Source: Bacteroidota bacterium
GTDB taxonomy: Bacteria; Bacteroidota; Bacteroidia; Chitinophagales; LD1
Assembly: GCA_018267365.1 (NCBI GenBank)
Contig: JAFDYQ010000003.1
Span: 1-64,000 of the forward strand
Reading direction: 5' to 3'
Length of the DNA: 64,000 bases
Below the pieces are notes generated by a model that saw nothing but the letters and a program-made list of their open reading frames with translations, searched no databases and was not told the origin of the DNA. Shown here piece after piece: positions 1 through 64,000 of the stretch (the first letter of the stretch is position 1; each line of letters starts with the position of its first letter). The position numbers and the translations under genes were made by a program.

Positions 1-66
1 AACCATTTTCCATAAACAAGTCGATTTATTGTCAACTTATTTCAGGACGGGACAGCAACACAAAAA

Positions 67-88
67 AAGGCTACCATCGGATAGCCTT
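67..88 (-). terminator. Rho-independent terminator after sucB
   Basis: A 7-bp stem (AAGGCTA / TAGCCTT) with a short loop lies about 30 bases past the sucB stop. On the minus strand it is followed by a run of seven T, which fits an intrinsic terminator for the sucB transcript. Confidence 0.7.
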
Positions 89-115
89 TTCTGTTTTGTT
101 TTTCTGATATTGAGA

Positions 116-1378
116 TTACATCATCTCCAGCAGCAGGTCTATAGGATCTGCGCCGAGTAGCATCTTGTCCGGATTCTCGAGGAAGTCCTTGATGGCTACG
201 AGGAAGCCTACCGACTCCTTGCCATCTATGATGCGGTGGTCGTATGATACTGCCAGGTACATCATCGGCCTTACTTCTATCTTGCCGTCTATCACCATCG
301 GGCGGTCCTGCACCTTGTGCATACCGAGTATGGCAGACTGCGGTGGATTGATGATAGGCGTGCTCATGAGAGAACCAAATACGCCACCATTGGATATAGT
401 GAAAGTGCCACCCGTCATATCCTCCATGGTGAGCTGTCCGTCGCGGCCCTTGATAGCGAGCGTTTTTACAGTCTTCTCTATTTCAGCCAGGCTGAGTGAT
501 TCTGCGTTGCGTATCACCGGTACTACGAGGCCCTTGGGCGTAGATACGGCTATAGAGATATCGCAGTAGTCGTGGTAGACTATATTCCCTTCTTCGATGT
601 AGGCGTTCACCGCAGGGTATTTCTCCAGTGCCAGGCATACGGCTTTGGTAAAGAAGCTCATCATGCCGAGGTTCACATCATACTTCTTCTTGAAGGCATC
701 GCCGTACTTGGCCCTGATCTTATTGATATTGGTCATGTCCACCTCATTGAAGGTGGTGAGCATGGCGGTGCTGTTCTTAGAGTACACGAGGCGTTCTGCT
801 ACGGTCTTGCGCAGGCGGCTCATCTTCTCCACGCGCTCACCGCGGCTAAAGGCTTCTTTCTTCGCACCGCCTATCGAGGCTTTGTTCTTGATAGCTTCCA
901 GCGCATCGGCCTTTGTGATGCGGCCTGACACGCCCGTGCCTTTTACGTCTTTATTGGCTACGCCGCCTTCGTCCAGTATTTTCTGGGCAGCAGGAGGCGC
1001 TGAGCCAGTGGCATAGCTGGTTTTGGTCTCTGCTACTGGTGCCTTTGCTTCCGCCTTAGGTGCTTCTGCTTTCTTTTGCGGCGCCTCAGCTTTCTTTTCT
1101 TCGGCCTTAGGGGCTTCAGTTTTAGCTGCCTTAGCCGGTGCTGCGGCGCTTTCATCTATGGTGGCCACGAGTGCACCTACTTTCAGGTCATCGCCTTCGC
1201 TGGCTACGAGTTTTACCTTGCCGGCAGCGGGAGAGGGGAGCTCCTGAGAAGCCTTGTCCGTCTCTACCTCGCAGATAGGCTGGTCCAGCTCTACATAGTC
1301 GCCGTCTTTGACCAGAAATTTAGAAAGGGTAACCTCGGTGATCGATTCCGCTACAGCGGGTATTTTTAGTTCGGCCAT
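116..1378 (-). CDS. sucB: Dihydrolipoyllysine succinyltransferase (E2 of 2-oxoglutarate dehydrogenase)
   Basis: This is the E2 core of the 2-oxoglutarate dehydrogenase complex. It moves the succinyl group from the E1-bound intermediate through a lipoyl arm to CoA in the TCA cycle. The 420-residue protein starts with a lipoyl domain (about residues 1-76) with the modified Lys in ETDKAS. An Ala/Lys/Glu-rich linker follows (about 77-115), then a peripheral-subunit-binding domain (about 122-162), then the acyltransferase domain with the catalytic DHRIIDG near the C-terminus. A single lipoyl domain and this length are usual for SucB. E1 (sucA) is on the same strand about 3.8 kb upstream, with two exporter genes between. 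A terminator follows. SucB is preferred over PDH or branched-chain E2 because E1o is linked. Confidence 0.93.
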
Positions 1379-1451
1379 TGTTTATTTTAGCTTTTGCGGC
1401 AGCAAAAATAGGATTAATATGAATAAGGGCAACAGTGTTTTGCTCCAGTAT

Positions 1452-2855
1452 CTACAGACTGTACTCCATAGTACCCAGCAGGTAGATATATTCAAAGTAG
1501 CTGCGCAGGAATTTCAGCCTGTATTCGGCCAGTTTGAGATCTGTCTCCAATAGCTTGCTCTCCCGCGTATTGATGAGAAAAAGGCTGCTCTCACCATGCT
1601 CATATTTGAGCTTTTCTGCATCTACGAGCAGTTTACTGTAGTGGGCATTGGTTTCGGCGTTTTGGATCTGCTCCTTCAGCAGATCCAGGTTCTGCTCTGC
1701 GAGGGATAGTTTTTGGGATATCTCATTCTTTTTATTTTGAAGTTCCTGCTGATTATTAGTGCGCTCCAGTCGGGCTATCTGGTAGTCGCTGCGCGATGTG
1801 CGCAGGAGAAGCGGCATGGAGAAATTGACCGCTACCCGATAGTTGCTGATATCGGCTACAGCACTGCCGGATTTATTAGTGTTGAATAGGAAATTATACT
1901 TCACATCCAGTTTGGGTTTGATCAGCTCTGCCTTGTAGCGCATATCTGCCTTCAGTATATTATCTGTAGATTCATACTTGATGAGGAGGGGATTGGAGCC
2001 AGCGTTTCCTTTATTTTTGAAACTCCAGGCCAGTAGCGCTTTGGAGCAATAGTACTCGAGGCTATCTCTGATGCGGCCCTCTGTCATAGCATTCATAGGA
2101 CCCTCACTGCCCCAGTTTAGCATTCTGAGAGATATTGAGCGCTTTCTATACTCCAGCTCGGCACTACGGAGATCCAGGCTACGGCCTCTGTAGAGGATGC
2201 TCGCCTCAATGGTATCTGCCACAGCCTTCTCGCCCAGGTCGGCCAGTGCCCTGATACCATTGTAGCGATCCTCCGCCAGCCTGACAAAATACCTCTGGAT
2301 GCTAATCTCTCTGTGAGAGTATATCCACTCAAAATAGGTGATGGTAGCGCTATACATGAGGTCATTCAGCAGGATATTGCGGTCTGCATCGTAGTAGTTT
2401 CTGTAACCCTTTGCTTTCATGATCTCGGTCCGCCGCTTGTCTGTGACCAGCCCCTGTAGCAAAGATGCCTCTATACCAATGTAGGGCAGGCCATAAGATG
2501 GGGTTTTAAACTCAGGATTCAGGTAGTAGCCGGAGCCATATTCATAGCCTGTGGTGATATACTGTGAGGTATATATCGGCTGCTTAATCTTGGTGAGCAG
2601 GGTGGAGTAATAAGTCTTGCTGTCAAAATTCTTATTCTCAAACTCTGCGCTGATCAGCGGGTCATAACCGCCCTGCGCAGACTTGAATAGCCAATCGCCT
2701 TTTGCCTTTAAATTATTGGCCCGGATAGCCAGCGGATGATAGGTTCGTACATTATTGATAAAGTCATTGTACTCAGGTATGGGCTGGGCAGATAGGAGGG
2801 GAGCTACCAGCCAAGACACAAAGAGAAGGAACTTACTTTTTCTTTTTGTCGTCAT
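1452..2855 (-). CDS. TolC-family outer-membrane efflux protein
   Basis: A 467-residue protein with an N-terminal signal peptide ending near LLSAQ. The rest is rich in long amphipathic helices separated by tyrosine-rich segments, as in TolC/OprM-type channels that form an outer-membrane barrel with a periplasmic helical tunnel. The two helical repeats of the family can be seen: helices around 160-240, and again around 350-450 where Glu/Lys/Leu-rich coiled-coil sequence occurs. Its start overlaps the end of the upstream exporter gene by 23 bases in another frame, so the two are probably translationally coupled and form one export system. The substrate cannot be read from sequence. sucB follows 73 bases downstream on the same strand. 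Confidence 0.8.
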   Translation of the reverse strand: MTTKRKSKFLLFVSWLVAPLLSAQPIPEYNDFINNVRTYHPLAIRANNLKAKGDWLFKSAQGGYDPLISAEFENKNFDSKTYYSTLLTKIKQPIYTSQYITTGYEYGSGYYLNPEFKTPSYGLPYIGIEASLLQGLVTDKRRTEIMKAKGYRNYYDADRNILLNDLMYSATITYFEWIYSHREISIQRYFVRLAEDRYNGIRALADLGEKAVADTIEASILYRGRSLDLRSAELEYRKRSISLRMLNWGSEGPMNAMTEGRIRDSLEYYCSKALLAWSFKNKGNAGSNPLLIKYESTDNILKADMRYKAELIKPKLDVKYNFLFNTNKSGSAVADISNYRVAVNFSMPLLLRTSRSDYQIARLERTNNQQELQNKKNEISQKLSLAEQNLDLLKEQIQNAETNAHYSKLLVDAEKLKYEHGESSLFLINTRESKLLETDLKLAEYRLKFLRSYFEYIYLLGTMEYSL

Positions 2856-5115
2856 TTGTGGTAGTAGTTGGTTTGTAAAAGTCAGGTGGAAACCCGTTTA
2901 CCTTTCTCCATATCTCATAGGCCAGAGGTACTTTATTTAGCAGGGCAAACCCTTTGGCGCCTGTACCTACAGAGAGCACATGTGGCCACTGCTGATCTGC
3001 ACGGGCTACCAGCAAGCGAAATTTGCCATTGGCAGAGATGGCGCGGTCTATGGCCACCACGCGACCGGTATACGTACCTACACTCATGCCAGGCCAGCCA
3101 GAAAAGACAAATGCAGGCCATCCATCAAAAGTGATCTGAACCCGCATGTTTTTCTGTACCAGAGCGAGATCCATGGGATCTATATACAGCTCTACAGAGA
3201 GGTCTGGTGTCTGTGGTACGAAGCTGATCAGTGGCATGCCCTCCTTTACTATATCGCCCACACCCTGCACAAAAGTCTGTGTGACATACCCATCCTGAGG
3301 CGCTGTGACATAGTAATAACCAGAGCGGACGGTATATCCCGATAGCTGGCCCTGCATCTTGGTGAGGCTGGCCTCTGCATCATACATATTACTCAGTGCA
3401 GAGAACTTTTCCGATTCTGCCTTTGTCATCTTCTCATTGTAGTCTTGCCGTATGGCATTGATCTCTATGAGGAGATTGGTAATTTCATTCTTGCTGTTGA
3501 TCCATTTGTTTTCGGCAGAAATCGTTTTAGCCTGGCTCTCCTGCAGCTTGGCCTTGCGAGATTCAAAGTCTGTACGTGATATCACTCCCTGACTCAGCAG
3601 CTCCTCATAGCGCTTGAACTGATTATCACTAATGTCATTATTCTGCATCAGTGCATGATACTCTATGCTATCACTTTTCAGTTTATTGTATGCCTGCAGC
3701 AGTTTGTTTTGCGCCTGGTCCAGTTTGAGTGACCTTGCATTATTCAGTGCATCGAGCTGCTGATCTATTGCATTGACTTTTTGCTCATAAGAGCTGATAG
3801 CTGCCTCCTTGGACCGCAGCTGTGACTCTGTGCGGCCCACAAAATGCGGATCAAAATAGTCTTCCTTGATCTCGGATATCTGTGCTATGGTGTCTCCTTT
3901 GCGCAATACTTCGCCTTCGCGCACATACCATTTCTCTATACGGCCGGGTATACGCGATGGTATGGTCTGCGGTTTATCCGATGGATTGAGGGTTGTTACT
4001 TTGCCCGTGCCACTCACTGTCTGATTCCACGGCATGAGCAAAGTGAGAAAGCCAACCGCCATCATTGCATAAAACAGAATCCGTGTGATCCGGGTGTAGC
4101 GGTATTGGTATACGCTATCATATACTTCCTTGCCTATGTTTGGATCGGGAGCGTTGAGCAGGTAGTTTAGCATGCCATCATGCCCCAGCGCCTGATCCAG
4201 CTTCTCTATAGCAGTGAGCACATCGTAGACAGTATCCAGACTGGTGATGAGCTTCTCTACTCCATTTATGATCAGTATGACAAGGATCTCAGAGGCCACA
4301 AACTGGCCAATATTGATGTAACCCTGCTGTACCAGCCAGATACCCAGGAAAAGTAATAAGGCAGTAAAGACAATCTTGAATATAAAAATGCTTCTGTACT
4401 GTAGATCCAGTATCTGAAAGTGCAGGCTCTTGTAGCGGATATACTTCATGAGGGAAGCATCTGCAGCCGAGGTAGCCCCATCACCTATTTGCTGCCGGTC
4501 CTGAGCTGCACTAAATAAATGATGCAGCTTATCTACAAACTTATACTTCTCCTTTGATTCAGAAAGACTGGTATCCATCGCCCGCCTGCCCGTGACACGG
4601 ATTATGATAAAGAAAGTCAGTGCAGTGACCAATGTAAATAATATAAAAACAGTATTGTAAAGACTAAGTAGTATGAGTCCAAAAAAGATACTGATAAGCG
4701 CATAAGAAAGCTCCATAAGAATCTTTGACAGGCCCTTCTGCAATGTCAGGGTATCAAAGAAATAGTTGACATGATTGTCAGCCTGAGAGGCACGCTGATG
4801 ATCTTGCCCGAGGCTGGAGAGTTTTTGCGAAAAGCCAACTCCAATGCGGGCCAGGATATGCTGCTGCAGTGTCTCATTGGCTCGCATCTTCCACATCTGA
4901 AACAGCCCCATAAAAATGACAGCTAGTATAGTGAGTATACAGAGCAGGACCAGCGAGGCCGACATCTGTCCGGCCATAGTATATGTGACCACGGCCTGGA
5001 TGCCGAGTGGCACCGCGAGATAGAAGACACCCTGCAGGATGGCCAGTATATAAATAACTCTGACCTGCGGGTAAAGAGGCTTGAGAAAGCGAAGTAGTTT
5101 TTTGATAGAGTGCAT
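2833..5115 (-). CDS. ABC-exporter transmembrane domain fused to HlyD-type adaptor, no ATPase domain
   Basis: I place the start at the internal Met of MHSIKKLLRF, which opens a normal exporter N-terminus; a longer frame reaches 5166. About residues 1-310 have six membrane segments and the layout of a type I ABC-exporter transmembrane domain, ending in the helix that normally leads into the nucleotide-binding domain. Instead the chain runs into another membrane helix and a membrane-fusion protein: a barrel/lipoyl segment (SGTGKVTTL, PGRIEKWYVREGE), a long coiled coil, the second lipoyl half (VTAPQDGYV) and a beta-barrel C-terminus. I find no Walker A, signature or Walker B motif anywhere. The downstream TolC-like gene overlaps it. 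Family knowledge suggests type I-like secretion or efflux. The energy source and substrate are unknown. Confidence 0.8.
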   Translation of the reverse strand: MHSIKKLLRFLKPLYPQVRVIYILAILQGVFYLAVPLGIQAVVTYTMAGQMSASLVLLCILTILAVIFMGLFQMWKMRANETLQQHILARIGVGFSQKLSSLGQDHQRASQADNHVNYFFDTLTLQKGLSKILMELSYALISIFFGLILLSLYNTVFILFTLVTALTFFIIIRVTGRRAMDTSLSESKEKYKFVDKLHHLFSAAQDRQQIGDGATSAADASLMKYIRYKSLHFQILDLQYRSIFIFKIVFTALLLFLGIWLVQQGYINIGQFVASEILVILIINGVEKLITSLDTVYDVLTAIEKLDQALGHDGMLNYLLNAPDPNIGKEVYDSVYQYRYTRITRILFYAMMAVGFLTLLMPWNQTVSGTGKVTTLNPSDKPQTIPSRIPGRIEKWYVREGEVLRKGDTIAQISEIKEDYFDPHFVGRTESQLRSKEAAISSYEQKVNAIDQQLDALNNARSLKLDQAQNKLLQAYNKLKSDSIEYHALMQNNDISDNQFKRYEELLSQGVISRTDFESRKAKLQESQAKTISAENKWINSKNEITNLLIEINAIRQDYNEKMTKAESEKFSALSNMYDAEASLTKMQGQLSGYTVRSGYYYVTAPQDGYVTQTFVQGVGDIVKEGMPLISFVPQTPDLSVELYIDPMDLALVQKNMRVQITFDGWPAFVFSGWPGMSVGTYTGRVVAIDRAISANGKFRLLVARADQQWPHVLSVGTGAKGFALLNKVPLAYEIWRKVNGFPPDFYKPTTTTNDDKKKK

Positions 5116-5225
5116 ATTGTGGATAGGATTCCAAATATGCGACCCAAAGGGCATAAGTCTCTGCAAGGTTTAAAATGCAGGCAGGATTTTAACACAAATT
5201 ACGACCCGAACGATGTCAGGTGAAC

Positions 5226-7955
5226 TTATTCGAAAGCTTTTTTGAGTATTTCATCCTGCTCCTTTACGTGTTGTTTCTTGAATCCTGTCGCAGGTGAAGC
5301 GGAGTTCTTGCGAGCTATCACACGCAGCTTCATCTTGCCATACAGGCCATTTTCATACAGCCTGCTGAGCAGGAATGTCCACGCACCATTGTTCTTTGGC
5401 TCCTCCTGTACCCAGACGAATTCTGCCTTCGGATATTTAGCTGTCAGCGCCTCTAGCTGCGTGTATGGCAGCGGATAGAGCTGCTCCAGACGCACTACTG
5501 CTACGTCCTTCACACCGTCTTTTTCCTGCTTCTCCAGTAGCTCATAGTAGATCTTGCCGGTGCAGAGCACTACACGGCGTACCTTCTTGCCATCCTTAAA
5601 CTGTGGATCGTCCAGTACCTCCCGGAAGCCGCCCTTGGTCACATTCTCCAGCGGAGAAATGGCACGCGGGTGGCGGAGCAGAGACTTAGGGCTCATGACC
5701 ACCATTGGCTTGCGAAACTCCCATGCCAGCTGGCGGCGCAGCGCGTGGAAGTAGTTGGCCGGATCCGTGATATTCACCACTACCATATTCAGCTCTGCGC
5801 AAAGCTGGAGGTAGCGCTCCAGCCGGGCTGAGGAGTGCTCAGGCCCTTCGCCTTCGTAGCCATGCGGGAGCAGCATCACGAGGCCACTCTTGCGTTGCCA
5901 TTTGGTTTCACCGGAGGCGACGAACTGATCAGTGATGATCTGCGCACCATTGCTAAAGTCGCCATACTGCGCCTCCCAGATCACGAGTGGATCAGGGTGC
6001 GTGATAGAGTAGCCATATTCAAAGCCGAGCACGCCATACTCACTCAGGTGAGAGTTATAGATAAAGAATTTGCTCTTGTCAGTCTCGAGAGGGGAGAGGC
6101 GGTTGTACTCGCGCTCTGTATTGATGTCTGTGATGACTGCATGGCGGTGGGTAAAGGTACCACGCTTCACGTCCTCACCGCTGAGGCGTACGTTCTTGCC
6201 ATCCAGCAGGATACTGCCATAGGCCATCAGCTCCGCTGCGGCCCAGTCTACGATCTTATTGGTCACCAGCTTGTCCTTGCGGTCCTCTATGTGCTTCTGT
6301 ACCTGGCGCAGTGGCGTGAGGTCCGCCGGGATCGTGGTCAGGGCGTCTATGAGCTTGGTGAGATCGTCCTGGCTGATGCCGGTATCAGGAGACTTTTCAA
6401 AGTCTTTGCTGGTAGCAGAGCGGAGGGTCTGCCAGGCAGTCTCAGTAGCCTGCGGCTGGTATGGCGGCGGATTTTCCTTTACGGCATCGAGGCGCGCCTG
6501 CAGGTCTCCCCAAAATTCCTTCTCCAGTCTTTTGGCCATTTCATCAGTGATGGCGCCTTCTTTCTCCAGTTTGCTGATATAGATGTCGCGCGGATTGGTA
6601 TGCGCGTCTATCAGCTTGTACATCATCGGCTGGGTAAACTTTGGCTCATCGCTCTCGTTGTGGCCCCATTTGCGGTAGCACACCATGTCGATGAAGATGT
6701 CTTTGTTGAACTTCTGACGGTACTCGGCAGCTATCTCTGATGCGTAAACGACGGCCTCTACATCGTCACCATTCACGTGCAGCACGGGGGCCTCGATAGT
6801 GGCAGCTATAGAGCTGCAGTAGTCTGACGAGCGGCCATCTTCAAAGTCTGTGGTAAAACCTATCTGGTTATTGATCACGTAGTGCAAAGTACCACCGGTA
6901 TAATAGCCCGGCAGCTTGGCCATCTGGAGCACCTCATAGATGATGCCCTGGCCTGCTACCGCAGCGTCACCGTGGATGAGGATAGGCATGATCTTGTCAT
7001 AGTCTGAGCCGTAGATAGCGTCAGACTTGGCACGTACGAAGCCTTCTACCACTGGATTCACTGCCTCAAGGTGAGATGGGTTAGGGATCAGCTTGAGATA
7101 AACAGATTTATTGTTATCCGTAGGATACTGGTGCGAGTAGCCAAGGTGGTACTTCACATCGCCGTCGCCCAGAGAGATGTCATATAGAGCGGTACCCTGA
7201 AATTCGTTGAATATTTCTTCATAGGTTTTGCCCATGATATTGGCCAGGATATTGAGGCGGCCACGGTGTGCCATGCCTATCACGATCTCTTCTACATTGG
7301 CTTCGGCAGCTGTATGTATCACCGCATCCAGGCCCGGTATGGTAGACTCGCCACCCTCCAGCGAGAACCGCTTCTGACCGATATACTTGGTGCCGAGGAA
7401 TTTCTCAAATACTACCGCCTGATTGAGTTTGCGCAGGATGCGTTCTTTCTTTTCTACTGAATACTTGCGGTCAGCCTGCTTTTCTATCTTGCCGCGAAGG
7501 TATGCTATCTCCTCCTTCACACGTACGTAGCCGTATTCAAAACCTATTGCACCGCAGTAGACAGTTTCCAGCCGGGCTATGATGTCGCGCAGTGTCCCAT
7601 TGGGCAGGTCTAGTTCAGATCCGATAGCAAATTTCTTGTCGAGGTCTCTGTCTGTCAGACCAAAGTCACTCAGAGCGAGATCGGGATGCCTATCCATACG
7701 CGGGCGCAGCGGATTGGTCAGGGCCTTGAGGTGACCCTTGTTGCGATAGGCTGTGATGAGCGCATACACTTTAAACTCGTCTGCAGATACGCTGCCCGCT
7801 TCCGGTTTGCCATTGTAGTTTTTGGTAGCGAAGTCAAAACCTTCAAAGAACTTTTTGAATTCGACGTCTACTGATTCCGGTTTGCTTTTGAAATCGTGGT
7901 AAAGATTTTCAAGGTATTCGGGTGTGGCGTTGCTGAGATATGAGTAATTATCCAT
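5226..7955 (-). CDS. sucA: 2-oxoglutarate dehydrogenase E1 component
   Basis: This is the thiamine-diphosphate-dependent E1 that decarboxylates 2-oxoglutarate and loads succinyl on the E2 lipoyl arm. The 909 residues match E1o length. The N-terminal part has the E2-binding-type start (YLENLYHDFKS). The ThDP half carries HGDAAVAGQG and the GDDVEAVVYAS segment with its Asp/Asn metal ligands, then WGHNESDEPKFTQP. The transketolase-like half has HGYEGEGPEHSSARLERYLQ, and the C-terminal domain has VWVQEEPKNNGAW. It is read leftward, divergent from the PhoD-like genes. The next genes on its strand are the exporter pair and then sucB, so the odh genes may be one long transcript or two units. Confidence 0.96.
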   Translation of the reverse strand: MDNYSYLSNATPEYLENLYHDFKSKPESVDVEFKKFFEGFDFATKNYNGKPEAGSVSADEFKVYALITAYRNKGHLKALTNPLRPRMDRHPDLALSDFGLTDRDLDKKFAIGSELDLPNGTLRDIIARLETVYCGAIGFEYGYVRVKEEIAYLRGKIEKQADRKYSVEKKERILRKLNQAVVFEKFLGTKYIGQKRFSLEGGESTIPGLDAVIHTAAEANVEEIVIGMAHRGRLNILANIMGKTYEEIFNEFQGTALYDISLGDGDVKYHLGYSHQYPTDNNKSVYLKLIPNPSHLEAVNPVVEGFVRAKSDAIYGSDYDKIMPILIHGDAAVAGQGIIYEVLQMAKLPGYYTGGTLHYVINNQIGFTTDFEDGRSSDYCSSIAATIEAPVLHVNGDDVEAVVYASEIAAEYRQKFNKDIFIDMVCYRKWGHNESDEPKFTQPMMYKLIDAHTNPRDIYISKLEKEGAITDEMAKRLEKEFWGDLQARLDAVKENPPPYQPQATETAWQTLRSATSKDFEKSPDTGISQDDLTKLIDALTTIPADLTPLRQVQKHIEDRKDKLVTNKIVDWAAAELMAYGSILLDGKNVRLSGEDVKRGTFTHRHAVITDINTEREYNRLSPLETDKSKFFIYNSHLSEYGVLGFEYGYSITHPDPLVIWEAQYGDFSNGAQIITDQFVASGETKWQRKSGLVMLLPHGYEGEGPEHSSARLERYLQLCAELNMVVVNITDPANYFHALRRQLAWEFRKPMVVMSPKSLLRHPRAISPLENVTKGGFREVLDDPQFKDGKKVRRVVLCTGKIYYELLEKQEKDGVKDVAVVRLEQLYPLPYTQLEALTAKYPKAEFVWVQEEPKNNGAWTFLLSRLYENGLYGKMKLRVIARKNSASPATGFKKQHVKEQDEILKKAFE

Positions 7956-8169
7956 TATTTGACATAGAAATAGTGTGCGAACTTACAGCAAAATCAGGGA
8001 ATAGGCAATGACTTTTATATGAACATACAGCCGTGGTTTTCAACCGATCGCCGTGCTTTGAATTAACACATGGACAATGATTCAATTACCCGTTTTGCCG
8101 AATTTTGTCAAGATACACATACTTGATTTCCGTTATTTGGTTACATTTATTTAACAATAAATCACCCTA
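7956..8169. other. Divergent intergenic region between sucA and phoD-like gene
   Basis: These 214 AT-rich bases must hold the promoters of sucA (left) and the first PhoD-like gene (right). I looked for TTTG / TAnnTTTG pairs and found only partial matches, so I do not place a promoter. There is no convincing phosphate-regulator box. Confidence 0.5.
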
Positions 8170-10050
8170 ATGAATAGATTATTTACGCTTCTCGCATTTT
8201 GTACGTTTTCTCTAGCTGCCTATGCCCAAAACAGCCACCTGCTGCCTTCACGGCCTCTGGTAGATAGCGCCCTGGCACCATTCTTCCACGGTGTGGCCTC
8301 AGGAGATCCCCTGGCAGACAGGATCATACTCTGGACGCGCGTCACTACTGAGGATCCTTCCGTCTCCGTAGACTGGCAGATAGCCACCGACACGGCCTTT
8401 ACCAATGTGGTAAACTCCGGAACTGTCACGACTGATACGAGCAAGGACAATACGGTAAAAGTAGATGCTACCGGCTTGAGTGCAGCTACCTGGTACTACT
8501 ACAGATTTACCGCCTATGGCCGTCACTCCTCCACAGGCCGTACGCGTACTGCTCCCTCCGGCAATACAGACAGCCTGCGCTTTGCCATAGTAGCCTGTTC
8601 TAACTTTCAGGCAGGCTTCTTTAATGTCTATCAGGATATCGGCACCCGCAATGATATAGATGCCGTGCTGCACCTGGGCGACTACTACTATGAGTATAAG
8701 GCACGCGGCTATGGCTATACCGGCGATAGTACACGCCTGCATGATCCTGGAGATCATGATGCGCAGACCTTGGCCGACTACCGTATGCGCCACTCTCAGT
8801 ACAAGCTGGACCCTGACCTGCGCCTCTGCCATCAGCAGTATCCTTTTATCACCATCTGGGATGATCACGAGACAGCCAATGACAGCTACTACTCCGGTGC
8901 TGAAAATCATGATCCCGCTACCGAGGGTGATTGGTTTACGCGTAAGGATGCGGGTAAGAAGGCCTACTTTGAGTGGATGCCTATCCGCGAGGTTTCTGCC
9001 AATAATGACACCACGGTGCGTCGTACGGAGAGGTGGGGTGATCTGATAGACTTTATCATGCTGGATACACGTCTGGAGGGCCGTGATTCATCTCTGGGCA
9101 CGTTCATAGCAGATACGGTATCCTATGTCACCGATACAAACCGTCAGTTGCTCGGTAGGCCACAGTTGCAGTGGTTCAAAGGAGAGTTGAGCGCTTCTAC
9201 TGCCAAGTGGCGCATCATAGGCAATCAAGTGATGATAGCGCCTCTCACTACTTTTCCCGGTGTGCGCACAATAGTGAATGGCGACCAGTGGGATGGCTAT
9301 CCGGCGGAGCGCAAACGTGTATTAGACTATATCATGCAGAACCAGATCAATAATGTAGTATTCATCACCGGGGATATACATACATCGTGGGGCAATGATG
9401 TGCCGCACCCAGATTCTATCTATGACCGGACCACAGGGCATGGATCCGTAGCTACCGAGTTTGTGACTACCAGTATCACCTCGCCAAGTAATGGCTTGGA
9501 TATTATACCCATAGGAGCCGTACAAAATTTTAATCCACATATGAAGTATGTAGAACTGCTCAAGCGAGGTTATCTTCTCCTGGATGTAAATAAGCAGAGG
9601 GTGCAGGGCGACTGGCTGCACGTCAATACGGTGACTGATCACAACTTCACAGTGACAGATGACGGCTACTGGATGAATATGGATGGCGAGCGCTTCCTGC
9701 GTCAGGCTGCAGGTCCTCTCGGCCCTCGTCCCGGCAATCCACCACTGCTGCCATACACTATCCTGACCGCTATAAAGCCGGTGTCCAATGATCTGATCGT
9801 GATAGGCTGCTATCCTAATCCTGCCGAGAATGAGGTAGCGATCCAATACTACCTCTCTGAACCCGGTAAAGTGACCATCCAGATCACTGATATGGGCGGC
9901 AAAACTGTCTATACGCGTCAGGAGCAGCAAACTCAGTATGGCCTCTATAGCGGCAAAGAGTATATAGATAACCTGGCAGCAGGCAGTTATATAGTGAGCA
10001 TCACCGCCGGCGGCAAAACATACAGCAAGCAGCTGGTAAAAGCGAAATAA
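8170..10050 (+). CDS. Secreted PhoD-family alkaline phosphatase/phosphodiesterase with T9SS sorting domain
   Basis: A 626-residue secreted metallo-phosphoesterase. It has a cleavable signal peptide ending at AAYAQ, an N-terminal Ig-like PhoD domain starting at FFHGVASGDPLADR, and a PhoD catalytic domain with metal-binding motifs GDYYYEY, WDDHETANDSY and GDIHTSWG. The last 80 or so residues, starting at YPNPAENEVAIQYYL and ending in AGSYIVSITAGGKTYSKQLV, are a type A T9SS sorting domain. The protein should therefore cross the outer membrane and be surface-anchored or released. PhoD enzymes release phosphate from mono- and diesters. The gene is followed 39 bases later by a close paralogue, so this is a tandem duplication. 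Confidence 0.88.
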   Translation: MNRLFTLLAFCTFSLAAYAQNSHLLPSRPLVDSALAPFFHGVASGDPLADRIILWTRVTTEDPSVSVDWQIATDTAFTNVVNSGTVTTDTSKDNTVKVDATGLSAATWYYYRFTAYGRHSSTGRTRTAPSGNTDSLRFAIVACSNFQAGFFNVYQDIGTRNDIDAVLHLGDYYYEYKARGYGYTGDSTRLHDPGDHDAQTLADYRMRHSQYKLDPDLRLCHQQYPFITIWDDHETANDSYYSGAENHDPATEGDWFTRKDAGKKAYFEWMPIREVSANNDTTVRRTERWGDLIDFIMLDTRLEGRDSSLGTFIADTVSYVTDTNRQLLGRPQLQWFKGELSASTAKWRIIGNQVMIAPLTTFPGVRTIVNGDQWDGYPAERKRVLDYIMQNQINNVVFITGDIHTSWGNDVPHPDSIYDRTTGHGSVATEFVTTSITSPSNGLDIIPIGAVQNFNPHMKYVELLKRGYLLLDVNKQRVQGDWLHVNTVTDHNFTVTDDGYWMNMDGERFLRQAAGPLGPRPGNPPLLPYTILTAIKPVSNDLIVIGCYPNPAENEVAIQYYLSEPGKVTIQITDMGGKTVYTRQEQQTQYGLYSGKEYIDNLAAGSYIVSITAGGKTYSKQLVKAK

Positions 10051-10089
10051 TCCTTTTCAAATATCCTTAAACAATAAAGTACTTACTTA

Positions 10090-11964
10090 ATGAACAAAAT
10101 CGCACTTATAGTAATGTGTCTGGTAGCGACAGTGAGCCTCCGGGCCCAGAGCTACCTGCTCCCATCACGCCCGCATGTAGACAGCACATTGGCTCCTTTC
10201 TTTCACGGTGTAGCCTCCGGTGATCCGCTGGCAGACCGTGTCATCCTCTGGACGCGCGTCACTACAGACGACAACTCTGTGAGTGTAGACTGGCAGATCG
10301 CTACGGATACAGCTTTTGTCAATGTAGTAGGCTCAGGTACAGTGACCACCGATACCTCCCGCGACCACACGGTAAAAATAGATGCCACCGGCCTCAGCGC
10401 AGGTATGTGGTATTACTACCGCTTCAAAGCCTATAACAGGTACTCAGCTACAGGCCGTACACGTACTGCGCCAGTAGGAAACATCGATAGCCTGCGCTTT
10501 GCCATTATAGCCTGCTCTAATTTTCAGGCGGGATTCTTCAATGTATACAAGGATATAGCTACGCGCAATGATATAGATGCAGTACTACACCTGGGCGACT
10601 ACTACTATGAGTATGAGGGACAGGGCTATGGCTATGCCGGCGATACCAGCCGTATACACGATCCGGACCATGAGGCACTGACACTGGCAGACTACCGCAT
10701 GCGCCACTCTCAGTACAAGCTGGATCCAGATCTGCGCTACTGCCACCAGCAGTATCCGTTCATCACCATCTGGGATGATCACGAGACTGCCAATGACTCC
10801 TACTACAGCGGTGCGCAAAACCACCAGCCCGCTACCGAGGGAGATTGGTTTACCAGAAAGGATGCCGGCAAGCGTGCCTACTTTGAGTGGCTGCCTATCC
10901 GGGAGATAGCTGCCGGCAATGATACAATCATACACCGCACAGAGCACTGGGGAGACCTGCTCGACCTTATCATGATAGATACCCGCTATGAGGGCCGCGA
11001 CTCCTCACTGGGCCAGTTTATAGCGGCCAATAATGCCTTCTTGTCTGACACAGGCCGCCATCTGATGGGCAATGAACAGCTCACATGGTTTAAAGGTGAG
11101 CTGGACAACTCTGCCGCCAGATGGAAGGTCATAGGCAATCAGGTAATGATAGCGCCGCTGCATGTGAATCTGGGCACAGGTGATCAGGTACTCAATGGTG
11201 ACCAGTGGGACGGATACCCTGCTGAGCGCAAGCGCGTACTGGATCACATCATGCAAAATAACATCAAGGACGTGGTCTTCCTGACCGGCGATATACACTG
11301 CTCATGGGGCAATGATATACCACACCCGGACTCTACCTATAACCAAAGCACCGGTCGTGGCTCCGCTGCCACAGAGTTTGTGTGCACGAGCGTCACATCA
11401 CCTACGTTTAATGGACTGGGCTCTGTGCCACTATCGCTCATACAGCTTTTTGACAAGCATGTGAAATATGCTGAGCTGAGCAAGCGCGGCTACCTGCTGC
11501 TGGATATCACCAAGGCACGTGTGCAGGGCGACTGGATCCATATGAGTACCGTGACAGACAAGAACTATACCGCTACAGATGATGCGCAATGGATGAACCT
11601 GGATGGCGAGCGTTTTCTCCGTCAGGCGCCCTCAGTACTGGGTACCCGGCCAGGCAATCCGCCTCTGACTCCGTTCATCACAGGCATAGGAGAAGTGGCA
11701 AACAACATTCTGATACTCGGTATGTACCCTAATCCTGCAGAGAATGAAGTAGCTATCCAGTATTACCTGTCTGAACCATCTAAGGTGGATGTCAATATCA
11801 CTGATATGTCTGGCCGCAACGTCTATACTCACAGCACGCAGCAGACGCAGTATGGCCTGTACAACACTAAGGCTTTCATAGACGGTCTGGCTGCCGGTAG
11901 CTACGTGGTCAGCATTTCTGCCAATGGTAAAACCTACAGCAAGCAGATCGTAAAAGGTAAGTAA
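10090..11964 (+). CDS. Second PhoD-family phosphatase with T9SS sorting domain (tandem paralogue)
   Basis: A 624-residue paralogue of the preceding gene with the same order: signal peptide (ending near LRAQS), PhoD N-domain, metallophosphatase core (GDYYYEYEG, WDDHETANDSY, GDIHCSWG) and a T9SS type A C-terminal domain starting at YPNPAENEVAIQYYL. Long stretches are identical to the first copy, including the metal motifs, so both copies look active. Differences cluster in loops such as residues about 320-345 and the region before the sorting domain, where substrate choice could differ. A strong terminator follows, so the pair is probably one phosphate-scavenging transcription unit. Regulation by phosphate is inferred from the family, not seen. 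Confidence 0.88.
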   Translation: MNKIALIVMCLVATVSLRAQSYLLPSRPHVDSTLAPFFHGVASGDPLADRVILWTRVTTDDNSVSVDWQIATDTAFVNVVGSGTVTTDTSRDHTVKIDATGLSAGMWYYYRFKAYNRYSATGRTRTAPVGNIDSLRFAIIACSNFQAGFFNVYKDIATRNDIDAVLHLGDYYYEYEGQGYGYAGDTSRIHDPDHEALTLADYRMRHSQYKLDPDLRYCHQQYPFITIWDDHETANDSYYSGAQNHQPATEGDWFTRKDAGKRAYFEWLPIREIAAGNDTIIHRTEHWGDLLDLIMIDTRYEGRDSSLGQFIAANNAFLSDTGRHLMGNEQLTWFKGELDNSAARWKVIGNQVMIAPLHVNLGTGDQVLNGDQWDGYPAERKRVLDHIMQNNIKDVVFLTGDIHCSWGNDIPHPDSTYNQSTGRGSAATEFVCTSVTSPTFNGLGSVPLSLIQLFDKHVKYAELSKRGYLLLDITKARVQGDWIHMSTVTDKNYTATDDAQWMNLDGERFLRQAPSVLGTRPGNPPLTPFITGIGEVANNILILGMYPNPAENEVAIQYYLSEPSKVDVNITDMSGRNVYTHSTQQTQYGLYNTKAFIDGLAAGSYVVSISANGKTYSKQIVKGK

Positions 11965-11983
11965 TCCATCAACCCAATGGACT

Positions 11984-12018
11984 AACGGCCGGCAGTTTAT
12001 ACTCGCCGGCCGTTTTTA
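11984..12018 (+). terminator. Rho-independent terminator after the PhoD pair
   Basis: A perfect 10-bp GC-rich stem (AACGGCCGGC / GCCGGCCGTT) with an 11-base loop, followed by a T tract, 20 bases past the second PhoD stop. Confidence 0.88.
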
Positions 12019-12062
12019 TTGGGGATATTTTATACATTCATCAGATACTAAACACAGCCCAC

Positions 12063-13865
12063 ATGTCTGCCCGGTTTTACTCCAAAGAGAATTTACGCTT
12101 CATGCTCCATGAGATGTTTCCGGTCTCGGAGCTTTGCAAACTTGACCTTTTCAAAGATCATACGCCGGAGAGCCTGGATATGATCATAGATGCTGCGGCT
12201 ACTCTCTCTGAGCAGCAGCTGCGCCCGATACTCGTAGAGATGGATACCAAGCCTCCCTATATCGAGAATGGCCGTGTGAAAGTACACCCCAAGATGCGGG
12301 AGATCATGCAGCAGTTCGGCAGAGATGGATGGATATCGATGTCTGCGCCGCACGAGTATGGCGGACAGCAGGTGCCCTTCACTATTGTACAGGCTGTGGG
12401 TTTCATTATGGCCGCCGCCAACTACTCCCCCATGGTCTACGGCTTCCTGACTACGGGAGCAGCTCACCTGATCGAGTCGTTTGGCACTAGGGAGTTGAAA
12501 GATACCTACATACCGAAGATGTATGCAGGTGAGTGGCAGGGTACGATGGCGCTCAGTGAGCCCGGTGCGGGCAGTTCACTTTCTGATATAGTCACCACTG
12601 CTACCCGCACCGATCAGGGCCACTACCTGATCAAAGGGCAAAAGGTCTTTATCAGCTGTGGGGATAGCGACGCGGTAGACAATATCGTGCACCTCATGCT
12701 GGCCCGCATAGAGGGCGCACCTGCGGGCACGAAAGGTATCTCGCTGTTTGTAGTACCAAGGCTTCGGCCCGAGGCTGACGGTAGCCTGACATTCAATGAC
12801 GTCAATACTGCAGGGGTCTTCCACAAGATGGGCTATCATGGTGCACCTATAGCACACCTGATGATGGGTGAAAACAATGACTGCCGCGGCTATCTGGTAG
12901 GTGAGGAGCACAAGGGGCTGAGCTATATGTTTCAGATGATGAATGAGGCGCGCATAGGCGTAGGGTGTAATGCTACATCTATCTCCTCTGCAGCCTATTA
13001 TAATTCCCTGGAATATGCCAATGTACGTACACAGGGACGCAAAGTGACTGAGAAAGACCCATCCAAGCCGCAGGTAGCGCTCATAGAGCACGCTGATGTT
13101 CGGAGGCTTTTGCTATTTCAGAAGGCGATCACAGAGGGCTCACTCTCTCTCGTACTGGAGGCCTGTACCAGATATGACCGCTGGATGGCCAGCGAGGGAC
13201 AGGAGAAAGAAAATAATCACCTGATACTGGAGTTGCTGACGCCGATGGTCAAATCTTATCCTTCAGAGATGAGTATCCTCGCTACTAGCGCCGGCCTGCA
13301 GATATTTGGCGGATATGGGTATACGAAGGAGTTTCTGGCGGAGCTGTTCTTCCGCGAGACGCGCATCCACACGATACATGAGGGCGCTACAGCTATACAC
13401 GGTATGGACCTGCTCGGCCGCAAGGTGATGATGAAGAACGGCATGGCCACCATGCAGCTCATGCAGGAGGTCATGACGGATATACAGCAGGCTCAGCAGT
13501 ATGAGGCGCTGAAACCATACGGTCTGGCGCTCGGTGATAAGCTGATGAAACTCCAGGAGATCACTATGCACCTGATAGGGGTGGCACAGTCCGAGGGACC
13601 AGAAGCCTATCTGTCCGATGCGACGCTCTATCTGGAACTCTTCGGTATCCTGACCGTAGCATGGCAGTGGCTGAAGCAAGGCTACAAAGTGTCTGAGCTG
13701 AAACAATCCGGTAGCAGATCGTACTCCGCTGAGTTTCTAAACTCTAAGCTGCATGCGGTTCAATATTTCTTTGAATATGAACTACCTAAGGCTGATGGCC
13801 TCATAGTCAGGCTGAAGAGTATCAACCGCGTCACACTGGCAGCAGTGCGCGAGGAGATAGTATAA
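12063..13865 (+). CDS. Acyl-CoA dehydrogenase, ~600-residue type
   Basis: An FAD-dependent acyl-CoA dehydrogenase that would oxidise acyl-CoA to enoyl-CoA in fatty-acid or related beta-oxidation. The N-terminal helical domain is followed by the flavin/substrate segment MALSEPGAGSSLSDI, the beta domain, and the C-terminal helical domain with YGYTKEFLAELFFRETRIHTIHEGATAIHG, whose Glu is at the position of the catalytic base. At 600 residues it is longer than the 380-residue short forms because of a C-terminal extension of about 130 residues, typical of the AcdA/FadE5-like subgroup in Bacteroidota. It lies between two terminator or convergent boundaries and looks monocistronic. Chain-length preference cannot be predicted. 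Confidence 0.88.
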   Translation: MSARFYSKENLRFMLHEMFPVSELCKLDLFKDHTPESLDMIIDAAATLSEQQLRPILVEMDTKPPYIENGRVKVHPKMREIMQQFGRDGWISMSAPHEYGGQQVPFTIVQAVGFIMAAANYSPMVYGFLTTGAAHLIESFGTRELKDTYIPKMYAGEWQGTMALSEPGAGSSLSDIVTTATRTDQGHYLIKGQKVFISCGDSDAVDNIVHLMLARIEGAPAGTKGISLFVVPRLRPEADGSLTFNDVNTAGVFHKMGYHGAPIAHLMMGENNDCRGYLVGEEHKGLSYMFQMMNEARIGVGCNATSISSAAYYNSLEYANVRTQGRKVTEKDPSKPQVALIEHADVRRLLLFQKAITEGSLSLVLEACTRYDRWMASEGQEKENNHLILELLTPMVKSYPSEMSILATSAGLQIFGGYGYTKEFLAELFFRETRIHTIHEGATAIHGMDLLGRKVMMKNGMATMQLMQEVMTDIQQAQQYEALKPYGLALGDKLMKLQEITMHLIGVAQSEGPEAYLSDATLYLELFGILTVAWQWLKQGYKVSELKQSGSRSYSAEFLNSKLHAVQYFFEYELPKADGLIVRLKSINRVTLAAVREEIV

Positions 13866-13929
13866 GCTCGTTGATTTCACGATTTCATAATGAAGGAATC
13901 TCCTTTATTTGCGCGCATCAATCTGCACC

Positions 13930-15057
13930 ATGCGCCATTTACTTGTTTTGTTCTTTATACTTCCTGCGATCGCAGCTATGGCCCAAAGTAGCACTGGGCT
14001 CAAGCTGAATGACATACAAGTCATAGGCAGCCACAATAGCTACAAAAAGAAGCCGGACCCGCGTGTGATGAAATTTCTGATGAAGTTTCGCAAGCAACTG
14101 GGAGAGGAGGGCAACCCTATCAGGATAGATTACGGCCATTTGCCTTTTGATTCCCAGTTTATGTATCATATGCGTGGCCTGGAGATAGACATTTATAATG
14201 ACCCCAAGGGCGGAGCACTATATAAGAGGAAGGTCAATGCCTTTGTACACGGCCTGCCCGTACGATCTCATGTGGAGGAGCTGAAAAAGCCCGGACTGAA
14301 AGTACTTCATATTAAAGATGTAGACTATCAGACACAATATTATACCTTCAAGGAATCCCTGCAGGCTTTGAAGCAGTGGAGCGATGCGCATCCGTCTCAC
14401 CTACCTATTTTTGTAAATGTAGAACCCAAGACCGGAGGTCCGGGTGATCAAAGTAAGTTTCTGCGAGGCTTAGGTTTTAAGAGGGTAGTACCTTTTGATA
14501 GCACAGCGTATGATGAGATAGATGGGGAGATACGTTCTGTCTTTGGCGATAGCCTGAATGATGTGCTGACACCAGACCGCCTGAGAGGCCACTACAGCAA
14601 TCTAAAAGACATGGCCCTTGATCATGGCTGGCCTGCTCTCGATGCCTGCCGGGGCAAGGTCGTCTTTATCATGCTGGGCGGTGATAAGGATATGTACCTG
14701 AAAGGGCACCCTGCACTACAAGGACGCGCTATGGTGATCTATGGCTCACCAGACCGAAATGATGTCGCCTTTGTGATGCAGGATGAGTCTATAGGTGATA
14801 GTGCTAATATCGTAAAGCTGGTCAAAGAGGGATACATCGTGCGCACACGCTCAGATATAGAGACGATGGATGCGCGTGCCAATGATCCGCACAGGAAACT
14901 GACGGCTTTTGCTACCGGGGCGCAGATCACATCTACAGATTACTATGTACCGGATCTAACTATCAGCACCTTTGAGGTACAATGGGATGGCAAGCACGCG
15001 GGCAGGGTGAATCCTGTGACGAGTCCTGCGAAAAAAGGAGCATGGCTGGAGGAATAG
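13930..15057 (+). CDS. Secreted Ca2+-dependent PI-PLC (C1)-like protein
   Basis: I start at MRHLLVLFFILPAIAAMAQ, a good signal peptide, rather than at the in-frame ATG seven codons earlier. The mature protein opens with LNDIQVIGSHNSYKKKP, the first catalytic histidine motif of phosphatidylinositol-phospholipase-C-like TIM barrels, followed by MRGLEIDIYNDPKGG (the acidic metal-site strand) and VNVEPKTGG. This fits the Ca2+-dependent phosphoinositide phospholipase C1-like family found in many soil and marine bacteria. It should act in the periplasm or outside the cell on glycerophosphoinositol-type lipids; the exact substrate is unproven. It converges with the 2OG oxygenase gene, 12 bases apart. 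Confidence 0.75.
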   Translation: MRHLLVLFFILPAIAAMAQSSTGLKLNDIQVIGSHNSYKKKPDPRVMKFLMKFRKQLGEEGNPIRIDYGHLPFDSQFMYHMRGLEIDIYNDPKGGALYKRKVNAFVHGLPVRSHVEELKKPGLKVLHIKDVDYQTQYYTFKESLQALKQWSDAHPSHLPIFVNVEPKTGGPGDQSKFLRGLGFKRVVPFDSTAYDEIDGEIRSVFGDSLNDVLTPDRLRGHYSNLKDMALDHGWPALDACRGKVVFIMLGGDKDMYLKGHPALQGRAMVIYGSPDRNDVAFVMQDESIGDSANIVKLVKEGYIVRTRSDIETMDARANDPHRKLTAFATGAQITSTDYYVPDLTISTFEVQWDGKHAGRVNPVTSPAKKGAWLEE

Positions 15058-15069
15058 CCAGCCTTACTA

Positions 15070-15942
15070 TCACTTTTGCGTGGCTTTTTTGAGCTGATCC
15101 CAGATGATGGGTGGCGTGATAGATTTTGCTACACCGATCAGTCTTTCACGTGCTTTATCCTTTTTAGCTTTTTCTATTTTCTGCTGGATGTACTTTTCGG
15201 TATCCTGTACATCATCTATCCCTTTGCGTGCCTTGAAGATCGTAGAGTGCTCTTCCAGAAACTCTTCCACCTCATGCTGTGGACGTCCATTGGTGTAATA
15301 ATACAGCGCAATAGATTTGCGGCTACGATCGGGTGGGCAGGTCAGCACATTAGGATGGCCGTGGTAAGACCTGCTGGTAGTAGAGAACAGGGCCATGGTA
15401 TTGAATAGCGGGGCGATCTTTGTGACGCAGTGGGTCATATCAGTATCCCAGAGCTCAAAGTGGCCACCGTATTCTTCTTTCCAGTCTTTATTGAGATAGA
15501 TCAGTACATTGAGTCTGCGGTCCAGTTTGTATACAGGATGCTTATTGAAATCGCTGTGTATCTTGAGGAAACCACCTGGTTTGATCTCGTGATAGCCGCC
15601 GCCGGCTAGAGATGGGTCCGGAAGGAGATTCTCAATGCCTGTGAGCTCAGTGAGAAAATCAAGGAATGGCTGGGAGTTGAGAAAGTGGATGAAGTCACGG
15701 GCTTTTTCGCCGAGTTTGTACTCGCCCTTGGTAGCCAGCTTTTGCTCATTGTTGTTGGCAAACTGATAGTCTGCGATCTTGGTCAGATCTGGAAACTCTG
15801 CCAGCACCTCATCCAGCCGCTCAGGCACGAAGAAGTTCTGAAAAGATCCGCTGGCAAAGGGAGCGGCTGTCACATAATTTGCACGATGCGATTTGCCCAG
15901 ATTCATCAGATCGTCATAATTGTCAAACGGAACGTACTTCAT
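15070..15942 (-). CDS. 2-oxoglutarate-Fe(II) oxygenase, prolyl-hydroxylase-like
   Basis: A 290-residue cytoplasmic protein with the jelly-roll core of Fe(II)/2OG dioxygenases. The metal triad reads as His129-x-Asp131 in KIHSDFNKHP, and His194 or His196 in YHGHPNV. Arg208 in SRKSIALYYY is placed to bind the 2OG carboxylate. The layout resembles the 2OG-FeII_Oxy_3 (prolyl 4-hydroxylase / Tpa1-like) branch. The C-terminal 60 residues are charged and helical. Its start lies 20 bases inside the upstream acyltransferase gene, so the two are probably translationally coupled. The substrate is unknown; a small molecule or glycan made with the acyltransferase, or a protein proline, are both possible. 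Confidence 0.78.
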   Translation of the reverse strand: MKYVPFDNYDDLMNLGKSHRANYVTAAPFASGSFQNFFVPERLDEVLAEFPDLTKIADYQFANNNEQKLATKGEYKLGEKARDFIHFLNSQPFLDFLTELTGIENLLPDPSLAGGGYHEIKPGGFLKIHSDFNKHPVYKLDRRLNVLIYLNKDWKEEYGGHFELWDTDMTHCVTKIAPLFNTMALFSTTSRSYHGHPNVLTCPPDRSRKSIALYYYTNGRPQHEVEEFLEEHSTIFKARKGIDDVQDTEKYIQQKIEKAKKDKARERLIGVAKSITPPIIWDQLKKATQK

Positions 15943-17113
15943 TATATAGCCGGCTTTTGAATGTATTGTATTGGGGTAAAGCTATTACTTTTTGTCCTAA
16001 CTTAATAAATGGCTGCTCTATCGCTATGAAGGTGATATGTGAGGCAATAATGGTAAGCAGAAGGATACAGACCTGTATGATAAGCAATGACAGAGGTATT
16101 GGAAACGACTGATCAAGAGCCAATACCAATCTGGGCACGAAGAAGCGGATGATAGGATAGTGCATAATATATATACCAAAGGAAATTTTGCCGAGAAACT
16201 GCAATGGCGCTACGGAGAGTATTTTCTGTATACGAGAGTTGGATAGTGTGAGTACAATGATAACAAAGGATAGTGTTCCGGAAATAAAATGAAAAAGCTG
16301 ATGAAATGACATATTGATGGAATCGGTAGCCAATTTGACTATGTAGCCTATATCAGGTATAGCCTCAATATACCATCTCATGCAAAAGAACGGATATGAC
16401 ATCAGGAGGATAAGAAAAACAATGGCTGGAGAAGCATCGGCCATCGGCATCTTGCCTTTTGAAAATCTACATTCTCTCAAAAGCAGTGCTATATAGGTGC
16501 CGAGCATAAAGTGAAATAGAAAGCTGGCTGGAGACTCCTCTGGCTGCCGGCCAATGATAGTGTATTGAAACAGGGAGGAAAATAATATAAGAACAAAACT
16601 TTTGCGACTATGTAGAGCGTATACTATGACCAGTGGCATCAGTAGCGAGCAACCGACCTCTACTGAGAGTGACCAACCCGGTATCAGAAGTTTGACAAAT
16701 CTCGGAAAAAGTAAAATCTCACGAAGCAGATCTATGCCCGAACTGCCGCCGGCTGGTCTACAAATAATATATGAAAGGAGGACAGCTAATATGTATAAAG
16801 GGTATATCCTAAATACACGCTTAATGTAAAAATCAAGGACGTCGAGAGTCTTGCGGGAGATGATAAAGCTGTAACTGAGTGCAAATCCACTAAGCACAAA
16901 GAAGAAAGACACCCAATCTGTGCCATCAAACGCAAGTCTGGAATAGAAGCCGTAAGAATCACTCAAATGATATGCTCCTGAGAGCGGAGTGATAAGATGG
17001 AAAAGAACGACGACTACCGCAGCAATGCCTCTCCAGCTATCCAGATAGTGCACTCTATCCGGAGAAACTGACGCTAAAGGCGTATCATTACTCTTACTAT
17101 CCATGTCAGACAA
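15923..17113 (-). CDS. Acyltransferase 3 family membrane protein
   Basis: A 396-residue inner-membrane protein with about ten membrane segments. The N-terminal pattern YLDSWRGIAAVVVVLFHL, with Arg and His in the first helix, is the hallmark of acyltransferase 3 (OafA/NodX) proteins that O-acylate sugars of surface polysaccharides. FFVLSGFALSYSFI follows in the second helix, as usual. There is no C-terminal SGNH domain. It overlaps the 2OG oxygenase start by 20 bases and lies 25 bases after menC, so it is part of the leftward lgt-to-oxygenase run. Base composition is more AT-rich than in the upstream genes. The sugar acceptor is unknown. Confidence 0.85.
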   Translation of the reverse strand: MSDMDSKSNDTPLASVSPDRVHYLDSWRGIAAVVVVLFHLITPLSGAYHLSDSYGFYSRLAFDGTDWVSFFFVLSGFALSYSFIISRKTLDVLDFYIKRVFRIYPLYILAVLLSYIICRPAGGSSGIDLLREILLFPRFVKLLIPGWSLSVEVGCSLLMPLVIVYALHSRKSFVLILFSSLFQYTIIGRQPEESPASFLFHFMLGTYIALLLRECRFSKGKMPMADASPAIVFLILLMSYPFFCMRWYIEAIPDIGYIVKLATDSINMSFHQLFHFISGTLSFVIIVLTLSNSRIQKILSVAPLQFLGKISFGIYIMHYPIIRFFVPRLVLALDQSFPIPLSLLIIQVCILLLTIIASHITFIAIEQPFIKLGQKVIALPQYNTFKSRLYNEVRSV

Positions 17114-17138
17114 TTATAAGCTTTATTGGATAAATCTA

Positions 17139-18188
17139 CTAGCCCCAACGCTGAGACTGATCATACAAAAGCTGGCCATGACATATATACATAGGCGATG
17201 GCAGGTTATTAGCATACAGAGCACCCGTGCCGAGCCCCTGCACCATGCCCGTCTCTTTTGATGCGGCCCATTGTGCTATAGCGTTCAGACCTATATTCCC
17301 TTCTAATGCTGATGTAGCCCACCACGGGATATTCAATCTATCTGTTTGAGCGATCCAATCGTCACATGCTGCGAGGCCACCGAGAAGGCTTGGTTTAAGG
17401 ATGATGTACTGCGGACGGATGGTCTCCAGCAGGCGCTGGCGGATGAAGGTGTCAGTAGTGCCAATCAGCTCCTCATCGAGTGCGATAGGGATGATATTCT
17501 CACGGCAGAGCTGGTGCATAAGTACGTACTGCTGAGGCTTGATAGGTTGCTCTATGGAGTGGATGGTGTAGGCGGAGAGTCGCTTCAGTTTACTGCGTAC
17601 ATCAGTGGCGGTGAATGCGCCATTGGCATCGAGGCGGATCTCGATCTGATCTGAAGTGTAGTTGGTGCGTATGCTTTCTATCAGACGGCACTCTTCGTCG
17701 AAGTCTATGGCGCCAACCTTTATCTTGATACAGCGGAAACCATCAGCCAGCTTTTGAGCGATCTGTTCGCGCATAAAGCCTTCATCGCCCATCCAGACGA
17801 GGCCATTGATGGGGATACTTTTTTTGCCCTGAAAAAATGCAGAGTCCTCTATGATCTCATGCCTGCCACCATTTTTCAGGTCGAGTAATGCGGTCTCCAG
17901 GCCAAAGGCGATGGACGGAAAGCGGTGAACAATTTCTATGGGTAACGTACCCGTGTCATAATATATCTCGGCTACCTCCTCTATCTCGCTGCAGATATGT
18001 AGCAACTGAGCCTCATATCCGGCCAGATCATCTATACTGAGGCCCTCTATGTAGCTGCATTCGCCTGTACCGGTCATACCATTGTACGTGATGGTCAGGT
18101 AGTAGCCGTGCTTATGCGTCATGCGGCTACGGGAGGTGAGCACCGGACGCTTGAATTCTAAACTGTATGGACGGTAGGATGCGTACAT
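17139..18188 (-). CDS. menC: o-Succinylbenzoate synthase
   Basis: An enolase-superfamily enzyme that dehydrates SHCHC to o-succinylbenzoate in menaquinone synthesis. In 349 residues the expected active-site layout is present: K-x-K at Lys155/Lys157 (KIKVG), metal ligands Asp187 (LDANG), Glu213 (SIEQP) and Asp238 (ALDEE), and the second general base Lys265 (LKPSLLGG). A dipeptide epimerase of the same superfamily is the main alternative. The sequence after the catalytic lysine (ATSALEGNIG) matches MenC-type capping, and menA is in the same window. It begins 5 bases after the stop of the J-domain gene and is probably co-transcribed with it. Confidence 0.87.
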   Translation of the reverse strand: MYASYRPYSLEFKRPVLTSRSRMTHKHGYYLTITYNGMTGTGECSYIEGLSIDDLAGYEAQLLHICSEIEEVAEIYYDTGTLPIEIVHRFPSIAFGLETALLDLKNGGRHEIIEDSAFFQGKKSIPINGLVWMGDEGFMREQIAQKLADGFRCIKIKVGAIDFDEECRLIESIRTNYTSDQIEIRLDANGAFTATDVRSKLKRLSAYTIHSIEQPIKPQQYVLMHQLCRENIIPIALDEELIGTTDTFIRQRLLETIRPQYIILKPSLLGGLAACDDWIAQTDRLNIPWWATSALEGNIGLNAIAQWAASKETGMVQGLGTGALYANNLPSPMYICHGQLLYDQSQRWG

Positions 18189-18193
18189 GGATT

Positions 18194-18901
18194 TTATTCT
18201 ACGCCGCGCTCTACTCTGATCTGGTCAAATGCTTCTTGTATCTTACGAAACTTTTCGGCTACGGCTTTCTGTTCGGCAGGTGGGAGGTGTATATTCCGGT
18301 CCGGATGATACTCCAGTACCATTTTGCGATAGGCGGTTTTGATCTCATCAAAAGATGCGGTGTGCAGCAAGCCGAAGATGTTGTAGCGCTGCACCTCTGC
18401 TACATAAGACTGGCGTATACGGTTAAACTCGATGTCATTGATATTGAGCCAGCCTGCTATCACAAATATCGTATCACGCTCGCGCTGGTTCAGGTCGGCG
18501 TCTGCTATGGCTATATCAAACAGGAAATGAATGATCTGGATACGGGTGGACATGGATGCGGAGATCCGGATATCGCCACAGGCTTTGCGCGTGTCGTACT
18601 GGCGCTCCAGGCAGTGATCCAGTATGGCCATTTTCTCGTCAATATGAGCAGGATCAAAGTGATCTGTAAAGAAGCCCCGGACAAAATCCATCTCTCCTCT
18701 CGTCACGCGACCGTCGGCTTTTATCACCGCAGATGCGAGTAGGATGAGATTGGTCTCAAACTCAGAGGTATGGGCAGTCTTGCTGTACTTCTTTGCAGGC
18801 TTGCCTATTTGCTCACCAGCTGCATACCCTATAATACTGCCCATTGGGCCACCTACCACAAAACCTAAACCGGCTCCCAGCCATTTCTCGTACTTTGCCA
18901 C
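18194..18901 (-). CDS. TerB-like/J-domain protein (DjlA-like co-chaperone)
   Basis: A 235-residue protein with three parts: a Gly-rich N-terminal hydrophobic segment (about residues 9-30, glycine-zipper pattern) that may sit in the membrane; a helical TerB-like domain (about 48-150) with acidic KADGRVTRGE and ADADLNQRE motifs; and a C-terminal J-domain (about 172-233) with the HPD motif in YHPDRN. This is the DjlA layout: a membrane-linked co-chaperone that calls DnaK. The start codon is GTG. It shares one base with the lgt stop (TAGTG), a clear sign of coupled translation. Confidence 0.82.
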   Translation of the reverse strand: MAKYEKWLGAGLGFVVGGPMGSIIGYAAGEQIGKPAKKYSKTAHTSEFETNLILLASAVIKADGRVTRGEMDFVRGFFTDHFDPAHIDEKMAILDHCLERQYDTRKACGDIRISASMSTRIQIIHFLFDIAIADADLNQRERDTIFVIAGWLNINDIEFNRIRQSYVAEVQRYNIFGLLHTASFDEIKTAYRKMVLEYHPDRNIHLPPAEQKAVAEKFRKIQEAFDQIRVERGVE

Positions 18902-19683
18902 TATGCCGTCTGCGCTGATTTTCTGTAGGTGAAGATAAACATAAATATGCCCAGCAGTATGAGGGGAATGCTGAGCAGCTGCGTAGAGCTGATAGGGCCC
19001 ACCATGGCCTCGGGCACTTTCATAAACTCCAGCAGAAAGCGTGTGAGGAATGTGAAAGTGAAAAAGAATGCGACGTAAAAGCCCGGACGCCTATCTCCCA
19101 TACTGCGGTATATCTGTGTAACGATGAGGAGCAGGATAAAGTAACAAATACTCTCATAGAGTACCACCGGATGGCGCGGCTCTGTCTCTCCGGGAAAGAT
19201 AAAACCCCAGGGCATAGTTGTTACCTTGCCTATCAGCTCAGAGTTCATCAGATTGCCAAAGCGTATAAGGGCTGCGGGAAGATAGATGATAAGAGCCACT
19301 CTGTCGAGGAGCCAAAGCAATTTGAAGTCGGGATGCCCACGATGAAAAAGATAAATAGCTATCAGGCCGCCTATGATACCGCCATGACTAGAGAGGCCGC
19401 CCCGCCACACGCTGAATATCTCCAGCGGATGAGCTGCAAAGTATGCCGGCTGGTAAAAGAATACCTGACCCAGCCGCGCGCCTATGATGGCACCAATAAA
19501 GATGTACTGGATGATGAGAACCAGGTTTTCCTCGCTGAGATTCTCTTTGGCCAGAATCCAGCGGCCGAGGAAGAAGCAGCCGAAGATGGACAAGGTCCAC
19601 ATCAGGCCATACCACTGTACTGAGAAGAGGTGAAAATTGATCGGAATGGTCGGATTGACATTCCAATGTATGAAAAGCTCCAT
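18901..19683 (-). CDS. lgt: Prolipoprotein diacylglyceryl transferase
   Basis: An inner-membrane enzyme that moves diacylglycerol from phosphatidylglycerol to the lipobox cysteine of prolipoproteins, the first step of lipoprotein maturation. The 260-residue sequence has about seven membrane segments and the Lgt signature region SSHGGIIGGLIAIYL with the catalytic His. It also has GRLGQVFFY and the LIRFGNLMNSELIG loop with the conserved Arg, Asn and Glu. Length and motif order are typical. The start ATG is at 19683 (MELFIHWN). It is the first gene of a tight leftward run; the next start (GTG) overlaps its stop by one base. Several lipoproteins in this window would be its clients. Confidence 0.92.
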   Translation of the reverse strand: MELFIHWNVNPTIPINFHLFSVQWYGLMWTLSIFGCFFLGRWILAKENLSEENLVLIIQYIFIGAIIGARLGQVFFYQPAYFAAHPLEIFSVWRGGLSSHGGIIGGLIAIYLFHRGHPDFKLLWLLDRVALIIYLPAALIRFGNLMNSELIGKVTTMPWGFIFPGETEPRHPVVLYESICYFILLLIVTQIYRSMGDRRPGFYVAFFFTFTFLTRFLLEFMKVPEAMVGPISSTQLLSIPLILLGIFMFIFTYRKSAQTA

Positions 19684-19820
19684 GGCTCAAGATTAGTGAT
19701 TTCCGCGTAAACCATATCTGCCTGTCTGCGAAAAGAAACAGCGACAGGGCAATATGCGTATAAGCAGTTTACGGGATTGGGTAATTTTTATCATTTTTGG
19801 AGAATAACATCATATCTATC

Positions 19821-20426
19821 ATGCAGAGAAAGACATGGGCTATAGTAGCCATCATCGGAGTGTTGGGTCTTGTAGCAGCTTGCAAAAAGGACAATAAACC
19901 CGCTGCTCCGCAGGGAAACGTACAACACGCTATCACTGATACATTCTACTGGAGGGCCAAGCTCGATACTACCTGGGTATATCATGGTGATAACAATAAG
20001 TCTGAGTGCAACGGTTCTACAGGCGTGTGCGGCTCTTTCCTTTATGACGCGACCTTCAAGCTGATAGATAGCGCCAATCCTTATCCGCACGACTCCATTA
20101 TCCGCACGTGGGTAGGAAAGACCTTTTATACCAGTAGTGATTCTGCTTCTAAGGCTTATCTGTTTACTTTTTCGTATCCGGATAGCGTAGGGCGCACAGT
20201 ATCTACTGAGTACACCGGCAACTATGGCTCCAGCCTGACCATCACGTCGATCACAGCTAATGGCCACTCCAGCCTCACCACGCCGGATTCGCCGGCTTTA
20301 TATTACAACCTCTACAAAGTAAAGGGAACCTTTAATTGCAATCTGGCCCGGTCACTGGATACCAACATCGTGCACCTCACGCAGGGCGACTTCCAGATCA
20401 GCGTGATGGAGAGTACCCATCAGTAG
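19821..20426 (+). CDS. Lipoprotein of unknown function
   Basis: I start at MQRKTWAIVAIIGVLG; an ATG eight codons upstream is also in frame. The signal ends in a lipobox (LVAAC) followed by KKD, so the protein should be lipidated. The mature part is about 180 residues, rich in Thr, Ser, Tyr and aromatic residues in alternating patterns that suggest beta structure. It has two Cys in CNGSTGVC and one in TFNCNL. I do not recognise a family. It converges with the SUMF1-like gene, one base apart. Confidence 0.72.
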   Translation: MQRKTWAIVAIIGVLGLVAACKKDNKPAAPQGNVQHAITDTFYWRAKLDTTWVYHGDNNKSECNGSTGVCGSFLYDATFKLIDSANPYPHDSIIRTWVGKTFYTSSDSASKAYLFTFSYPDSVGRTVSTEYTGNYGSSLTITSITANGHSSLTTPDSPALYYNLYKVKGTFNCNLARSLDTNIVHLTQGDFQISVMESTHQ

Positions 20427-20427
20427 T

Positions 20428-21180
20428 CTATTTATCCCATACCAGCCTGAATCCGCCATTATTGTAATGGTAGTGATCGTAGATGTTCCTGTTGCGCGCT
20501 TTGGAGTAGCAGCGATTCTCTGTGCTGCGCCATGAGCCTCCCCTGAGCAAACGAAACGGAGCAGGCTTGTCATTTCTGGGATTGACCGATGGGCTCACAC
20601 TGTAGAATCCCGGGTCGTAGTAGTCCGCGCATAGCTCCCAGGCATTGCCGGCCATATCATAGAGGCCGAGTTCATTAGGCTTTTTCATACCTACAGGATG
20701 CGTCGTGTCTCCGGCATTAGGTCTGTACCAGGCTACCTCATTCAGATTATTGCTGCCTGGATACCTGTAACCCTTGCTTTGATCGCCGCCGAGTGCTGCA
20801 TATTCCCACTCAGCCTCGGTAGGCAGGCGGTACTGCCGCTCTGTCATTTGATTTAGTTTGACTATAAATTGTCCGATCCGCTCTGGCGTCACGGATTCGA
20901 CAGGGCAGTCAGGGCAGTTTCTGTGGTGGGAGGGGGTATCACCCATTACCTGCGCCCAGAGCCGTTGCGTAACCTCATATTTAGACATGTCAAAGCTCGT
21001 GACAGTCACGGCATGAACGGGTCTTTCATTTTTCTCGCCTGTGGTGCTGCCCATCTGGTAGGTTCCGCCCTTTACCGAGACCATGATAGGCTCCCATGCC
21101 TGAGTTTGAGCGGATAAAGAGCTTAGTGAAAAGCCCAGGATGACAGTCAGTAGACATTTTGAGAAGCGGATGTCTGGCAT
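20428..21180 (-). CDS. Formylglycine-generating enzyme (SUMF1)-like secreted protein
   Basis: The start is taken at MPDIRFSKCLLTVILGF, which gives a signal peptide ending at SLSAQ. The domain begins with VSVKGGTYQMGSTTGEKNE and shows family hallmarks: YEVTQRLWAQVMG, YRLPTEAEWEYAALGG, GLYDMAGNAWELCADYY and LLRGGSWRS...GGFRLV. These are typical of FGE-sulfatase folds. True formylglycine-generating enzymes need a Cys pair near the C-terminus that I do not clearly see, though NRCYSKARNR has one Cys. It may instead be a binding or structural member like those linked to gliding and surface proteins. The export signal also argues against a sulfatase-activating role in the cytosol. Confidence 0.8.
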   Translation of the reverse strand: MPDIRFSKCLLTVILGFSLSSLSAQTQAWEPIMVSVKGGTYQMGSTTGEKNERPVHAVTVTSFDMSKYEVTQRLWAQVMGDTPSHHRNCPDCPVESVTPERIGQFIVKLNQMTERQYRLPTEAEWEYAALGGDQSKGYRYPGSNNLNEVAWYRPNAGDTTHPVGMKKPNELGLYDMAGNAWELCADYYDPGFYSVSPSVNPRNDKPAPFRLLRGGSWRSTENRCYSKARNRNIYDHYHYNNGGFRLVWDK

Positions 21181-21198
21181 TTTTGATATGTTTAGTAC

Positions 21199-22380
21199 AT
21201 GAGAAACTCTGCTGTGAAAAGTACGCAAATCGGCGCACTTCTGCTGCTTTTTATGATCGGTATACCCCTGCTGTCAGGGGCTGCTACCTGGGTAGATACG
21301 CTGGATAATTATGCACGGAACAAGTACCTGCCTGCCTCCCGCTATATGTGGACCTGGGTAGATGCGGCACTGCTCAATACAATGGTAAAGGAATATGATC
21401 ACACTACAGATCCCGCCCGCCGGCTGATCTATCTGGACTATGTGCGAAAGGCTATGAAAGTGTCCGGCCCTGTGGCTAACGGCCGTATGCCCAACAGCGT
21501 CGCCTCGGCGCTCGGGTTGGCTTTCCTCTACAGGGTGACAAAAGACGAGAAGTATAAGATAAAGGCAGAGCGGATATACCGACAGTATCTCAGGATAAAG
21601 CGTACAAAAGACGGAGCGGTATCGCACCTGACTCATAATGTGGAGCTGTGGGATGATACGATCTTTATGATCGGACAGTTTCTGCTGGCTATGTATCAGG
21701 CTACCGGAGAGCAGCAGTACCTGGATGAGTTTATGAAGCAGCTGCGCCTGCATCGCGATAAACTGCAGGACCATCAGTCAGGACTCTGGGTGCATGGTTG
21801 GGACAGTGACAATAAAGATCATTGCTTCGTATGCGGGCAAACACACTGGCCTGACAAGCAAACACGACGCAGCGCTGAGATATGGGGCAGGGGCAATGGC
21901 TGGATAGTAGTGACCCTATCCGATGCGCTGATGACCGTGGGCAAGTCAAATCAATACTATCCGGAACTATCCGGCTATCTGAAAGAAATGATCCAAAACC
22001 TGCCTGAGCTTCAGGATGCAAAGACCGGCCACTGGTACCAACTGCCCGTGAGAAATAAGGATACAGCCAACTTTATAGAAAGCTCTAGTACTGCCATGTT
22101 TGCGTATGGGATCAATACGGCTATACGTCTCGGTATAGTGGATGGCAAAGAATATGAAACGGCTGTGGAGCGCGCCTATCATGGCCTGCGGCAATATAGC
22201 CTGGAACCTATCTCCGGGCAGTACCTTATCACACGAAACGTCTGTACAGCCACCTGCATAGGTGACAAAGACTACTACCTGCACCGACATGTACAGCGCG
22301 GCAAACCCTATGGCATCGGGATGTTCATACAGTTTGGGGCCGCCTACGAGCGGGACAGGCACCTGCGCCATGATCAGTGA
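21199..22380 (+). CDS. Secreted GH105/GH88-type unsaturated glucuronyl or rhamnogalacturonyl hydrolase
   Basis: A 393-residue protein with a signal peptide (hydrophobic stretch up to LLSGAA) and an (alpha/alpha)6 barrel. The pattern NVELWDDTIFMIGQFLLAMY and the segment SAEIWGRGNGWIVVTLSDAL match GH105/GH88 enzymes, which hydrate the unsaturated uronic acid left at the end of polysaccharides by lyases. The Asp residues of WDD and the conserved His, Arg and Trp positions are present. No lyase, SusC/D pair or other polysaccharide-locus gene is next to it, so the substrate (pectin-like or glycosaminoglycan-like) is open. Its start is only 18 bases from that of the divergent SUMF1-like gene, and its end overlaps the convergent Gly-rich gene by 7 bases. 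Confidence 0.8.
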   Translation: MRNSAVKSTQIGALLLLFMIGIPLLSGAATWVDTLDNYARNKYLPASRYMWTWVDAALLNTMVKEYDHTTDPARRLIYLDYVRKAMKVSGPVANGRMPNSVASALGLAFLYRVTKDEKYKIKAERIYRQYLRIKRTKDGAVSHLTHNVELWDDTIFMIGQFLLAMYQATGEQQYLDEFMKQLRLHRDKLQDHQSGLWVHGWDSDNKDHCFVCGQTHWPDKQTRRSAEIWGRGNGWIVVTLSDALMTVGKSNQYYPELSGYLKEMIQNLPELQDAKTGHWYQLPVRNKDTANFIESSSTAMFAYGINTAIRLGIVDGKEYETAVERAYHGLRQYSLEPISGQYLITRNVCTATCIGDKDYYLHRHVQRGKPYGIGMFIQFGAAYERDRHLRHDQ

Positions 22381-22739
22381 GGTACAGCCGGTGTGCCCGG
22401 AGCGGAGTAGGGCGTACTACCTACACCATTGGGCGTGCCCATGGCAGGAGCAGAGGTGGCACCGCCTATGCCTGTAGCGCCAGTCATACCCGGTGAGCTA
22501 CCTATACCTGTATATCCGGATGAGCCAGTGACTCCCGTATAACCACCATAAGGCTGCGTAGGATTTGTGATAGTGGGCTGATAGCCCGGCCCGCCCGGCA
22601 TGGTCTGCGTAGGATTCACATTTTGAGAGCCGGGAGCACTGGGAGAGCCAGGTGAGCTACCCGGGGTTTGCGCAATGGTCAAACCTGCCAGCAGGAGCAT
22701 TGCCACACAGGCAGAGTACTTTATGATGTTGCTTTTCAT
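22374..22739 (-). CDS. Small secreted Gly/Pro/Thr-rich protein
   Basis: A 121-residue protein with a clear signal peptide (hydrophobic stretch up to LAGLTIAQ). The rest is low-complexity: Pro/Gly/Ser-rich blocks (GSSPGSPSAPGSQN), then repeats of the type G-x-TG (GYTGVTG, GYTGIG, GMTGATGIGG), then a Pro/Ala/Gly-rich tail. I know no function for it. Such sequences are usually extended and could be a cell-surface or matrix component. The signal peptide and steady composition support a real gene although its 3' end overlaps the GH105 gene by 7 bases. Confidence 0.55.
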   Translation of the reverse strand: MKSNIIKYSACVAMLLLAGLTIAQTPGSSPGSPSAPGSQNVNPTQTMPGGPGYQPTITNPTQPYGGYTGVTGSSGYTGIGSSPGMTGATGIGGATSAPAMGTPNGVGSTPYSAPGTPAVPH

Positions 22740-23018
22740 TGTGATCAGTTTATATCGAATGTCAGGCTATAACCATACCAAACTCTCAGATGAATAAGCA
22801 AACCTGTATCGTGGGAAAACCTTTGCGCCGGATGGGGCTTTGAGAGACTATAGTATACTGGGACAATCTATTTTCTGCGAGCGTAAAACCAAATTTCGTG
22901 TCAGGATTTTTTATCCCCTTTTACTATTCATATCCGTGCAGAAAATATTATTGAAAAGCGCATACTAAAAAGTGCACGTAAGCGTACCTTAGAGTAATAA
23001 AATTTTCCTACCCACTTT
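22740..23018. other. Intergenic region before the alpha-2-macroglobulin gene
   Basis: 279 AT-rich bases between divergent genes. I see no open frame, hairpin terminator or clear TTTG / TAnnTTTG promoter pair. Confidence 0.5.
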
Positions 23019-26000
23019 ATGCGTACCGCATTACGATTGGCAGTAGTTTCCTTTCTGTTTCTGCTCGCTGCCTGCAACCTGAAAAACAGAGTCAACCTAG
23101 TTTCCACCGATGCCAAAGATGAAGTGCCGGTCCTCGGCAATCTCGTCTTCACCTTTGACAAAAACCTGGTAGGAGATACCATGCTCAATGCATGGGATAC
23201 CACAGAGTACATCCGCTTTGATCCGCCTATATCGGGGCGCTTTCAGTGGACGAGTTCCTATGAGCTCACCTTCTCTCCGGATCATGATCTCGATCCGGCT
23301 ACAGACTATCACGCAGAGGTCACTGACAAACTGGTCGCGCACTGTGCCTACAAACTAGGCAAAGTCCCTGACCTCAATTTTCACACGCCATATCAGCGGC
23401 TGGAGTCCGGCAATGCACTCTGGACTACGCTGGATGAAAGTTCGCATACGCCTATCGGCCAGATAGAGCTGTTCTTTTTCTACAAGATAGATCCTGCACA
23501 GCTAAAGGATAAGCTATCTATAGAGGTAGATGGCGCCAAGGCTGACTACAAAATACTCACCACACAGGCAGATGAGCATATCATGCTGAACCTGACCAGC
23601 CTGAAAATAGAAGACAAAGACTATCAGATCAAAGCTACCATCGCGCCGGGCATCACCCCGTATGGTGGCAAGACCGGCACCAAGCAGCCGATAGAGTACA
23701 AGGTGACACTCCAGTCGCCCTATATTCTGACGGTAAATAATATAGAGGCCGAGCATGATGGCAACGCCGGCACGGTACATCTCTACACCTCACAGCAGAT
23801 GCAGGAAGAGGGACTGGACAAGGCGATCAGCTTTGACCCGGCGGTGAGCTTCAAGACTGCGATCACGCAGGATGGGCTGATCCTGACCTCAGACAAATTT
23901 GACGTGACAAAGGAGTACACGCTCAATATCAAAGCTGGCGTGAAGGGCAGGATAGGAGGTGTGCTGAAAGAAGCCTACTCGCACTCTGTAGCCTTTGGCC
24001 AGCTGGAACCGTCTATCCGGTTTACCAATCAGAAAGGCGTGTACCTGACGCCAAAGGGGGCCAAAAACATAGAGGTACAGATCATCAATGTGCCACAGGT
24101 GACGGTCTCTATCTCCAAGATCTATGAGAATAACATCCTCGCCTCGGGCCGCTACAGCTACTATGATGATGATGGTGATGGTGGCGAAGGCTACGTCAGC
24201 TCTGACGGTGAGCGCAACTATGGCGAGAACCTGCAGGTAGGTGACAAGATCTACGAGACCATGATCAATACCAAAGATCTGCCTAAGAAGGGCAATAGCC
24301 GCCTGTTCAAGTTTGACTTTCCTGATAAGCTGAAAGAGTACAAGGGACTTTTTAAGATCACCATCCGCTCGCAGGGGCAGTACTATCTCAATGAAAGCAG
24401 ATATGTATCGCTATCTGACATCGGCCTGATAGCCAAGGACGGCAGGGATAAGATGTTCATCTTTGCCAACTCGATCAAGACAGCGCAAGGCATGAGCGGC
24501 GTGGCTGTCTCTGTATACGGCGCCAATAATCAGGTGATGGGTACCGCTACTACCAATAGTGACGGTGTGGCAGAGGTAGAACTGAAGCACCGCGACCTAT
24601 CCGGTTTCCGTCCGGCTATGATCATAGCTAAAACAGATCAGGGCGATTTCAACTATATGCCATTCAATACGACCCGAGTCGAGACTTCCCGTTTCGATGT
24701 AGGCGGCAAGAAGGCCAATAGCACGGGACTGGATGCCTTTGTCTATAATGAGAGAGATATGTACCGCCCCGGAGAGACCATCCACTCCTCAGTGATCGTA
24801 CGCGATCAGAAGTGGAAGAGCCCAGGCGAGATACCTGTGCGCCTGACCTACCAACTGCCCAATGGGCAGGAGCTAAAGTCCTTTCGCAAGACACTGAACG
24901 ATCAAGGTAGTGTAGAGGCTGCGCTGGAGCTATCTCCCGCCAGCATCACCGGTAGCTACTCGCTGCAGGTCTATACCTCCAACGATATCCTGCTGGCTAC
25001 CAAAAATATCATGGTAGAGGAGTTTATGCCGGATAGGATACGCGTCACTACCAGCCTCGACAAGCCCTACCTCAAGCCGGGAGACAAGACCAATCTCAGT
25101 ATCAATGCGATGAACTTCTTTGGCCCGCCTGCGGCGAACCGCAACTATGAGGTGGAGATGCAGATCAGCTCAAAGTATTTTTCACCAAAGAAATATAGCA
25201 GCTACAGCTTCTCTCTGGCCAATCAGACTACGGAGTTTGACAAGATAGAGCGCACTGGCACTACCGATGACAAGGGCAACGCCAATGAGTCCTTTGAGGT
25301 GCCGGCCAAGTACGTCAATAACGGCGTACTGGAGGGTGATATCTTTGCCACGGTGTTTGATGAGTCGGGCAGGCCGGTGAGCCGCAGGTCATCGGTAGAT
25401 ATCTACACGCAAGACGTTTTCTACGGTATGGACCGCGACGGCTATTACTATTATCCGCTCAATCAGGTGATCAAGTTTCCAATGGTAGCGCTGAATAAGG
25501 ATGAAAAGCCCATCAGCGCACAAGGTCACATCGTGGTGATCAAGCACGATTATAAAACCGTGCTCAGCCGCAGCAGCGAGTACTTCCGCTATGAGTCGCA
25601 AAAGGAGGACCGCACTATCGTAGATCAGGTCATCAATATTAGTGGTGAGAACACAGTCTATTCTTTCGTGCCGAAAACTCCGGGTGACTACGAGATACGC
25701 CTCGCCAAGCCGGGTGCGGATGCCTATGTGATGTATAGTTTCTACAGCTATGGCGGCTATGGATATAATACCAATACATCCTTTGAGGTCAATAATGAAG
25801 GCAACATAGACATCAGCCTCGATAAGGATAAGTACAACGCGGGCGAGACTGCCAAAGTACTCTTCAAGGCACCATTCAACGGCCGCATACTCGTGACACT
25901 GGAGAGCAACCATGTGATAGATCACTTCTATATCAATACGGATAAGCGGACTGCTACAGCCTCGCTAAACCTCAAGGCTGACTATGTGCCCAATGCCTAC

Positions 26001-28418
26001 ATCTCTGCCACACTCATCAAACCGCATGAGGAGACAGACCTGCCGCTCACGGTGGCCCACGGCTATATGCCTATCATAGTAGAAGAGAAGGCCAATAAGA
26101 TACCTGTGCAGATCATAGCGGAGAAATCAGTACGATCCCACACCCGCCAGAAAGTGACGGTAAAAGCCGCGCCGGGCAGCAAGATCACGCTGGCCGCGGT
26201 GGATGAAGGTATCCTCCAGATCACGGGCTACAAGACACCTGACCCATATGGTTTCTTCTATCAGAAACGTGCGCTGGACGTCAATTCCTTTGACCTGTAC
26301 CCGCTGCTATTCCCTGAGGTCAATGCCTCTATCTCCAGCACTGGTGGTGATGGCTCTGATATGTCTAAGCGTGTGAATCCTATCAAGAATAAGCGTGTGA
26401 AACTGCTGAGCTACTGGAGTGGTATCACGGAGGCCAATGGTAGCGGAGAGGGTAAATATGAGTTTGATATCCCGCAGTTCTCCGGAGAGGTGCGCCTGAT
26501 GGCCGTAGCCTACAAGGACAAGGCCTTTGGCAGCACAGAGGCACACATGACCGTGGCCGATCCTATCGTGCTGGTCACCTCGCTGCCACGGTTTATCAGT
26601 CCGCGCGATACGATAGATGTGCCGGTGACCATCTCCAATACCACCACCAGCAGTACCAATGCATCCGTCACTGCTAAAGCCGTGGGACCGATACAGTTCG
26701 TAGGGGCGGTGTCTCAGTCTGCATCTGTGGGTGCCAGAGGCGAAGCGCGTGTCCTCTTCCGCCTCGTAGCCAATGGCGCTCCTGATGAGGCGAAGGTCAC
26801 AGTGACAGTCACAGGTGCCGGTGGCAAATATGAGGACGAGACAGACATCACCGTGCGTCCTGCCGCCTCGCTGCAAAAAGGCAATGGCTCTGGTATCATA
26901 GAAGGTGGCACAGCCAAATCTATCGAGATAGGCGACCCTCGCTTTATCCCGGCTATGGCAGACTATGACATCGTGGTGAGCCGCTCGCCTATGGTGCAGT
27001 TTAGCGATCACCTCACATACTTGGTGCAGTATCCGTACGGCTGTACCGAGCAGACGGTGTCGGCGGCTTTCCCGCAGCTGTACTTCCAGGATCTGAGCGG
27101 GCTGATGAGTCCGACTTTAGCCAAAACAGCTAATTACAATATCAGCGAGGCGATCCGCAAGATCAAGATGCGCCAGCTCTATAATGGGGGTCTGACGCTC
27201 TGGGACGGCGGGGGAGAGGAGTGCTGGTGGGCATCTGTATATGCTGCGCACTTCCTCATAGAGGCGCGCAAGGCAGGCTATGATGTCTCTGACGACCTGC
27301 TGGACAACCTGCTGGAATACCTCAACGCCAAGCTGCGCAATCACGACCTGATCACCTGGTACTACAACCGTGGCCTGAATAAAAAGATAGCACCGCACGA
27401 GGTGGGCTACAGTCTCTATGTGCTCGCCCTGGCGGGCAAACAGGACCTGAGCACGATGAACTACTACAAGTCTAACCCGCAGCTGCTCACTACTGACTGC
27501 AAATACCTCCTCTCTGCGGCCTACGCACTAGCGGGTGACAAGGGCAAATTCAAAGAGATGCTGCCGTCAAATTTCGTAGGAGAAGTGTCAGACAAGGAGA
27601 CGGGAGGCAGTTTTGCCTCGGCGGTACGTGATGAGGCCATAGCGCTCAATGTACTGGCAGAGGTAGACCCGCAAAATCCGCAAGTGCCTATCATGGCCAA
27701 ACATGTGGCAGAGGAGATCAAAACAGAATACTATCTCAGTACGCAGGAGCGCGTATTCAGCTTCCTCGCCCTCGGCAAAGTACTGCGGGCTAATGCCTCG
27801 GCGACGGTCACAGCAGATATCAAGGTGAATGGTAAAGTAGTAGGCACCTTCACCGGCCAGTCGCTGAAACTGAACAAGAAAAAGCTCGGTGGCAGCAAGA
27901 TAGAGGTAGTGACCAAAGGCACCGGCAAACTGTACTATTTCTACGATAATGAGGGTATCACGGCAGATGGCAGCTTCAAGCAGGAAGATAGCTATATCAA
28001 AGTGCGCAAGGAGTTTTATGACCGCTATGGGCATCAGTTGTCATCGCTGAATTTCAAGCAGAATGATCTCGTGATCGTACGCCTGAATATAGAGAGCAGC
28101 TACAACCGTCCGATAGACAATGTGGTGATCACAGATATGCTACCGGCTGGCTTCGAGATAGAAAATCCGCGCCTGAAAGAGGTGCCGGGCATGGACTGGA
28201 TCAGGGATGCCTCTACACCTACCGCTGCAGACTACCGCGATGACCGTGTCAATCTGTTTACCGATTTATACAGCGGCCGTCTGCAGCACTACTACTATGC
28301 GGTACGCTGTGTCAGCCCGGGGGCCTTTATCATGGGGCCTGTGATGGCAGATGCGATGTATGCCGGCGAGTATCACTCCTACAATGGTGGAGGAGTAGTG
28401 CGGATCACGCAGAAGTAG
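23019..28418 (+). CDS. Bacterial alpha-2-macroglobulin lipoprotein (YfhM-like)
   Basis: A 1799-residue giant. The N-terminus is a lipoprotein signal with lipobox LAAC, so it should be anchored at the periplasmic membrane. It has many beta-sandwich macroglobulin domains, an A2M family segment (DVFVYNERDMYRPGE-like region around residue 590, with FVYNERDMYRPGETI), and the thioester motif Cys-Thr-Glu-Gln at residues 1342-1345 (YPYGCTEQT). After it come the alpha-helical thioester domain with repeats such as LYNGGLTLWDGGG and a receptor-like C-terminal domain. These proteins trap proteases that reach the periplasm, by cleavage of a bait region and covalent capture. The usual partner gene for the glycosyltransferase PBP1C is not next to it here. 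A strong terminator follows. Confidence 0.9.
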   Translation: MRTALRLAVVSFLFLLAACNLKNRVNLVSTDAKDEVPVLGNLVFTFDKNLVGDTMLNAWDTTEYIRFDPPISGRFQWTSSYELTFSPDHDLDPATDYHAEVTDKLVAHCAYKLGKVPDLNFHTPYQRLESGNALWTTLDESSHTPIGQIELFFFYKIDPAQLKDKLSIEVDGAKADYKILTTQADEHIMLNLTSLKIEDKDYQIKATIAPGITPYGGKTGTKQPIEYKVTLQSPYILTVNNIEAEHDGNAGTVHLYTSQQMQEEGLDKAISFDPAVSFKTAITQDGLILTSDKFDVTKEYTLNIKAGVKGRIGGVLKEAYSHSVAFGQLEPSIRFTNQKGVYLTPKGAKNIEVQIINVPQVTVSISKIYENNILASGRYSYYDDDGDGGEGYVSSDGERNYGENLQVGDKIYETMINTKDLPKKGNSRLFKFDFPDKLKEYKGLFKITIRSQGQYYLNESRYVSLSDIGLIAKDGRDKMFIFANSIKTAQGMSGVAVSVYGANNQVMGTATTNSDGVAEVELKHRDLSGFRPAMIIAKTDQGDFNYMPFNTTRVETSRFDVGGKKANSTGLDAFVYNERDMYRPGETIHSSVIVRDQKWKSPGEIPVRLTYQLPNGQELKSFRKTLNDQGSVEAALELSPASITGSYSLQVYTSNDILLATKNIMVEEFMPDRIRVTTSLDKPYLKPGDKTNLSINAMNFFGPPAANRNYEVEMQISSKYFSPKKYSSYSFSLANQTTEFDKIERTGTTDDKGNANESFEVPAKYVNNGVLEGDIFATVFDESGRPVSRRSSVDIYTQDVFYGMDRDGYYYYPLNQVIKFPMVALNKDEKPISAQGHIVVIKHDYKTVLSRSSEYFRYESQKEDRTIVDQVINISGENTVYSFVPKTPGDYEIRLAKPGADAYVMYSFYSYGGYGYNTNTSFEVNNEGNIDISLDKDKYNAGETAKVLFKAPFNGRILVTLESNHVIDHFYINTDKRTATASLNLKADYVPNAYISATLIKPHEETDLPLTVAHGYMPIIVEEKANKIPVQIIAEKSVRSHTRQKVTVKAAPGSKITLAAVDEGILQITGYKTPDPYGFFYQKRALDVNSFDLYPLLFPEVNASISSTGGDGSDMSKRVNPIKNKRVKLLSYWSGITEANGSGEGKYEFDIPQFSGEVRLMAVAYKDKAFGSTEAHMTVADPIVLVTSLPRFISPRDTIDVPVTISNTTTSSTNASVTAKAVGPIQFVGAVSQSASVGARGEARVLFRLVANGAPDEAKVTVTVTGAGGKYEDETDITVRPAASLQKGNGSGIIEGGTAKSIEIGDPRFIPAMADYDIVVSRSPMVQFSDHLTYLVQYPYGCTEQTVSAAFPQLYFQDLSGLMSPTLAKTANYNISEAIRKIKMRQLYNGGLTLWDGGGEECWWASVYAAHFLIEARKAGYDVSDDLLDNLLEYLNAKLRNHDLITWYYNRGLNKKIAPHEVGYSLYVLALAGKQDLSTMNYYKSNPQLLTTDCKYLLSAAYALAGDKGKFKEMLPSNFVGEVSDKETGGSFASAVRDEAIALNVLAEVDPQNPQVPIMAKHVAEEIKTEYYLSTQERVFSFLALGKVLRANASATVTADIKVNGKVVGTFTGQSLKLNKKKLGGSKIEVVTKGTGKLYYFYDNEGITADGSFKQEDSYIKVRKEFYDRYGHQLSSLNFKQNDLVIVRLNIESSYNRPIDNVVITDMLPAGFEIENPRLKEVPGMDWIRDASTPTAADYRDDRVNLFTDLYSGRLQHYYYAVRCVSPGAFIMGPVMADAMYAGEYHSYNGGGVVRITQK

Positions 28419-28480
28419 GATCGTTTATCTTGTGCCGTATGCCTCTCTTGGGGAGGTGTACGGTACACGATCTTATTTTA
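28419..28480 (+). terminator. Long-stem terminator after the alpha-2-macroglobulin gene
   Basis: An interrupted inverted repeat: outer arms GATCGT / ACGATC, middle arms GTGCCGTA / TACGGTAC, inner arms CCTC / GAGG. It starts at the stop codon and ends in TTATTTTAG. It separates this gene from the convergent his operon. Confidence 0.75.
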
Positions 28481-28515
28481 GTTTTTGGAGTAACTATTAG
28501 GCCTTAGTAAGATCA

Positions 28516-29112
28516 CTATTTGCTTCTTTTTTTCAGAACGTTTGATACATCCTCCAGGGTAAATCCTTTAGCTTGTAGTAGTATCAGATAGTGGTATAAC
28601 AAGTCGGCCGCTTCGCCGAGAAAGAGCTCTTTGTTGTCATCTTTAGCTTCTATGACCAGCTCTATGGCTTCTTCACCTACTTTCTGGGCGATCTTATTTA
28701 TACCTTTTGCAAATAACTGCGACGTGTAGGAGTGGGCCGAGGGAGAGGTCTTACGCGTGGCGATGGTGTTTTCAAGCTCCGGGATAAATGTAAGTGCAGG
28801 TGCCGTATTGCTTTCTCCCCAGCAGGTGTCCGTACCTGTGTGGCAGACCGGTCCGTTGGGCCTCACTTTGGCTAGCAGCGTGTCATTATCACAGTCAGCT
28901 GTTAATGAAATGAGATCGAGATAGTGGCCGCTCTCTTCTCCTTTTGTCCAGAGTCTATCTTTGCTCCTGCTGAAAAAAGTGATGCGTTTCTCAGCCAGGG
29001 TCCTATCAAATGCCTCCTGGTTCATATAGCCCATCATTAGCACACGTCCTGTAGTGTCGTCCTGTATGATACATGGCACCAGGCCGTTCCCTTTATCGAA
29101 ATCTGGTTTCAT
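28516..29112 (-). CDS. hisIE: Bifunctional phosphoribosyl-AMP cyclohydrolase / phosphoribosyl-ATP diphosphatase
   Basis: Catalyses steps 2 and 3 of histidine synthesis. The N-terminal HisI half (about residues 1-110) has LVPCIIQDD, the Asp/Cys metal site in LTADCDNDTLL and the GPVCHTGTDTCW segment. The C-terminal HisE half (about 115-198) has the MazG-like helical motif GEEAIELVIEAKDDNKELFLGEAADLLYH split over two helices. At 198 residues it has the usual length of the fused form. It is the last gene of the his operon, 16 bases after hisF. Confidence 0.95.
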   Translation of the reverse strand: MKPDFDKGNGLVPCIIQDDTTGRVLMMGYMNQEAFDRTLAEKRITFFSRSKDRLWTKGEESGHYLDLISLTADCDNDTLLAKVRPNGPVCHTGTDTCWGESNTAPALTFIPELENTIATRKTSPSAHSYTSQLFAKGINKIAQKVGEEAIELVIEAKDDNKELFLGEAADLLYHYLILLQAKGFTLEDVSNVLKKRSK

Positions 29113-29128
29113 CGCTGCGTATTTAGTT

Positions 29129-29884
29129 TTATAGTCTGATAGGAATATTATGGTGCATCAGGTATTGTTTAAGCTCAGGAATGGCGACCTCCCTGAAGTG
29201 AAAAATACTGGCTGCGAGTGCTGCATCTGCTGCCCCCTGTGTAAATACATCTGCAAAATGCGCCATGGTGCCTGCACCGCCGGACGCTATCACAGGGATA
29301 TTTACAGTTTGCGTCATATGACTCAGGGCGTCTATAGCAAAGCCCTCTTTAGTGCCATCATGGTCCATAGAGGTAAAGAGTATTTCGCCCGCTCCGAGGC
29401 GCTCAGCCTCTGCCGCCCAGGCGAAAAGCTCCAGGCCGGTATGAAGTCTACCTCCATTGAGATAGACTATCCACTTATCCTTTTCCCGTCTGGCATCTAT
29501 AGCCACTACCACGCATTGGTTTCCGTATTTGTCGGCGATCTCGGAGATGAGCTGCGGCCTGCGCACAGCAGCAGAATTGATAGAGATTTTATCCGCACCG
29601 CTGTTTAATAGTATCCCGACATCAGCCAGCTCACTTATGCCTCCACCCACGGTGAAAGGGATATTGATACGCGAAGCCACCTGCTCTACCATGGCATAGA
29701 GTGTTTTCCGCTTCTCGAGAGTGGCTGTGATGTCCAGGAATACCAGTTCATCTGCACCCTTGCCGGCATATAGCGCCGCTAGCTCTACGGGGTCGCCAGC
29801 ATCGAGCAGGTTCTCAAAGTTGACCCCCTTGACGGTGCGGCCATCTTTGATATCCAGACACGGTATGATACGTTTAGCCAGCAT
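29129..29884 (-). CDS. hisF: Imidazole glycerol phosphate synthase, cyclase subunit
   Basis: A 251-residue beta/alpha barrel that uses ammonia delivered by HisH to turn PRFAR into imidazole glycerol phosphate and AICAR. The catalytic Asp pair is in [12 protein letters not shown] (first strand) and VVAIDARRE (fifth strand), and the two phosphate-binding Gly motifs are GGGI and ASGGAGT. The start at ATG 29884 gives [10 protein letters not shown], the standard HisF N-terminus. It sits between hisA (3-base gap) and hisIE. Confidence 0.96.
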
Positions 29885-29887
29885 TTG

Positions 29888-30598
29888 TCAGCTATTTAAT
29901 TCTGCCAATGATATTTTGCCCTCATAGATGGCCTTGCCAGCGATAGCGCCATAGAGGCCTGCATCACTTAGTTTTTGCAGATCCTCTACATTACTGATAC
30001 CACCGCTGGCGATCAGTTGTACATCGGGAAAGCTCTTTAAGATACTGCGGTATAGCTGTAGTGCCGGACCGCTGAGCATACCGTCTCGTGCTATATCCGT
30101 GCAGATCACGTATTTCATGCCCTGCTGCAGATAGTCGGAGAGGAAATCGGTTAACGGGATATTGCCTGAGTCTTGCCAGCCATTGATGGCGATCATACCT
30201 TCTCTGACATCAGCACCTAGTATGATCTTTTCGCTGCCATACCGGTGCAGCCAGGTCAGTGTCAGTGCGCGATCTGTCACTGCTATACTACCAGCAGTGA
30301 CCTGTGCTGCGCCGCAACTGAAGGCGATATCAATGTCCGCATCGCTTTTGATACCACCGCCAAAATCTACCCGGAGTGATGTCTGAGAAGCGATGGTTTC
30401 CAATGTTTTGTGATTGACAATGTGATGAGCCCTGGCACCATCCAGGTCTACGAGATGCAGGCGCGTGATACCTGCGGCCTCAAATTGTTTGGCCACCTCT
30501 AAGGGAGAAGCATTGTAGACAATTTTCTGTGCATAGTCGCCCTGGGTGAGCCGGACACATTTGCCATCGATAATGTCTATAGCAGGGATAATATACAT
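29888..30598 (-). CDS. hisA: Phosphoribosyl-formimino-AICAR ribotide isomerase
   Basis: A 236-residue beta/alpha barrel that isomerises ProFAR to PRFAR. It starts [21 protein letters not shown] with the catalytic Asp in AIDI. A second Asp is in the [15 protein letters not shown] segment, and phosphate binding is by VDFGGGI and ASGGIS. Start and length match the family. It lies 7 bases after hisH and 3 bases before hisF. Confidence 0.96.
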
Positions 30599-30605
30599 AT
30601 CGTGT

Positions 30606-31178
30606 TCAGAGCTTTAAAAATTGTGAAAGTAATAGCTCGCCGGCAGTGCCGCTTTTCTCCGGGTGAAACTGGACAGCGTAAAAATTGTTGCGACGCATAG
30701 CTGCGGAGAAATCATGTATGTAGTGACAAGTGAGTGCAGTGTCTGCATTGGCAGGCACGTAGTAGCTGTGCACGAAGTAGTACCAGCCTGATGGGAAAAC
30801 ATCGCCGGCGCGGAGAGCAATAGTTGTATTCCAACCCATATGGGGTACCTTGAGATCTGGCGGGAAAAGCCGCACACGCTGATCGAAGACCCCGAGACAG
30901 GGTGTGTCCCCTTCATCCGTGTGTGCACAAAGCAGCTGCATGCCGAGGCAGATACCCAATAACGGTTGCTTAAGTTGAGGTATAGCAATGTCGAGGCCTC
31001 TCTGCCGAAGCGCCTGCATGGCTGGGCGGGCATGGCCTACACCGGGAAAGATCACCTTGTCTGCACTGCTGATCTCGGCCACATCACTACTCAGGATGGC
31101 TTCTGCGCCTAAGCGCTCTAGTGCCATGCTGACTGATCGTGTATTGCCGGCACCATAATCTATAATGACTACTTTCAT
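30606..31178 (-). CDS. hisH: Imidazole glycerol phosphate synthase, glutamine amidotransferase subunit
   Basis: A 190-residue class I glutamine amidotransferase that feeds ammonia to HisF. The nucleophile Cys is in [11 protein letters not shown], and the His-Glu pair is in [11 protein letters not shown]. The oxyanion region [13 protein letters not shown] is present. Its ATG overlaps the hisB stop by four bases (ATGA arrangement), indicating coupled translation. Confidence 0.96.
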
Positions 31179-32089
31179 AATATTCCTTTGGTAGAAGGTA
31201 GTTGCATATTGTTGAAATCGCGTCGTAGCGCCATTTTGATGGCTTTGGCGAAGGCCTTGAAAATTGCTTCTATTTTGTGGTGTTCGTTATCGCCTTCTAC
31301 TTTGATATTCAGGTTGCACCTGGCGCCATCAGCAAAAGATTTGAAGAAGTGATAAAACATCTCAGTGGGCATATCACCTACCTTTTCCCGCTTGAACTCC
31401 GCATCCCACTCTATCCAGCTTCGTCCACCAAAATCAATGGCGACCTGCGCCAGCGCATCGTCCATAGGCAGGCAGAAGCCATAGCGCTCTATGCCCCGCT
31501 TATCACTCAGCGCTTTGGCAAAAGCTTCACCCAAAGTGATCGCCGTGTCCTCTATGGTATGATGTTCATCTATATGCAGGTCGCCTTTGGTTGTGATGTG
31601 CAGGTCTACGCCGCCGTGACGTGCTACCTGCTCCAGCATATGGTCAAAAAAATGCAGGCCTGTAGAGATTTCGGCCCGACCCAGGCCATCAGGATTCAAA
31701 GCGATGGAGATTTGTGTCTCTTTGGTGTGGCGCTGATGGGATATTTTGCGCGAAGCGCCCCTCAACTCCCGATAAATACTGAGCCAATCCGAATCATCAA
31801 GGAGTATGACAATGCCTGCAAAATCCGCAGGTTTATTTTTGACCAGTGTGACCAGTATATCATAGTTCTCAATAGGGGCTTCTATTGCTACTATATCAAA
31901 CACTACCTGCTCACTCTGGAATATTTCCTTGACAAAAGTAAAAGCTTCGTGCGCTGAAGAAAGTAGTGCAGGTTTATATCCCAGTTCATTGACTGTTCGG
32001 CTAATGGCAGTGATGGCATGCTCGTGAAAAGATAACGGCTTTACGCTTTTGATCACGGCATCCATATCTATCAGCAATTTCTTATTCAT
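31175..32089 (-). CDS. hisB: Imidazoleglycerol-phosphate dehydratase with a shortened, degenerate phosphatase-like N-terminal domain
   Basis: The C-terminal 190 residues (about 115-304) are a complete IGP dehydratase with the His/Glu manganese motifs [24 protein letters not shown] and [10 protein letters not shown]. The first 114 residues sit where bifunctional HisB carries its HAD histidinol-phosphatase, and they read like a relic. Asp8-x-Asp10 (LLIDMDAVI) keeps HAD motif I and NKP plus DDSDW recall motifs III and IV. The zinc-binding Cys/His cluster is gone (no Cys in this part), motif II is not recognisable, and the domain is about 50 residues shorter than the E. coli one. Full bifunctional HisB is near 355-380 residues; this is 304. 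The start overlaps the hisC stop by four bases. Confidence 0.9.
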
Positions 32090-33135
32090 GCGCTGTACGT
32101 TTTAAGGTGATAGATGAGATCTTCGTTTTCTTTGGATGTGCCGACAGTGATGCGTAAACAGTTCTCGCAAAGCTGCAAGCGGCTGCGGTCGCGGACGATG
32201 ATGCCCTGGCTGACCAGGTAGGCATATGTGGCCGGAGCATCAAGCACCCGCACGAGGAGGAAATTGGCGTCAGATGGATAGACCTTCTGTACGATAGATA
32301 GGGTTTCCAGATCTAAAGCGAGTTTATTTCTTTGCTGAACAGTTTCGCGTATACGTTTGTTTACGATCTCAATATTATCCAATGACTGCAGGGCGAGCTG
32401 CTGTGTATTCTCACTGATGTTGTAGGGGGGCTTGACCTTGTTCATGAGGTAGATGATATCAGCGGAGGCAAAGGCCATACCAAGGCGTATACCAGCGAGC
32501 CCCCAGGCCTTGGAGAAGGTTTGAAGAATAACGACATTCGGATATTCTGTCAGCAACGGTATACAAGAATGCTGGTGAGAGTAATTGATATAAGCCTCAT
32601 CAATGACTACGATGCCATTAAACTTCTTGATAAGGAATTCAATGTCTTCTTTGTGGATGGAGTTGCCCGTAGGGTTATTGGGCGAGCAGATGAAGAGGAG
32701 CTTGGTGCGTCCATCTTGAGCGGTCAATATCTGATCCACATCCAGATCAAAGGATGGTAACAGCGAAATGTTTTTTACAGCTATATCGTTGATATTTGCG
32801 CTCACCTCATACATGCCATAGGTGGGAGGACAGATGATCACATTGTCCACTCCCGGTGCACAGAAAATACGGTAAAGTATATCTATTGCTTCATCACTGC
32901 CATTGCCTAGAAATATATTTTGCTCCGGCAATCCTTTGATAGCGCTTATCTTCTTTTTCAGCGCCAGTTGGTGCGGGTCGGGATAGCGATGAAAGTCTTG
33001 CGACAGTGGTGATCCGTATGGATTCTCATTGGCATCTAGATATATAGATGCGGTGCCGCTAAACTCGTCCCGTGCAGAAGAGTAGGGCCGGAGGCGACCT
33101 ATATTGGCGCGTACTATTTTGTCTAGCTCAAACAT
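32086..33135 (-). CDS. hisC: Histidinol-phosphate aminotransferase
   Basis: A PLP enzyme (fold type I) of 349 residues that makes histidinol phosphate from imidazole-acetol phosphate and glutamate. It has the PLP-lysine motif [14 protein letters not shown], the Asn/Asp of CSPNNPTGN and [10 protein letters not shown], and the start [12 protein letters not shown] typical of HisC. Its ATG shares a base with the hisD stop. HisC-like paralogues exist for other amino acids, but the operon position decides the call. Confidence 0.95.
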
Positions 33136-34427
33136 TATTTCTTTTTCATCTTTTGTAATCTGATGCTTACGGCCTGACTGTGCGCATAGAGCTGCTCCGC
33201 CTGCGCCATGGTCTCTATGACTGGGCCCAGGGCCTCCAGTCCGCTCTGCGTGATCTGCTGGTAGGTGACCATTTTGGTAAAGGAATCAAGTGATACACCG
33301 GAGTATGTCCGCGCAAAACCAGATGTGGGCAATGTGTGATTGGTGCCACTGGCGTAGTCTCCGGCACTCTCAGGAGTATAGTTTCCGATGAAAACAGACC
33401 CGGCGTGATCGACGTTTTTTATGTAATAATCCGTGTCTTTGACAGCTAGGATAAGATGCTCCGGGGCATAGGTGTTTATGATGTCTACGGCCTGTTTCCG
33501 AGTGCGAACGAGGACGGTTTTTGAATGTCCAAGCGCTTGAGCAGCGATGTTTTTGCGCGGTAGCGCTGTGAGTTGTTTGCGCACTTTTGCATGAATATCC
33601 GCTATCAGCCTTCTGCTGAAAGAAATAAGCACCACCTGCGAGTCAGGGCCATGCTCGGCCTGTGAAAGCAGATCAGCAGCGACGAAAGAAGGTTCACAAC
33701 TATCATCAGCTACTACCAGTACCTCAGAGGGTCCCGCAGGCATATCGATAGCTATGCCGCTCTGCTGGACTAGCTGTTTGGCCAGGGTCACATAGCTATT
33801 GCCGGGGCCAAATATTTTATTGACCCGTGGTATCTGCTGTGTGCCAAATGCCATAGCCCCGATGGCCTGCGCACCACCTACCTTATACACGTGCCTGATA
33901 CCACACAGCTGAGCAGCATACAGGATAGCGGGATGCACATTGCCGTCTGCTGATGGGGGTGAGCACATGACGATCTTGCGGCAACCTGCGATCTGCGCAG
34001 GTATAGCCAGCATGAGCACGGTGGAGAAAAGCGGCGCGCCGCCTCCCGGTATATAGATGCCCACATCAGAGATAGGACGGCTATCGCGCCAGCAGGTCAC
34101 ACCTGGCATGGTTTTAATTTTAGCAGGCTTGACCTTTTGTGCCAGGTGAAACTTATGAATATTGGTGTAGGCTACTTTAATGGCAGCTTTGAGCTTTCTG
34201 TCCAGGTTTTTTGCTACGCCGGATATTTCGGAGCGGCTCACAGCCATTTGAGTGAGGCTGACCCTGTCAAACTGCGCCGTGTATTTCATTACGGCTTTAT
34301 CACCATTTAGCCTGACATCATCGAGTATGCCCTGCACAGAGCCTAGAGTGGATGCTTTGCTATCCTGTGCGGGTCGCCGGAGCAGTACCGCCAGCTGGTC
34401 CGTCTTTGGGTATTCTATTATCTGCAT
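33135..34427 (-). CDS. hisD: Histidinol dehydrogenase
   Basis: A 430-residue zinc enzyme that oxidises histidinol twice with NAD+ to L-histidine. The zinc and catalytic regions are SQAEHGPDSQVV (His ligand) and the GTNHTLPTSGFARTYSG segment, together with the conserved PAGPSEVLVVAD and IDMPAGPSE strands. Start MQIIEYPKTD and length are usual. It follows hisG by 6 bases. Confidence 0.96.
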   Translation of the reverse strand: MQIIEYPKTDQLAVLLRRPAQDSKASTLGSVQGILDDVRLNGDKAVMKYTAQFDRVSLTQMAVSRSEISGVAKNLDRKLKAAIKVAYTNIHKFHLAQKVKPAKIKTMPGVTCWRDSRPISDVGIYIPGGGAPLFSTVLMLAIPAQIAGCRKIVMCSPPSADGNVHPAILYAAQLCGIRHVYKVGGAQAIGAMAFGTQQIPRVNKIFGPGNSYVTLAKQLVQQSGIAIDMPAGPSEVLVVADDSCEPSFVAADLLSQAEHGPDSQVVLISFSRRLIADIHAKVRKQLTALPRKNIAAQALGHSKTVLVRTRKQAVDIINTYAPEHLILAVKDTDYYIKNVDHAGSVFIGNYTPESAGDYASGTNHTLPTSGFARTYSGVSLDSFTKMVTYQQITQSGLEALGPVIETMAQAEQLYAHSQAVSIRLQKMKKK

Positions 34428-34433
34428 TGTCTC

Positions 34434-35294
34434 TTATTGAACCATTTTCTCAATAGGAACGACCAGGATACCCTGGGCACCGGCAGCGGTGAGCGCATCT
34501 ATTCTATCCCAAAATTCATTCTCATTGATCACCGAGTGCAGAGAGCTCCAGCCCGCCTCTGCGAGAGGCAATATGGTCGGACTCCTCATGCCGGGGAGCA
34601 GCGCGACTATTTCCTTTAGCTTGTCATTAGGAGCATTGAGTAGGATGTATTTGTTACTGCGCGCAGCAAGTACAGCATTGATCCTGAATATCAGTTTGCC
34701 CAAGAGCTGCCGGGTGGGAGGATCGAGGTTTTGCCCGGAGATGAGCACCGCCTCGGAGCGATGAATGACCGCCACCTCCTTGAGCCCATTTTTGAACAAG
34801 GTAGATCCTGAGCTGACGATATCGCAGATACCATCGGCCAGGCCGATATTAGGCGCGATCTCTACAGAGCCTGAGATTTGGTGTATCTCTGCCTCGAGCC
34901 CATTTTTTTTCAGAAATAGCCTTAGTGTATTGGGGTAGGAGGTGGCGAGCTTTTTATCATTGAAATAGTGCAACCCTGGGTAATCTTCTGATTTTGGAAT
35001 GGCGAGACTGACTTTGCATTTGCTAAAGCCAAGCTTCAGTACCACATCCACACGATGCGGAGTTTCAATGAGGAGATTCTCGCCGATAATGGCTATATCG
35101 GCTACGCCATCCTCCACATACTGAGGGATATCACTATTGCGGAGAAAAAAGATATCCATCGGGAAATTGGCAGCAGAGACCTTCAGCCGGTCCTCACCCA
35201 TGTCTATGGCTATGCCACATTCTTTCAATAGCTTCAGGGAGTCCTCGTTGAGCCTGCCTGATTTTTGCACCGCAATGCGGATTCGATTTTCCAT
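34434..35294 (-). CDS. hisG: ATP phosphoribosyltransferase (long form)
   Basis: The first enzyme of histidine synthesis, joining ATP and PRPP. I start at MENRIRIAVQKSGRLN (ATG at 35294), giving 286 residues. A longer frame to 35354 would read through the attenuator hairpin and is rejected. The catalytic half has SGSVEIAPNIGLADGICDIVSSGSTL split as usual, with the PRPP-binding loop DIVSSGSTLFKNGL. The C-terminal 75 residues form the ferredoxin-like regulatory domain of the long HisG, so feedback by histidine is expected. There is no HisZ gene here, as fits the long form. It is the first structural gene after the leader/attenuator. Confidence 0.96.
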   Translation of the reverse strand: MENRIRIAVQKSGRLNEDSLKLLKECGIAIDMGEDRLKVSAANFPMDIFFLRNSDIPQYVEDGVADIAIIGENLLIETPHRVDVVLKLGFSKCKVSLAIPKSEDYPGLHYFNDKKLATSYPNTLRLFLKKNGLEAEIHQISGSVEIAPNIGLADGICDIVSSGSTLFKNGLKEVAVIHRSEAVLISGQNLDPPTRQLLGKLIFRINAVLAARSNKYILLNAPNDKLKEIVALLPGMRSPTILPLAEAGWSSLHSVINENEFWDRIDALTAAGAQGILVVPIEKMVQ

Positions 35295-35304
35295 ATAAAA
35301 TAAA

Positions 35305-35327
35305 AAGCCCACCATTAAGGCGGGCTT
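35305..35327 (-). terminator. his operon attenuator (terminator hairpin just before hisG)
   Basis: On the minus strand a 9-bp stem (AAGCCCGCC / GGTGGGCTT, one G-U pair in RNA) with loop TTAAT is followed by TTTATTTT and then, within 11 bases of the stem, by the hisG ATG. It is a classic intrinsic terminator placed between a His-rich leader peptide and hisG. Its 5' arm GCCCG can also pair with CGGGC at 35365-35369, just after the leader stop codon. This gives a possible antiterminator extended by TGG / ATCA pairing. Confidence 0.85.
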
Positions 35328-35372
35328 GATTAAAGTTGAGCTACTAAAATGCAACTGTCTCCATGCCCGGCG

Positions 35373-35417
35373 CTAGCCAAGATGGTGATGGTGAGCAAAT
35401 GCGATGATAGCAGACAT
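35373..35417 (-). CDS. His leader peptide (HisL-like), 14 residues
   Basis: An ATG at 35417 opens a 15-codon frame: Met-Ser-Ala-Ile-Ile-Ala-Phe-Ala-His-His-His-His-Leu-Gly-stop (CAC CAT CAC CAT for the His run). Four consecutive His codons followed by an intrinsic terminator ahead of hisG is the signature of ribosome-mediated attenuation. With scarce charged tRNA-His the ribosome would stall on codons 9-12, leaving the CGGGC segment after the stop codon free to pair with the terminator's 5' arm, and the operon is read. With enough histidine it reaches the stop codon, covers CGGGC, and the terminator forms. Confidence 0.88.
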   Translation of the reverse strand: MSAIIAFAHHHHLG

Positions 35418-35435
35418 GAATATTTTGTTGTGATG

Positions 35436-35467
35436 TGAATGTAAAAAATCAATCGGTTTTTTGCAAA
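35436..35467 (-). promoter_or_regulatory. Probable his operon promoter
   Basis: On the minus strand, TTTG (35467-35464), 20 bases, then TACATTCA (35443-35436): a fair match to the Bacteroidota TTTG / TAnnTTTG promoter, with the last two bases off consensus. It would start RNA about 10-15 bases before the leader ATG. Confidence 0.4.
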
Positions 35468-35559
35468 TGGAAAAAATATATTTGATTTTGGTACATATAG
35501 GCTAACAATTATCTATCCATACGATCTAACATAATGGAACAGGTCTTTTAAAAAAGCTC

Positions 35560-35997
35560 TCACTGACCTATAAACAGCTTCTCCTGACCATAGTCTATGA
35601 CTACGTTATGCTTCTTCAGCAGGTCGGAGCCGAGGATACCGTCTATCTTGCGGATCTTCATCTTGCGGTAGGTACTATTGACGTGGCTGAGGTCTACGCC
35701 GGCTACGAAGTACTGCGAGATATTCAGCTCGCCTATCGTCAGCTTTTTGAGTGTGCCGGTGTAGCTCTCCAGTACTGTGCTGTGCAGCCCGGTGGTCTCC
35801 TGCTTGATTACCTTCATCTTGCGCGCCAGCTTCGTCTCGTAGAAGCCTTTATCTATCACAGATTTTGAGGCGCCAGTGTCTATGAGGAAGCGGCATTTTT
35901 TGCCCTCTACAGTCACAGATATAAACGGGTGGTAGCCACCGCCCATCATTTCTGATACTGTAAATTTGATGCCCTTGGGTTTGTTTGTTTTCGCCAT
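35560..35997 (-). CDS. Retropepsin-like aspartyl protease family protein
   Basis: A 145-residue single-domain protein with the aspartyl-protease motif LIDTGASKSVID near residue 40 and the second hydrophobic element KIDGILGSDLLKKHNVVIDY near the C-terminus. This is the layout of gag-asp/retropepsin-like clan AA proteases, which work as dimers. It has no signal peptide, so it should be cytoplasmic. Its target is unknown. It lies downstream of mdh on the same strand but is cut off from it by a terminator. To its left are the his control region and about 90 bases of AT-rich spacer. Confidence 0.8.
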   Translation of the reverse strand: MAKTNKPKGIKFTVSEMMGGGYHPFISVTVEGKKCRFLIDTGASKSVIDKGFYETKLARKMKVIKQETTGLHSTVLESYTGTLKKLTIGELNISQYFVAGVDLSHVNSTYRKMKIRKIDGILGSDLLKKHNVVIDYGQEKLFIGQ

Positions 35998-36011
35998 ATG
36001 GTTGAAATAAA

Positions 36012-36041
36012 AAAGACCGTATAAGTGAATATACGGTCTTT
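36012..36041 (-). terminator. Rho-independent terminator after mdh
   Basis: A perfect 12-bp stem (AAAGACCGTATA / TATACGGTCTTT) with a 6-base loop. On the minus strand it is followed by a T run, 16 bases past the mdh stop. Confidence 0.9.
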
Positions 36042-36057
36042 CTATCTAAAAGGTTGA

Positions 36058-36993
36058 TTATACAGTCAGTGTGTTCAAAACTTCATTCATAGAGCGCACA
36101 GCGTCAGCGCTCTTGTTGAATGCTTCCTGCTCTTCGGCATTGAGCTTATAGTCTATGATCTTCTCCCAGCCATTCTTGCCTATCACTACCGGCACACCGA
36201 GGCAAATGTCCTTCTGGCCGTATTCGCCATCCAGTGCTACGCAGCATGGGTATACCTTCTTCTCATCGCGCACGATGCTCTCTACCAGCGCCGCACCAGC
36301 CGCACCCGGAGCATACCAGGCAGAGGTTCCTATCAGCTTGGTGAGGGTCGCGCCACCTACCATGGTGTCAGCAGCTATCTGCTTCAGCTGATCAGCCGGC
36401 AGCAGGTTGCTCACGGGGAATGAATTCAGCGTAGCGAGACGTGTGAGTGGAATCATGGTCGTATCGCCGTGGCCGCCTATCACCACCGCATGCAGATCGC
36501 CAGGAGAGCACTTCAACGCAGAGCTGAGGTAAAACTTGAAGCGGCTGCTATCCAGTATGCCGCCCATACCGATGATACGGTTCTTGGGCAGGCCGCTAGA
36601 CTGCAGCGCGAGGTATGTCATGGTGTCCATCGGGTTGCTGATCACTACGATGATCGCATCCGGAGAGTACTTGAGTATATTTTGAGTTACCGTCTTTACG
36701 ATGCCGGCATTGGTACCGATCAGCTCCTCGCGGGTCATACCAGGTTTGCGCGGGATACCGGATGTGATCACTGCTACATGGCTGCCAGCGGTTTTGCTGT
36801 AGTCATTGGTAGAGCCTGTCACCTTAGTGTCAAAGCCCAACAGCGTGGCCGTCTGGCTCATGTCCATGGCTTTACCCTCGGCCACACCTTCCTTGATGTC
36901 TACGAGTACCAGCTCTTCACAGAGTTCTTTCCTGACGATATTGTCAGCTACGGTAGCGCCTACAGCACCTGCACCTACTACAGTTATTTTCAT
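36058..36993 (-). CDS. mdh: Malate dehydrogenase (LDH-like type)
   Basis: NAD-dependent oxidation of malate to oxaloacetate in the TCA cycle. Of the long open frame I choose the ATG at 36993 (MKITVVGAGAVGATVA), which starts with the NAD-binding beta strand and gives 311 residues, the normal length. The upstream part of the frame overlaps the promoter. Substrate specificity is shown by GIPRKPGMTREEL (mobile loop with Arg pair typical of MDH), ISNPMDTMTYLAL, and the catalytic His in VIGGHGDTTMIPLTR. It belongs to the MDH type closer to lactate dehydrogenases (MDH III) common in Bacteroidota. It is monocistronic, with its own promoter and terminator. Confidence 0.94.
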   Translation of the reverse strand: MKITVVGAGAVGATVADNIVRKELCEELVLVDIKEGVAEGKAMDMSQTATLLGFDTKVTGSTNDYSKTAGSHVAVITSGIPRKPGMTREELIGTNAGIVKTVTQNILKYSPDAIIVVISNPMDTMTYLALQSSGLPKNRIIGMGGILDSSRFKFYLSSALKCSPGDLHAVVIGGHGDTTMIPLTRLATLNSFPVSNLLPADQLKQIAADTMVGGATLTKLIGTSAWYAPGAAGAALVESIVRDEKKVYPCCVALDGEYGQKDICLGVPVVIGKNGWEKIIDYKLNAEEQEAFNKSADAVRSMNEVLNTLTV

Positions 36994-37032
36994 GATATTT
37001 TGATTGATAAAATGGTAAAAAATAAGACGGGG

Positions 37033-37062
37033 CAAACGTAAAGCAATTTGTGGAAACGCAAA
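37033..37062 (-). promoter_or_regulatory. mdh promoter, Bacteroidota type
   Basis: On the minus strand, TTTG (37062-37059), 18 bases, then TACGTTTG (37040-37033), a perfect TAnnTTTG -7 element. The mdh ATG lies about 40 bases downstream. Confidence 0.7.
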
Positions 37063-37137
37063 AAGATATTTATCACCTTTTCGCATGGTTTAACATAGCT
37101 TTTTACCTGCGAAAAATCCGCTATTTTCGGCTTAGTC

Positions 37138-38115
37138 ATGTCACACGCATTCCGCACCGTTATTCCCCTGCCCAAGGTCCCTTTCACTATCAGCCACAGA
37201 GACAGGCTGGTGACTATCGGCTCGTGCTTCTCAGAGCATATCGGACGGTATTTCGCACAGTACCGGTATGATACAGACATCAATCCCTTCGGCCAGCAGT
37301 ACAATCCCGGCTCTATAGCGCGCGCCATAGACCGCCTGCTATCGGCGCAGCCCTATGGGCCTGACGAACTGATACTACAGGACGAGCGCTATCACTCTTA
37401 TGATCATCATGGCAGCTTCTCCCTGTCGGGAAAAGAACAGACAACTGCCGGTATCAATGAAAGGCTTCACGCCTCATCGGAGAAAATAAAGCAGGCCAGT
37501 GTGCTCTTCCTCACCTTTGGCACTGCCCATGTTTTCAAACTCAAAGGCACCGACCGCATCGTCTCAAACTGCCACAAAATACCCGCAAAGGAGTTTGACT
37601 TTGAAATGCTCACGACAGACGAGATAGTACTCCTGCTATCGCAAAGCCTCGATGCCCTCTGGCAGGTCAATCCTACTGTGAAAGTAGTCCTCACCGTCAG
37701 CCCCGTGCGCTACTTCGCCTTCGGTCATTTTGAAAACTCTGTGAGCAAAGGCCGCCTGCACGATGCCATCTGTCAGCTGTGTCAGAAATATGCGCAGTGT
37801 GTCTACTTTCCCGCCTACGAGATCGTGATGGACGAGCTGCGCGATTACCGCTTCTTTGCAGACGATATGCTGCATCCTAATCGGCTGGCGATAGGCTATG
37901 TGTGGGAGCAGCTGGTCAAAACCTTTATCCCTGCCAAAGATCAGGAACTGCTGCGGGAAATAGATGACATCACAGCTGCGGTCAATCACCGCGTCCGCCA
38001 TCCTGATAGCGAGGCACATCAGAAGTTTAAAGAGAAATATCTGGCCAAGATGAAGGCACTGGAGGAGAAGTATGGGTTTGATTTTCGAAGTGAGAAGAGT
38101 AAAATAAGTAGGTAA
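37138..38115 (+). CDS. GSCFA-domain protein
   Basis: A 325-residue protein with the family motif near the start (VTIGSCFSEHIGRYF, the GSCFA block), then NPFGQQYNPGSIARAI, LFLTFGTAHVFK and the late VLTVSPVRYF and DDMLHPNRLAIGYVWEQL with Asp-x-x-x-His. This matches the SGNH-hydrolase-like GSCFA family, common in Bacteroidota. The Ser of GSCF and the Asp/His of DDMLHPN would be a lipase/acetyl-esterase-type triad. The natural substrate is not known. The FRG gene starts only 4 bases after its stop. It is divergent from mdh. Confidence 0.85.
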   Translation: MSHAFRTVIPLPKVPFTISHRDRLVTIGSCFSEHIGRYFAQYRYDTDINPFGQQYNPGSIARAIDRLLSAQPYGPDELILQDERYHSYDHHGSFSLSGKEQTTAGINERLHASSEKIKQASVLFLTFGTAHVFKLKGTDRIVSNCHKIPAKEFDFEMLTTDEIVLLLSQSLDALWQVNPTVKVVLTVSPVRYFAFGHFENSVSKGRLHDAICQLCQKYAQCVYFPAYEIVMDELRDYRFFADDMLHPNRLAIGYVWEQLVKTFIPAKDQELLREIDDITAAVNHRVRHPDSEAHQKFKEKYLAKMKALEEKYGFDFRSEKSKISR

Positions 38116-38119
38116 AACG

Positions 38120-39070
38120 ATGGGGCATTCACTATTCTCGAGTTTTGCGGAAAAGGAACAATATTATTTTGTTACTACATTCATTGAAACTGAAGAACAG
38201 CTTGAAACTTTATGGATCGAACTTCTTGAAGTTAAAAAGCGAAAGGAGTTTATATTTCGAGGCGTGAAAGAAGCTAATTACAAGCTTTACAATTCTGCTC
38301 AACGCTATTTTTTAGATAATCAAGATACGAAGTTGTATAGCATTGATTATAATGTGTTCATCAAAAATAGCATTGATGCAGTTAGAAAATGGAACAACAG
38401 TACTGTTGAGCGTTATTTGAATCATAGGGGGATAGGCGACAATTGTGTAGCTTATCTAAGCTTGATGCAACATTTTGATGTTCCAACCCCATTTTTAGAT
38501 TTTTCATACAATCCCTTTGTCGCACTGTATTTTTCGTCTTTATCTAAATATGTAGGTAATGAGCAGGATATGGGCAATTATTCTTCTCTATATTTAGTGA
38601 GAAATCAACATCCTATATTGCAAAATGTACTAAATTATTTTCAACAGTTTTTGAAGGATTATGATGAGGGAAATGTTCCATATAGAGTATTAGATTTCCC
38701 CTTATTCCTATTATTTGATAGTAACAGCGATATTTTTAGAATCACCAATAACAAGAATATTATAAACCAAGAAGGAGTATTGTTTTTTAATAATCACTCA
38801 TTCCTACCTTTGGAAGAGTATTTCACTGTAACGAGTAAATATTCAAAGGCTTTAAAAGGGTGGGATGTGACTGATGGAGAGAATAAGTTGTTTGCCTGTT
38901 GGAACATTGCGAAGAAGTTGCACCCAATAATACAGTCACGACTCAAGAAAGACTGCTCAATCGACCACGATTTCTTATTTCCAGATTTTACTCATATTCG
39001 GCATGCATTCAATACTTCAGTCGAAAAATATAATTTAGAATTCCCTCCACCAAGTATCATGTGGAGATAG
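38120..39070 (+). CDS. FRG-domain protein, AT-rich
   Basis: A 316-residue protein with the FRG domain: the first element is FIFRGVKEANYKLYNSAQR (residues about 50-70), and the core element is YLSLMQHFDVPTPFLDFSYNPFVALYFSS (about 112-140), which matches the Tyr/His-Pro-Thr-LeuAsp-Pro-ALYF consensus. The rest is helical and unmarked. Function is unknown; FRG proteins are scattered among bacteria and phages and some lie in defence islands. The gene is clearly more AT-rich than both neighbours and uses AT-ending codons, so it was probably acquired. It is nonetheless packed tightly: 4 bases after the GSCFA gene, and its last 14 bases overlap the convergent GHMP kinase end. Confidence 0.85.
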   Translation: MGHSLFSSFAEKEQYYFVTTFIETEEQLETLWIELLEVKKRKEFIFRGVKEANYKLYNSAQRYFLDNQDTKLYSIDYNVFIKNSIDAVRKWNNSTVERYLNHRGIGDNCVAYLSLMQHFDVPTPFLDFSYNPFVALYFSSLSKYVGNEQDMGNYSSLYLVRNQHPILQNVLNYFQQFLKDYDEGNVPYRVLDFPLFLLFDSNSDIFRITNNKNIINQEGVLFFNNHSFLPLEEYFTVTSKYSKALKGWDVTDGENKLFACWNIAKKLHPIIQSRLKKDCSIDHDFLFPDFTHIRHAFNTSVEKYNLEFPPPSIMWR

Positions 39071-40001
39071 CCATCTTATCATACCGCATTACCACCGATA
39101 TATCCTTACGCTTCAGATAGGAGAGTAGCTCCTCTTCATCGCCCCTGTGCGTCATCAGCACAAAGTCACCGCCCCAGGCACCGAGAGATTTCACTTCGCC
39201 CCAGTAGTCGGAGAAGAGTTGTGATTTGATAGTAGGTGTATGGAGTGCCTCTGATACGATGGCCTCATGCTCGCGGATGATCTGCTCCATCTTGTCCAGT
39301 GTCTGGCTTTGCAGCATGCTGTCGGTGAGTTTTGTGAGCCATGTCACAGCGTCTTTATTGCCCTTGATACGGTCACGATAGGAGGCGATACTGGTAGAGG
39401 ATGTCACCTTTTTGCCCGTATAGGCAAAGTATAGCAGTTCTGCATACGGTGGGAGGAAGTGCACCTGCTCCCAGCTAGCTTTGCCATCTATCAGGGTGTA
39501 CACGATAGGCGTATCACTACCCGCCACCGCCACATCATAGCCCGAGCCGCCCATGGTAGCGTGCAGCAGTGCCACACCATCTACAGCTGCCCATGCAGAG
39601 AGACAGTAGACGAGTGTAGAACTGGTACCAAGGCCCCATTCATTAGGAAACTCCAGGCTGGTTTCTACGGCTATATCGTTATTGCCACCGAGAAAAGATG
39701 GGTTCATCAGCCGCGCCTGCTGCAGCATCTGTGAGAGGGTGCGGGATTCTTTGCTATCGGTATTGATACATTGCAGCGTTTGCTTGTCAAAGGTCAGGTG
39801 CAGCCAGGGTTGCTTGAGATGATCGAGTGCTACCCAGTAGAGCGTATTGCCCTCGCCGCTCAGTTCCTTCACCCGCAGGTGCTGGCCGAATTGTACGGGG
39901 ATGGTCAAGACCTTCGCCCCTTCCAAAGCAAAATACTCAGAGGTTAGCATTAGTTTGCCGTGGCCATAATAACTAGACTTGAGATGTGAGACTTGAGCCA
40001 T
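39057..40001 (-). CDS. GHMP kinase, GYDIA type (mevalonate-pathway kinase)
   Basis: A 314-residue GHMP-fold kinase. It has the N-terminal GHGKLMLTSEYFALEGAKVL, the phosphate loop WGLGTSSTLVYCLSAWA, and the family tag GGSGYDVAVAGSDTPIVY. The GYDIA subgroup is the usual Bacteroidota kinase found beside HMG-CoA reductase and is thought to phosphorylate mevalonate or phosphomevalonate. The first eight residues (MAQVSHLK) are encoded by a dispersed repeat, so the natural N-terminus may be around SSYYGHGK. It is 66 bases after the HMG-CoA reductase gene on the same strand, consistent with one mevalonate unit. Confidence 0.85.
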   Translation of the reverse strand: MAQVSHLKSSYYGHGKLMLTSEYFALEGAKVLTIPVQFGQHLRVKELSGEGNTLYWVALDHLKQPWLHLTFDKQTLQCINTDSKESRTLSQMLQQARLMNPSFLGGNNDIAVETSLEFPNEWGLGTSSTLVYCLSAWAAVDGVALLHATMGGSGYDVAVAGSDTPIVYTLIDGKASWEQVHFLPPYAELLYFAYTGKKVTSSTSIASYRDRIKGNKDAVTWLTKLTDSMLQSQTLDKMEQIIREHEAIVSEALHTPTIKSQLFSDYWGEVKSLGAWGGDFVLMTHRGDEEELLSYLKRKDISVVMRYDKMAIST

Positions 40002-40090
40002 GAGACTACTGCAAATGATGAAAACAAATTGCGACAGCTGAAATTGTATTTATCTCACGTCTCATGTCTAAAGTCTCTTGTCTGTTCTCA
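39973..40090. repeat. GAGACWTGAGAC-type repeats forming an inverted pair between HMGR and the GHMP kinase
   Basis: Two copies of a degenerate GAGAC-TTGAG-CATGAGAC repeat face each other at 39973-40009 and 40050-40090 with about 40 bases between. One arm supplies the first codons of the kinase frame and the other the last codons and stop of HMG-CoA reductase. The arms match over about 20 bases with few changes and could form a hairpin in the mRNA. Confidence 0.7.
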
Positions 40091-41417
40091 GAGTTTCAAG
40101 ATAGTCACGCACCGACGACACCGATATCGTCTTATCCTCAAAGTAGCCCCTCGCTTTTTCAGCCTCGGCATCTGTGGCCTGAAACTGTGCGAGGATATTG
40201 GTCAGGTGCATCTTCATGTGGCCCTTCTGTATGCCGGTAGTGGTCAGGGAGCGTACAGCGGCGAAGTTCTGCGCTAGACCTACGGTCACTATGATCGCCA
40301 TGAGTTCTTTCGCGTTGGGATTGCCGAGTAGCTCCAGTGAGCGCTTTGCCAACGGGTGTAGGGAGGTGAGGCCACCCACCGTACCGATAGCTATCGGCAT
40401 GGTCATGCCAAAGGTAAAAACGCCATTCTCCACCGTGCAGTCACTGAGGCTGCGGTACTGGCCATCACGGCTGGCATAGGTATGCGCGCAAGACTCCACC
40501 GCGCGGAAGTCATTACCCGTGGCGATCACCACGGAGTCTATACCGTTCATTATACCTTTATTATGCGTGGTAGCTCTGTATGGGTCTATGGTAGCGATCG
40601 TCACCGCCCTACGAAACTTCTCAGCAAACTCCTGCGCGCTCATCTTGCCACCCTCAAAAGTGCCGAGCTCTTCTATTCTACACGAGACCTCGCAGCGCAC
40701 TACGCAGTCAGGCGTATAGTTTGATAAGATGCACATCACGATCTCAATGTCTTTCTCCGTAGGAGTGAAGATCGGACTCTCGTCCATTAGGTCTTTTAGC
40801 AGTGCACCAAATTCCTCCAGGCAGGAGTTGATAAAGTTGGCACCCATAGAGTCAACGGTCTCAAAGTAGCCGCGTATCTGGTAGTAGTTTGGCTCGATGT
40901 GAGAGAAGTCTATCAGCTCGAGGTCTTTGACCCCGCCACCGCGCTCTTCCATCTTGGCCGTGATAGGCTTCACGCCCTCGATCAGCTTCGCCTTTATCTC
41001 TTTGAAGTAGGCTATAAATTTATCCTTGTCACCTTTATAGATGATATGCACCTGGCCTATCTTGATCGTAGAGAGGACAGTCGCTTTGAAGCCACCGCGT
41101 GTCAGCCAGAACTTGGCAGCATTGGATGCCGCTGCTACTACGGAACTCTCCTCTGTTACCATTGGCACGGCGTAGACCTTATCATTGATCTTGAAGTTAG
41201 GCGCGATACCAAACGGGATAGGGAAATTGGCGATCGTGTTCTCGCTGAAACCATCGAGTAGTTTCTGCGATTCGATATTGTCATGCCAGAAGCCGGCAAA
41301 CTCATTCAACACCTCGATAGGATTGGCGTAGAGGAAGTTCTTGGCTATCCACTTTATTTTATCGCGCTTGTTGAGCTTCGAGAAACCCGAAATGATCTGA
41401 CCTTCTTCCTCTGTCAT
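40068..41417 (-). CDS. Hydroxymethylglutaryl-CoA reductase, class II
   Basis: Reduces HMG-CoA to mevalonate, the committed step of isoprenoid supply by the mevalonate route. The 449 residues show class II (bacterial) order. The catalytic Glu is in VTEESSVVAAAS. The catalytic Lys is in ATTHNKGIMNGID and the Asp in ATGNDFRAVE. The Gly-rich MTMPIAIGTVGGLTSLHP follows, then the His in GIQKGHMKMHLTN. The N-terminal FSENTIANFPIPFGIAPNF is also diagnostic. It has no membrane anchor. Some databases call this type degradative, but the neighbours (kinase, squalene genes) argue for a biosynthetic role. The last residues (RTDKRL and the stop) lie in a dispersed repeat. Confidence 0.93.
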   Translation of the reverse strand: MTEEEGQIISGFSKLNKRDKIKWIAKNFLYANPIEVLNEFAGFWHDNIESQKLLDGFSENTIANFPIPFGIAPNFKINDKVYAVPMVTEESSVVAAASNAAKFWLTRGGFKATVLSTIKIGQVHIIYKGDKDKFIAYFKEIKAKLIEGVKPITAKMEERGGGVKDLELIDFSHIEPNYYQIRGYFETVDSMGANFINSCLEEFGALLKDLMDESPIFTPTEKDIEIVMCILSNYTPDCVVRCEVSCRIEELGTFEGGKMSAQEFAEKFRRAVTIATIDPYRATTHNKGIMNGIDSVVIATGNDFRAVESCAHTYASRDGQYRSLSDCTVENGVFTFGMTMPIAIGTVGGLTSLHPLAKRSLELLGNPNAKELMAIIVTVGLAQNFAAVRSLTTTGIQKGHMKMHLTNILAQFQATDAEAEKARGYFEDKTISVSSVRDYLETLRTDKRL

Positions 41418-41515
41418 GCCGCGCTAAAATAGGTTTTCACCCGCACACAGACAATTGGCTGAAAGCCAAATATGACGAGAATCGGTAGTCAGGAGTACTA
41501 TGCAGGCCAGTTTCA

Positions 41516-42886
41516 CTATGCGAAAACCTTTTCTGCCAGGCGGAATGTATAGCGGGTGACCAGCCCCGGACGCTGGCTCAGCACCAGTGGCGAGATAATG
41601 TGCACCGCGTTGCGGATCATGCGGTAGCTGCGGCTGATATTGGCCGCCGTAGGGTGGGGCAGGATGATCCTTTTGGCCCCGTGTGCGGCTACGGCAAAGA
41701 AATGCTGGATCAGTTTATTGCTGTCGCGGTTGATCGCAGAGAGTAGCGATAGGGGTACTTCAGCGTTTTGGCCACCCTGCTGAAGGTAGGTGTAGCAGGC
41801 TTCTTTCAGGTCGGGGTCGCTCATTACCTTATAAAGCGCATCGGCCAGGATATTGACGCTGGCATTGGCGGCGTAGCGTGTTTCATAGAAAGCAGCCACA
41901 GCCGTCTCTATATTTTCCTGCGTAAAGTTCTCTCTGATCGCTATGAGCCTGTCGGCAAGGTTGTGTACATCCGTGAGGGCTACGGTCATGCCGCCACCGG
42001 TGAGGGGATGGCGCATATTGAGGGAGTCACCTACAAGTACGGCCCCGGTTTTCAGTCGCGGATTGGCAGGTATCAGGTGGTTAGGCATCACGCGGAATTT
42101 GCCTTCTTCCACAGCCTTAAAATAAGACGGCTGTATCTCCTTTGGCATCTGCGCACCGATCGTTTCCCGCAGGTATTGCGTCAGCTCTTCGCCCTTGCGA
42201 GGTGCCTGTGCAGAGGGGAAATCGATCAGCACCCGCGTCTTCTCAGACGACACCGGATACACCAGCACCGGACTCGGCTCCGCCGCTATCACATGCCCGT
42301 GACCGGGAAATGGCAGCTCGCACTCATGCAGCAGCAAACCGAGAAAGTAGCTGCTCACCGTCTTGGTCGTATCAGACAGCTTCTCACGAAAGGCCGAGAA
42401 CATGCCATCACACACGATAGTCAGCGCGGCCTCTAGGGTAGCGGTGGTGTCGGCACCTTTAGGGATATATTGTACGCCGGATATAGTGCCATCAGTCTCC
42501 GTGAGGCTCACGGCATTGCCCTCCAGTACCGTGATATTTTGTTGTGATAAAAGCTCTTTGCGCAGTGCTTGTAGCAGTTTGCCATTGCGTAGGCCACGAC
42601 CAGTCTGCCCACCCGGATATTGGATAGAGAAATGCTGGTCACGCAGAAAGAGCGCATAGCCTGTGATCTCCTGTGCATCATAGCCCTCCAGCGCTTGGCC
42701 GAGGCCCATCTGCTCCAGCTGCGTCACACCGCCGGGTTGCATCAGTTCGCCTACTATGCGGTCCTGCTCACGCATATCCTTCTCCACTACCGCTACGCGG
42801 AAACCATGCCTGCCCAGATAGGCCGCTATGGTGGCACCAGCCACACCAGCGCCTATGATGCAAATGTCAAATCCCACCTCTCTCAT
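41516..42886 (-). CDS. Squalene epoxidase (squalene monooxygenase)
   Basis: An FAD monooxygenase that uses O2 to turn squalene into 2,3-oxidosqualene. In 456 residues it has the FAD dinucleotide motif Gly12-x-Gly14-x-x-Gly17 (CIIGAGVAGATIA), the epoxidase-specific DRIVGELMQPGG (residues 42-53), the DG-type motif CDGMFSAFR (159-167), and the signature GDSLNMRHPLTGGGMTVAL (about 286-304). The last is nearly the textbook squalene-epoxidase motif and sets it apart from UbiH/geranylgeranyl-reductase relatives. It lacks the eukaryotic N-terminal membrane anchor. It sits between squalene synthase and HMG-CoA reductase on one strand. Molecular oxygen is required, so the pathway is aerobic. Confidence 0.93.
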   Translation of the reverse strand: MREVGFDICIIGAGVAGATIAAYLGRHGFRVAVVEKDMREQDRIVGELMQPGGVTQLEQMGLGQALEGYDAQEITGYALFLRDQHFSIQYPGGQTGRGLRNGKLLQALRKELLSQQNITVLEGNAVSLTETDGTISGVQYIPKGADTTATLEAALTIVCDGMFSAFREKLSDTTKTVSSYFLGLLLHECELPFPGHGHVIAAEPSPVLVYPVSSEKTRVLIDFPSAQAPRKGEELTQYLRETIGAQMPKEIQPSYFKAVEEGKFRVMPNHLIPANPRLKTGAVLVGDSLNMRHPLTGGGMTVALTDVHNLADRLIAIRENFTQENIETAVAAFYETRYAANASVNILADALYKVMSDPDLKEACYTYLQQGGQNAEVPLSLLSAINRDSNKLIQHFFAVAAHGAKRIILPHPTAANISRSYRMIRNAVHIISPLVLSQRPGLVTRYTFRLAEKVFA

Positions 42887-42899
42887 CTGCCTTTGGCAT

Positions 42900-42924
42900 C
42901 TTCTCTCTCCAAAGGAGAGAGAAG
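42900..42924. repeat. Perfect 11-bp palindrome between squalene synthase and squalene epoxidase
   Basis: Arms CTTCTCTCTCC and GGAGAGAGAAG with an AAA loop, just upstream of the squalene epoxidase start. There is no T run, so it is unlikely to be a terminator. It resembles the small palindromic repeats common in Bacteroidota genomes. Confidence 0.75.
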
Positions 42925-42994
42925 AACTTTGTATATTGAATAAATCATTTTTACTACCGATACTTCGATATGTATATTGACTGACATTTGCATT

Positions 42995-43027
42995 GTCTCA
43001 TGTCTCTAGTCTCACATCTCATGTCTA
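42995..43027. repeat. GAGACATGAGAC-type repeat after the squalene synthase stop
   Basis: A third copy of the degenerate repeat (minus strand: AGACATGAGATGTGAGAC and on), beginning exactly at the squalene synthase TAG. It is of the same family as the copies at 39973-40090. Confidence 0.7.
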
Positions 43028-44227
43028 AAAAAGTACCGCCTTTTGCAGATCGATTTCTTCCAGCGGCTGCACCTTGCTTTTGTAGCGGATCTTGTGGAGA
43101 TTGGCTATGATGGTGTGGCAGCGCTCTTTGGTCAGGTCGTAGTGCGGGTCGTTCTTGTCCAGCTTTTTCAAGATGTCGTTGGCAAACTTCTCCATCACTT
43201 TGTGCACACTCTCCATGTCAGTCGTATGCAGCATCAGCACCGCGGCGATTCCCTTGCGGATCTTCACAACCTCGCGGTAGACGTCCGGGTTGTTATAGAT
43301 CTTGGCGAGGGTCGCTATGGCCATTACCTGTGGTATAGCGCAGAAGCGGAATACCTGCGGGTGACGTATAAGGCTCAGATAGTCAATGCAATCACCAACA
43401 TATTGTAACGCATCGGTTACCAGATCATTGAGGCATGCGCGGGACTCGGCAGAGGCTGGGTCCTGCATCAGTTCCTCCAGGCGGTGGGTGTACTTACCCC
43501 ATATTTCCTTTGGCCAGAAGCTGCGGCCGAGGCTGAGGTCTTCATAATAGTCACGGGTGATATTGGTCTTTTGCAGCAGCAGGCCCATAGAGTTAGAGAG
43601 CTTCAGTTGGTCTTTCAGCCCAGCACTCTCTATACCCGAGGCCGAGAAAAGACCAGACAGGCCGATACCCACGATACCCGCTACGTAGTGGCAGTAGTGG
43701 TCGTAGTCATGTAGCGTCACCAGCTTGCGCTCGGCAAAGTCTGCCATGCCGTTGCCCATCTTTTTGGTGCTTGCCAGTATTACCTGCTGGTAGTCTATCT
43801 TGAGGGATTTGAAGACACGTATCACCTTGTCAAAGTTGGCCAGCAGGACGCGGTAGTCGTCAGAGTCGCCCACGCCTTTGATCTGCCAGCCGTCCTCCAC
43901 ACACTTCGTGTGAAACTCGCGCAGCAGCGGCAGGCGCAGCTCGGCAGGGTAGAGCATATCATCCTCCACTGAGTCGAGACCGCGCAGGACGAGGTAGTAG
44001 ATGCAAACAGGGTCACGCAGCTCCACCGGCAGCTGATTGATCACGACGGCAAAGGAGCGGGATACTTTATTGAGCGCAGCGTAGCAGAAATCGCGGTCAC
44101 CAAGTTTTTCGGCCAGTACCTCCAGAGGCTCGTCGCTCTGGCGAATGTCAAAACCGCCAAATTTGAGGCGGAACATGGCTATGATCTCGTTTGGTCGGTG
44201 TGCTGATCTGATGAGGTCGCGTACCAT
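43025..44227 (-). CDS. Squalene synthase, eukaryote-like (FDFT1/ERG9 type)
   Basis: Joins two farnesyl-PP with NAD(P)H to give squalene. The 400-residue sequence is close to eukaryotic squalene synthases. It has FCYAALNKVSRSFAVVINQL, the first Asp-rich motif Asp85-SVE-DD (LRGLDSVEDDM), YCHYVAGIVGIGLSGLFSAS (about 177-196), the second Asp-rich motif RDYYED at 225-230 followed by GRSFWPKEIW, and FCAIPQVMAIATLA. The prokaryotic alternative for squalene (HpnCDE) looks very different. The C-terminal membrane anchor of eukaryotic enzymes is absent, so this one should be soluble or peripheral. It is divergent from the cyclase gene, with 223 bases between. Confidence 0.94.
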   Translation of the reverse strand: MVRDLIRSAHRPNEIIAMFRLKFGGFDIRQSDEPLEVLAEKLGDRDFCYAALNKVSRSFAVVINQLPVELRDPVCIYYLVLRGLDSVEDDMLYPAELRLPLLREFHTKCVEDGWQIKGVGDSDDYRVLLANFDKVIRVFKSLKIDYQQVILASTKKMGNGMADFAERKLVTLHDYDHYCHYVAGIVGIGLSGLFSASGIESAGLKDQLKLSNSMGLLLQKTNITRDYYEDLSLGRSFWPKEIWGKYTHRLEELMQDPASAESRACLNDLVTDALQYVGDCIDYLSLIRHPQVFRFCAIPQVMAIATLAKIYNNPDVYREVVKIRKGIAAVLMLHTTDMESVHKVMEKFANDILKKLDKNDPHYDLTKERCHTIIANLHKIRYKSKVQPLEEIDLQKAVLF

Positions 44228-44450
44228 TATTTTTTATTTTAGGGTTAAGTGAAATGCTTGTTTTTGTCAGTGAAATAGCTGTATCTTGCAAATGGTTAGT
44301 TTAAGTAAACGGCTATTTTGTATAAACCAAAGCTAATCTTTGTCGGTTGAACGAAGAAATTTTATCGGCAAAAAGATTTGAACATTAACTTTTCACAATG
44401 TCGCCTATTGAGCACCCCTTCATATACCATTGATATTGAAAAGCTTGAAT
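44228..44450. promoter_or_regulatory. Divergent control region of the squalene synthase and cyclase genes
   Basis: 223 AT-rich bases hold the promoters for both the leftward isoprenoid genes and the rightward cyclase. Partial TTTG / TAnnTTnn matches occur on both strands (for example a minus-strand TTTG with TACTTAAA 20 bases later), but none is good enough to place firmly. The shared region would allow joint control. Confidence 0.4.
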
Positions 44451-46709
44451 ATGTACAAGAAAGAAACATGGTCTCACTGGCACCTCACGTCAGATCGCGG
44501 CAGGTCGGTCTGGCAGTTTCGCTCACCAGCAGGTCTGCCTGCTGACTGGTCGGGACAGCTGACCGCGGAGCAGGAGGCCTTTATTGATGCCATGTCAAAG
44601 GATTTCATCTATGACAAAAAGCAAAACCCCAATAGCGGCGACCGTGTGTACCGCAGCCAAAGGGATGTGATAGAGCTGGAGCGCGATCGGAGCGACCGCA
44701 GTCCCCGCCAGGCAGCGAGGGAGGGTATCCGCTACTATCAGACGCTGCAGACTAAGGACGGCAACTGGCCGGGAGACTATGGCGGGCCGATGTTTCTCCT
44801 GCCGGGGCTGGTCATCGCGGCGTATGTCACAGAGTCGCCCTTTACGGCGCCGGAGGCTGCGCTGATGCGTAGATATATGCTGAACCACCAGAATGATGAT
44901 GGCGGCTGGGGCCTGCACCTGGAGGGCAGATCTACCACGTTTGGTACGGTGCTGCAATATGTAGCCTTACGGTTACTAGGTGCGTCAGCACAGGAGCGGG
45001 AGGTGATCAAGGCGCGTCAATGGATACAATCTCACGGAGGCGCTACCGGCATCCCTAGCTGGGGCAAATTCTATCTCAGCCTGCTGGGAGTGTATGAGTG
45101 GGAGGGCTGTAATACCCTGCTGCCTGAGCTGTGGCTGCTGCCAAAATCGCTCGCTATCCACCCATCGCACTACTGGTGCCATACGCGAATGGTTTATCTG
45201 CCGATGGCTTATTGCTACGGGCATAAGGTGGTGATGCAGCAAACAGCTTTGACAAGCGAGCTACGTGCGGAGCTATACACGCAGGACTATGAAAAGATCC
45301 GATGGTCTGCCTGCCGGGATCTTTGCTCGGATACGGATGTCTATTTCCCACAGTCAGCTACGCTGAAATCACTGAACGGCGCACTGAATGTATACGAGAA
45401 ATTTCACCTGAAAGGTGTGCGGGAGAAAGCGCTGAAATTTGCACTGGACTATATCAATGCCGAGGACCAGCAGACCAACTATATCAATATCGGCCCGGTC
45501 AATCAGGCTATCAACTCTATCGCCATCTGGCACGCCTATGGGCGCGAGTCAGAGCAGTTCAAAAGGCATAGAGAGCGCTGGGCCGACTACCTGTGGGTGG
45601 CAGAGGATGGCATGAAGATGCAGGGCTACAACGGCTCACAGCTGTGGGATACGGCATTTGCCATGCAGGCGGTAGCGGAGGCGGGCATGGATGCAGAGTT
45701 TCCGCAGATGATACAGCGTGGGCATGCATATGTAGATACAAATCAGATACGCGGTGAGGTGGTGGACAGGGAGAAATTCTTTCGTCATACGCAGATAGGA
45801 GGGTGGCCCTTCTCCAATGTAGACCACGGCTGGCCTATCACTGACTGTACAGCAGAGGGGATGAAGACCTATATGCTCAACCCTGATGTCGACCCTGATC
45901 GACTCTATCAGGCGGTGAATGTGATCCTGTCCTACCAAAATCCTGACGGCGGCTGTGCCAGCTACGAGCTGACGCGCAGCCCTCAGTGGGTGGAGCTGCT
46001 GAACCCGTCAGAGATCTTTGGCAATATCATGATAGACTACAGCTATACGGAGTGCACCTCTGCCTGCGTACAGGGGCTGATAGCTTTTCATCTGAAATAT
46101 CCTGATCACCGCACGGAGGAGGTCAAAACTTTTATTGAGAAGGGCGTAGTGTTTATCTTAAAACAGCAGCGGCCAGATGGCTCGTGGTATGGGTCGTGGG
46201 CGGTGTGCTTCACATACGGTACGTGGTTTGGTGTAGAGGCGCTGAGCAGGTACGTGGCTATGAATGGCGCCGGCTGGCAGATGGATATCCGCGACAAAGC
46301 CAAAGCGGCTTTGAAGAAAGCGAATGTGTTTCTCCTCTCCAAACAAAACGCTGACGGTGGCTGGGGAGAGTCCTTTGAGAGCTGTGTGCGGAAAGAATAC
46401 ATCCCTTCGGAAAAGTCTCAGGTGGTCAATACCTCATGGGCTTTGCTCTCTCTTCTTGCTGCAGGCTGTGGGGAGAAAGAGAAACTGGAGCAGGCAGCAC
46501 AACTCATTATTTCCCGTCAGGAAAACAACGGCGACTGGCCGCAGGAGAATATCAGCGGCGTCTTCAATCACAACTGCATGATCACCTACACCAGCTATCG
46601 CAATGTCTTCCCGATATGGGCGCTGGGCAGATATGCGGCCCCCAACCCCCAAGGGGGGCTAAAAATGCAACAAGAGGACAAAATGCCGGAACCAGAATTA
46701 ATGTATTAA
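44451..46709 (+). CDS. Oxidosqualene cyclase, probably cycloartenol-synthase type
   Basis: Cyclises 2,3-oxidosqualene to a tetra- or pentacyclic alcohol. I start at ATG 44451 (MYKKETWSHWHLTSD), not the TTG seven codons earlier; 752 residues. The proton-donor motif is DCTAE with Asp465, as in oxidosqualene cyclases; squalene-hopene cyclases have DDTA instead. Several QW motifs (QNDDGGW, QRPDGSW, QNADGGW) brace the barrels. Three product-controlling positions read Tyr393 (MQGYNGSQ), His459 and Ile463 (DHGWPITDCTAE). These match plant cycloartenol synthase Tyr410/His477/Ile481, not the Thr/Cys/Val of animal lanosterol synthase. The product is inferred as cycloartenol-like; an arborinol-like pentacycle remains possible. 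The last 22 or so residues are encoded by an intergenic-type repeat. Confidence 0.93.
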   Translation: MYKKETWSHWHLTSDRGRSVWQFRSPAGLPADWSGQLTAEQEAFIDAMSKDFIYDKKQNPNSGDRVYRSQRDVIELERDRSDRSPRQAAREGIRYYQTLQTKDGNWPGDYGGPMFLLPGLVIAAYVTESPFTAPEAALMRRYMLNHQNDDGGWGLHLEGRSTTFGTVLQYVALRLLGASAQEREVIKARQWIQSHGGATGIPSWGKFYLSLLGVYEWEGCNTLLPELWLLPKSLAIHPSHYWCHTRMVYLPMAYCYGHKVVMQQTALTSELRAELYTQDYEKIRWSACRDLCSDTDVYFPQSATLKSLNGALNVYEKFHLKGVREKALKFALDYINAEDQQTNYINIGPVNQAINSIAIWHAYGRESEQFKRHRERWADYLWVAEDGMKMQGYNGSQLWDTAFAMQAVAEAGMDAEFPQMIQRGHAYVDTNQIRGEVVDREKFFRHTQIGGWPFSNVDHGWPITDCTAEGMKTYMLNPDVDPDRLYQAVNVILSYQNPDGGCASYELTRSPQWVELLNPSEIFGNIMIDYSYTECTSACVQGLIAFHLKYPDHRTEEVKTFIEKGVVFILKQQRPDGSWYGSWAVCFTYGTWFGVEALSRYVAMNGAGWQMDIRDKAKAALKKANVFLLSKQNADGGWGESFESCVRKEYIPSEKSQVVNTSWALLSLLAAGCGEKEKLEQAAQLIISRQENNGDWPQENISGVFNHNCMITYTSYRNVFPIWALGRYAAPNPQGGLKMQQEDKMPEPELMY

Positions 46710-46737
46710 AGTCCTCCCTTTGGGAGGATTTAGGTGG
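46638..46737. repeat. Two C/G-rich palindromic repeats at the cyclase 3' end
   Basis: CCCCCAACCCCCAAGGGGGG (46638-46662 area) and TCCTCCCTTTGGGAGGA with ATTTAGGTGGGCC (46709-46737) belong to the widespread Bacteroidota type with CCC...AAAGGGG cores. The first copy is inside the cyclase frame and codes for PNPQGGLK; the second follows the stop. Confidence 0.7.
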
Positions 46738-46742
46738 GCCGA

Positions 46743-47984
46743 TTATTTGAATGGACTGCGGAGGATATAATGGCGCGGTTTGAGCCTGCCGGTGAAAAGG
46801 CCCATTAGGGCATTGATCAGCGGATTGCGGTGCTTAAGGTAGCCATACATGGGCTGAGGTACGGCACCTATGGTACTCTTCACCTCCGGTGCTGTGCGGC
46901 CAAAGTGCAGCAGGTGCAGGCCATTCTCTGAGGCGTATTTTACCACATCATATAGCATACGCTGGTAGAGGTTGTGCTCCTTATTGATAGAGTAGTCTAT
47001 GCCGCAGTAGTGCACCTCTGTCTTGTACGGCAGGATGAAGAGCGACATAAAGCCCACCATCTGCCCATTCAGAAAATACCCGAATACCTTGTACATATCG
47101 GGGCTCTGGCGCAGCTGGGCAGGGTAGTAGTCCTTTGGTAGCTTGGCTATATTAAAGTCGGCCTTGTCTGCCACACAGCGGTAGAGCTGATACACCTTAT
47201 CTATATTGGCCTGTAGCTCATCAGCTGTCAGCTCATGAGAGGTGAGCTGCTGGCTGTGGCTGATGATCTTCCTGGCACGCACCCGGTACTTGGAGCTGAT
47301 AGCCGCGAGGTAGTCGTCGAAGCTGTGCCACTCCTGTGGTAGCCGCATGCTCATATCGGCCTCTACGTAGATGCGCTTGTAGCAGTATGCCAGGAAGGCC
47401 TCGTCAAAATCTCCCACCGGCTCATACATATCCGGCATAAGGACTGCCTTGATATGCCGCCGCTGGGCGAGTATATGATCTATGGTATGCGCCAGAAAAT
47501 ACGACCGCTCCTGCTGTGTGTACTGCGGCAGAAAGGAGATGCCCTGCTCACCGGTGATAAAGAGATTGCCGCTGACCAGCAGTGGCACATCTATTTTTGC
47601 TACCAGGCCTTTGGTGAGGTTGAGTAGTTTGTTTTTGATCCCGTTATTATCCTCCGGGAAATAGGCTGTGAGATTAGTACCCCGAAAGCGCACTACCTGA
47701 AAATATGCGACACCTATCGGCGCCTCGTTTTTGCGCACCAGCGCGTAGATGAACTCTATCTCGCCCTGCAGCGCATTTTCTAAAAGCTGCAGATAGTCCG
47801 GCTGCAGCAGCGGACCGCTATGCTGTGTGAAGCGGTGCCAGTCGGCGGCAGGTACAGCAGCTATGGTATCGTACAAAGTGACATCTACAGCGGTCTCCCG
47901 GCTGATAGCAGTACTACGGGAACAAAAATTCAGAGACATGCAGCTGGACATATCGCTTTGGGTCTGGAAATCGGGAGTAGGCAT
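46743..47984 (-). CDS. GNAT/FemAB-like acyltransferase-fold protein
   Basis: A 413-residue cytoplasmic protein with two GNAT-like halves as in FemAB/peptidoglycan-bridge or polysaccharide-type aminoacyl and acyl transferases. These are the region FIYALVRKNEAPIGVAYFQVV and the C-terminal KVFGYFLNGQMVGFMSLFIL, then YDVVKYASENGLHLLHFGRTAPEVKSTIGA. The last has the Gly-rich turn of the family. The first 30 or so residues look non-conserved, and the real start may be at Met12 or Met16. It converges with the oxidosqualene cyclase. Whether it modifies a sterol-linked product or a cell-wall precursor is unknown. Confidence 0.6.
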   Translation of the reverse strand: MPTPDFQTQSDMSSCMSLNFCSRSTAISRETAVDVTLYDTIAAVPAADWHRFTQHSGPLLQPDYLQLLENALQGEIEFIYALVRKNEAPIGVAYFQVVRFRGTNLTAYFPEDNNGIKNKLLNLTKGLVAKIDVPLLVSGNLFITGEQGISFLPQYTQQERSYFLAHTIDHILAQRRHIKAVLMPDMYEPVGDFDEAFLAYCYKRIYVEADMSMRLPQEWHSFDDYLAAISSKYRVRARKIISHSQQLTSHELTADELQANIDKVYQLYRCVADKADFNIAKLPKDYYPAQLRQSPDMYKVFGYFLNGQMVGFMSLFILPYKTEVHYCGIDYSINKEHNLYQRMLYDVVKYASENGLHLLHFGRTAPEVKSTIGAVPQPMYGYLKHRNPLINALMGLFTGRLKPRHYILRSPFK

Positions 47985-48063
47985 GACAACATAGACGAAT
48001 GAGGTTCAATTTTATGTCAAAGGTGTGTTTTTTATTTTAATCAACAGTCGGACAGAAATACGA

Positions 48064-48162
48064 TCTAACCGCAAAGGACACAAAGATCGCGAAGGTTTAT
48101 AAAATGATCTTTGCGCCTGCCTGACGGCAGTCAGGTTCTCCGCGATCTTGGCGTTTGATAAT
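48064..48162. repeat. Interleaved inverted repeat (CGCAAAG / CTTTGCG family)
   Basis: Three nested pairs can be seen: CGCAAAG with CTTTGCG, AAGATCGCG with CGCGATCTT, and CTGAC with GTCAG around GGCA. The sequence resembles a common Bacteroidota intergenic repeat. No open frame or T run is present. Confidence 0.7.
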
Positions 48163-48247
48163 TTGTAGTATTTTCAGCCTGTGGCAAGATGCCAACTATG
48201 CCGCACAATATAGAACCAACCAGTGCGTTTTAGCAAAAATTTAATCT

Positions 48248-48931
48248 ATGAGAAAACTAACCTGCGTGACGATACTGTGCTGTATGGCCATACTGGCCAC
48301 TGCGGCAGATACCCAAGGAAAAGGCACTACTAATAAGAAGCTTTTTATCGGCTTCAACTTTGCACCGGGTGTAGGCTTTCGCACCCTGCACCTTTTAGAT
48401 GGCAGCAATGGCCGGGCAGAAGCGTATGCTTTGTACCAAAAAAATGACAAACCAATATTCGGCTATAACCTCGGAGTTGATGTGACTTATAAGTTCACGC
48501 GCACAATAGGACTGCAAACAGGAGCATCCTATTCAATGAAGGGACTTTTATATAGCGCCGCTTCCACGTTTAGTGCCCAACCGACTACCTATTCTACATT
48601 GTATCGCTTCCATTTTATTGATGTACCATTACTGGCAAAGTTTTATGCGGCAAAGGGCAGCTTGAAGTTTATAGGAGGTGCGGGTCTTGTTCTTAATTTT
48701 CTCTTTGGCCAGCAAGATATCTCTGAAACTGTACAAGGCGGACAAACAACCTATCATACAAGCCACACCTGGCTACCTGCACCAAAGGGGCCTAACATTT
48801 TCACGATGTCGGCACTCGCCAGCGCAGGAGTAGACTATCGCATCAATGCGCGCATAGGCATACGCGCAGAGCCTTATTTCAGTCATGGATTTCTTCCATT
48901 TGTCAGATATGGTATCAAGACATACCTATAG
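48248..48931 (+). CDS. Outer-membrane beta-barrel (PorT/OmpW-like) protein
   Basis: A 227-residue protein with a signal peptide (up to ATAADTQ). The mature part consists of alternating strands rich in Tyr, Phe and Gly, for example FGYNLGVDVTYKFTRTIGLQTGASYSMKG, FHFIDVPLLAKFY and FIGGAGLVLNF. The block ASAGVDYRINARIGIRAEPYFSHG comes near the end. This is the pattern of the small PorT-family / outer-membrane beta-barrel domain common in Bacteroidota, likely eight strands. It ends at GIKTYL with no sorting tail. No function can be read beyond that; such proteins are often paralogues of unknown role. Confidence 0.75.
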   Translation: MRKLTCVTILCCMAILATAADTQGKGTTNKKLFIGFNFAPGVGFRTLHLLDGSNGRAEAYALYQKNDKPIFGYNLGVDVTYKFTRTIGLQTGASYSMKGLLYSAASTFSAQPTTYSTLYRFHFIDVPLLAKFYAAKGSLKFIGGAGLVLNFLFGQQDISETVQGGQTTYHTSHTWLPAPKGPNIFTMSALASAGVDYRINARIGIRAEPYFSHGFLPFVRYGIKTYL

Positions 48932-48976
48932 ACAGCAGGTGTCAATTGTGCTTTCTATTTTGGTGTGAAATAACCC

Positions 48977-49888
48977 CTACACATTCCACACCTGACCTGC
49001 TGCAAAGAGTACGGCAAACAGGAAAGTAGAGATAGCCAGCTGCGGCAGATAGGGGTCAAAGTCGCGAGGCTCTTTTACCCGCCAGACCAGGATCACATTG
49101 CGCCAGAAGAGGGGCATGGTGAGGATGAAGACAAAGGCCACAGACGATACCAGGTGCATAGCCACAAAGGTGATAGCCGCCGCCCAGCCTACGGTGAGGA
49201 GCAGTGTATGGTAGATGCGGGCATTGCGGTCGCCCATTTTGACCACGATGGTGTTCTTGCCTGCTTTGGCATCGCTGATGCGGTCGCGCATGTTATTCAG
49301 ATTGAGCACTCCCGTGGCGAAACAACCCACTGCCACACCCGGCAGCAGCACCGAGAGGTCGAGGGTGTGCGACTGAAGGTAGTAGCTGCCACCCACACCC
49401 ACCAGGCCAAAGAACAGCAGCACAAATACATCGCCCATGCCGTGATAGCCATAGGCACCGGAGCCGATGGTGTATTTCAGCGCAGCGACTATAGCACCTA
49501 TGCCTACGGCGAGGAATATGAGTGCCGGGATGGCCTGCTCCTGTAGCGAGGCATATATCAATCCACAGCCACTCCCGAGGCACAAAGCGCCACAGATGAT
49601 GATAGCGGTACGTATCTCACTAAATGACAGTATACCTGCCTGTATCGCCCTCTTAGGCCCTATACGGTCGTCGTTGTCGGTGCCTTTCTCGCTATCGCCG
49701 TAGTCATTGGCGAGGTTAGATAAGACCTGTAGCAGCAGCGTGGTGAGCAGTGCCAGGCCAAATACCAGCCAGCTGAACTGCTGATGATAGGCGATAAAAG
49801 AGCCAACGATGATGCATGAAAAGGAGAGGGGCAGCGTACGCAGGCGAAAGGCGTACAGCCAGGCTTTGACTTTAGACGGCTGATCCAT
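48977..49888 (-). CDS. menA: 1,4-dihydroxy-2-naphthoate octaprenyltransferase
   Basis: An inner-membrane UbiA-family prenyltransferase that attaches the isoprenoid tail to DHNA to make demethylmenaquinone. The 303 residues hold about eight membrane helices. The first Asp-rich motif is NDYGDSEKGTDNDDR, followed by RAIQAGILS as in MenA, and the second is NNMRDRISDAKAGKNTIVVKMGDR. Start MDQPSKVKAWLYAFRLRTLPLSF is typical. With menC at 17.1-18.2 kb it shows the organism uses menaquinone. It converges with the beta-barrel gene, 45 bases away. Confidence 0.93.
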   Translation of the reverse strand: MDQPSKVKAWLYAFRLRTLPLSFSCIIVGSFIAYHQQFSWLVFGLALLTTLLLQVLSNLANDYGDSEKGTDNDDRIGPKRAIQAGILSFSEIRTAIIICGALCLGSGCGLIYASLQEQAIPALIFLAVGIGAIVAALKYTIGSGAYGYHGMGDVFVLLFFGLVGVGGSYYLQSHTLDLSVLLPGVAVGCFATGVLNLNNMRDRISDAKAGKNTIVVKMGDRNARIYHTLLLTVGWAAAITFVAMHLVSSVAFVFILTMPLFWRNVILVWRVKEPRDFDPYLPQLAISTFLFAVLFAAGQVWNV

Positions 49889-50073
49889 GCGCCTAAAGTA
49901 CTGGTTTTTAGGATTTGGGCAACCGTCTGCAGACGCTTAAAGTATAGCGAGCAAAATCCGACTGAGAAAAAATAGTGACCCGCGTAGACCGCACATCAAG
50001 GAATAAACTCCACAAATACTGCTGGTACTAATATTGCCAGTATGGGGGTAGAAACAAAAAAAATCAAACACAC

Positions 50074-50661
50074 ATGAAAAAGCTAAAGATCGCTATGGGC
50101 CTGGGTGCAGCAGCGCTGCTCCTGACCCTCTCTGCCTGCAAAAAGGACAGCAATAATAACAACACAGAAACATGCGACAGCGGCCTGCTCTGTGCCCACG
50201 TGGATGGCGTGAGCTACACAGCCAAAGCATACAACTTTACCAGGGGCAGCATTTTCACCAGCTCATCTTACAACGGCTCCTATGGCCAGCTGGTAGCCAG
50301 CTCTACCTCTACTGGAGGATACTATATGAATATCTCCGGCAATAACAGTGATGGCAATTCTGATGCAACCTGGGAGATAGACATGCGCATCACACAGCTT
50401 CCTACCGTAGGCGGCACCTATACCTCTCAGGCGGGTTCGGCTTCATTTGACTACTATGCCGGCACCTCCAGCAATCAGCTGCACTACGTGACCGATGCGA
50501 GTCACACCGGCACCGTGACCATCACCAAAATAGATACAGTGGCCAATCAGGTATCCGGTACATTTAGCTTTGAGGCCAATACGCCATCAGGCCAATCGCA
50601 GACACCGGCCACCCACTCTATTACGTCGGGCTCATTTACCGACCTCATCATCCGTAGGTAA
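50074..50661 (+). CDS. Lipoprotein, DUF6252-like
   Basis: A 195-residue lipoprotein with signal LLLTLSAC and the KKD lipobox tail, then an Asn-rich stretch. The rest is Ser/Thr/Tyr-rich beta-type sequence. The segment VTITKIDTVANQVSGTFSFEA near the C-terminus, followed by ITSGSFTDL, matches the late part of DUF6252-like lipoproteins, where a calcium-like beta sandwich is thought to occur; the exact role is unknown. Two Cys in CDSGLLC follow the lipobox region. It is monocistronic with a terminator. Confidence 0.7.
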   Translation: MKKLKIAMGLGAAALLLTLSACKKDSNNNNTETCDSGLLCAHVDGVSYTAKAYNFTRGSIFTSSSYNGSYGQLVASSTSTGGYYMNISGNNSDGNSDATWEIDMRITQLPTVGGTYTSQAGSASFDYYAGTSSNQLHYVTDASHTGTVTITKIDTVANQVSGTFSFEANTPSGQSQTPATHSITSGSFTDLIIRR

Positions 50662-50684
50662 GATCATGGTATAAGCAAGAGAAG

Positions 50685-50714
50685 AGCGGCAGGGTTTACC
50701 TTGCCGCTTTTTTT
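50685..50714 (+). terminator. Rho-independent terminator after the DUF6252-like gene
   Basis: A GC-rich hairpin (AGCGGCAGG / CCTTGCCGCT, one mismatch) followed by TTTTTTT, about 25 bases past the stop. Confidence 0.85.
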
Positions 50715-50741
50715 AGTGGTCCACCTCACCATCAAACTGTT

Positions 50742-51170
50742 TTATACTGCGGTCACTTTCACACCATGCAGTATCGCCTCCAGCAGCACCTCGGTATCTA
50801 TATCTGCCAGCTTCTTAAACTTGATGCAGTAGCCTGTCACACTGGCTTTGCCTATATTTTCGCCATAGGTATCAGAGAGGTACTTTTTATCCTTCAGGCC
50901 GAGGATATAGACCGATATCCCGGTGGTATTGCCGCTCATCCCGATCTGAAAGAAATCCTTCGTTTTGCCCCCGGCATACTGCAGTACCTGCAGGCCATAG
51001 CCGATGGTAGGATTGGCCACCACCTTGCCTCTCTCATCCACCCCGCTATCATACCAGAGCCTGATGCCGGGCAGCGCCTTTAGGATGCGGTCATGCAGTG
51101 CCTGCATATCTGCGCGCTTGGGCTCCGGCTGGCCGGCTATGAGAGCCTCTATCTGCTGGTGTATGGTCAC
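50742..51170 (-). CDS. DUF1801-domain protein
   Basis: A 142-residue cytoplasmic protein. It opens with a helix, then the DUF1801 segment (HDRILKALPGIRLWYDSGVD), GYGLQVLQYAGGKTKDFFQIGMSG and the late ASVTGYCIKFKKLADIDTEVLLEAI. The fold is the YdhG/frataxin-like one. Many members are annotated as iron-chaperone-like, but biochemical evidence for this type is thin. It is a single gene read towards the DUF6252-like gene. Confidence 0.7.
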   Translation of the reverse strand: MTIHQQIEALIAGQPEPKRADMQALHDRILKALPGIRLWYDSGVDERGKVVANPTIGYGLQVLQYAGGKTKDFFQIGMSGNTTGISVYILGLKDKKYLSDTYGENIGKASVTGYCIKFKKLADIDTEVLLEAILHGVKVTAV

Positions 51171-51220
51171 ATGGCGGGATTTATCGGAGCAATATAATCA
51201 TAAACAAAAAATAGAGCTGT

Positions 51221-51282
51221 TGCTGTTCACGCTTGTGAACGTTGTTCATGCTCACGGGTATTGTAAACCAGCACGAACAAGA
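51221..51282. repeat. GTTCACG/CGTGAAC palindromic repeat, copy A
   Basis: Contains GTTCACGCTTGTGAACG, then GTTCATGCTCACGGG and a degenerate right arm (CACGAACAAG). It belongs to the same family as copies at 52.7 and 58.25 kb. Confidence 0.65.
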
Positions 51283-51363
51283 CATAGGAGGCTGCTCTAA
51301 AATGTTAAGTTTATGTTATGTCATTATTAATTCTGTAGCTTAGCCTGCAAAGCACTTTACAAC

Positions 51364-52623
51364 ATGACAAAACAGTTACTCTCATTGGCGGGAGCCGTAC
51401 TATTCACACTAGCCACTATGGCGCAGTCATCTGCATACACCTTTATCCATCTCTCAGATATCCACGTGTCTACCGTCACCTCGGCGGTCAACTCCTGCGA
51501 TGTGAATGGTGCCAAAGCCGGCTGCTACCTCCGGGAGTTTGCTGCCATGTCTCCCAAGCCTGCGTATGTACTCGGCACCGGAGATATCTCCAACATAGGC
51601 AATAGCACCGCAGTACCCGGAGGCATGTACAGCGCGCTGACGCAGTACCTCTATCCGCGCAATCTGACGTACCCCGGCGTAGGAGATCTCTATATAGACT
51701 CAGCTAAAACGATTCCTATCTACCTCGCCCCCGGCAATCATGAGTACTACACCTCATTGACGTCTTTCTCCTTTAGCACGCAGACACTGCCATATGTAGA
51801 CTCGCTGCCAAACTTTATCAAGTATATAGGCCCGGACAGTGACTATGCGGTGAGTACGCCGATATCTGTCACGCTCTTCATGCGCTCGGGCCATGATATA
51901 TCCTACCTGACCTCTACAGACCCCAAGGGCTCCGGCTATACCACCGGCCAGATAGACTGGCTGCGGTCAGAGCTGATGGCCAACCAGAACAAGCGCAAAA
52001 TCATAGTGATGCACCACCCGCCATCTGATGCGGCCGGCTATGCCTGTGGCAATGCTACCTTTAGCGGCAATGGCAATGACTCCAGCTCCTCCTTTGTAGA
52101 TCACAGGCTGGGCTTCATACACCTGTGCGACTCCTTTCAGGTAGACTTGGTGCTGGCAGGCCACGTACACCAAAATGTGGTGGTAAATAAACACGGCCAT
52201 GTGATAGATGAGAACTGCGACACCTGTGGCACGCGCTATGTGCAGACGGGCCCGGCCTTTGCGGGCTGCTATCGGGTCATCTCTGTAGACTCGTCCTTTG
52301 TCTCCGTGAGCCGGCCTATGCTGAGTTGCGACTCCAGCGCCTCTACCGGTATGCCGGTGCTGCAGCGCGAGCTGGAGCTATCCGTCTACCCCGAGCCGAG
52401 CAATGGCCTCTTCAACGTGAGCCTGGGCCAGAGCATGCCGGTAGATATCCGCGTCTACAATATGCTGGGCGAGACAGTCTACCACCAGCGCAGCGAGGAC
52501 CTGGTACACCAGGTAGACCTGCGCTCACAGCCTGATGGTATGTACCTGCTCCAGATCACCTCAGATCATGATGGCGAGCCTGTGGTCTATACGTTGAAAT
52601 ATCCTCTCATAGTAGCTAAATAA
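51364..52623 (+). CDS. Secreted calcineurin-like metallophosphoesterase with T9SS sorting domain
   Basis: A 419-residue secreted enzyme. It has a signal peptide to ATMAQ and a calcineurin-like core with metal motifs IHLSDIHVS, GTGDISNIGN, APGNHEYYT, VMHHPPSD and AGHVHQN, in the right order. The last 80 residues (VYPEPSNGLFNVSLG to GMYLLQIT) are a T9SS type A C-terminal domain, so it is exported to the surface. It could cleave phosphodiesters, nucleotides or phospholipids. Flanking palindromic repeats lie on both sides. It is the third T9SS-tagged phosphatase in the window. Confidence 0.86.
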   Translation: MTKQLLSLAGAVLFTLATMAQSSAYTFIHLSDIHVSTVTSAVNSCDVNGAKAGCYLREFAAMSPKPAYVLGTGDISNIGNSTAVPGGMYSALTQYLYPRNLTYPGVGDLYIDSAKTIPIYLAPGNHEYYTSLTSFSFSTQTLPYVDSLPNFIKYIGPDSDYAVSTPISVTLFMRSGHDISYLTSTDPKGSGYTTGQIDWLRSELMANQNKRKIIVMHHPPSDAAGYACGNATFSGNGNDSSSSFVDHRLGFIHLCDSFQVDLVLAGHVHQNVVVNKHGHVIDENCDTCGTRYVQTGPAFAGCYRVISVDSSFVSVSRPMLSCDSSASTGMPVLQRELELSVYPEPSNGLFNVSLGQSMPVDIRVYNMLGETVYHQRSEDLVHQVDLRSQPDGMYLLQITSDHDGEPVVYTLKYPLIVAK

Positions 52624-52928
52624 AAGTTCCTGGCAGGATAATGTACGGGCTGAGCCTCTCTACGGCACCAGATAGCGTATTCACGCTTGTTCACGGTGTT
52701 CACACTCATGGGAACCGTGAACAGCGTGAACAGGCGTGAACGCTTCTTACAGCTCTAACAACTCTTACGGCGAAGGCAGCGATGAGGTGTGGCTACTGTC
52801 GTTGGGCTTCGCTGTTGTTTGATTGGATGCAAGAAGAGGCTGGTGACCGTCGTTGATGTTTAGTGCGCTAGTACGTCACCAGTGATACGCGCTGTGGCTG
52901 ATACGCGCAGGTCGCAAGTGATATTGTG
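52624..52928. other. Intergenic region of about 305 bases
   Basis: It holds repeat copy B at its start and then about 185 bases with no open frame, hairpin terminator or clear promoter. Confidence 0.5.
52680..52742. repeat. GTTCACG/CGTGAAC palindromic repeat, copy B
   Basis: The clearest copy: TTCACGCTTGTTCACGG on the left and CCGTGAACAGCGTGAACAGG on the right, meeting around an ACTCATGGG centre. The half-sites GTTCAC and GTGAAC occur several times. Confidence 0.75.
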
Positions 52929-53558
52929 CTAAATATCAAAGGAAGGTAGATCAAGCTTCTCCAAACAGTACTTTTGCACAAAATAATAATAGTCATAAGT
53001 GTCAAAAAAATATGTGGATCGTATCTGTTTTTGAATGTACTCCTTGCATTTTAATAGTGCTTCACTATACCTATTTTGAATTACCATCATAGTAAGTATG
53101 GCGTCAGAATACTGTTGTTCTTTCTGCATTCCTAGAATCTCTAAAAAATCGTCGTAAGTTTTTATTTTTTCAATATTCTGATCACAAAGAGATTGTAGAT
53201 TTTCAAATAACTTTGGAAGCTTGAGAATCATATCCTCAATATCCGAAAATTGGATGCTGAAACTTCCTATAGCAACCGGTGGCATCACATATATGCCGAC
53301 ACTCCGGAAGCTCAGTGGAAGCTTTTTATTATTTTCTAATTGAGGAACAATAGTCCAAAAGTATTCGTCAATAGCCATAGGTTTGCACAGCACTATTCCT
53401 ACCCATACATTCTCTTTATAATTCTTAATAAACATAAGCTCATAGAAGAATTTGTTATATACTTTGAAAGCGCTATGAGCATTAAATTTCCATCCCTTAG
53501 ACTTGGCAATAGATTTTATTTGATTAATTCCTGCTTTTTTTATCGGAGACTCAGCCAT
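52929..53558 (-). CDS. Hypothetical protein, AT-rich
   Basis: A 209-residue cytoplasmic protein with no signal peptide or membrane segment. It starts with a Lys-rich helix (KKAGINQIKSIAKSKGW), has aromatic-rich strands (FWTIVPQLE, FRSVGIYVMPPV) in the middle, and ends in Tyr-rich helices (FFDTYDYYYFVQKY). I do not recognise a family; a loose DUF4304-like layout is possible. The gene is much more AT-rich than the flanking genes, so it may have been acquired. It lies between the T9SS metallophosphoesterase and the rpoC promoter. Confidence 0.55.
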   Translation of the reverse strand: MAESPIKKAGINQIKSIAKSKGWKFNAHSAFKVYNKFFYELMFIKNYKENVWVGIVLCKPMAIDEYFWTIVPQLENNKKLPLSFRSVGIYVMPPVAIGSFSIQFSDIEDMILKLPKLFENLQSLCDQNIEKIKTYDDFLEILGMQKEQQYSDAILTMMVIQNRYSEALLKCKEYIQKQIRSTYFFDTYDYYYFVQKYCLEKLDLPSFDI

Positions 53559-53683
53559 ATTAGTTCTTTGATGTCAATATAAGTAAAGTAGCTGATGCTG
53601 TCTGGAGATGGAGGTAGGGTGGAGGGAGTGGTTATACAGACCTACCCCTTTTAACAACCCTTAAGACCTTATTATAAGCCCTG

Positions 53684-53715
53684 TTTGGAAAATCAGACAG
53701 TATCGCCTATCTTTG
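53684..53715 (+). promoter_or_regulatory. rpoC promoter, Bacteroidota type
   Basis: TTTG (53684-53687), 20 bases, then TATCTTTG (53708-53715), a full match to TAnnTTTG. This would give an rpoC leader of about 70 bases and shows that rpoC is read from its own promoter here. Confidence 0.75.
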
Positions 53716-53794
53716 GCACTCCAAATTTTTGGAAAGTAGTGTCATGTTCCCTTTCGGGTAGGCACTGTTATCACTCAAAACATAAAGATTCTGC

Positions 53795-56700
53795 ATGGCT
53801 AAAAAGCAAGAGCAGCGGAGATTGGACTTTTCCAAGATCACGATCACGCTGGCGTCGCCTGACGCAATTCTCAGCCGTTCACACGGTGAGATCAAAAAAC
53901 CAGAAACCATCAACTACCGTACGTACAAGCCTGAGATGGAGGGCCTGTTTTGCGAGCGTGTATTCGGCCCTACCAAGGACTACGAGTGCTACTGCGGCAA
54001 GTACAAGCGTATCCGCTACAAAGGCATCGTGTGCGACCGCTGCGGTGTGGAGGTGACTGAGAAGAAAGTACGCCGTGAGCGCATGGGCCACATCAAGCTC
54101 ACCGTGCCTATCGTACACATCTGGTACTTCAAATCCCTGCCAAACAAGATCGGCTACCTGCTGGGTATGAGCTCCAAGAAGCTCGAGAGCGTGGTCTACT
54201 ACGAGCGCTACATAGTGGTACAGCCGGGTAAGGCTGCCAAGGGCGTACTCGTACAAACCGAGAAGGGAGAGGAAACTAAAAACCTCAACTACCTCGACCT
54301 GATCACAGAGGAGGAGTATCTGTCCGTATTTGACAATGAAGAATTTAAGAATAACCACCTGCTGAGCGACGATGATCCGGACAAGTTCATCGCACGCATG
54401 GGTGCTGATGCGGTCAAGGACCTCCTGAGCCGTATCAACCTGGACGACCTCTCATTCAGCCTGCGTCACGCAGCTGCCACGGAGACCAGCCGCCAGCGTA
54501 AGGCAGAGGCCCTGAAGCGTCTGAGCGTAGTGGAGTCATTCCGCGAGGCCAATGAGCACCATGAGAATAAGCCTGAGTGGATGGTCGTGCAGTACCTGCC
54601 GGTGATACCACCTGAGCTGCGTCCGCTCGTACCACTGGATGGCGGCCGTTTCGCATCCTCTGACCTGAATGACCTCTATCGCCGTGTTATTATCCGTAAC
54701 AACCGTCTCAAGCGTCTGATCGAGATCAAGGCCCCTGAGGTGATCCTGCGTAATGAGAAGCGTATGCTCCAGGAGGCCGTAGACAGCCTCTTTGACAACT
54801 CGCGTAAGTCTAACGCCGTGAAGGCAGAAGGCGGCCGCGCACTGAAGTCTCTCTCTGATGTACTGAAGGGCAAACAAGGCCGCTTCCGTCAAAACCTCCT
54901 CGGTAAGCGTGTGGACTACTCTGGCCGTTCGGTCATCGTGGTAGGCCCGGATCTGAAGCTGCATGAGTGCGGCCTGCCTAAGGATATGGCAGCCGAGCTC
55001 TTCAAGCCATTTATCATCAGGAAACTGATAGAGAGAGGTATCGTAAAGACTGTAAAATCAGCTAAGAAACTGGTAGATAAGAAGGAAGGCGTGATCTGGG
55101 ATATCCTGGAGAACATCCTGAAGGGACACCCTATCCTTCTGAACCGTGCCCCTACACTCCACAGGCTTTCTATCCAGGCGTTCCTGCCTAAGCTGGTAGA
55201 AGGTAAGGCGATCCAGCTGCACCCACTCGTTTGCTCGGCATTCAACGCCGACTTTGACGGTGACCAGATGGCGGTACACGTACCACTGAGCAATGCTGCG
55301 ATCATCGAGGCTCAGCTCCTCATGCTCGCCAGCCACAATATCCTCAACCCGCAAAACGGTACACCTATCACCCTGCCATCTCAGGACATGGTGCTCGGTC
55401 TGTACTACATGACCAAGGAGCGCCGCTCTGTAGGTGACAATAAGGTGAAGGGCGAAGGCCTGACCTTCTACGGTGCTGAGGAGGCAGTCATAGCATTCAA
55501 CGAAGGCCGTGTAGAACTGCACGCTGTAGTGAAATGCCGTGTACGCGTGAAGAATGAAAACCACAAGCTGGTGACCAAGGTGATCGAGACTACTGTAGGC
55601 CGTATCATCGTAAACCAGGCTGTGCCGGAGCGCGTAGGATATGTAAACAAACTGCTGGGCAAGAAGCAGCTGAAGGATGTCATCGGCCAGATCCTGGCAG
55701 AGACAGATATCCCTACTACTGCACGCTTCCTGGATGATATCAAGAAACTTGGCTTTACCTATTCATTCCGTGGTGGTCTGTCTTTCAACCTGAAGGACGT
55801 GGTCGTACCGGACCTGAAAGAAAAGCTGGTGAAAGAAGCAAACGCCAAGGTAGACGAGATCACCGAGTCATACCAGATGGGCTTCATCACTGACAAGGAG
55901 CGCTTCAACCAGGTAGTAGATATCTGGACCGCTACGGATAACAGGCTGACCAACTCCCTCATGAAGCAGATCAGCGAAGACCGTCAGGGCTTCAACTCTG
56001 TATTCATGATGCTGGACTCAGGTGCCCGTGGTAGCAAGGCGCAGATCAAGCAGCTCTCCGGTATGCGGGGTCTGATGGCCAAGCCGCGTAAGTCTGGCTC
56101 TACAGGCAATGAGGTAATCGAGAACCCGGTACTTTCAAACTTTAAGGAAGGCCTCTCCGTACTCGAGTACTTCATCTCTACTCACGGTGCCCGTAAGGGT
56201 CTCTCTGATACGGCCCTCAAGACGGCTGATGCGGGATACCTGACACGTCGTCTCGTAGACGTAGCACAGGACGTAGTGATAGCAGACGAAGACTGTGGTA
56301 CCCTGCGCGGTATCACTATCTCAGCGCTGAAAGATGGCGATGATATAGTAGAGCCACTGACAGACCGTATCCTCGGCCGCGCCTCTCTGCAGGATATCTA
56401 CCATCCGGAGAATGACGAACTGCTGGTGGAAGCGGGACAAGAGATAAATGAGTTTACCGCCCGTATCATAGCAGAGGCTGGTGTGGAAGAAGTAGAAATA
56501 CGCTCCGTACTGACCTGCGAGAGCAAGAAGGGCGTATGCGTGAAGTGCTACGGCCGCAACCTGACCAACAACCGTACTGCTGAGACCGGTGATGCTGTAG
56601 GTATCATCGCAGCGCAGTCTATCGGTGAGCCGGGTACACAGCTGACACTCCGTACCTTCCACGTGGGTGGTATCGCCTCCATGAGCGCTACTGAGTCACA

Positions 56701-58138
56701 GCTCACAGCCAAGTTTGACGGTGTGGTAGTATTTGATGGTGTACGTACCATCGCCACTACAGACGAGTCTGGCGAGAAAGTGAATGTGGTGATAGGCCGT
56801 ACCGGCGAGGTACGTATCGTGAAGGAAGATAATCCTGACAAGGTGCTCATCTCAAATCACATCCCATACGGTTCATTCATCTATGTGAAGGATGGCAAGC
56901 CGGTGAAGAAGGGTGAGGTGATATGCAAGTGGGATCCGTACAACAACGTGATCGTGTCTGAAGTAGCCGGCAAGGTGAAGTTTGAACACATCATAGAAAA
57001 CGTGACCTACCGCGATGAGATGGATGAGCAGACAGGCCACCGCGAGAAGGTGATCATCGAGACCAAGGATAAGACCAAGATACCAACCATCCTCGTAGAG
57101 GCGGGCAAGGAAGGCAAGCAATACAACGTGCCTGTAGGCAGCCACATCGTGATAGAAAACGGTGAGTCTGTGAAACAAGGTCAGATCCTGGCCAAGATCC
57201 CGCGTGTGATGGGCAAGGTGAAGGATATCACCGGTGGTCTGCCACGTGTCACGGAGCTCTTTGAGGCGCGTAACCCATCTAACCCTGCTACTGTAGCAGA
57301 GATCGACGGTGTGGTACGTTTCGGTGGTATCAAGCGTGGTAACCGTGAGATCATCATCGAGAGCCGTGAGGGTGAAACCAAAAAATACCTCGTGCCGCTG
57401 TCCAAGCATATCCTCGTGCAGGAGCAGGACTTCGTACGTGCCGGTACACCGCTCTCTGACGGTGCTATCACGCCGAGCGATATCCTCTATATCAAAGGAC
57501 CATTTGCCGTACAGGAATACCTGGTAAATGAGATCCAGGAGGTATACCGCCTGCAGGGTATCAAGATCAATGACAAGCACATCGAAGTGATCGTACGCCA
57601 GATGATGAGCAAGATGATCATAGACGATCCGGGTGACACGAAGTGTCTGGAGGGTGAGTCAGTGAATAAGTTTGAGCTGCTCGCTATCAATGATGAGCTG
57701 TTTGACAAGAAGGTGATCACTCAGGCAGAAGACTCTGAGACGCTGAAGCCGGGCCAGATCGTATCTCTGCGCCGTGTACGTGAGGAGAACTCCATACTGC
57801 GCCGTGCAGATAAGAAGCTGGTAGAATACAGGGATGCATTCCCTGCTACGGCTACACCGCAGCTGCAGGGTATCACCCGTGCGTCACTCTCTACTGAGTC
57901 ATGGATCTCGGCAGCTTCCTTCCAGGAGACTACCAAGGTACTCTCATCCGCATCGATCGCGGCCAAGCAGGACTTCCTCGAAGGCCTGAAGGAAAACGTG
58001 ATCGTGGGCAAGAGGATACCTGCAGGTACAGGCCAGCGCAGATTTGATCATATGATCGTGACTAATCAGGAGGACATAGACCGCCTGAACAGCAGCGCTC
58101 CTAAGAAAGAGGAGAGCGGCATCGAGCTGATAGGATAG
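53795..58138 (+). CDS. rpoC: DNA-directed RNA polymerase beta' subunit
   Basis: The largest RNA polymerase subunit, 1447 residues. The N-terminal zinc ribbon is shown by [14 protein letters not shown] and VCDRCGVEV (about residues 67-90). The catalytic loop [12 protein letters not shown] lies near residue 484, with the three Asp that hold the active-site Mg. The second Cys cluster is [13 protein letters not shown]. The bridge-helix and trigger-loop region is [24 protein letters not shown] in variant form ([20 protein letters not shown]). Length is usual for Bacteroidota. Codon use is strongly biased to CGT, GGT and C-ending codons, as in highly expressed genes. No rpoB, rplJ or rplL lies upstream: the gene before it is on the other strand. 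Confidence 0.98.
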
Positions 58139-58191
58139 TTCTGGTGGCTGTTGGCTGGCGACAGTTGGCAGGTACTTTGAATAAAATAGAT

Positions 58192-58227
58192 ACTCCCGTC
58201 TGATGATTCAGGCGGGAGTTTTTTTAT
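58192..58227 (+). terminator. Rho-independent terminator after rpoC
   Basis: The stem ACTCCCG-CTGA pairs with TCAG-CGGGAGT around a short loop and is followed by TTTTTTTA, about 55 bases past the rpoC stop. Confidence 0.88.
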
Positions 58228-58229
58228 GT

Positions 58230-58300
58230 CTTGTTCACGCTTGTTCGCGGTAGCTATGAGCGTGAACAGCGTGAACAGAATGAATAAGTGTAAACAAGCG
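58230..58300. repeat. GTTCACG/CGTGAAC palindromic repeat, copy C
   Basis: TTGTTCACGCTTGTTCGCGG on the left and GCGTGAACAGCGTGAACAG on the right, immediately after the rpoC terminator. Same family as copies A and B. Confidence 0.7.
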
Positions 58301-58362
58301 CTAACACCTGGGAAGCATATGGCGGATAGAGGCTCATAGAGGACTATATGACAGATTGGTAT

Positions 58363-58980
58363 TTAAAAGCAGGCGTTGTATTTCTTTACGATGCCTTCGT
58401 AATCTTCGAAGTTGAAGCCCGGCTGTTCAGACTCCTGCATCAGTGAAGGACATTTGTCAAAGAGTTTTTTGAAAACGCGGCTGAGAGGAGTGCTACCTAC
58501 TGCATAGGGCAGTGGTTTATCTTTGACCGTGATCTCTGTCCACTGCCGCCATTGGCCTGGCTGTACAGTAGTCTTCCAGTTTCTGATGCCATCTACTCCC
58601 GCGGGGCCGAGGCTGCTAAAGTGGTGGTAGATATTTCCTGCTATGACATACATCTGTGCGTAGGGCCCGTCTGCCAGCATTTGTACTAGCTTATTGCCAC
58701 CTATCACACGCTTGTTTGTGTACTTGACATCGCCTGTGATCACGTACGCGATATCCTTGTTTTGAATTTTCTCTTTTGTCTTATCTGCATGGATGATGAA
58801 GGTGTGCCAGGTGTTGATATTAGCCTGCACATTGAAGAGCACAGTGATCGATTCATCATCTATCGTGCCTGTCACGATCTTGCCATCAGTGAGTATCAGT
58901 GTATCAATAGGTCTGGTTTCAGCCTTGGTGCCGAGTGCGAGCAGGCATAGCAGCGGCAGTAGTAGTTTTCTCATGTTCAT
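58363..58980 (-). CDS. Exported protein of unknown function
   Basis: I start at Met-Asn-Met-Arg (58980), giving about 205 residues; an ATG nine codons earlier is also in frame. There is a signal peptide (LLLPLLCLLALGTKAE). The mature part begins TLILTDGKIVTGTIDDESITVLF, a pattern also seen in small beta-rich domains of Bacteroidota exported proteins. HADKTKEKIQNKDIAYV follows, as in proteins where a locally conserved valine-rich strand is followed by VIGGNKLVQML. The C-terminal third is helical with two Cys. I recognise no family. Its role cannot be inferred from the neighbours. Confidence 0.65.
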   Translation of the reverse strand: MNMRKLLLPLLCLLALGTKAETRPIDTLILTDGKIVTGTIDDESITVLFNVQANINTWHTFIIHADKTKEKIQNKDIAYVITGDVKYTNKRVIGGNKLVQMLADGPYAQMYVIAGNIYHHFSSLGPAGVDGIRNWKTTVQPGQWRQWTEITVKDKPLPYAVGSTPLSRVFKKLFDKCPSLMQESEQPGFNFEDYEGIVKKYNACF

Positions 58981-59031
58981 TGTTTTTTTCAAAACTAATA
59001 AAAACATTGACGTAGCGAATGAAATCGTGTT

Positions 59032-59877
59032 TTACTTCGCAAAGGCGCCGATAGCCCGTGCATACTCTACCGGTACCTCTAGCTGTGGGAAGTGGCCACT
59101 CGTGCGCAGCTCCGTGACCTGGTAGCCGGGTACTTCCTTTTGCCAGCGGGTCAGGTATTCTTTTGCAGAAAAGAACTTATCACGCATGCCCCATACGATC
59201 TGTCCCGGCAGGTGTAGCTTGTGAAACTTGGTCAGCGTCTCATTGTAGAATTTACCTGAGCGAAGCATCTCCATCATCAGGATATAGTTAGCATAGCGGT
59301 CATCGGGCGTTTGGTGTACCATGAGAAAGGTGCCCTCATACTTGCGATATATGTGGCGATCAGCAAAAGCACTGGCCGCCATGACCTTCACGGAGAAGCC
59401 TTTATCCAGGTAAAGCCAGCGGCCTATTCTGCCATCCATAAGGGACAGCCCGCGGGCCGCACTGCTTTCATTGAGATCCCAGCAGAAGGTATTGGTGAGG
59501 GTCACAGAGCTGATGCGCTCAGGTATCTCTACCGCTGCTCGTAGGCCTATAGGGCCACCGAGGTCATGTACTACCAGGTGTATATCAGACAGGTCCAGCT
59601 CGCGTATGAAATGCACCAGCCGCTGGGAATGAGCCAGTGGTGTCAGGGCGGCTCTGCCGTCGCGCTCGGACCGGCCAAAGCCCAGATGGTCCGGTACGAT
59701 ACACCTGTAGCTGCTACTGAGCTGGGATATGAGCGGGGCATAGAGTGCAGACCACTCCGGTATGCCATGTACGAAAAGGATGGTCTTGCCGGACCCTTCG
59801 TCCCGATAGTGCATCTGGCGGCCATGTATAGAGATAAAGTGCGAGGCAGCGGAGGGGATAGTCTGAGAGGAAGGCAT
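59032..59877 (-). CDS. Alpha/beta hydrolase with Asp nucleophile (haloalkane dehalogenase/epoxide hydrolase-like)
   Basis: A 281-residue alpha/beta-hydrolase with no signal peptide. It has the oxyanion motif FVHGIPEWS, and a nucleophile elbow VVHDLGGPIG in which Asp105 takes the nucleophile place. This is as in haloalkane dehalogenases and epoxide hydrolases rather than esterases, which have Ser. The catalytic His is in TSGHFPQLEVP, and the acid probably in GMRDKFF. The cap domain is short and helical. HGIPEW instead of the dehalogenase HGNPTW leaves the halide-binding pair unclear, so an epoxide hydrolase or related activity is also possible. It is 31 bases after the AAA+ gene on the same strand. 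Confidence 0.8.
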   Translation of the reverse strand: MPSSQTIPSAASHFISIHGRQMHYRDEGSGKTILFVHGIPEWSALYAPLISQLSSSYRCIVPDHLGFGRSERDGRAALTPLAHSQRLVHFIRELDLSDIHLVVHDLGGPIGLRAAVEIPERISSVTLTNTFCWDLNESSAARGLSLMDGRIGRWLYLDKGFSVKVMAASAFADRHIYRKYEGTFLMVHQTPDDRYANYILMMEMLRSGKFYNETLTKFHKLHLPGQIVWGMRDKFFSAKEYLTRWQKEVPGYQVTELRTSGHFPQLEVPVEYARAIGAFAK

Positions 59878-59908
59878 TGGACTTTGAGTTTAAGAGTCTT
59901 CTACGCTA

Positions 59909-62482
59909 TCAATATTTAAAACCGAGGCCCTTCTTTTTGCCATCTTCCATGCGGAGGTCGGAGAGGTCTTCCAGCGTGATACTCTCCAGCATCTCAGGTG
60001 TGCGGGCGGCCTTTTCTATCCCAGCCAGGCGTAGGTTCTGATTCTGTATGATGTCTTGTACCATTTTCCGTATTTCCCGGGCATTACCAAAGTATTTGTC
60101 ACGTGTCTCGTACAGATGCTTTACATACTTCTGCAGATAGTCATAGGCGGCATCGGTGAGGCGCACCTTCTCAGAGCGGAAAAGATTGATTGCTATTTTG
60201 AAGAGCTCTTCGTGCGTATAGTCACTGAACGTATAAATCCGGTCAAAGCGAGATTTGAGGCCGGGATTGCTCTCCAGAAACCTATTCATCGGCTCGGTAT
60301 AGCCTGCTACGATCACAGCAAAATCCCCCCGCATATCCTCCATGCGCTTTAGTAGCGTCTCTATCGCCTCACGGCCAAAATCATTGCCCTCACTGAGTGC
60401 ATATGCCTCATCTATAAAGAGTACACCTCCTTTGGCCTCACGTATCTTCTCGTCTGTCTTGATCGCTGTCTGGCCTACATAGCCTGCCACCAGCCCCTGC
60501 TTGTCCAGCTCTATCATGTGGCCCCGCTCCAGCAGCCCCAGGGCCTTGAATATTTTGCCCATGATACGTGCCACAGTGGTCTTGCCTGTACCGGGATTGC
60601 CCAGAAAAACGGTATGCAGTGAGAACTTATTAAGCACGTCCTTGCCTATATCATTGTAGAATCGGATGAGCTTTACCAGCTCATTGATCTCGTTTTTGAT
60701 ATTATCTATTCCTACCAGCTCATTTAGCTCGTCCATGGCGCTCTGCAGCAGACGTTCATTGATGGTGATATGGTATTTCTTTTTGTCCCGCTGCTTGAAT
60801 ACCAGCTCTATATCCTCCTTCTCTATTGTGCTCAGTGCTTCTTTACTGGCATCCTTGAGGTCTGGTTGCTTCATCATGCGTAGGCCGAGGTTCATCTTGG
60901 CCTCTTCGATGAGGCTGATAGCATACCGCGCGTTACCAAATGTACGGTCACGGTTTCTAAAGCCCTCCATGAGTTGCTCACCCAGATACGCGCTCGCATC
61001 ATCGGTCAATATAACATTGCGGTCCAGTGCCGCCTTGATGGCTATGGCGTGCAGCTCGTCCGGTGTGAAATCCTCAAAGTGGAAGTAATTTGCGATACGG
61101 GATTTCAGGCCCGGATTGGACTTGAGAAAAGTCTCCATCTCTTTGGGATATCCGGCAAACATGATCGCTATATCACCGGTGCCATCACTCATTTCTTTGA
61201 TCAGTACTTCTATAGCCTCTTTGCCAAAGTCTTTTGCGTCCTCACCCTCTCGGGAGAGTGCATAGGCCTCATCTATAAATAGTATTCCACCTTTTGCCTC
61301 TTCCAGCACTTTTTTCACTTTGGGGGCGGTCTGGCCTATGTATTCGCCTATCAGGTGTGACCTGTCTACTTCCTTCACGTGGCCTTTGCTGAGCAGGCCC
61401 ATTGATTTGTATATCTGCCCCAGGCGCTTTACCACGGTTGTTTTGCCAGTCCCCGGGTTTCCTACAAAGACCGAGTGCAGGTTGATGCTCTCAGAGTCGT
61501 TGAAGCCGCGCTCTTTGCGGATCTTGAGGAAATTGAGATAGGAAATGTGATTAGTGATTTCCTTTTTCAACTCGTCCAGGCCTACCAGCTCGCCGAGGCG
61601 CAGCAGCTGCATATCCAGGGTCTCCTCAGGCTCGTCGGGCGTAGCGATGGCTATGTGCGGATGCGGTATATGCTCTATATCTACATCGCCCTCTACATCA
61701 TCTTCGCCGGTGGTGAGGTGCAGGATGGCTATCACGCAGTCCATAAAGGTGATCTCAAGACGATAGTTGCTGTCCTTCCACGTGCCGGGGGTATCGTTTC
61801 CCCAGCCTTCATTGAAGGTGATCTGCTCATGCTCTTCACCCTTTACCTTGCGGAAACGTTCGATACGGGCTTTGAGCAGGCCGGCTGCGTTGTACCAGTT
61901 GAATACGATCTCGCAGTTCCATGGTTTTAGCAGCTTATTCTGCGCCAGAAACTCAATATAAAGATACTGTGTATGCTCACGGTCTATGGTGCGGAGATAG
62001 ACTTTGTGGTCATTATTCACTGCATTGTAGTCGCCGGTAAAGAAGCGCACAGACTTGACATCAAAGTACGGGTTATTCTGTAGTGTCACTGCACCGGCGT
62101 TTTCTACAAAGAAATGGCGGCTGCCCACCAGTTCCTCATCTATATATGCCTCCCAGCTATATTCACCCTCAGCCCAGAAAGTGCCTGCATTGGCAGTGCC
62201 CCAGCCTTTATTGACATAGACTACATTCTCATCCAGGCGCACCTTGCGTCGCTCCTCCTGGTTGCATATTTCTCGCTTCTCAGTGCCCGTATGGGCGTAT
62301 GCCTTGATCCGTATATGAGCCTCCCAGTCGGCCTCATCAAAGAGCTTATTGTAAAAAGCCAGCTCAGCAGAGACATAGGTCAGTTCACTTTTGTCATACA
62401 CTGTACGGTATTCGCGGGTACGGTTGGCCAGCCACTCGTCAGAGGCGAATATCTTCAGGGTCTTAAATTTATAGTTCTTCAT
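59909..62482 (-). CDS. Double AAA+ ATPase (CbbX/SpoVK type) with repeated N-terminal beta domain
   Basis: An 857-residue protein. The first 265 residues hold two related beta-type units, each ending in a Gly-Trp-Gly block: [13 protein letters not shown] then [16 protein letters not shown] (91-126), and [12 protein letters not shown] then [15 protein letters not shown] (224-256). Two AAA+ modules of the CbbX/SpoVK/EccA class follow. Walker A motifs are GNPGTGKTT at 341-349 and 628-636. Walker B motifs are [12 protein letters not shown] (398-409) and [12 protein letters not shown] (685-696). Both have the NPGLKSR arginine-finger region. Both modules look active. These ATPases act as ring remodellers. 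The N-terminal domains should bind the client, which is unknown. Confidence 0.82.
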
Positions 62483-62727
62483 CCGGGGTCTCGTATGCTA
62501 TATAGAGTGAGGCTTTATAGCCGGCGTTGCTTTTCTCACAGCGAAATGCTTGCCAGCAGCCCTTTTTTTTAAATAATTTATACCGCTGACACTAAATTGA
62601 TATGTAAAAACCACATTTTATGCCATAAATATTAACAAAGGCTAAAATACTACCCCGATCATACGCAGTCATGGTTGTATACAGATTTCATGGGGATGCT
62701 GATATAGCTTCCTTATATATTTGAGGG
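62483..62727. other. Intergenic region before the AAA+ gene
   Basis: 245 AT-rich bases between two leftward genes. No terminator or good promoter pair was found. Confidence 0.45.
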
Positions 62728-63627
62728 TCATTGGCTATGAGCCCTGGTGGCGGCAGTCTTCCTGCGCCCGAGAAATGGTACAATCACTATATATAGCGGA
62801 TTGACTGCAAATAACAAGGTGGGAATACTGATATGGGGGAAGAAGATATTCATAAAATACGTAATACCAAGATGCATAGACAGGAGCAATAGTGCGTATA
62901 ACAGGGCGGGACGCCTACCCGTCAGCAGTACTAAAGCACAAAGTTCAAGTAATAGTGATCCCGCTAGTAAAAGTTTCGTAAGCTGTGGGTGCTGGAGGAT
63001 AAACTGTGCACGGGCTATGCCTGCGGCATGGAGCGACGGATCACCGGAGGTATAGTAAGCATAGTCAAAGGATTTTATAATTTGTAGCGTGAGGTAGGGT
63101 GAGTCTGATACCCAGTGCAGCGGTGAGGCCACCAGCTTTGATATAGCAGCAAGGGTATAAACGGCTGCTATAGCCTGCAGGGGAAACTGAAATCTATTGC
63201 GCCTCAGATCCGGTGCGCTGCCCGCATTATAGAGCATATATGCGAGGGATTGTCCCAGCCAGGTGAGTGACATCAGGCCATCGCGTCCCATCACACCGTT
63301 GCTTTCACCTATGGCAAATATAAATATTGATAGTACAAAGATGACTAAAGTAACGAGTGCAATACGTATCTCCAGAACATATAAAGCCATAAGCGCAAAA
63401 AGAATGATGGCTATTGCGATCTTGACCGGCACAAGCATAAGATAATAAGTGCCCGAAAAAGACAAGATGCCGGAAGGATAGGGAGCTGATGCATACTGGA
63501 AGAGCATAGCGGTAGCCTGCAGGTAGTACCATATAGCAAATGATACCTTCAGACATAGCCACTCAGTGTCCCCATACTGCCGTGACCATATTTTACTCCA
63601 CACAGTGTTTATATAGTGTGATTTCAT
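62728..63627 (-). CDS. Polytopic membrane protein, possibly HTTM-like
   Basis: I start at the internal Met of MKSHYINTVWSKIWSR (63627), giving 299 residues. The frame can be read further upstream (to 63735), but that part overlaps the preceding gene. There are about seven to eight membrane helices separated by short loops, with an ESNGVMGRDGLMSLTW loop and a final IVIVPFLGRRK tail. The layout recalls HTTM (vitamin-K-carboxylase-like) membrane proteins, but I see no decisive motif. It overlaps the upstream gene by 35 bases on the same strand, so the two are likely co-expressed and may form one membrane complex. Confidence 0.5.
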   Translation of the reverse strand: MKSHYINTVWSKIWSRQYGDTEWLCLKVSFAIWYYLQATAMLFQYASAPYPSGILSFSGTYYLMLVPVKIAIAIILFALMALYVLEIRIALVTLVIFVLSIFIFAIGESNGVMGRDGLMSLTWLGQSLAYMLYNAGSAPDLRRNRFQFPLQAIAAVYTLAAISKLVASPLHWVSDSPYLTLQIIKSFDYAYYTSGDPSLHAAGIARAQFILQHPQLTKLLLAGSLLLELCALVLLTGRRPALLYALLLLSMHLGITYFMNIFFPHISIPTLLFAVNPLYIVIVPFLGRRKTAATRAHSQ

Positions 63628-64000
63628 TTGTATAGAATTGGCCTGAGGATATATGTATGGTCTGCATATTGACATAGATAGTGTCGATGCCGGGTCTTGC
63701 GGTCTGATTTGCCAGGAGAAGCTGGTATAAAGCACGTCCTACTGTACTATCTATAGATGCCTGTACAGACTGGTCTGAAGATGACACCGGATACTGGGCC
63801 ATAAGATGATAGTATAAATGGCTGAGATCCGCGGCACCAGGTGTAAAATAACGGTGCAGAGGAACCATCTTGCCATGTTCATCTCTGATCAAAAAAGTCT
63901 GGGCATGGTCAGGAAACTGGCTATACATGGGGTAGCGCGAGAACGGCTGAACCTCAGGTAGTAGTAACGATAGTATGATGTAAAAACAAAAAATAAAATA
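63593..64000 (-). CDS. C-terminal part of a gene cut by the window end
   Basis: The frame is open from the window edge. The first 15 visible residues are a hydrophobic segment (YFIFCFYIILSLLLPEV), then a soluble tail with FLIRDEHGKMVPLHRYF and short Gly/Ser-rich turns, ending ITLYKHCVE. The true start is outside the window; the ATG at 63928 is only an internal Met. It precedes and overlaps the membrane protein by 35 bases. I cannot name it; it looks like a single-pass protein paired with that membrane protein. Confidence 0.55.
   Translation of the reverse strand, partial: YFIFCFYIILSLLLPEVQPFSRYPMYSQFPDHAQTFLIRDEHGKMVPLHRYFTPGAADLSHLYYHLMAQYPVSSSDQSVQASIDSTVGRALYQLLLANQTARPGIDTIYVNMQTIHISSGQFYTNEITLYKHCVE

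Follow-up and report, generated by a model that had tools for sequence, protein, structure and literature searches.

Does the histidine operon of this Bacteroidota genome carry a ribosome-mediated attenuator, as a first-pass annotation of the locus proposed, and how far does such an element extend among related genomes? The window examined here (the whole stretch of 64,000 nucleotides that was analysed) contains a complete his operon, hisGDCBHAF-IE, on the minus strand (35294–28516), the strand on which all of the features described below are located. Its first gene, hisG (35294–34434, ATG at 35294), was identified with TIGR00070 and PF01634, and the rest of the operon (hisD, hisC, hisB, hisH, hisA, hisF, and hisIE) occupies positions 34427–28516. 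The 14-residue leader frame with a run of histidine codons, which had been claimed upstream of hisG, is present: it runs from the ATG at 35417 to the TAG at 35373 (14 codons, or 15 with the stop), encodes MSAIIAFAHHHHLG, and includes the four His regulatory codons CAC CAT CAC CAT at 35393–35382. Directly 3' of the leader stop is segment 2, CGGGC (35369–35365), the 5' side of the proposed antiterminator, which begins 12 nt past the last His codon. Its partner GCCCG (35325–35321) is part of segment 3, AAGCCCGCC (35327–35319), which is common to the antiterminator and the terminator. The intrinsic terminator itself (helix 3:4), described earlier as a 9-bp stem with a U tract just before the hisG ATG, was confirmed at 35327–35305 as AAGCCCGCC-TTAAT-GGTGGGCTT followed by the T-rich TTTATTTTAT; it lies 45 nt from the leader stop, and the hisG ATG is 10 nt past the end of the stem. 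To these we add a 6-bp protector hairpin (helix 1:2, CUUGGC-UAGC-GCCGGG, 35381–35366), absent from the first-pass annotation, in which the end of the leader frame, including its stop, pairs with segment 2. Helices 1:2, 2:3, and 3:4 are thus all present, the textbook three-helix set.

We consider that the element is very probably a ribosome-mediated transcription attenuator of the his operon, a reading derived from sequence comparison and supported by conservation, covariation, and a covariance model across many families. The locus has a short leader frame enriched in codons for the amino acid of the pathway, an intrinsic terminator between the leader and the first structural gene, and a covarying antiterminator that excludes the terminator (not significant in the window alone), all of which are features of this attenuator class. 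From this we infer transcription, ribosome stalling, termination, and a response to histidine, as follows. RNA polymerase would start upstream of the leader, and a ribosome would begin the leader peptide without a Shine–Dalgarno motif. When charged His-tRNA is scarce, the ribosome would stall at the four His codons and cover segment 1, segment 2 (CGGGC and its neighbours) would pair with the GCCCG arm of segment 3, and hisG would be transcribed. When His-tRNA is charged, the ribosome would reach the stop codon and cover segment 2, helix 3:4 would form, and RNA polymerase would stop 10 nt before hisG. If no ribosome were present, the 1:2 hairpin would also free the terminator.

When the window sequence was folded alone, the terminator hairpin had a predicted energy of −16.1 kcal/mol, and none of 200 shuffles was equally stable. 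The CGGGC and GCCCG segments lie where the first-pass annotation had placed them, and their pairing was upheld by the comparison with relatives, but the antiterminator fold of the window was no better than those of shuffled sequences (p about 0.35). Because the antiterminator is indistinguishable from shuffles in a single sequence, the case for it rests on the relatives. The extension of this helix by TGG/ATCA, also proposed earlier, is possible but is only one of several, and an inner stem just downstream (35356–35334) also contributes to the antiterminator; in the minimum-energy fold, this stem is AGUUGC/GUAGCU, with AGTTG (35356–35352) and CAACT (35338–35334) as the alternative. Inner stems of a similar kind are present in the relatives (their covariation was not counted). 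The energy of the antiterminator fold (−17.2) is close to that of the terminator hairpin, which implies that the outcome depends on kinetics. The protector hairpin (−6.9 kcal/mol) was borderline, with 14 of 200 shuffles equally stable; significance was not reached from the window alone for this hairpin or for the antiterminator, and these single-sequence results were hence not counted as evidence.

Scanning of genome contigs yielded 80 named Bacteroidota hisG loci, 79 of which had enough upstream sequence, in lineages that included Chitinophaga, Maribacter, Leeuwenhoekiella, Marinifilum, Reichenbachiella, and Saprospiraceae. Leaders were defined as short frames in which three or more of five codons are for His, and terminators were counted up to 110 nt from the leader stop. 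His-run leaders occurred at 75 of the 79 loci. Possible loss of the His codons or of the alternative pairing in relatives, a point raised in the first-pass annotation, was checked at the same loci: 72 of the 79 keep both the leader and the terminator, and both helices covary. In a separate draw from the phylum, the leader was found at 29 of 29 loci and the leader with the terminator at 26. The corresponding frequencies for the leader and for the leader with the terminator were 1.6% and 0.05% in dinucleotide shuffles of the upstream regions, 2.8% and 0.7% in coding-stretch controls, and 2.8% and 0 in the reverse-complement control. All 72 related leaders contain three to seven His codons, and both synonymous codons are in use (298 CAT and 70 CAC). 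In the nearest relative (L011), whose HisG is 90% identical to that of the window, the leader codons 5' of the His run show many differences and no indel, whereas the stretch CAY ×4–CTT GGC TAG (His4-Leu-Gly-stop) is kept with one synonymous change.

Some loci that appeared as exceptions in the first scan were rejected as such. The His run of L025 is interrupted, and its model score is 75.7 bits; L039, L046, and L070 scored 59–78 bits. At L057, the element sits one gene further upstream (L057:453–552), where it precedes an inserted GxxExxY-like gene that now stands before hisG. L039, from Marinifilaceae, carries a tandem pair of complete His attenuators before hisG (L039:1140–1269 and L039:1322–1457), with the leaders MIFTRLHHHHFFLPQVSR and MTFIARHHHHHHLYLLQVNW, both followed by terminators and scoring 77.6 and 60.4 bits. 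The joint presence of the His codons and the terminator, as the first-pass annotation expected, is general, but L016, from the window's own family, departs from it: the terminator is kept, and what is left of the His run is His-Cys-His, after a possible TTG start (35 bits), so that L016:329–428 is apparently a decaying attenuator. At L013, in the same family, the element is absent upstream of hisG. His-rich leaders for which the scan found no intrinsic terminator precede hisG at L106, L107, L115, L127–L129, and L153–L155; these families may terminate transcription in another way or be controlled at translation. Among 20 genomes with divergent HisG (25–32% identity), 19 had no upstream His leader, which ties the element to the Bacteroidia-type HisG and his operon and not to the whole phylum as defined by the tool.

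The window and its nearest relatives have 10–15 nt between the terminator and the hisG ATG; elsewhere, this distance is mostly 20–117 nt. Control might instead act at hisG translation, with the 3:4 hairpin mainly blocking the entry of ribosomes to hisG or with the ribosome re-initiating there, and the short distance in the window and its nearest relatives is in keeping with this. In most relatives, however, the hairpin is too far from the hisG start to block it, and a 9-bp GC-rich stem with a U tract is typical of intrinsic termination, so that we regard control at this level as unlikely.

For the ribosome-mediated transcription attenuator, we aligned 53 sequences from the His codons to the U-tract. 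The terminator helix was paired in 98.3% of cells; each of its nine pairs showed double changes, and both sides were changed in 131 cells, compared with 37 in the shuffled alignment. The antiterminator helix was paired in 78.5% of cells, compared with 29–39% when it was slid by 1–3 columns, and its double changes numbered 57, whereas shuffles gave 28 ± 8. Column pair 37–103 of this helix is U-A in 23 and C-G in 22 of the 53 sequences; column pair 39–101 pairs in only 20. Since the antiterminator and the terminator share the same 3' columns and both covary, both structures are kept even though they are mutually exclusive. The protector hairpin, in the form CTTRCC/GGYRAG, was perfect in 28 of the 53 relatives, compared with 5.5% in shuffles.

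The spacing and the folding with imposed ribosomes are also consistent with sensing by a stalled ribosome. In all 53 aligned sequences, the antiterminator starts 10–20 nt past the last His codon, which is approximately where the edge of a ribosome lies when the His codon is in its A site. A simulated ribosome at the His codons left the terminator arm sequestered upstream at all 72 loci, whereas a ribosome at the stop codon did so at only 10 of the 72. Shuffled spacers sequestered less of the terminator arm (5.0 vs 8.6 nt), and the nascent fold was more stable than those of spacer shuffles at 55 of the 72 loci (p < 0.05). When antiterminator arms were swapped among 24 non-redundant loci, a locus's own pairing was stronger on average (−13.3 vs −9.3); fewer than 5% of the swaps were equally good at only 8 of the 24 loci. 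This weak discrimination is attributable to the similarity of the arms across lineages, and the alignment-based covariation was used instead.

A covariance search upstream of hisG, which had been suggested for this locus, retrieved the element across many families. Across 395 genomes of the phylum, the model R1 placed 79 of its 82 top matches within the 300 nt preceding hisG, in the orientation of that gene, a result that measures specificity more than independent discovery because some of these genomes are of the same species as the loci used to build R1. The element in the window scored 51 bits (E = 3.4e-6) and was the only significant match in its own genome (next E = 0.1). Weak matches elsewhere in this genome were inspected and look like ordinary terminators, except for C75:16889, a candidate leader resembling a SAM riboswitch. 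These results also bear on the notion that the hairpin merely terminates the upstream aspartyl-protease-like gene (35997–35560) and that the His-rich frame is incidental. That gene shares the strand of the leader, and the 142 nt between its end and the leader would be a normal place for a terminator, but a His-run frame followed by a terminator arose in just 0.05% of shuffles compared with 72 of 79 hisG loci, the terminator arm covaries with the end of the leader, and in genome after genome the model locates the unit before hisG; we therefore consider this explanation very improbable.

The R1 matches that were not beside hisG mostly had the same architecture with other codons. In a relative, the leader MKNLNNIIITITIIAIQQ precedes a threonine dehydratase gene (ilvA), and Ile-rich leaders precede branched-chain aminotransferase genes (ilvE) and an acetolactate-synthase-small-subunit-like gene (ilvN-like). 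A leader beginning with MNFIITTTTISTTTTISSC precedes an aspartokinase/homoserine dehydrogenase gene (thrA), and MMNKIQNTNWWHMTNSVFGIGW precedes trpE; the identities of these ilv, thr, and trp neighbours were read from their translations alone. This change of codon with the pathway is what the role of a codon sensor predicts. Attenuators of the same layout with runs of Ile, Thr, or Trp codons were recorded in other Bacteroidota at L200, L201, L203, L204, L205, and L206, and the thrA of the window's own genome has no recognisable leader. In an Rfam search of the window and region, no family reached its cut-off, the best weak matches being terminator look-alikes, and no T-box or known riboswitch family matched at its gathering score. 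Control of the operon by a riboswitch, a T-box, or a protein-binding leader such as that of a histidine repressor, with the leader peptide secondary, is scarcely credible even though His T-boxes or the HisR repressor serve his genes in other phyla (PMC9413887), given this Rfam result, a conserved part that begins at the His codons with a spacing to segment 2 that fits a ribosome footprint, and other operons in relatives that swap codons and keep the layout.

Leader translation in the predicted attenuators does not seem to rely on Shine–Dalgarno pairing: none of 64 ATG-started leaders had GGAG, GAGG, or AGGA within 20 nt. At 33 of 72 loci, compared with 4.7 expected, the Bacteroidota promoter motif TAnnTTTG occurred in the 90 nt that precede the leader ATG. 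Near the leader in the window, the exact motif is not present, and a possible but weak −7 element, TCCATTTG (35471–35464), has one mismatch to it.

The element resembles the enterobacterial hisL (RF00514, His_leader) in its run of His codons, short leader peptide, mutually exclusive helices, and terminator before hisG. The window scored only 16.8 bits against the RF00514 gathering cut-off of 49, in line with the first-pass view that the logic of HisL is followed without the enterobacterial sequence, and the Bacteroidota model R1 gave E. coli hisL a score of 27.2 bits (E = 0.002). The window has four His codons, whereas E. coli has a long run, and its layout is a compact one of three helices with no Shine–Dalgarno motif before the leader. 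The mechanism is classic, and the element is well supported and widespread but introduces no new principle. Earlier computational work of the Lyubetsky group may already have listed candidates in Bacteroidetes. In Proteobacteria and some Firmicutes, his genes have been described as being under leader-peptide control (PMC9413887, PMC2965389). According to a 2010 survey, which added Firmicutes, only Proteobacteria and Actinobacteria had until then been shown to use leader-peptide attenuation (PMC2965389); Bacteroidota are absent from a 2022 survey of his regulation (PMC9413887). The attenuators of Firmicutes (Bacillus cereus group, Peptostreptococcaceae, and Erysipelotrichales) are similar in their predicted His-leader peptide, terminator, and antiterminator (PMC9413887, PMC2965389), but they belong to another phylum, differ in sequence, and occur in only a few lineages, whereas the element described here precedes nearly every Bacteroidia-type hisG.

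A transcriptome study of F. psychrophilum reported a conserved structured element before hisG in Flavobacteriaceae with no Rfam match, and its authors pointed to strong clues for leader-peptide attenuation before amino-acid operons (PMC9723704). This is very likely the same element as that in the window; the main text of that study does not give a leader sequence, an antiterminator, or covariation, nor does it name a range that extends past Flavobacteriaceae (PMC9723704). In the open-access full texts searched, the Bacteroidota hisG element received only a passing mention, and it has no Rfam entry. We think that, on balance, a previously unrecognised family of Shine–Dalgarno-free, ribosome-mediated attenuators probably controls amino-acid operons in Bacteroidota (his and, in relatives, ilv, thr, and trp). 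If so, transcription and translation would be closely coupled in a phylum that translates its leaders independently of Shine–Dalgarno pairing, and ribosome–RNA polymerase coupling in Bacteroidota would become directly testable. The device could explain how these bacteria match histidine synthesis to demand, and its near-universal presence before Bacteroidia-type hisG makes it a ready family for annotation with the covariance model.

The operon and its genome show further features. HisB (31175–32089, minus strand) has a normal dehydratase domain, and PRK05446 matches only from its residue 144; at its N-terminus, approximately 110 residues with no Pfam match replace the usual histidinol-phosphatase region. 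Searches of the window's genome (97% complete) gave no member of the trpE, ilvD, or prephenate dehydratase families, and a hisG match was obtained in only 10 of its 31 near relatives. One reading is that this lineage is losing amino-acid pathways and that his has been kept here.
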